Source: a virus
Strand: one strand, 5' to 3'
IMG/VR virus record: IMGVR_UViG_3300008050_005475
Location: 1 to 22,272 of that record
DNA length: 22,272 nucleotides
A model generated the notes under the pieces. It worked only from the letters and a program-made list of their open reading frames with translations, had not been told where the DNA came from and ran no database searches. The translations under genes and the position numbers were made by a program. Positions 1 through 22,272 of the stretch are shown piece after piece (within the stretch, counting starts at the first letter, position 1; each line of letters starts with the position of its first letter).

Positions 1-287
1 CCCTCAGAGTCTCTCCGCATGGCTACCAGCCTTATGATCGCTTCTGTGTGGGCGTCCCCGCTGTACACAGTGTTCACGCGCCACAGCCCCGGTGCGCATG
101 GGTGGTGCTGGCGATCGTCGTAGACCGCACGCTTCCACCGCGTGCCCCCGATCCAGACTTTAGACGGTTCTGTCACGCTTATGACGGATCCATTTCGCGC
201 AAGGGTGCCCGCGCCGTTGAATGCTTTGTGGGATGCCCCGGAGACGACAGAGCCGCCGCCGTCTATTATGAGGATATAATTTTGCAT
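1..287 (-). CDS. Partial hypothetical protein, cut by the left window edge
   Basis: An open frame runs from an ATG at 287 on the minus strand to base 1 without a stop, giving 95 visible codons. The start follows a good ribosome site (GGAGAG, a few bases upstream), almost the same leader as that of the gene before it. The protein begins MQNYILIIDGGGSVVSGASH and contains Trp-rich stretches (KVWIGGTRWKRAVYD, then PGLWRVNTVYSG). I do not recognise the family. It lies 32 bases downstream of the acidic 75-aa gene and is probably co-transcribed with it from the promoter at 591-618. The C-terminus is outside the window. Confidence 0.6.
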   Translation of the reverse strand, partial: MQNYILIIDGGGSVVSGASHKAFNGAGTLARNGSVISVTEPSKVWIGGTRWKRAVYDDRQHHPCAPGLWRVNTVYSGDAHTEAIIRLVAMRRDSE

Positions 288-319
288 AGTTCTCTCCAGG
301 GGCCCCGAAGGGGCGCGGA

Positions 320-547
320 TTAGAAGGGTGCGGCACCAGTGTCGGCCATTGCGTCAAGCACGGGGCTCATCAACAGGCTGGCTGTCATATCTGAGTAGTA
401 GCCCTGCTCAGAGAGCTCTGCGATGAAGTCCACGAGATCCTCAAGGCTCTCGCAAGCCTCACCGTCGGCGTTTAGGTCGTTCTCTTCGCCGTCCGAGTTG
501 ATCGCGAAGATGGTCAGCTTCTCTGTGTCTACTGTGTATGTGTACAT
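320..547 (-). CDS. Small, highly acidic protein (75 aa); unknown function
   Basis: The frame can be extended upstream, but the ATG at 547 is preferred because it follows a GGAGAG ribosome site and begins MYTYTVDTEKLTIFAINSDG. By hand count there are 17 Asp/Glu residues and a single Lys in 75 residues, so the net charge is about -16. The acidic block is centred on residues 18-45 (SDGEENDLNADGEACESLED). No Cys cluster, signal peptide or membrane segment is seen. It is the first gene of the leftward unit behind the divergent promoter region. Its size, charge and position resemble phage DNA-mimic proteins, but that is inference only; no family is recognised. Confidence 0.7.
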   Translation of the reverse strand: MYTYTVDTEKLTIFAINSDGEENDLNADGEACESLEDLVDFIAELSEQGYYSDMTASLLMSPVLDAMADTGAAPF

Positions 548-590
548 CGTGCTCTCCAGAGTGGCGGGCTGTTTCCCTCTCCACACATAT

Positions 591-618
591 ATAATAACGC
601 ACCATTAATACAGTGCAA
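591..618 (-). promoter_or_regulatory. Candidate leftward sigma70-like promoter
   Basis: On the minus strand TTGCAC (613-618) and TATTAT (591-596) are separated by 16 bases. The -10 box matches TATAAT at five of six positions and the -35 matches TTGACA at four or five. It lies about 45 bases upstream of the ATG at 547, in the only AT-rich intergenic stretch of the left end, and would drive the acidic gene and the partial gene after it. Confidence 0.5.
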
Positions 619-630
619 GGGATTAAATGA

Positions 631-643
631 ATCTAAAATAGAT
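631..643. promoter_or_regulatory. Perfect palindrome between divergent promoters; candidate operator
   Basis: The sequence ATCTA-AAA-TAGAT is a perfect inverted repeat with 5-base arms. It lies one base upstream of the -35 box of the rightward promoter (645) and 12 bases upstream of the leftward -35 box (618), a natural place for a regulator to act on both units. The first gene of the rightward operon encodes a ribbon-helix-helix/AT-hook protein that could be the ligand, which is inference. Confidence 0.4.
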
Positions 644-644
644 G

Positions 645-672
645 TTGACCGTTTATGTGGTGCTGTTATTAG
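645..672 (+). promoter_or_regulatory. Candidate rightward promoter of the small-gene operon
   Basis: TTGACC (645-650) is followed after 16 bases by TATTAG (667-672). The -35 matches five of six consensus bases; the -10 matches four. A strong AGGAGG ribosome site at 679-684 follows, then the ATG at 692. Confidence 0.45.
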
Positions 673-691
673 AGACACAGGAGGTGCATAC

Positions 692-871
692 ATGAGCACT
701 GAAGAAAGGAAGCGCGGACGAGGACGCCCATCGAAGGGGCGACCTGAGCGGATCAGCGTGGCGTTCTCAACCACGAGGCTCGAAGCGCTGACAGAGGCCG
801 CGCTTGGCGCTGGAGCGTCAGTGGTCGATATCATCAACAACATGTTGGACAGAGCAGGAGTCACGAAATGA
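692..871 (+). CDS. AT-hook plus ribbon-helix-helix DNA-binding protein (59 aa)
   Basis: This short frame starts at an ATG eight bases after AGGAGG. Residues 6-18 are strongly basic and contain AT-hook-like cores (RKRGRGRPSKGRP). From about residue 20 a predicted beta strand (RISVAFS) leads into a helix (TTRLEALTEAALGAGA), a turn, and a second helix (SVVDIINNMLDRA). This is the MetJ/Arc-type ribbon-helix-helix layout, a fold that binds operator DNA as a dimer through the strand. It is the first gene of the rightward operon and sits 48 bases from the palindrome at 631-643, so autoregulation is plausible. Its stop overlaps the next start as ATGA. The fold is assigned from pattern only. Confidence 0.7.
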   Translation: MSTEERKRGRGRPSKGRPERISVAFSTTRLEALTEAALGAGASVVDIINNMLDRAGVTK

Positions 872-1143
872 GCACCATCGTAGCCTTGGCACCTGTCCGA
901 GACCTAAACGCCCGTGCCCGAGTCACCCCGGAGCAGCTCATAGAGCGCGCAGAAGCGTACAGCCGAGAGGGCTTCTACGCGCTTGAGGCTGTGACTCTGC
1001 GCTCCGCCATGATCGCCGCCTGCTCAGAGATGGAAGACCTGATGCTCGGGGCGCTGCCCCCAGAAGGGCTCTCCCGAGCGAAGGCTCTCGCCAGCTCGAT
1101 CCTCAGCATCGAGATCAAGCTGAGCATAATGGGGGCGGCATGA
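868..1143 (+). CDS. Hypothetical small helical protein (91 aa)
   Basis: The start overlaps the stop of the DNA-binding gene as ATGA and the stop overlaps the next start the same way, which fixes both ends. The protein looks all-helical. Residues 20-35 (TPEQLIERAEAYSREGFY) and the stretch from residue 38 onward are Ala/Leu/Glu-rich and could form short helices. There is no signal peptide, metal-binding motif or clear membrane segment. I recognise no family. Confidence 0.65.
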   Translation: MSTIVALAPVRDLNARARVTPEQLIERAEAYSREGFYALEAVTLRSAMIAACSEMEDLMLGALPPEGLSRAKALASSILSIEIKLSIMGAA

Positions 1144-1541
1144 GCTTGACCACGGAACAGATAATCAGAGCTATGAGCTTGCCTGGCTACCAGCGCCGTG
1201 AGGGCATGGTGTACCGGGATTGCAGCGGGAGCACCTACACTCTCGCGGGTGTCGAGTCCGACGGTAACGACTTCTGGCTCCCTTCTTACGAGGAGAAGAT
1301 CAGACGCTCCCACACGGTGGGAGTGGTCGTCGCTATCGCTGAGTCGGTGATCGATCTGAGCGACTGCAGCAACACGGGGCACCTGCTGTGGATGCTTGGT
1401 AGCCCCGCGTCCATCGTCTACCGCGAGGGCGGTGACTGCTATGCGGGGAGCAGCATGAGAAACGCGCTCGGGGACTCTGTGAATGAGGCGATCATCCTGC
1501 TCGCGCTGGAGTTGGGCGAGTGGCCGGGAGGTCTAAAATGA
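1140..1541 (+). CDS. Hypothetical protein (133 aa)
   Basis: ATGA overlaps at both ends place this firmly in the operon. The protein has an N-terminal helical stretch (SLTTEQIIRAMSLPGY), a central part with many Ser, Thr and aromatic residues, a hydrophobic segment near residues 58-70 (TVGVVVAIAESVID), and a C-terminal helix (NEAIILLALELGEW). The hydrophobic segment is too short and broken to be a confident membrane helix. No family is recognised. Confidence 0.65.
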   Translation: MSLTTEQIIRAMSLPGYQRREGMVYRDCSGSTYTLAGVESDGNDFWLPSYEEKIRRSHTVGVVVAIAESVIDLSDCSNTGHLLWMLGSPASIVYREGGDCYAGSSMRNALGDSVNEAIILLALELGEWPGGLK

Positions 1542-1642
1542 GGAGCAAGGGAGAGGCTTTCTGGGACGGCTGTTTCACAGTGATCGCCATGTTGATCGCT
1601 GTGGCGGTGTTCGCCCTCTGGTTCTTCGGAGTAGCGCCATGA
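1538..1642 (+). CDS. 34-aa single-pass membrane peptide
   Basis: This frame is short but fits the operon exactly: its ATG overlaps the upstream stop as ATGA (1538-1541), and its own stop overlaps the next start as ATGA (1639-1642). The peptide begins MRSKGEAFWDG and continues into an uninterrupted hydrophobic run of about 20 residues (FTVIAMLIAVAVFALWFFGV). It ends two residues after that run. A basic N-terminus before a single hydrophobic helix fits a short inner-membrane peptide. Membrane-acting roles such as holin-like, superinfection or host-takeover functions are all possible; none is shown by the sequence. Confidence 0.65.
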   Translation: MRSKGEAFWDGCFTVIAMLIAVAVFALWFFGVAP

Positions 1643-1989
1643 TGATCCGGTCAGACGAGAAATGGGGCGACCAGGAGCGGCGCTCTTTCATGGCTCAGAT
1701 CGCAGAGCCAGACATCGCGATGGAGTACGAGCATCTCGCCAGCGCGTGTGAGGCGTTGGGCTGGCCCAGGCCCTCATGGATGCTTGTCCACGACCGCAGG
1801 TGGCTGGTGAGCCTCCTCCGCTGGAAGAACACCACGAGCCCCATGCGGATCATGCGTGAGGCGGTCGAGCACGTCTACAAGGTCGCGGTGCAGGCCGCAG
1901 ATCTTGACGCCATCGCCTACAACGCCGGATTTGACGCGGGCTACGCCGAGGGCGTCTCAGACCAGCCCACATCGAGGAGGAAGATATGA
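1639..1989 (+). CDS. Hypothetical protein (116 aa) with a C-terminal Gly/Ala helix motif
   Basis: Starts at ATGATG overlapping the stop of the membrane peptide, and ends in an ATGA overlap with the next gene. The body is Trp-rich (WGDQER, LGWPRPSWMLVHDRRWLVSLLRW) and helical. Near the C-terminus the AYNAGFDAGYAEG segment has the evenly spaced Gly/Ala and aromatic pattern seen at the start of Rmf/CrpP-type domains, but no Pro-Tyr core or second aromatic Gly motif follows, so I do not assign that domain. No other family is recognised. Confidence 0.65.
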   Translation: MMIRSDEKWGDQERRSFMAQIAEPDIAMEYEHLASACEALGWPRPSWMLVHDRRWLVSLLRWKNTTSPMRIMREAVEHVYKVAVQAADLDAIAYNAGFDAGYAEGVSDQPTSRRKI

Positions 1990-2381
1990 GCAGATACATG
2001 GTAGAAGCGAACTGGTACAACGACACCCACGCCACCTTCATGGGTGGGCGCGGCCCAACGGTGCGCTGGTTGGAGATCGACTGGGACGACGGGACCACTA
2101 CGAGCCATGAAGATGACGCTGTGGTCACGACCTCGGCCGGCATGTTTCTGGGCGACGAACAGATCTGGCCCCCGACAGACGAGGCCCTGCTGAAGCACAT
2201 ACCAGAAGGCACAATGAGGAGAGCTCTCGCAGACGGCGCGGCAGCGTTCGCGGACGGTCTTCCCGTGTCGAGCAACCCCCACGATGGGGGCGCTGAATTT
2301 GCTTGGATCACGGGCTGGTGGAGAGCACAGTTTGAGTCTTGGAGAGTGAGCACAGAGCGGGCAGCCGAGGAGGCACCATGA
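1986..2381 (+). CDS. Protein with C-terminal Rmf/CrpP-like domain (131 aa)
   Basis: Bounded by ATGA overlaps on both sides. Residues 1-75 look like a small beta domain with many Trp and Asp residues (RWLEIDWDDGTTTSHEDD). Residues 80-115 follow the pattern of ribosome modulation factor and CrpP proteins: a Gly/Ala helix with 'DG' (LADGAAAFADG), 'LPVSSNPH' in place of the usual Asn/Cys-Pro-Tyr, and an aromatic 'W-x-x-G-W' end (FAWITGWWRAQ). Rmf binds and dimerises ribosomes in enterobacteria; CrpP-like proteins are widespread small proteins often found on mobile elements. The fusion to an N-terminal domain is unusual for Rmf, which is about 55 residues. The domain call is by eye; function is unknown. 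Confidence 0.6.
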   Translation: MSRYMVEANWYNDTHATFMGGRGPTVRWLEIDWDDGTTTSHEDDAVVTTSAGMFLGDEQIWPPTDEALLKHIPEGTMRRALADGAAAFADGLPVSSNPHDGGAEFAWITGWWRAQFESWRVSTERAAEEAP

Positions 2382-2785
2382 GCATGACTATTCGACAACA
2401 GGCAGTGCGCTGGCAGGAAGGGCGCCGGGCTCGTCGCGACGGGGAGCCGAGAAAGAGCCCCTATCCCACAGACCGGGAGAGCGATCTGTGCTGGCTCGCG
2501 GGCTACGACAACAGCCCTCGACTGCAGACCAGCAAGGGCGGCTCAGGGCGCCCCAAGGTTACCACGCGGGCTGATGCGCTCGCCAGCGCGCTCAAGATCA
2601 TCCAGGGGCGCGGAAAAACCGTCAACGTCTTCCACGGCGGCCCGAGCAAGCCCGAGGGGCGCAGGGTGCGCCTGACCTCCGAGGAGGTCTCGGAGCGGCT
2701 CTCGGAGGATGTCGCACGGGACCTGCGGGGCAAGGTCTGGACCGAGCAGGAGACAGCCGACAACACAACAGGAGGTGAGAAATGA
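2378..2785 (+). CDS. Protein with N-terminal Rmf/CrpP-like domain (135 aa)
   Basis: The frame is open further upstream, but the ATG at 2378 is preferred: it overlaps the previous stop as ATGA and follows GAGGAGG. Residues 9-45 match the Rmf/CrpP layout: basic Gly/Ala helix (WQEGRRARRDGEP), the Pro-Tyr core (SPYPTDRESD) and the closing aromatic-Gly motif (CWLAGYDNSP). The rest is polar and basic, with a Gly/Ser linker near residue 52, a basic stretch, and a C-terminal helix rich in Glu and Arg (LTSEEVSERLSEDVARDLRG). The domain lies at the N-terminus here and at the C-terminus of the preceding gene. Ribosome binding is a family-level possibility only. Confidence 0.65.
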   Translation: MSMTIRQQAVRWQEGRRARRDGEPRKSPYPTDRESDLCWLAGYDNSPRLQTSKGGSGRPKVTTRADALASALKIIQGRGKTVNVFHGGPSKPEGRRVRLTSEEVSERLSEDVARDLRGKVWTEQETADNTTGGEK

Positions 2786-3321
2786 GTGTATATATGGTAT
2801 TCGATGTCGAGAGCATCGGGCTGCACGGCGAGGGGTTCGCGTGGGGCGCTGTGATCGTAGACAGTGACGGCAACACTCTGCAGGAGGCGGAGGCCTACTG
2901 TGACCCAGGCTTAGCAAGAGGCACGAGCAGCTCGCATGAGTGGGTGAGGAAAAATGTCACCTTCAGCGATTCCGCCCGCCGAATGTACTCAGTGAGCGCG
3001 GTACGTCAGGCGTTCTGGAGCCTATGGGCGAAATGGAAAAAGCTAGGCGCCACGCTCGCTGCGGACTGTTGTTGGCCTGTTGAGGCTCGGTTTCTGGCCG
3101 CCTGCGTGGACGACCTGCACGCCAGCCGAGAGTGGGAAGGCCCCTACCCGCTCCTTGAGATCTCCACCGTCCTACTGTGTGCAGGACAAGGCCCGCTTGC
3201 CGTCTACGGCAGGCTCCCTTCAGAGGTGCCAGCCCACAGCGCGCTTTCCGACGCGCGGCAGAGTGCGCGACTTCTCCTTGAGGCGCTGAGCCGGACCAGC
3301 GCATGGCACGACGGTGGTTGA
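2782..3321 (+). CDS. DEDDh 3'-5' exonuclease, DnaQ/RNase T superfamily (179 aa)
   Basis: The three exonuclease motifs can be read in order. Motif I is VFDVES with Asp8 and Glu10. Motif II is AADCCWPVEARFLAA with Asp95. Motif III is AHSALSDARQSA with His152 and Asp157. These residues bind two metal ions and remove nucleotides from 3' ends of DNA or RNA. At 179 residues it is a single stand-alone domain, similar in length to oligoribonuclease or RNase T. The start overlaps the previous stop as ATGA. Possible roles are nucleotide salvage from host nucleic acid, replication support or RNA turnover; the substrate cannot be told from sequence. Confidence 0.85.
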   Translation: MSVYMVFDVESIGLHGEGFAWGAVIVDSDGNTLQEAEAYCDPGLARGTSSSHEWVRKNVTFSDSARRMYSVSAVRQAFWSLWAKWKKLGATLAADCCWPVEARFLAACVDDLHASREWEGPYPLLEISTVLLCAGQGPLAVYGRLPSEVPAHSALSDARQSARLLLEALSRTSAWHDGG

Positions 3322-3547
3322 GCTCGTCCACTACTGCGCGCGCCCGTCGGTGGACAGCGAGGGGAAGCAGTGGGAGTACTCGCCGGTCCCTTGCGATCCG
3401 CCCGATGGTCACGACGATCCGCCCGTGGTCGTGGACACGGATCCCGAGGCGGTGACCTGCCCTGAGTGCCGAGGATCCGAGCAGTGGAGAGCAGAGCGCT
3501 GGATCCCTATGCCGACGAGCGGGCGACAGCGGGCGCTGTTCGGGTGA
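3314..3547 (+). CDS. Small Cys-containing protein, possible half zinc ribbon (77 aa)
   Basis: A GTG start at 3314 lies inside the end of the exonuclease gene (8-base overlap), so translation is probably coupled; no ATG is available in frame. The protein has His-Tyr-Cys near residue 7 and a CPEC knuckle near residue 50 (AVTCPECRGSEQW), with an acidic Pro-rich stretch between (PPDGHDDPPVVVDTDPE). One CxxC with a single distant His/Cys pair could bind zinc alone or as a dimer. No family is recognised. It is the last gene of the operon; its stop lies 5 bases from the stop of the opposing late operon. Confidence 0.6.
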   Translation: MVELVHYCARPSVDSEGKQWEYSPVPCDPPDGHDDPPVVVDTDPEAVTCPECRGSEQWRAERWIPMPTSGRQRALFG

Positions 3548-3552
3548 GAGCC

Positions 3553-4449
3553 TCAGTCGTCTACCAGATAGCCCCACCAATGCACAGAGGTGTCCGCCCC
3601 GTTCGCGTCGGCTAGAACGCTGGTCTTGATCACGCTCAGCGCCGAGAGGGTGTAGGCGAGCGGGATCGCTCCTGGCGTTGTCTTATTGAGGCAGACAGAG
3701 CTCTTGAAAAGATAGACGCCGGTGTTCGTGCTCGGCGGGGAACCGTTGCCATTGTCTGCGTCAGACCTGAGCCGGATCCAGCAGCGCTTGCCCTGGCTCT
3801 CGGAGGGGGTCCACCACTGCATGAGCAACGTCTTGCCAGCGGGGATCATGTGAGCCGAGACCATCGCTTGATTGCCCATCGCGGCGATCATGGTGTAGAC
3901 CTGCGACGCAGCGCCTGTCTTGTAGAGGCGCATATGCCCAGCGGCCACACCGTCAGAGCCCGCCTCGATCACATGGAAATCGTTTATGAAGATCGCATTC
4001 GTGATCCCTGTGGAGACCTCGATCGTGCCATCTGTAGCGTGACAGTCGACCTGCGTGACCTGCTCTGCCCCTGCGGTGTCGATGTAGTGGATCTCCACCC
4101 GTCGCGCACCGGTGCCAGCCTGAGAGTCTTGCGCCGACTCTGAGATCATGCTGATCGCCGTGCCCGCTGCATCAGGCCGAGGGATCTTATAGTCGGTCTT
4201 ATAACTCGGCTTCGCTGGTGTGTTGCTGAGCTCGCTGAAGCGGCAGAGATCTTCCATGAGCGCGGTCTGCGATGTGCCGTCCTTCTCACCCATGCCTCGG
4301 AACACTCGCACGCCTGGAATCAGGCCGAGCTGGACGAGGATAGGGAAAGAACGCGCGACCTGCACGCGAAGCGCTCTTGTGCCTGACGCGACCGCGCCGC
4401 CGATGAGAGATGACACACCGTGTGTGGAATTGTTGGGCTGACTCGTCAT
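3553..4449 (-). CDS. Virion appendage/structural protein (298 aa)
   Basis: Last gene of the leftward late operon, starting 9 bases after the stop of the 231-aa gene with AGAGG upstream. It begins MTSQPNNSTHG; the upstream neighbour also carries QPNN near its N-terminus. The middle holds a run reminiscent of a recurrent phage structural family: RRVEIHYIDTAGAEQ, later INDFHVIEAGSDGVAAGHM, then GNQAMVSAHMIPAGKTLLMQ. This pattern of alternating hydrophobic residues with an 'IPAGKT' turn is typical of beta-rich virion proteins. The position at the distal end of the tail module suggests a tail-tip, fibre or baseplate role. No enzyme motif is seen. Confidence 0.6.
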   Translation of the reverse strand: MTSQPNNSTHGVSSLIGGAVASGTRALRVQVARSFPILVQLGLIPGVRVFRGMGEKDGTSQTALMEDLCRFSELSNTPAKPSYKTDYKIPRPDAAGTAISMISESAQDSQAGTGARRVEIHYIDTAGAEQVTQVDCHATDGTIEVSTGITNAIFINDFHVIEAGSDGVAAGHMRLYKTGAASQVYTMIAAMGNQAMVSAHMIPAGKTLLMQWWTPSESQGKRCWIRLRSDADNGNGSPPSTNTGVYLFKSSVCLNKTTPGAIPLAYTLSALSVIKTSVLADANGADTSVHWWGYLVDD

Positions 4450-4458
4450 GGGTGGCCT

Positions 4459-5154
4459 CTAAAGCGGAATAGGGAAAAGTGTGGTGAGGTGCCCGATCTT
4501 CACTCTGGCGCCCTCGTCACCCGTCTTGGAGGATCGGGCACTGCACAGCAGGCCGATATAGACAGGGCCGGATCCTGTAGGGCTGGTGAGGTCATCGCCC
4601 GCCGGGTAGCTCTTCCATGTTGGGTTGAGCCCTGATGTGTCCACGTCGTAGACCGCGCCCTCCCCCTTGTCCCGGCTCGGGTTGTGGTCGTATGTGAGGA
4701 TGCCCACCGCGCGATCTGCTGAGACCGACGAGACGATCGGGACCGCCTGCGACAGCTTCTTTAGCCATGTGTCTGGGTTGTCTGCTGTCTCTTCAGAGAG
4801 CCCCAACCAGTAGCCTTTCGCGCTGGTAAGGCTGGTGTTGGAGTCCGAGACACAGGCCGCACCGATGAGCTTCGTCGCGCTCTCTGTGTCCCACCAGATA
4901 TACACATCGACCCTGAACGTATCCGCCAGCGTCACACCGGGGAGCTCGATCAGGTAGGCGAGCATATCGTCTGTGCTGGTGTAGGCGGTCGTTGCGTCAA
5001 AAGAGACTGTGTAGTACCCGCCGCCAGCGTCAGCAGGCGGTGTGTTCTCAAGCCCGTTCGGGTCAAGCTTGGTAGCGGTAGAGAGGTCTACCACCTCATA
5101 CGCGGCACTGCTCGACGCGGGGCAGGAGTGCGGGTTGTTCGGCTGGACAGCCAT
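4459..5154 (-). CDS. Probable tail appendage protein (231 aa)
   Basis: The ATG at 5154 shares one base with the upstream stop (TGATG); a GTG one codon earlier (5157) is possible. It begins MAVQPNNPHSCPASSSAAYE, so it shares the QPNN motif with the next gene. The rest is Ser/Thr/Asp-rich and looks all-beta, with segments such as FRVDVYIWWDTES and GPVYIGLLCSARS that could form a jelly roll or carbohydrate-binding fold. No catalytic motif or membrane segment is seen. Position in the tail module supports a structural role; a specific function cannot be assigned. Confidence 0.6.
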   Translation of the reverse strand: MAVQPNNPHSCPASSSAAYEVVDLSTATKLDPNGLENTPPADAGGGYYTVSFDATTAYTSTDDMLAYLIELPGVTLADTFRVDVYIWWDTESATKLIGAACVSDSNTSLTSAKGYWLGLSEETADNPDTWLKKLSQAVPIVSSVSADRAVGILTYDHNPSRDKGEGAVYDVDTSGLNPTWKSYPAGDDLTSPTGSGPVYIGLLCSARSSKTGDEGARVKIGHLTTLFPIPL

Positions 5155-5531
5155 CACACACCGTCCGTGTGCGAGGTCGCAAAGAAGGAAAGGTGTGCCG
5201 TCACGGTCCCGGCTGCATTCAGCACCAGCCGAGCATAGATCTCGCCACCAGTGACATCAAAATAGGCGGCTACGGCGTCCCCGATGTCGTCATTGTTGAG
5301 CGGGACCGCGCTCAGATCGATGCTGTCGCTCTCATAGAATTGCTCTTTCGATCGGATCGTGAACCCTGCTGCTGTACCCAGGTAGAGCACCGCAGTTACA
5401 GCGGTGACCGCCGTGCTGATGTTGAGCTGCACCGACTTCAGCAGATGGATCTTGCTGAGGGAGATCGGCAGGACGATCTCTATATCGGTGTCGGCTGCGA
5501 TCGAGATGTCTTGGTGGAGCAGTGCTGTCAT
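5154..5531 (-). CDS. Small beta-rich tail protein (125 aa)
   Basis: The ATG at 5531 follows AGAGGACACC, 39 bases after the end of the frameshifted chaperone extension. The protein consists of alternating hydrophobic and polar stretches (IEIVLPISLSKIHLL, VTAVTAVLYLGTAAG, EIYARLVLNAAGTVTAHLSF) consistent with a small beta sandwich. It is translationally coupled to the next gene through TGATG. A tail accessory or baseplate spike component is plausible; no family is recognised. Confidence 0.6.
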   Translation of the reverse strand: MTALLHQDISIAADTDIEIVLPISLSKIHLLKSVQLNISTAVTAVTAVLYLGTAAGFTIRSKEQFYESDSIDLSAVPLNNDDIGDAVAAYFDVTGGEIYARLVLNAAGTVTAHLSFFATSHTDGV

Positions 5532-5570
5532 GGTGTCCTCTGTGCAGGTGTCCCTACCAGAGTAGCCCGA

Positions 5571-6271
5571 TCAGTCTACAAATGCCGACAGCGGGTCAGC
5601 AGCGGCCTTCTTCTTGCCCGCGCCGAGCAGGTGAGCCATATCCGTGGCCTGCATCGGGGTAGACGACCACAGGGCGCATTCTTTCCGCTTCCGCGCCAGC
5701 GCCCAGCCGAGCACCTCGATCCTGTGCTCACGCTCGAGCGTGAAGATCCATCGGGGATCCCCGTGCAGAGCTATGCCGAGGTCGGCGCCGATGAAGGCCC
5801 CTCGACCTGCATCGGTGGCGTAAAATCCGCCAGATCCTCAGCCTCCTCACGATCCGCGCTCACAGACGCGAGCAGGGACGTGACGTGCCCGACGATCGCC
5901 CCAGCGGCCTTAAGCAGCGCACCGCTTGACGCGCCAGCACTTGTGAGCTCAGCGATCACCGCCTCAGAGTAGTCCTCGATCTCGATCTCGCTCATGCGCT
6001 TGAGTCGAGCAGGCATCTCTGTGCCGAGGTCAATAGAGCGGTGCTCCCAGCACAGCCCGATCGCCAGCCCGCCGATCTCAATCAGATCAGCCAGCGGCGA
6101 TGCGGCGCCCCCTGCTTCCTCGCCGCTGGAGGATTTGAAGAGGCCAGCGAGTCGCGCGCTCGTCGCAAGCCCTGGTAAGCGTAGGACGGTAGGGCCGATC
6201 TCGGCGCCGAGGTCTACGGTGATCGCGTTTGATCCGTCAGTCGCTGGACGGACCTTCTTTCGTGGGTGCAT
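5571..6271 (-). CDS. Tail assembly chaperone GT fusion by -1 frameshift (about 233 aa)
   Basis: After chaperone G, the -1 frame is open from 5837 to a TGA at 5571-5573 and has no good start of its own; its first ATG lies deep inside. The extension after a slip at GGG (5798-5800) reads AFIGADLGIALHGDPRWIFT and then LEREHRIEVLGWALARKRKE, ending PLSAFVD, about 75 residues. Without it the 230 bases between G and the next gene would be empty. In lambda-like tails, G and GT made by programmed frameshifting coat the tape measure before the tube assembles. The exact slip site is uncertain, and this stretch has no complete ATG-started frame. Confidence 0.65.
5771..6271 (-). CDS. Tail assembly chaperone, G-like (166 aa)
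   Basis: The frame extends well upstream, but that part overlaps the 185-aa gene in another frame; the ATG at 6271 with AGAGG upstream is preferred and leaves a 35-base overlap. The protein starts MHPRKKVRPATDGSNAITVD, then has a Leu/Gly part (GPTVLRLPGLATSARLAGLF) and an acidic helical C-terminal half (SEIEIEDYSEAVIAELTSAG) ending near an acidic run (ADREEAEDLADFTP). Length, location just after the tail tube region and a following -1 open frame fit the G protein of siphovirus tail chaperone pairs. The family itself is not recognised by motif. Confidence 0.6.
   Translation of the reverse strand: MHPRKKVRPATDGSNAITVDLGAEIGPTVLRLPGLATSARLAGLFKSSSGEEAGGAASPLADLIEIGGLAIGLCWEHRSIDLGTEMPARLKRMSEIEIEDYSEAVIAELTSAGASSGALLKAAGAIVGHVTSLLASVSADREEAEDLADFTPPMQVEGPSSAPTSA
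5775..5801 (-). promoter_or_regulatory. Candidate -1 frameshift site and hairpin
   Basis: In the zero frame the codons GAG-GGG-CCT place four G bases (5801-5798) so that a glycine tRNA on GGG can slip back one base and re-pair perfectly. Eight bases after CCT a short hairpin can form (GCCGA-CC-TCGGC, 5786-5775), a typical stimulator distance. An alternative slip is GAT-TTT (T run at 5825-5822). Neither is the classical X-XXY-YYZ heptamer, so the position is tentative. Confidence 0.35.
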
Positions 6272-6794
6272 GGTGTGTCGCCTCTTTTTGTAGGTGGTCG
6301 AAAAGCTCAACCCCTGCAGGGAGTGTAGCCGCCAGCCGCGCGGCGCGCATGGGGGAGATCCCCAACTTCGCGGCGCAGCCCTCGATCGTCCTCGGCTTAT
6401 AGCCGCCCGACCGGCCTCGACCAGACCTGCCCCGGCGAGACCGGAGCGCTGCAGCCTTGATCCCTTCTGGGGAAAGATCTGCTGCAGGTGGGTCGATCTC
6501 GAACGCGACGTAGGAATTCCGCCCGCCGCGCCCCGGCTTGACCCGCACGCTGATCTCAGAGTCTCGCCCGCTATAGAGCGCCTTGCGCCGCTGCAGCAGC
6601 CATTTGAGCCTGATCCGATCCTCGTCAGACCCATTGAAGCGCATGGTTCCAACCATCCCGAGCGGGCGGCCCCACCCGCGTGCCACCGGCTTGAGAGAGT
6701 CAGGGTAGATCTCCTCGAGCTCAGCCTCGATCTCGATGATCTCCAGAGCGAAGCGCTGAGGGGGATCGCCTCTAAGATGACGGTCTCTGCTCAT
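6237..6794 (-). CDS. Basic protein with possible helix-turn-helix, in tail module (185 aa)
   Basis: The ATG at 6794 overlaps the tail tube stop as ATGA; a longer reading from 6824 would run into that gene and is rejected. The N-terminus is helical and acidic (LEIIEIEAELEEIYPD). Around residues 118-134 there is an Arg/Gly-rich stretch (RSRRGRSGRGRSGGYKPR). Residues 135-157 read TIEGCAAKLGISPMRAARLA, the spacing of a helix-turn-helix (an Ala-Ala-x-Leu-Gly-Ile-Ser core). That is odd for a tail gene: it may be a small regulator or a nucleic-acid-binding accessory protein. The last 35 bases overlap the G gene. Function unknown. Confidence 0.55.
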   Translation of the reverse strand: MSRDRHLRGDPPQRFALEIIEIEAELEEIYPDSLKPVARGWGRPLGMVGTMRFNGSDEDRIRLKWLLQRRKALYSGRDSEISVRVKPGRGGRNSYVAFEIDPPAADLSPEGIKAAALRSRRGRSGRGRSGGYKPRTIEGCAAKLGISPMRAARLAATLPAGVELFDHLQKEATHHAPTKEGPSSD

Positions 6795-7294
6795 GTGAGG
6801 GTAGGCCGCACAGCAGAGTGACATGTCCAGTTGACGGTGATCGTGTCGGGATCGCCGTCAGCCATCACATAGTCAAATGTGACATCTGCAAATGTCGCGG
6901 TATGGTCCGCAGCATCGCCGTGATCGGTTCCTTCGATCGTCCACTTCAGATCGTAGGCCATCACCTCAGCGCTTGCGCCGAGCGTGCTCACCCAAGTCGA
7001 GCCGACGTGCCCGCTTTGGTTCAGGATGTCCATAAGGCACGCCGCTGTGGCGTCTGTCAGATCGCGGAGGTAGACCGTGAAAGATCCGGTCGCGATCTGG
7101 TCGTCGCCGTAGCGGACGTTTGAACCCAGGACGCCACGGTCTAGGATGTCGATACGTATCTCTCCTGGCACGGTAGCCGAGAAATCGCCCACCTCGAGAG
7201 AGATGTCTAGGTCGTTTCCGCCGCCGAAACCGCCGCCGTCTGCGATCGAGATCAGCCCGTCGCGCTTGGTCTTCACCACTGTAGATACGGCCAT
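6791..7294 (-). CDS. Probable major tail (tube) protein (167 aa)
   Basis: Starts 8 bases after a strong GGAGG. The sequence is compact, acidic and beta-rich: the N-terminal half has paired strands (DLDISLEVGDFSATV, EIRIDILDRG), followed by one helix (LRDLTDATAACLMDILNQSG) and a C-terminal beta part (TFADVTFDYVMADG, TITVNWTC). Strand-helix-strand and about 170 residues are the form of tail tube subunits, which stack as hexameric rings around the tape measure. It directly precedes the 185-aa gene and chaperones, as tube genes do. The identification rests on fold-like pattern and synteny, and its position downstream of the tape measure is unusual. Confidence 0.55.
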   Translation of the reverse strand: MAVSTVVKTKRDGLISIADGGGFGGGNDLDISLEVGDFSATVPGEIRIDILDRGVLGSNVRYGDDQIATGSFTVYLRDLTDATAACLMDILNQSGHVGSTWVSTLGASAEVMAYDLKWTIEGTDHGDAADHTATFADVTFDYVMADGDPDTITVNWTCHSAVRPTLT

Positions 7295-7333
7295 TTTACA
7301 GCCTCCATGTGAGTATCTGTGAGAGTGTCAATG

Positions 7334-9028
7334 TCATTGTAACCGAGCAGGCTCGAGCCACCACATGCCTACCTCTATGCCGCCCGCTACGGGGGTGATA
7401 GAGTCGATGTGTGCGACCTGCTCAGAGACGCTCAGATCTGCGTCAGAGAACGCCACCGCATCCCCCGGCCGCAGGTATGCAAGGCGCTCGCTCAAGAGCA
7501 CCCCGACCCGTCGGCGGGGGAAGCTGAGCATGCGCGCCTGCCAACCCAGGATGATCTCTGCGCTGGCCTGATCGTAGATATAGGATGTCTCGATCGTGCT
7601 CTCGCGCACCCCCCAAGCCCCCACACTCTGAGAGCGCGCACACCAGGGGTTAGGCAGGACAGCAGGATCTGCCGCTTCGACAGCGGAGCGGATCCCGGTC
7701 AGGGTCCGGTACTGACTAAAATTCCCGTTCGAGCCGTTCGGCGCAAAGCTCAGCGTCAGCCGGTTGACCACCTCGTCAGAGCCGCTCATGGACACAGGGG
7801 TGATCCGTGCAGCGTTGCGCCCCACGTCGATGCGCGCCACAGCATCAGAGACCTGCGCACCGAGCTGCCACACGGCCACATAGAGCCCATCAGGCCCCCA
7901 GACAGGAGAGCAGGGGAGCAGGGGCAGGATAGAACTGCTCAGCCACTCCCAAGGGCTCACAGCGGCATTGATATAGCCGTCGATCTTGATGCTGCTCAAG
8001 ATACTCAGCCGGGGGATCATCGCGTCATCTACACGCAGCCCAGACTGAGCCAGCGCCCAGCGGATCACATGGTCTGCTCTGCGCAGCGTCCCAGGCCCGT
8101 AGGGGTCAGACATGCCGCCGCCGCTCGCAGGCAGCCACGACGCCCAGAGCTCATCCCCCTCGTCAGGTCTATCGCTCGAGGTCGTCAGGATGTAAGAGAA
8201 CGCCTGCCCTAATTTATCCTTGGAGGTCTTGACGGTGGTAGACGCGACGGTCTTAGATCTGTCTGTGACGTTCCAGACCTTGCACGCCGTAGCCTCGACA
8301 GGCCCACCGCTGATCATGATGATGTGATCGGTGTTCGTCGGCGCGTCTGACGTGAGCTCGACATACAGCGCGGGAGAGCCAGGGATCTGAGACCCCCACT
8401 CTGGGGCTGGGGTCTCGACAGGCACACCAGATCCAGGGTAGCCGATCACGATCGGATAGATCGTCCCGTCGATGTTTGGATCTCTCCCTATCGACGCGCC
8501 CACATAGGCAGGCTCAGGGGAGCGCTCCCCAGACGCGCGGGGGAAGGTCGCGCTAGTGGAGGCCCACGTTGACGGGATGATCAGGGCGGGATCAGAACCG
8601 GGATCCTCGCTCACTGCGAAGCTGAAGATCTCGCCAGCGCCGCCCCACATGGGCTCATCGACGTATCCCCGCAGCAGCACCTTCCGATCTTCCCATTCCT
8701 GCTCTGGCCAGATCCGGCTGATCTCAGCGGTGGCAGAGTAGATGCTGTGCCCCGACCGCAGCAGCGCTGCGATCTCGACGGTTACAACCAGGTCCAGCGA
8801 TACCGATCGGGGGGATATGTCGCCAGAGAAGATCGCGACCTGCTCAGAGAGAGGCCCGATAGCCAGCCCTGGCAGGAAGCGCCGATCCGACGCCCCAGGG
8901 GCTCGCGACGAGACCACCACAGCGCCGCCGTCCGTGTACCGCAAGATCTGCCCACCGATAGAGAGCTCCACCACGACGGAGGACGGCCCATTACGGAGAG
9001 CCTCGATAGTCGGTCTGACCGTGCTCAT
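7334..9028 (-). CDS. Tail-tip/baseplate hub protein (564 aa)
   Basis: The start overlaps the stop of the 1095-aa gene as ATGA. The N-terminal part is beta-rich with several repeated short strands (VVVELSIGGQILRYTDGG, SVSLDLVVTVEIAALLRSG). The central part contains YPIVIGYPGSG and a helix (ADHVIRWALAQSGL). The C-terminal part ends RRRVGVLLSERLAYLRPGDA with the 'RPGD' turn followed by a strand and a hydrophobic end, a layout common in hub proteins that cap the tube (gp27- or Tal-like). No peptidase or glycosidase motif is seen. The length fits hub proteins of siphoviruses. A precise family is not assigned. Confidence 0.6.
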   Translation of the reverse strand: MSTVRPTIEALRNGPSSVVVELSIGGQILRYTDGGAVVVSSRAPGASDRRFLPGLAIGPLSEQVAIFSGDISPRSVSLDLVVTVEIAALLRSGHSIYSATAEISRIWPEQEWEDRKVLLRGYVDEPMWGGAGEIFSFAVSEDPGSDPALIIPSTWASTSATFPRASGERSPEPAYVGASIGRDPNIDGTIYPIVIGYPGSGVPVETPAPEWGSQIPGSPALYVELTSDAPTNTDHIIMISGGPVEATACKVWNVTDRSKTVASTTVKTSKDKLGQAFSYILTTSSDRPDEGDELWASWLPASGGGMSDPYGPGTLRRADHVIRWALAQSGLRVDDAMIPRLSILSSIKIDGYINAAVSPWEWLSSSILPLLPCSPVWGPDGLYVAVWQLGAQVSDAVARIDVGRNAARITPVSMSGSDEVVNRLTLSFAPNGSNGNFSQYRTLTGIRSAVEAADPAVLPNPWCARSQSVGAWGVRESTIETSYIYDQASAEIILGWQARMLSFPRRRVGVLLSERLAYLRPGDAVAFSDADLSVSEQVAHIDSITPVAGGIEVGMWWLEPARLQ

Positions 9029-12000
9029 ATCTCTCCCTCGATCCGCAGGCCGGTGATCCGTACCACCTCGCTTTCATTCTCCTCGCCTAGTGTCGTCTGG
9101 CGAGACGCGGTGCCCACCAGCCGTCCATAGGTCATCATATCAGGCCCAGCTCCCACGGTAGTGTCTGGAGCGGAGTTGGTGATCGGGATCTCAGGGATGT
9201 AGACGAGGCAGTCCCGGCCGCCGCCTGATCTGATGTTGATCTGCTCGAGCATGTAGGCGTCGCCCACGACACCCATCATCGCCGTGCTGGCTGCCCTGAT
9301 GCTTACATAGTCAGGCACCGGGCTGCCCTGCTGCACAGGTGTTGCGTTGACGCCCTCGACCCACGACGCCTCGACAACAGTCCGAGGAGGCCCCCAGCGC
9401 CGCGCCACGCGCGCCCCAGACTGGGTAGTGGTGATCTCGGTGTTCGGCTCGACTGAGACGGTCCTGTTTGTGCTGTACTTGGTCGCGAAGATCGCGAGAG
9501 GCCCCATGACCATCGCGCCGATCTGGAAATACCCGTCCACAGTCGAGCCGATGGGGATCTCTACTGCGAACGCCTCGTAGGTGGTCAGGTCATCGTGGAC
9601 GAGCCCGTACATCTCCTTTCTCCAGATGTCCAGAGTGCCGGAGACAGGAACGCCGGTCATGTCACCAGCCAACACGACCGTGGGGCGTTTGGTGGTCTGA
9701 TCTGTCCAAGCCCCCTCACCGTTGCTGGTCACCTTGCGCAGCTGGCCAGAGCCCAGATTGATGGTAGCCCCAGCGAGTTCGTTGTGCTTGATGTAGTGCT
9801 CCGCCGTGAAGCTCACAGCGGCGTTCACCGTGATCGTGTTCCCATCTCGAGTGTAGGGGAGCCCCGTCATTGCCCCATAGCTGCTCAGTGTCACGAGGCT
9901 TACCCATGCAGCCCCGTCCCAGCCGACCAGAGAGGCGGTCTGGAAATTCACCCCCAGGAGCGCCAGCCCATAACTGGACGAACCAAAGCTCGTCTTTGTG
10001 CCATCGCTGAGCTCGACAGAGAGACGCACCAGTGCAGACGTGTCAGCAGATCTCCAGACTTCGCCCGGTGATGATGTGAAAATGTTGGAGACAGGGTAGT
10101 CGTAGGCCCGCTCGATCTTCCATGTGTCGCCGCGAGAGCACGGGCCGCCACGCCCAGAGAGGTGCAGGCCGCCGGTCACATAGGCCCGCAGCGGAGAGGG
10201 CGGCAGTGGGCGCCCGTATAGACTCTGGGGCACGCTTGCTATCGCCGTCAGGACATCCAGGGAGAGATCATCCCGCCAGCCGGTAGCTGTGCCGACCCCC
10301 CGGCCTGTGAACGCCTTGTAATGGACAAAATGCCATGTGCTATCGTTTGTCGATGACGTGGGATGCCCGAAACGGACCATCGACGCCACAGCGCCCGCGC
10401 CGCGCACCATCGACACATGCGAGGCCAGCACGGTCCAGTCGTCATCGCTGGGGGACCGGTGGTAGAGAGTGAGGGAGGCTGTGGTGCCGCCCGTGTTCTC
10501 ACGGATCGCTACCTTGAACACCTGCCTCGTCGTCATGTCCACAGCGTGATCTGACACCGTAGACACAGCCACAGTGTCGTATATACGAACGGTAGTGTCT
10601 GAGAAGCGGAGCTCGCCTCGGTAGTATTGGGTGGCACCGTCCCCGATCACAAAATCGACGCCCACATTGAGGGCAGACAGCGCAGGTGTGCTTCCCACAG
10701 TGAGAGAGAAGAACATCTCTACACCACTGCTCCCGGTGGCTGCGGGGCTTGCGGTGTATTCCCCCTGGGCTGCTGTCAGGTTGAGCCGCCCACCAAAGGG
10801 AGCCGCTGTCTGGATCACCATCGCGGTCCCCACGAGAGTCCAGAGTGTTGAGTTCGGCACGCGGGTAGGCAGCCACATGCCAGAGTCATAGTGTGACCCG
10901 CCGCCGAATCCTGTATTCTCAGAGAATGCGACCAGAGGCAGCCTCGGCTCCGTCAGGCGATTCCAGCCGCCGAATTCACACATGAGCATCTTACTGGAGC
11001 CGAGCGTACCCCCTGTATCCGCGACAGCCCATACAGCGGTTGAGGCTGCGCCGATAATGTACCATGCGAAATAGCCGGTTAAATCCCCGGTTTCCGTGGG
11101 GTGTGTCTCGAAGCCCGCCCAGGTTGCCCCACCGTCTACAGACTTGATGAGATTGATCTTGTCCGCAAGATCGTATGTTACATAGTGTGTACCGTCTATA
11201 TCTGAATATGACACGATATCATTAGATACAGTCGGTGCTGCCGTAACAGTCTCTTCAGGCGCCGAGAGGAAGGGAACCGCTGGGGAGCCGGTAGATCTGT
11301 AGTGGATCGATGCAGTGGTATCCCAATAGATGAGAGACCAGCGACCGCCAGCGTCAGCGATGATCTCAGCGAAGCGCGCCGTTGTGGGCGTGTCCTGCCA
11401 GTCCTCGACGAGCCGGAAGTTCAGCCCGTCAGACGACGCAAGCTGCTTCACATGGTAGGCGGGTCCGGTGATCGAGTAGCTCACGATGAGGCACGCTTGC
11501 CCATCCCGATAGGCCGCCCGCAGCTTGTGGATCGTGTCGGTCGTGTCGTCGATCAGGGTGTCGAGCGCAAAGACGTTGCCCAGCATCCACAGGGCGCCAT
11601 TGTCGTCCGAGTAGTACACGAACAGAGTGGTATCGCCTATGCTGGTGCCCTCGATATCGCGAGCCAAGACGTAGCAGAGCAGCCGCCCGGTCTCTGTCAG
11701 TACGCAGTCCACCACAGGGCCTACAGGCTTGCTCAGCGCCTCGTCAGAGGTCATAGCGAGCGCGCTGTCTGCTATGGTCACCTCAGCCTCGAGAGCGCTT
11801 GTCTCAGGATCGTACTTTCGCCCGAACACCTTACCGGTAGCGGTCTCGGCGTAGACGAACAGAGCTCGCCCGTCTGCAGTGCGGCACCCACCGTAGTTAA
11901 TCACGCCCGCAGCGGTGCCGACTCGATTCAACACCGCAGCGGTGCTCAGGCGGTGAAACACGTTGTGGGTGTTGTAGCCGCGCCAGCTCGCGCTGGTGTC

Positions 12001-12312
12001 CAGGGCGGGGCGATACAGGATCTCTGCCTGCTCGCCGGGCATGCCGCCCTTGCTCGCCTTCACATGCAGATCTATATCTGGCTGATCTCCCGCCGCTTCC
12101 AGGCTCATCTGAGGCCCCAGATCCCCGGCTGTGGTCGGGGCGGTCCCCACCTCGTCACGGTCATACTCAGGCAGCCCCGCGCGTCGGGTGTTCTCAGTGT
12201 AGACGGACTCACCGCCTACCGCGCTCGAGGGGTGCAGGTTGTCCGAGATCACCCGCTCGTCATTGAGCAGGATGCCTACCTGCTGGGTGTGCCGTGTGTA
12301 CCGTGTCGCCAT
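9025..12312 (-). CDS. Asp-box beta-propeller tail fibre/receptor-binding protein (1095 aa)
   Basis: Begins 3 bases after the tape measure stop and overlaps the hub gene by ATGA. Residues 1-110 look like a virion attachment region. Residues 115-460 show repeated short strands and two good Asp-box motifs, SDDNGALW at 235-242 and SVDGGATW at 391-398, plus a weaker one, SSDGLNF, at 293-299. Asp-boxes mark beta-propellers of sialidase and related glycan-binding proteins. Residues 490-670 look like a concanavalin-like jelly roll (VEMFFSLTVGSTPA, YYRGELRFSDTTVRIYDT). No complete sialidase Arg triad can be recognised by eye. A role in host-surface glycan binding is inferred. Confidence 0.65.
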   Translation of the reverse strand: MATRYTRHTQQVGILLNDERVISDNLHPSSAVGGESVYTENTRRAGLPEYDRDEVGTAPTTAGDLGPQMSLEAAGDQPDIDLHVKASKGGMPGEQAEILYRPALDTSASWRGYNTHNVFHRLSTAAVLNRVGTAAGVINYGGCRTADGRALFVYAETATGKVFGRKYDPETSALEAEVTIADSALAMTSDEALSKPVGPVVDCVLTETGRLLCYVLARDIEGTSIGDTTLFVYYSDDNGALWMLGNVFALDTLIDDTTDTIHKLRAAYRDGQACLIVSYSITGPAYHVKQLASSDGLNFRLVEDWQDTPTTARFAEIIADAGGRWSLIYWDTTASIHYRSTGSPAVPFLSAPEETVTAAPTVSNDIVSYSDIDGTHYVTYDLADKINLIKSVDGGATWAGFETHPTETGDLTGYFAWYIIGAASTAVWAVADTGGTLGSSKMLMCEFGGWNRLTEPRLPLVAFSENTGFGGGSHYDSGMWLPTRVPNSTLWTLVGTAMVIQTAAPFGGRLNLTAAQGEYTASPAATGSSGVEMFFSLTVGSTPALSALNVGVDFVIGDGATQYYRGELRFSDTTVRIYDTVAVSTVSDHAVDMTTRQVFKVAIRENTGGTTASLTLYHRSPSDDDWTVLASHVSMVRGAGAVASMVRFGHPTSSTNDSTWHFVHYKAFTGRGVGTATGWRDDLSLDVLTAIASVPQSLYGRPLPPSPLRAYVTGGLHLSGRGGPCSRGDTWKIERAYDYPVSNIFTSSPGEVWRSADTSALVRLSVELSDGTKTSFGSSSYGLALLGVNFQTASLVGWDGAAWVSLVTLSSYGAMTGLPYTRDGNTITVNAAVSFTAEHYIKHNELAGATINLGSGQLRKVTSNGEGAWTDQTTKRPTVVLAGDMTGVPVSGTLDIWRKEMYGLVHDDLTTYEAFAVEIPIGSTVDGYFQIGAMVMGPLAIFATKYSTNRTVSVEPNTEITTTQSGARVARRWGPPRTVVEASWVEGVNATPVQQGSPVPDYVSIRAASTAMMGVVGDAYMLEQINIRSGGGRDCLVYIPEIPITNSAPDTTVGAGPDMMTYGRLVGTASRQTTLGEENESEVVRITGLRIEGEI

Positions 12313-12315
12313 TAT

Positions 12316-14637
12316 CTACCGCCTAAAAGGTGAGCGCTGGCCAGGAGTGTCCCCGCCGATCTTGCTTATCGTACCACCGCCGCTCGCGTTGCGCCGTAGC
12401 GCTCGCTCCATCCAGATATGGCCATCCCTCAGATCGAGAGACGGTGCAGGCATCATCTGACCCCTAGCCGCGCCCATGCCTACCTGAGCTCTGATCCCAT
12501 CCTCGTCCCGAGCTGCTACCACGACATCGCCAGCGCCGAACCGCGCCCGCAGCCCGTTCACACCAGCCCGCACAGGGCCGGGGGTGTCCCCGTAGGTCGC
12601 GGTATCAGCAGTGCCGAGCGTGAAGATCTCTCTGATCGTGTCGCCGGTCTTGCTTGCAGCCTCAGAGATCCGCCCATCCTCCCCGAACAGGGCGCCGAAG
12701 TCGAAGATCTCCTTGATCCGCTCCCACATGTCTTCGACGAATTGCTTGATCCCGTCCTTGAGGTTCTCCCACCACAGCTCTGCAGCCTCAGCCATTGCGC
12801 CGGAGGCGAAGTCCTTGAACCCTTCCTTGATCGCATCGAAGAGGGCAACGCGGATCTCTCGGACCAGCGTCGGGATCATCACGATCCCGGCCTTGATGAT
12901 CTGTGGAACGGCCTTCACGAGTTCCACCACAAGCACGGGCAGCGCCGCCGCGAGTTCTGGAATGAAATCCTCGATGATCGTGTCGAGCAGCCCCACGATC
13001 AAGGATGGGATCTTGGTGAGCGTGTCAGGCAGCGCAAGGAGCTGCTCCTCGAGCCCCGCGATCGTGTCTTCGATGTTGAGGATGAGCCCTGCGATAGCCC
13101 CGGCCACAGGGCCACCTATCAGAGTGACGATGCCCTCGATCCCAGCCTGAGCCCCGCTGATCTGCTCTATGGCTTTGGTCTGGATATCCTCGAGCCGGTC
13201 AGCCTCTATCTGGGCTGCTCGCTCCACCTCAGCAGCGTGCTCTGCTTCCGCTTTCGCTGCGTCGCGTAGCGCCTCCTCCTTCTCCTTAAGCGCGGCGGTG
13301 CGCTCTTTCAGTGCCTCGTCATCGAGAGCGGCGTTCAGTAGCAACATTCCTCGATTGAAGTCTTCAGCAGCCACAACGCCACCATCATATGCTTGACTGA
13401 GCCGGAACATCAAATCAAGGATCTGCTCCATCTTGGATGCGTCTGGAGCGTAGCGCTCCACCTCAGCATTAAGGTCCGCCTGGGCTTCAGCGAGCGCGTC
13501 AACAGTGGCCACATCCTCGGAGTCTGCGACAACCACAGTATCTGTGAGGGAGGGGCTAGCGACGCCGCCGCTGATCTTTTTGCGGGCTTTGTAGATCTCA
13601 AGCGCTGCGTCATGGGCTGCGTCGCGCGCCCTGGCGAACGCAGCCGGCAGATCGGCAAGGCCAGCCATAAACACGAGATCTTTAGAGAAGTCCCCATTCT
13701 TGAGGGCTACGACAGCGGAAAAGAACCCCTTTACGCTCCCGAGCCAGCTTCCTAGGATCTCTTGCAGGAACGTCCCCATGAACGTGAGGCCCATCGTGAA
13801 GTTCTGCAGGATCCCCGTCAGGTCCATTGCGTCAAAAAGTCTGCCCTGGAAACCCTCGAGCACCACACCGAGCTCAGCCACCGCCCTTTGCCAGTCGGCC
13901 GCCGCCTCGGCTGCGTCGCTCGAGACACCGGCTGCGGTCCCGGCGAGACTGACAAACGACTCCAGGCTCGACGGATCCCCGAGCGCCTGGAGGAGCTTTG
14001 TTCCCGCGTTGCCGAAGAGCTCTGTTGCCGCCGCCGCTCGCTGTGTGGGGCTCTCGATCTCTGACAGGCCGGAGAGCACGTCCGCAAAGACCTGATCAGC
14101 GTCGCGCAGTTCGCCGTTCATGTCCACCACGGACACGCCGAGCGCTGAAAATGCCTCTTCCTGTTTCTTGGCTCCCATCGACGCCTGAGACATCAGGCCG
14201 GGCAACTTGGTGATAATCCTCGTCATGTCAGAAGCGCTCTGACCCGAGCCCTCGAACGCCAGCCGGAGCCCTTGGATCTGCTCGCTGGTGAGACCAGAGC
14301 GCACGCTGAGATCTGCAAGGTCGTTGCGCATGTCTGCGACGCCCTGAGCGAAGTCCCCCAGAGTAGAGACCGCGCTCAGGACGCTGGACACGTCAAGCGT
14401 GAGCGTGAGCCCTTTACTGAATTTGGCCCACGCTTTCGCGCTCTCTTTCGCTGCCTGCTTCTGCTGGCGCTTGATCTCTTTCGTCGCTTTCTTCGAGGCG
14501 CGCTCTGCGCTCTTGACCGACTTCTCTAAAGAGATGAGCATCTTCTGTGATGCCTCATCGGTCATGTTTGGGATCTTCGCGAGATCCCTACGCAGGCTGG
14601 ACAGGTCCGTCCCGATCACAACAGTCGCTTGTGCCAT
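12316..14637 (-). CDS. Tail tape measure protein (773 aa)
   Basis: The start shares one base with the preceding stop (TGATG). Residues 40-70 are a Lys/Ala-rich coiled coil (SAERASKKATKEIKRQQKQA). Residues 100-220 carry the phage minor-tail/tape-measure pattern, including GLTSEQIQGLRLAFEGSG, ADQVFADVLSGLSEIESPTQ and ATELFGNAGTKLLQAL. Further on is an Ala/Glu helical segment (EALRDAAKAEAEHAAEVERA) and a long hydrophobic part with repeated Pro-separated helices (LPVLVVELVKAVPQIIKAGI). Tape measures set tail length and leave the tube during DNA ejection; 773 residues predict a tail of roughly 115 nm. It lies upstream of the tube gene, which is not the usual order. Confidence 0.85.
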   Translation of the reverse strand: MAQATVVIGTDLSSLRRDLAKIPNMTDEASQKMLISLEKSVKSAERASKKATKEIKRQQKQAAKESAKAWAKFSKGLTLTLDVSSVLSAVSTLGDFAQGVADMRNDLADLSVRSGLTSEQIQGLRLAFEGSGQSASDMTRIITKLPGLMSQASMGAKKQEEAFSALGVSVVDMNGELRDADQVFADVLSGLSEIESPTQRAAAATELFGNAGTKLLQALGDPSSLESFVSLAGTAAGVSSDAAEAAADWQRAVAELGVVLEGFQGRLFDAMDLTGILQNFTMGLTFMGTFLQEILGSWLGSVKGFFSAVVALKNGDFSKDLVFMAGLADLPAAFARARDAAHDAALEIYKARKKISGGVASPSLTDTVVVADSEDVATVDALAEAQADLNAEVERYAPDASKMEQILDLMFRLSQAYDGGVVAAEDFNRGMLLLNAALDDEALKERTAALKEKEEALRDAAKAEAEHAAEVERAAQIEADRLEDIQTKAIEQISGAQAGIEGIVTLIGGPVAGAIAGLILNIEDTIAGLEEQLLALPDTLTKIPSLIVGLLDTIIEDFIPELAAALPVLVVELVKAVPQIIKAGIVMIPTLVREIRVALFDAIKEGFKDFASGAMAEAAELWWENLKDGIKQFVEDMWERIKEIFDFGALFGEDGRISEAASKTGDTIREIFTLGTADTATYGDTPGPVRAGVNGLRARFGAGDVVVAARDEDGIRAQVGMGAARGQMMPAPSLDLRDGHIWMERALRRNASGGGTISKIGGDTPGQRSPFRR

Positions 14638-15020
14638 CAGATCTCCAGTCCTTCAGCGAGGATATCCACTATGCGCGTTCCCATCTCTTTGGATTGAGCC
14701 CGCGCGATCTTCCGCGCCTCTGTGAACGGACTGCGGTCGCGGGTGGCGAGCGCGTCGGTGCCGACCTTGGTAGACCGGATGTAGCGCCCGTACTTGGTGT
14801 CATTGACCACAGACGCCGTGATCTTAAATGGGCCGACGAGCCGCACAGGGCCGACCTCCCAGCCGTCACGGAAGCGGCCTGTCTTGACCGGGGCTCTGCC
14901 TATTAGGACGAAGCGCAGATCTTCCGCCGCGCCCAAGAGCTCATCCCGGATCGGCGCCATCATCCTCTGGAGAGAGGGTTCGAGATCCCCAAAGTCGATC
15001 TTAGCTACATTTCTGCTCAC
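14637..15020 (-). CDS. HK97 gp10-like head-tail/tail completion protein (127 aa)
   Basis: The frame is open far upstream, but that region overlaps the preceding gene. A GTG at 15020, 10 bases after the previous stop, is the likely start and gives VSRNVAKIDFGDLEPSLQRM. The motif RAPVKTGRFRDGWEVGPVR is the 'aPvkTGrlr' signature of the HK97 gp10-like family, small proteins at the head-tail interface or tail terminus of siphoviruses. Downstream is a basic stretch (YGRYIRSTKVGTDA) and an end with helix (FTEARKIARAQSKEMG). The next gene is the tape measure. Confidence 0.75.
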   Translation of the reverse strand: MSRNVAKIDFGDLEPSLQRMMAPIRDELLGAAEDLRFVLIGRAPVKTGRFRDGWEVGPVRLVGPFKITASVVNDTKYGRYIRSTKVGTDALATRDRSPFTEARKIARAQSKEMGTRIVDILAEGLEI

Positions 15021-15030
15021 GCTGCACCGC

Positions 15031-15471
15031 CTATGTGAAGGCCAGCCGGTGATGCACATCAAAGCGCAGCACTGAAAACAGCCACCCACCGTCCAGGGTA
15101 GTCTCTCGGCTCTCTGTCGCCCGGTAGCGGATCGCGTCATAGGTCCGATCTTGAGCCAAAAGCAGGCGCGCAACGGTCTGCTCAGACTCGAGCGCCGCCT
15201 TGTAGTCCTCCCACTGCGCATCCCCCCGGATGCGATAGCTGACCTTCACGAGCACAGTCGTGAGGGACTCGCCCTGAGACCCGTAGTGCCCGCGCTCGTC
15301 GAAGTCTGAGACCAGACTGGTAGGGGTGGAGATCGCGTAGGCTTTGTGCAGGTAGCTCCGAGCATCGGAGCCGAACGCGGCATACAGCCAGCGTGAGCGC
15401 TCATAGTCGGCGTCTACTGCTATCGCGTCATCGAACCGATCCAGCACCTCAGAGAGCGTCATCGTCGCCAT
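15031..15471 (-). CDS. Probable tail terminator/completion protein (146 aa)
   Basis: Starts inside the end of the adaptor gene (13-base overlap); a second in-frame ATG three codons later is possible. The N-terminal helix (LSEVLDRFDDAIAVDADYER) is followed by a beta part (LTTVLVKVSYRIRGDAQ) and a helix (YKAALESEQTVARLLLAQ), then strands near the C-terminus (GWLFSVLRFDVHHRLAF). This alpha/beta layout, size and place between adaptor and gp10-like genes match tail terminators, which form a ring at the end of the tube. No diagnostic motif is present. Confidence 0.55.
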   Translation of the reverse strand: MATMTLSEVLDRFDDAIAVDADYERSRWLYAAFGSDARSYLHKAYAISTPTSLVSDFDERGHYGSQGESLTTVLVKVSYRIRGDAQWEDYKAALESEQTVARLLLAQDRTYDAIRYRATESRETTLDGGWLFSVLRFDVHHRLAFT

Positions 15472-16217
15472 GAGCGCCCCCGGCTACCGAGCCACATCGT
15501 CGGAACGGAGGATCTGCGCTTGCTTGGATCTGCACCGTCGCCAGTGTCGCCCGAGTCATAGAGGAAATTTAGATCGTCCCACGCCTCACGGAACTCCCGT
15601 TTGTAGTCTTCTTGTTTCAGAGCCCAGGACTCATCGAGCCGGGTAGCGAAGTCTCTGAAGACCAGATGCAGCGTGTTGTAGATGTGCACGTAGCGGAAAG
15701 ACGCAGGAGACATCACCAAATTAGGGCGGTTCCCCTTCGCGATCAGTTTGGCCTGGATCTGTGCCCAGGACTCATCGAGCGCGTCCTGAAAGTCATCGCG
15801 CGAGTGTATGCACGCGCTACCGGCAGGGTCGAGAGAGCTCTCGAGCCGGTATAGATCTGCGTCTGTTGCTGGGGGGTAGAGGCGAGCCCGCACAAGTGCA
15901 GCGTCGTTGTGAGGGGTCTCGGTGTCTCCGCCCATCGTGAGGGACCACTGCACCCGCCAGCCCTCAGCGGGAGACAGGGACGCCGTAGCTGCTGCGAGCA
16001 TAGTGTATGTGGCAACGCTTGCCGCCACGGTCACCGCCGCTCCGCTTACGATCTCTGCGCCGCTGGCATCGTAGACGGTCACAGTGCCGGCAGACGGGGC
16101 AACCAGGGCCCCCGCCGAGTACATCGGGCATGAGAGCAGAGTGTCTTGTCCTCGCTCGATGAGATCCGGCATGAGTAGCCGGGCTGTGTATTCGGTAGTA
16201 GTCGAGCCCGCTGGCAT
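15459..16217 (-). CDS. Head-tail adaptor-like protein (252 aa)
   Basis: Residues 1-125 look like a beta sandwich, for example GTVTVYDASGAEIVSGAAVT and GWRVQWSLTMGG. Residues 140-235 are helical, with ALDESWAQIQAKLIAKGNRP, YNTHNLVF-like aromatic residues around YIYNTLHLVFRDFA, and KREFREAWDDLNFLYDSGD. Helical bundles of this kind are typical of adaptor proteins that bind the portal and seal the head. Ends in a basic tail (GSRGRSWRR). It lies four genes after the capsid gene and before the tail terminator, the expected place. The domain fusion of beta and helical halves is inferred from composition. Confidence 0.5.
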   Translation of the reverse strand: MPAGSTTTEYTARLLMPDLIERGQDTLLSCPMYSAGALVAPSAGTVTVYDASGAEIVSGAAVTVAASVATYTMLAAATASLSPAEGWRVQWSLTMGGDTETPHNDAALVRARLYPPATDADLYRLESSLDPAGSACIHSRDDFQDALDESWAQIQAKLIAKGNRPNLVMSPASFRYVHIYNTLHLVFRDFATRLDESWALKQEDYKREFREAWDDLNFLYDSGDTGDGADPSKRRSSVPTMWLGSRGRSWRR

Positions 16218-16226
16218 ATGGACCTC

Positions 16227-16406
16227 TCAGTCGGTGTCTTTCTTCACGCCGTGATCCACCTTGATTACGCCCGCGTTGACTTTGCGATCAAACCGCTGCG
16301 CCTGCTCGACGCCGACCTTGTGAGCATACTCAGGAGCGGCCCCGTTGCGGATCAGGTTCCGCACAAAAGCGTTCTTCCTATCTCGGATAGACTGACGCTC
16401 ACCCAT
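16227..16406 (-). CDS. Small hypothetical protein (59 aa) in head-tail region
   Basis: The ATG at 16406 gives MGERQSIRDRKNAFVRNLIR and a predominantly helical, basic protein (Arg/Lys-rich at both ends, ending DHGVKKDTD). A longer reading from 16466 would overlap the preceding gene almost entirely. It overlaps the 222-aa gene by 8 bases and is followed 9 bases later by the adaptor gene. No family is recognised; a small head or connector accessory is plausible. Confidence 0.5.
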   Translation of the reverse strand: MGERQSIRDRKNAFVRNLIRNGAAPEYAHKVGVEQAQRFDRKVNAGVIKVDHGVKKDTD

Positions 16407-17067
16407 GAGGCACCGCCAGATCTGTCTGAGGCTCGAGGACGGACACGCCGCGCTGAGAGCGCTCAAACGCGACCCTCAGACGCTCGATCTGCTTGGCGAC
16501 GAGATCATAAGCGCGCCTGTTCGCGATCTTGGTGAGGTCCTTCGCTCCGCGCCGGTTGAGCTCACTCTCTTTCATGCCGATCATGAATTCGATCAGCTCT
16601 ACAGTCGGCTCAGCGATGATCCGGCGGCGCAGTAGATCGCGCAGGAATTCCATGTAGCGCGCCTGCCCCTCGGCCTGCTTCGACCAGCGGACGACGTTCC
16701 CTTGCTGTGTGGGGGTCTCGAAGACAGAGAAGTGCACAAGACCCTCACGGCCCTCGACCGCTGTCAGGTAGCCGTCATCCCCGAGCTCGGGAAATGACTG
16801 TAGCTCCAAGACCTGCCAGCCGTTTTTCGCTGCGCCGACGCGCGCGAGGTGGTCTGAGCCGTTGGCGTGCACGCCGTTGACTCCAGGCTCAAGGACCATC
16901 TTGCCGAGCTGGGGCAGGAGCTCGCCGTGCTCACCGCAGATATGGAACCGCTCGGGGTGATGCGTCCATCGGAAAGGCGGCGACGAAGGCGCGTTGAGTA
17001 GGTTCTTTGCGTTGGCGCGCCGAGAGATCGGAACGCGAGCGAATTGATCTTGGATCTGTGAAGGCAT
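16399..17067 (-). CDS. Hypothetical head-region protein (222 aa)
   Basis: First gene after the capsid terminator, starting at an ATG with AGGA upstream (MPSQIQDQFARVPISRRANA). The N-terminal half contains His/Gly/Cys residues (RWTHHPERFHICGEHGELLP, then VNGVHANGSDH), which could bind a metal. The C-terminal half is helical and basic (YMEFLRDLLRRRIIAEPTVE, MIGMKESELNRRGAKDL, YDLVAKQIERLRVAFERS). Position suggests a capsid-associated or connector protein. I recognise no family. Translation must rely on readthrough or on another promoter, because a strong terminator lies directly upstream. Confidence 0.6.
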   Translation of the reverse strand: MPSQIQDQFARVPISRRANAKNLLNAPSSPPFRWTHHPERFHICGEHGELLPQLGKMVLEPGVNGVHANGSDHLARVGAAKNGWQVLELQSFPELGDDGYLTAVEGREGLVHFSVFETPTQQGNVVRWSKQAEGQARYMEFLRDLLRRRIIAEPTVELIEFMIGMKESELNRRGAKDLTKIANRRAYDLVAKQIERLRVAFERSQRGVSVLEPQTDLAVPHG

Positions 17068-17086
17068 GTGTCGTCCTGGGTGAGAG

Positions 17087-17151
17087 AAAAAAAGGGGAGG
17101 GCATAGAGGGGCTACCGGGACGACAAAGAACGACGCCCCTAAAGCCCCCCC
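17087..17151 (-). terminator. Strong intrinsic terminator after the capsid gene
   Basis: On the minus strand GCCCCCCC at 17144-17151 (read as GGGGGGGC) pairs with GGGGAGGGC at 17094-17102 with one bulged base, giving 8 base pairs. Inside, AGGGGC and GCCCCT (17107-17112 with 17135-17140) add a second stem. A run of seven T bases (17093-17087) follows immediately. It begins about 8 bases after the capsid stop. Confidence 0.85.
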
Positions 17152-17158
17152 AGCAAGA

Positions 17159-18076
17159 CTACCGGTCGGTGATCATCGACACGCCCAGGCTGTCCTGAGC
17201 CTGCGCAGCACCAAAGTAATAGGATCCGACGATCTTCACAGTGTCCGCCGAGATGTCCTCGTCGATGCGAACCACGACCTTGCGAGCCATCAGGATCGCG
17301 TTGTTCAGTGCAGACTGAACGGTCTGCGTGGCATCAGCCCAGCCGATCGCACCACGGACGAACATGCCGCCAGCAGAGTCCGCGCCCGCGTTCGCGGTAG
17401 GCACGAGCGAAGAGGTGAGGAAGTCGATCCCGTTCCACCGACCCTTGTAGCCGGGGGAGCCGAACATCAGCATCTCGGCAGAAGGGGTCTGGAACTGGAT
17501 CACGCCGGTCTCTGCTCTCAGGCTCGACTGAAAGTCGGTGAACTGCTGAGGATAGAGCAGGCACACAGGCTGCCCGGACGCGTTCGCGTTGGTGAGGGCG
17601 AATTGCGCCTCAAACACGTTGTCCACGTCCAGATCGACGGTGGTTGTACCGACCGTTGCCGTGAAGCCGCCGACGAGAGCCGCGACGACCTCGACGAAGC
17701 GAAGCGCCGCCGCCATGATCATCTGCTGAGCCCAGAGCCCGACCTGGGTCGAGTTGATGCTGTCTGTCAGGATTGCGAGACCCGAGAGGGTGCGCTGCAG
17801 CGCCTGACGCGAGACGGTGATCTGATAGCTGTCATCGGTGATCGCCGTGTTGCTCGGGGATGCGAGCTCAGCGACCGCAGCCATGCGATCAGCGACGCCG
17901 ATCTGTCCGACCTTGGTCACGCTCGAGGCGGAGCCTGAGAGGTCGCCCTTATACATGAGGGCCTCATGCCCCCAGAGAGCGGTGCTTAGATCTGCGACGA
18001 GGATCTCAAGCGCGCGGTTCAGGTCCTCAGCGAGCCGGAGGTCTCCCAGCCCAGAATATACGATTTCGTTTGCCAT
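17159..18076 (-). CDS. Major capsid protein (305 aa)
   Basis: It follows the scaffold gene after about 100 bases and starts after GGAGACACCAAG (MANEIVYSGLGDLRLAEDLN). The protein has the size and mixed alpha/beta character of HK97-fold capsid subunits, with a long central helix region (LWAQQMIMAAALRFVEVVAA), a strand-rich part, and a C-terminal strand pair (ARKVVVRIDEDISADTVKI). No N-terminal prohead delta domain cleavage pattern is evident and no protease gene is seen, so scaffolding is by the separate upstream protein. It has its own candidate promoter and a strong terminator, consistent with the need for hundreds of copies. Identification is by size and synteny. Confidence 0.8.
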   Translation of the reverse strand: MANEIVYSGLGDLRLAEDLNRALEILVADLSTALWGHEALMYKGDLSGSASSVTKVGQIGVADRMAAVAELASPSNTAITDDSYQITVSRQALQRTLSGLAILTDSINSTQVGLWAQQMIMAAALRFVEVVAALVGGFTATVGTTTVDLDVDNVFEAQFALTNANASGQPVCLLYPQQFTDFQSSLRAETGVIQFQTPSAEMLMFGSPGYKGRWNGIDFLTSSLVPTANAGADSAGGMFVRGAIGWADATQTVQSALNNAILMARKVVVRIDEDISADTVKIVGSYYFGAAQAQDSLGVSMITDR

Positions 18077-18143
18077 CTTGGTGTCTCCATACCTCAGCCC
18101 GTTGCGCGTGTTGACGGGTAGCGACCCCGATGGCTATGTCTCC

Positions 18144-18172
18144 AATATAGGGCCGCTTGCGCAAACAAGCAA
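18144..18172 (-). promoter_or_regulatory. Candidate capsid-gene promoter
   Basis: TTGCTT (18172-18167, minus strand) and TATATT (18149-18144) are separated by 17 bases. The -10 matches five of six bases; the -35 is weaker. The promoter lies about 70 bases upstream of the capsid ATG. The -35 overlaps one arm of a short hairpin (GCTTG and CAAGC, 18155-18170). The only other sizeable gaps in the late module are the terminator region after this gene and the G-to-tail gap. Confidence 0.45.
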
Positions 18173-18175
18173 GGA

Positions 18176-18763
18176 TCAGCCCCTTGTCTTGAGGTTGAAG
18201 GCCGCCGAGAAGTCGGCATCGGTCATCGCGCTGGTGTCAGAAGGGCCGGGCGCTGGGCGGTGCAGATGAGCCCCCCGGTTCGCGGGGGGGCGCTGATACG
18301 GGGGAGCGCCGCCGCCCTGTGGGGGAGCCCCAGCGAACAAAGGCCGCAGGATAGTAGGAACACTCTCGGGCGCTTCCTTGAATGAATCGAGCCACGCGCC
18401 GAGCTCTGGTCTCCCCTCTTCAGGCAGTCGCCCATACTGCCACTCCACCGCAGCTACAGCGTCTTTGTCTGTCACGCCGTGCTGTGCGATCAGGGTGTGC
18501 CGATCGTAGCGGCTGTTAGCCGCATCGAGCTTGCCTTGTAGGGCAGTGTTCGCAGCGGTCAACGTGTCCACCGTGGCTCCGCGCTCAGTAAGCTGCTGAG
18601 CCTCAGCCCGCAGCGTCGCGACCTGCTCACGCAGGTTGTTGCGCTCGCCTACGACGGTCTGAAAGCGCTTGTATGGAACCGTCCCGGCTGGGGGATCGGC
18701 TGGAGGTGGGGTGCCCGGTGGCGGTGTTTGCGGCGGGGCGCCCTGCGGTGCGGGGGTTGTCAT
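18176..18763 (-). CDS. Scaffolding protein (195 aa)
   Basis: The start overlaps the portal stop as ATGA. Residues 1-30 are Pro-rich (PQTPPPGTPPPADPPAG). Residues 35-85 form a charged coiled coil (VVGERNNLREQVATLRAEAQ). Residues 90-135 are helical. Residues 145-172 are Pro/Gly-rich with a basic part, and the end (DADFSAAFNLKTRG) is a short amphipathic segment. Disordered, helical, charged proteins between portal and capsid are typical of phage internal scaffolds, which shape the prohead and leave before packaging. No protease Ser-His motif is visible. Confidence 0.75.
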   Translation of the reverse strand: MTTPAPQGAPPQTPPPGTPPPADPPAGTVPYKRFQTVVGERNNLREQVATLRAEAQQLTERGATVDTLTAANTALQGKLDAANSRYDRHTLIAQHGVTDKDAVAAVEWQYGRLPEEGRPELGAWLDSFKEAPESVPTILRPLFAGAPPQGGGAPPYQRPPANRGAHLHRPAPGPSDTSAMTDADFSAAFNLKTRG

Positions 18764-20238
18764 GTTGTCGTCCCTGGTCGGGTGGTCATGGAAGCGAGAT
18801 CTTCCAAGGCTTTCGCCTCGGAGAGCTCGGGGTTGAGAGTCATGTAAGCCTTGAGCGGAGTGATGAGCCCAGCGTTGGCGCGGTCGATCACATCGTCTCG
18901 AAGAGACGCGCGCTCCTCGGGGGAGAGAGGGATCCGCGTGTAGGCGATCCGGTATCCGCCCTCGGGCATCGGCTCGATCTTTCGGGCGCCTTGCATCATC
19001 TCGCCCACGCGGTTCACCATGATCGCGGTAGTGGAGACCAGCCGCTTATCGGAGACAGTGAAGGAGGGGGTGTACCTGCGCTGAGCTTTGCGCTTGCCTT
19101 CATTCGTGAGGGAGATCGCCGCTCCGCTGCGAGCTGTGCCGCCGAGCCGCTGGATATCAGATGGAGGGATCCCTGCGTCCTGTGCCAGTCGGGCCACGAG
19201 ATTCGAGAGCGTCTCTTCCAGCACGCTGACATCGGCGCCCGCGTTCCACTGCCCAATAATGGGCTGCGTGTCCGACTCGCCGATCTGCTGCAGCATCAGG
19301 ATGGTAGCAGGGTCTGCTACGATCTCCTGACGAGGGATCCCGTCCTGGGTCTCGATCCCCGCACCTGCGGGCTCGAGGTTCGCGATGTAGCGCTGGGGAA
19401 AGCTCGCGTCGCGGAAGCTGTGGAGCACCATCTGATAGAGGACAGCCACGTCGATCGTTCCATCGACGAGCTCGATACCCTCGAACGGATCGAAGGTGCG
19501 ATCTGTGAGCTGCTGCGCATGGTAGAGGACGTAGGGCAAGATCGGACGGCCGAGCAGCTCCCCGTCTTTCGGGGCCATGCGCCACTCGCGAGGGTACTCG
19601 CCCCCGGCGCGCGCGCCGTCGATGTAGTGGCCTGACAGGTCGGTCTTTCCGTCGCCTGAGAGCACCATGTAGACGGGGTGGTCCAGATCTGAGATGTCCA
19701 CTACGTCGATCGTCCAGATCTTCTTGGCCTTCTGGCCCTCAGCGACGATCGAGTCTCGCAGCCGGTACTCCTCAACCCGCACGGGAACCGACGGATTAGA
19801 GACCAGCGCCTCGGTGATCACATAGTCTGGAGCGACCGCGCGGTATCTGGGGCGCTGCTCATCAGAGACATCGACGCGCACGAAATACTCACGGATCCCG
19901 ATGCACAGCGCCTGTACCCGCTGCATCGCAGACCAGAACCCAGACATAGATATCGCGGTCGCGAGACTGCTCACATCCACCCGGTCGTGACTCACCGTCG
20001 GCTCATGATCATAGAGAACAGCGAGCTCTTGAGCTGTGGTCTTGAAGGGGTTGATGCTCAAGGTGGGCTCGCCCCAGGCGCGGGCGCGCTCAGAGCCGAC
20101 CGTCTCGATCATCCTGCGTGAAAGGTCCCTCATCCACAGGCCCTCGAGCAGCCGACGGCGGCGGCGCTGCTCGGTCCAGCGGGCAAGAATGGCAGAGTCT
20201 GTGGGCCATGGTGGCGCGGTGATCTGGTCTTGGCTCAT
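18760..20238 (-). CDS. Portal protein (492 aa)
   Basis: The ATG at 20238 lies one base after the terminase stop (TGACATG) with AGAGG upstream. A longer reading from 20307 would extend into the terminase gene. The N-terminal half is helical and Arg-rich (RWTEQRRRRRLLEGLWMRDL), with alpha/beta wing parts later. The C-terminal part has the crown-like helical region (LEETLSNLVARLAQDAGIPP, TARSGAAISLTNEGKRKAQR) resembling SPP1 gp6-type portals. Portals form a 12-subunit ring at the packaging vertex. Position directly after the large terminase and before scaffold and capsid fits. Confidence 0.85.
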   Translation of the reverse strand: MSQDQITAPPWPTDSAILARWTEQRRRRRLLEGLWMRDLSRRMIETVGSERARAWGEPTLSINPFKTTAQELAVLYDHEPTVSHDRVDVSSLATAISMSGFWSAMQRVQALCIGIREYFVRVDVSDEQRPRYRAVAPDYVITEALVSNPSVPVRVEEYRLRDSIVAEGQKAKKIWTIDVVDISDLDHPVYMVLSGDGKTDLSGHYIDGARAGGEYPREWRMAPKDGELLGRPILPYVLYHAQQLTDRTFDPFEGIELVDGTIDVAVLYQMVLHSFRDASFPQRYIANLEPAGAGIETQDGIPRQEIVADPATILMLQQIGESDTQPIIGQWNAGADVSVLEETLSNLVARLAQDAGIPPSDIQRLGGTARSGAAISLTNEGKRKAQRRYTPSFTVSDKRLVSTTAIMVNRVGEMMQGARKIEPMPEGGYRIAYTRIPLSPEERASLRDDVIDRANAGLITPLKAYMTLNPELSEAKALEDLASMTTRPGTTT

Positions 20239-20239
20239 G

Positions 20240-21700
20240 TCATCCTCTGCGGATCTTGGTGACAGGTCGTGTCCGGCGGCGACGGATGGACCACGGAGTG
20301 AGAGCATAACGCAAAGCGTCCATCACATGCCCATGTGGATCTCGAGAGCCGCCCCGGTAGCGCTTGAAGCTCTGGATCAGGCTGGTGCATCGCGGGTGGA
20401 TCTTGATGTTCCCGCGCCGTAGCTGCTTGTGGATCCAAGTGCAGCCCAGGTAGAGGCTCTTGCGTGGGTCTGATCCTTTGCCGGTCTTGGCTGTTCTGAT
20501 CGGAGGAGACAGTGCAGCGTGTCGAGGCAGCTTGAGCACCTTCACCAGCTCCGCAGAGAGTGCCTTGTTTGACTTCCTTCCGACGATATTCCGACCACCG
20601 CCATAGTGAACGATATCGCCACAAGCAAAGTCGAGAGAGCCGTTACGCCAAGCGATGCCATGCCGTGAGAGCATGTTGATGATCTCTCTCGCGTCGCGCT
20701 CGGGCGGGCTGTTCTCCTGCGCTTCGTACTCGTCGATGATGTGAACGACAGGCAGATCCCCGGTCTCATCGACCGCGATCAGGACCGCCGTCTCTGTAAA
20801 CGCCTGCGTCCCGTGATCCAAACCGAGCGAGATGTATAGATCTCCAGCGGGGACCTGGGTGCTGACGTGCTTGCTTTCATGGAAGACGGAGCCGAACATG
20901 GCATCTAAGGCCATCGCCTCCCACTCGCCGTCACACACGACCGGGCGCCACATTTCCATGGTGTCTGCGCGCTGCTCGGCTATCCACAAATCATCACACA
21001 CGGTGCCATCGATCAAGGTGCGAACGCGGCCATCCGTCAATGTGAACGCATCCTGCGTCATCATGATGTGGATGTCCTCGATCGTTCCTTTCTCACAGAG
21101 CTCGCGTAGCCAGTCGAGCGGCTCGGGCGCGTTGACTGGAGTGAGGCTCAAGGTGATCTCTCCACCTCGAGACATGACGCGCTTATTTAGCTCTCGGTAG
21201 TGGGTCGAACCGCAGGGCTCGTCGATGAGCACATGATCGTATTCCGAGCCCGACAAAGCGAGCGGTCCCTGATTCGCGGTGCGGAAGCAGATCGTGCTGC
21301 CGTCGTCGAGAATAATTGTAGGCGCGTCCTTCCCCCAACCCTTGTCATCGCGCCAGCCCGGTTGAAACTTGATCCGGTGCGGCGGCAGGAATTGCCTCAG
21401 ATACGCCTGAAGCGGAACAGACTGAGACCACGAGTAGCAGAGGATAAGCTGATCAGTGCGCCCCCTCCATCTCCAGTCAGGCCGAAACGGGTGGCCGCCC
21501 AGCGCTCGCATCGCGACATCAGCGATAGAGGCGTAAGACTTCCCCACACGGTTCCCCGTCCTCAGCAGCCTGCGCTTAGATCTGTTGTGGAGAAATCTGT
21601 CCTGCGGGTGAGTCCAGACCTGGTAGTCAAGCGGGTGCTGCTCGGCGTGAGTCTTCAGCGAGCCCGCCGCCTCGAGCAGCGAGCCGAACCCGACCGTCAT
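20240..21700 (-). CDS. terL: Terminase large subunit (486 aa)
   Basis: Start overlaps terS as ATGA. The ATPase domain has a Walker A, TGNRVGKS at residues 48-55, and Walker B, VLIDEP at 157-162, with a coupling motif LSLTPVN near 184-190. The RNase H-like nuclease half begins near residue 286 with acidic residues in LGLDHG (Asp295) and VVHIIDEY (around 318-325) and ends near HVMDALRYAL (Asp461). The protein cuts concatemeric phage DNA and drives it into the prohead through the portal. The basic C-terminus (IRRRRTRPVTKIRRG) is typical of a portal or DNA contact. All main motifs are present. Confidence 0.93.
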   Translation of the reverse strand: MTVGFGSLLEAAGSLKTHAEQHPLDYQVWTHPQDRFLHNRSKRRLLRTGNRVGKSYASIADVAMRALGGHPFRPDWRWRGRTDQLILCYSWSQSVPLQAYLRQFLPPHRIKFQPGWRDDKGWGKDAPTIILDDGSTICFRTANQGPLALSGSEYDHVLIDEPCGSTHYRELNKRVMSRGGEITLSLTPVNAPEPLDWLRELCEKGTIEDIHIMMTQDAFTLTDGRVRTLIDGTVCDDLWIAEQRADTMEMWRPVVCDGEWEAMALDAMFGSVFHESKHVSTQVPAGDLYISLGLDHGTQAFTETAVLIAVDETGDLPVVHIIDEYEAQENSPPERDAREIINMLSRHGIAWRNGSLDFACGDIVHYGGGRNIVGRKSNKALSAELVKVLKLPRHAALSPPIRTAKTGKGSDPRKSLYLGCTWIHKQLRRGNIKIHPRCTSLIQSFKRYRGGSRDPHGHVMDALRYALTPWSIRRRRTRPVTKIRRG

Positions 21701-22161
21701 GCTTTTACCAGAGCGCTGATCACCTTCTCTTTCAGCCCGGCTGGAAGGCCGTCGATGATGGAGGTGAGCGCGCTGATCTTCTGCTCCTCAGACGCGTCGC
21801 TCATGTCGCGTGCTTCCTGAGCTTTCCGGCGAGCTCTCTGCGCAGCGTTTAGCTCTGCTTCTTTCGTCGAGAGGTTCGACACAGCGACCCAGGACGAGCA
21901 AGCTCGAGCACCAGCCCGAGCGCGGCGCAGCTCGCGAAGAAGCTGAGCATCTCTATCGTCAGGATCCGCAGGGATGGAATCGACAGCCGCCTGCTCTGCG
22001 TCAAGCTGGTTCACCTTGTCCAGAAGCTGAATGATCTGCTTGTTCGCCTGAGCCGCCGGGCCAAAGCTCTCAGCAGTCAGCGCCGCGTTCTGGATTTTGT
22101 GAAGCTCCTCCATTCTCGCGAGGAGAAAGGCACGCCGGTCGGATGGGTCGAGTGTCGTCAT
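21697..22161 (-). CDS. terS: Terminase small subunit (154 aa)
   Basis: Located directly before terL with ATGA overlap, the standard order. The protein is helical throughout: residues 1-25 (PSDRRAFLLARMEELHKIQ), a second helical hairpin (AAQANKQIIQLLDKVNQLD), a basic part (LLRELRRARAGARACSSW) and a C-terminal helix (KISALTSIIDGLPAGLKEKV). Small terminases bind the packaging site as rings and pass DNA to terL; a basic helical N-terminal part and an oligomerising helical core fit. No helix-turn-helix is certain. The candidate promoter just upstream would make the transcript nearly leaderless. Confidence 0.75.
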   Translation of the reverse strand: MTTLDPSDRRAFLLARMEELHKIQNAALTAESFGPAAQANKQIIQLLDKVNQLDAEQAAVDSIPADPDDRDAQLLRELRRARAGARACSSWVAVSNLSTKEAELNAAQRARRKAQEARDMSDASEEQKISALTSIIDGLPAGLKEKVISALVKA

Positions 22162-22167
22162 GCTCTA

Positions 22168-22196
22168 AAGATACCGCCGCATCAGCGGAGCGTCAA
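22168..22196 (-). promoter_or_regulatory. Candidate late promoter upstream of terS
   Basis: On the minus strand TTGACG (22196-22191) is separated by 17 bases from TATCTT (22173-22168). The -35 matches five of six bases. The spacer contains the inverted repeat CCGC-TGAT-GCGG, a candidate regulator site. The predicted start of transcription falls at about the ATG (22161), so the message would have almost no leader, although TAGAG lies upstream of the ATG. The remaining 76 bases to the window edge hold no other gene or signal I can support. Confidence 0.4.
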
Positions 22197-22272
22197 AAGC
22201 GGCGCATGGGCTCGAGGGCTGAAAGGTTCCTGTTTTTGGTGATGCTCGCGCGCGAAATTCGACAAGAAGGAC

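Follow-up and report, generated by a model that had tools for sequence, protein, structure and literature searches.

Two adjacent plus-strand genes in IMG/VR record IMGVR_UViG_3300008050_005475 encode proteins of 131 and 135 amino acids, each of which carries a domain that sequence comparison identifies as a genuine, diverged relative of the Rmf/CrpP family, which includes Rmf, a factor in bacterial ribosome hibernation. The window, meaning the whole stretch of DNA that was analyzed, is the complete record (22,272 bases). In agreement with the first-pass annotation of this DNA, both ORFs are present, and their Rmf/CrpP-like domains lie at opposite ends of the two proteins. What is new here is that one coupled operon holds two fusions in opposite orders, whose partner parts are orphans and whose net charges are opposite (-13 for the 131-aa and +7 for the 135-aa protein). 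The module itself, usually stand-alone, was already known in phages, as were Rmf fusions in public records. The earlier description of the genes as an undescribed pair is therefore fair for this arrangement but not for Rmf fusions as such, and we regard the opposite-order fusion pair as a known module in a new arrangement.

The gene for the 131-aa protein (positions 1986..2381, plus strand) encodes an orphan N-terminal part (residues ~1-73) and a C-terminal Rmf/CrpP-like domain (positions 2217..2330, plus strand; residues 78-115, RRALADGAAAFADGLPVSSNPHDGGAEFAWITGWWRAQ), which has matches to our 20-member HMM, NF041886, and RMF. The protein is strongly acidic (pI 4.4), its N-terminal part is predicted with low confidence to form mostly strands, and a deletion removes 2 residues from the loop of its domain. 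The gene for the 135-aa protein (positions 2378..2785, plus strand) has the reverse order, with an N-terminal Rmf/CrpP-like domain (positions 2411..2521, plus strand; residues 12-48, WQEGRRARRDGEPRKSPYPTDRESDLCWLAGYDNSPR), supported by the 20-member HMM and by phage and plasmid matches, followed by an orphan C-terminal part (residues ~50-135). Its length of 135 amino acids takes the ATG at 2378 as the start; in the mechanical ORF list, the gene begins at a TTG at 2339. This protein is basic (pI 10.0) with an Arg-rich first helix, and its copy of the domain lacks the Cys position of the core. As had been claimed, each domain is joined to a different partner, and neither partner part has a recognizable relative.

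Strong Shine-Dalgarno sequences precede both ATGs (CGAGGAGGAAGATATG and CCGAGGAGGCACCATG, respectively), and GC3 in the two genes (0.72 for the 131-aa gene and 0.79 for the 135-aa gene) is similar to that in the structural genes. The two genes overlap by ATGA, and the 135-aa gene overlaps the downstream dnaQ-like gene in the same way. Based on these sequence features, both genes are very likely translated.

Pfam RMF (PF04957) was the best Pfam match of both proteins, aligning to residues 77-114 of the 131-aa protein (E=0.0028) and residues 6-44 of the 135-aa protein (E=0.0011). The link to this family drawn by the first-pass annotation thus holds as a best match, but both scores (18.1 and 19.4 bits, respectively) fall below the cut-off of 27.9. 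The best NCBIfam matches were also Rmf/CrpP models: NF041886 for the 131-aa protein (E=2e-4) and NF041887 for the 135-aa protein (E=3.3e-4). Scores for the 131-aa and 135-aa proteins were 20.9 and 15.6 bits against NF041886 (cut-off 28) and 18.1 and 20.0 bits against NF041887 (cut-off 40), again below the cut-offs. Six neighboring proteins in the same scan had no Rmf/CrpP match. Because all matches to curated models are under their cut-offs, they are, taken alone, leads, and what we claim is distant domain-level relatedness rather than annotation-grade membership.

An HMM of our own was built from 20 members with both window proteins left out. The members are 12 phage proteins, 3 proteins of Serratia/Cronobacter phages, Cr30, E. 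coli RMF, and 3 Methylobacteriaceae sequences. Among 9,915 ORFs, this model identified the 135-aa protein at E=3.8e-9 and the 131-aa protein at E=6e-5, both ranking right behind known members; the next unrelated ORF had an E of 0.042. The 131-aa protein scored 21.5 bits, compared with 9.8 bits for the best shuffle, and none of 5000 shuffles scored as high. CPH and NPY variants of the core are present in phage members, and the "Asn-Pro-His or Pro-Tyr core" of the first-pass annotation is correct. When the 135-aa domain alone was used as a query, it matched six phage records (E 0.01 to 0.5), in all of which the match fell on the same Rmf-like, stand-alone gene; among plasmids, its best match carries an Rmf/CrpP annotation.

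Other approaches returned no match. E. coli RMF used as a BLAST query found nothing in phages, a sequence search of solved structures gave only noise and no RMF match, and the NCBIfam model for CrpP proper (NF033696) matched neither protein at E<=1. Single-sequence AlphaFold models made without homologs had pLDDT values of 47.9 and 46.9, which are too low for use, and Foldseek searches with these low-confidence models found nothing below E 0.1. Only in the poor model of the 131-aa protein was there a helix-gap-helix pattern, with C-terminal helices at residues 74-89 and 101-129; the RMF fold consists of two helices and a linker (PMC8778775).

The window is a fragment of a tailed phage whose minus strand encodes terminase, portal, capsid, and tape-measure-like proteins; we assigned these names from sequence and relatives. 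The pair belongs to a plus-strand cluster (positions 692..3547), convergent with the structural genes, in which the genes mostly overlap by short stretches. Upstream of the pair, the cluster encodes a 59-aa RHH-like protein (start 692), a 91-aa protein (start 868), a 133-aa protein (start 1140), a membrane peptide of ~34 aa (start 1538), and, directly upstream of the 131-aa gene, a 116-aa protein (positions 1639-1989). Downstream, the 135-aa gene is followed by a gene for a 179-aa DnaQ/DEDDh-type exonuclease-like protein (positions 2782..3321), assigned from weak PHROG/PADLOC matches, and a gene for a 77-aa protein (start 3314). Gene type and layout suggest that this cluster is early. The C-terminal end of the 116-aa protein (AYNAGFDAGYAEG) resembles the first helix of Rmf (RGYQAGIAG) and has neither the Pro loop nor the Trp-Gly end; the protein was unmatched by every Rmf model that we applied.

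A search of the viral collection for portal relatives found 110 loci, of which we kept 80 (30-47% identity). TerL, capsid, and several further structural proteins are also common to these phages. The structural module (window positions 16399-22161; loci L018-L091) belongs to a broad IMG/VR phage group, and in sequenced-phage records TerL has distant matches only. When we searched the portal protein against genomes for host assignment, there was no match. The plus-strand cluster at 692-3547 has no relatives among the portal-related phages; within it, only the DnaQ-like gene has viral relatives (n=4, 35-49% identity), and these came from a separate search and lie outside the portal relatives. 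No Rmf-like ORF was present in the fetched DNA surrounding these four relatives, nor in ~0.9 Mb from the structurally related phages, most records of which are fragments. Full-length relatives of the 131-aa or 135-aa protein were absent from IMG/VR and from 50,697 phage records, and the 135-aa protein had no homolog in species genomes. Two apparent matches to the 135-aa protein in related phages (loci L092 and L093) were discarded because each is antisense to a longer, convincing gene. No other opposite-order pair of Rmf fusions was found among the records searched, in which the related phages are represented by fragments.

Rmf-domain proteins have already been noted in phages, including two in Milano (PMC6588377). 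In our searches, Rmf-like modules recurred in phages of Streptomyces, Caulobacter, Serratia, Cronobacter, Agrobacterium, Rhizobium, Rhodococcus, and Brevundimonas; each of the 12 phage proteins that we newly read consists of the module alone (44-65 aa). Our literature search found no experimental account of the role of the phage module. Core pI among the phage members ranges from 4.1 to 11.5, with many acidic or neutral, so the basic character of RMF does not extend to the family as a whole.

Rmf-like phage genes often adjoin replication or recombination genes, as we observed at five loci and in the window itself, where the DnaQ-like exonuclease gene follows the 135-aa gene (positions 2378-3321). 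Stand-alone members are located by the gp41 helicase gene in PS2, between helicase and UvsY in Cr30, between primase/helicase and DNA polymerase I in RHph_N3_19, after a Cas4 exonuclease gene in Trogglehumper, and near primase in Bambus. A different location was observed in Streptomyces phages Alderaan, Ignacio, Tubberson, Raleigh, and Mojorita, in which a stand-alone Rmf/CrpP-like gene (53-62 aa) always occupies the same position in the head module, following a MuF/maturation-protease or minor-capsid gene and preceding the scaffold or nuclease/capsid genes. One would not expect an Rmf-like protein to have a role in capsid assembly or packaging. Given this head-module location and the wide range of pI, family membership does not imply ribosome binding.

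Fusions of the module also occur elsewhere. Neorhizobium NCHU2750_44890, a plasmid-encoded 98-aa protein, has a C-terminal RMF domain that scores above the Pfam cut-off (30.9 bits). A 387-aa Azospirillum protein (WP_137119194), encoded in a prophage-like region, has the module at residues 285-324, and its gene precedes RuvC. On Azospirillum argentinense plasmid p7 (locus L128, positions 6645-7808), the 387-aa protein is annotated only as Rmf/CrpP family, and, besides its one clear C-terminal module, it shows a second, weaker half-module (residues 143-160). We considered whether the C-terminal part of the 135-aa protein is a permuted relative of the N-terminal part of the Neorhizobium protein and rejected this, as 170 of 5000 shuffles were equally good; a second homolog (locus L129; 36 of 3000 shuffles) was not counted because of in-frame stops. 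In Serratia phage SP1 (locus L014, positions 442-744), the Rmf-like module and the small gene before it, which are separate in PS2, share one reading frame in a deposited 100-aa ORF; this ORF could be a natural fusion or the result of a sequencing indel.

The explanation that we favor, with moderate confidence in it as a whole, is that the pair encodes two small accessory proteins of an early-type phage operon, each of which would combine a diverged Rmf/CrpP helix-loop-helix module with a lineage-specific partner. The module would act as a docking piece, and the partner would decide what gets docked; the Neorhizobium (98 aa) and Azospirillum (387 aa) fusions support such an explanation. Judging from charge and adjacency, the acidic 131-aa protein and the basic 135-aa protein, made side by side, may bind one another. 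A more elaborate version, in which they form a two-component early phage factor that assembles via or beside the hairpins on the host ribosome or a nucleic-acid machine, with the orphan parts altering target activity, seems to us improbable.

Candidate targets of the module are the ribosome, mainly in the case of the basic 135-aa protein, and the DNA-metabolism machinery of the phage; we consider each unlikely, and to about the same degree. As host-ribosome modulators, the proteins would bind the 30S platform through one or both domains, as RMF does, and would damp or redirect host translation at an early stage of infection, with the partner adding its own effect. In favor, both domains are related to the RMF family, Arg is abundant in the first helix of the basic 135-aa protein, and ribosome-associated proteins, the hibernation factor HPF and ribosomal proteins among them, are encoded by other phages (PMC6375957). 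However, in E. coli RMF, residues R3, K5, and R11 are reported to function in ribosome binding and G23 and R45 in dimerization, and R3 and K5 contact 16S helix 28 (PMC8778775). Based on our alignment, the 131-aa copy keeps two of these five residues (R11 and G23) and the 135-aa copy keeps one (G23), with none of the ribosome-binding residues in register; the R45 position is Trp in the 131-aa copy and Asp in the 135-aa copy. The acidity of the 131-aa protein, the many acidic or neutral phage members, and the head-module location of the five Streptomyces-phage members also argue against ribosome binding, and the ribosome or host-takeover role that the first-pass annotation proposed for the pair is not supported by these comparisons. 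If the module instead docks on replication or recombination proteins, the pair would be accessory factors of phage DNA metabolism, a doubtful reading that fits the DnaQ-like gene directly downstream, the stand-alone members near replication genes, and the RuvC gene after the Azospirillum fusion. Small phage genes, however, commonly sit among replication genes, the Streptomyces-phage members do not, and the DnaQ-like relatives lack Rmf neighbors in the fetched DNA.

Two further alternatives concern the family assignment itself. The 135-aa domain could be the only true Rmf/CrpP domain, with the 131-aa match arising because its Gly/Ala helix, Pro loop, and Trp-Gly end resemble the family by chance. 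The 131-aa protein went undetected among the ORFs when narrower HMMs (8-9 members) were used, and its score with them was modest, with 189 of 5000 and 18 of 5000 shuffles doing as well; the loop deletion points the same way. Membership of the 131-aa protein therefore rests on broad models, and the evidence for it is clear but weaker. Nevertheless, the 20-member model, from which it was left out, gave a significant match that no shuffle equaled, NF041886 matched it as well, and other members also have NP and CPH cores; we judge a chance likeness to be improbable. Far less probable still is that the pair are CrpP-type antibiotic-modifying proteins: they share the broad family name, but the CrpP-proper model matches neither, and the presence of a crpP-like gene is reportedly not always accompanied by ciprofloxacin resistance, even within Pseudomonas (PMC7918633).

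Should the pair bind ribosomes, phages would have a further, new means of controlling host translation; should it not, the label "ribosome modulation factor" on phage genes would be misleading. Because their attached parts and neighbors differ, the fusions in the window, Azospirillum, and Neorhizobium provide handles on the role of the module.

Both copies share with E. coli RMF (PF04957) the sequence signature of the hairpin, G..A...G....P......W..G[WY]; however, R3, K5, and R45 are absent from both, and both score under the Pfam cut-off. RMF is a small basic protein of ~55 aa, whereas the fused window proteins are more than twice as long and have pI values of 4.4 and 10.0. Since the key residues are mostly absent, we file neither as a 100S-forming RMF, and from their sequences they are probably not classical members of that type. 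Stand-alone NF041887-type proteins of tailed phages, such as Serratia phage PS2_033 and Agrobacterium phage Milano_060, are small genes with the same module, and PS2_033 aligned to the 135-aa domain at 44% over 38 residues. Proteins of this type are ~44-65 aa long and have no partner part, whereas in the window the module forms one end of the 131-aa and 135-aa products of two adjacent genes. The Neorhizobium and Azospirillum fusions are like the window pair in that an Rmf/CrpP module is joined to another part, and the Azospirillum gene adjoins RuvC in a phage-type region; they differ in having other partners, a module that is C-terminal or nearly so, and no visible partner gene of opposite order.
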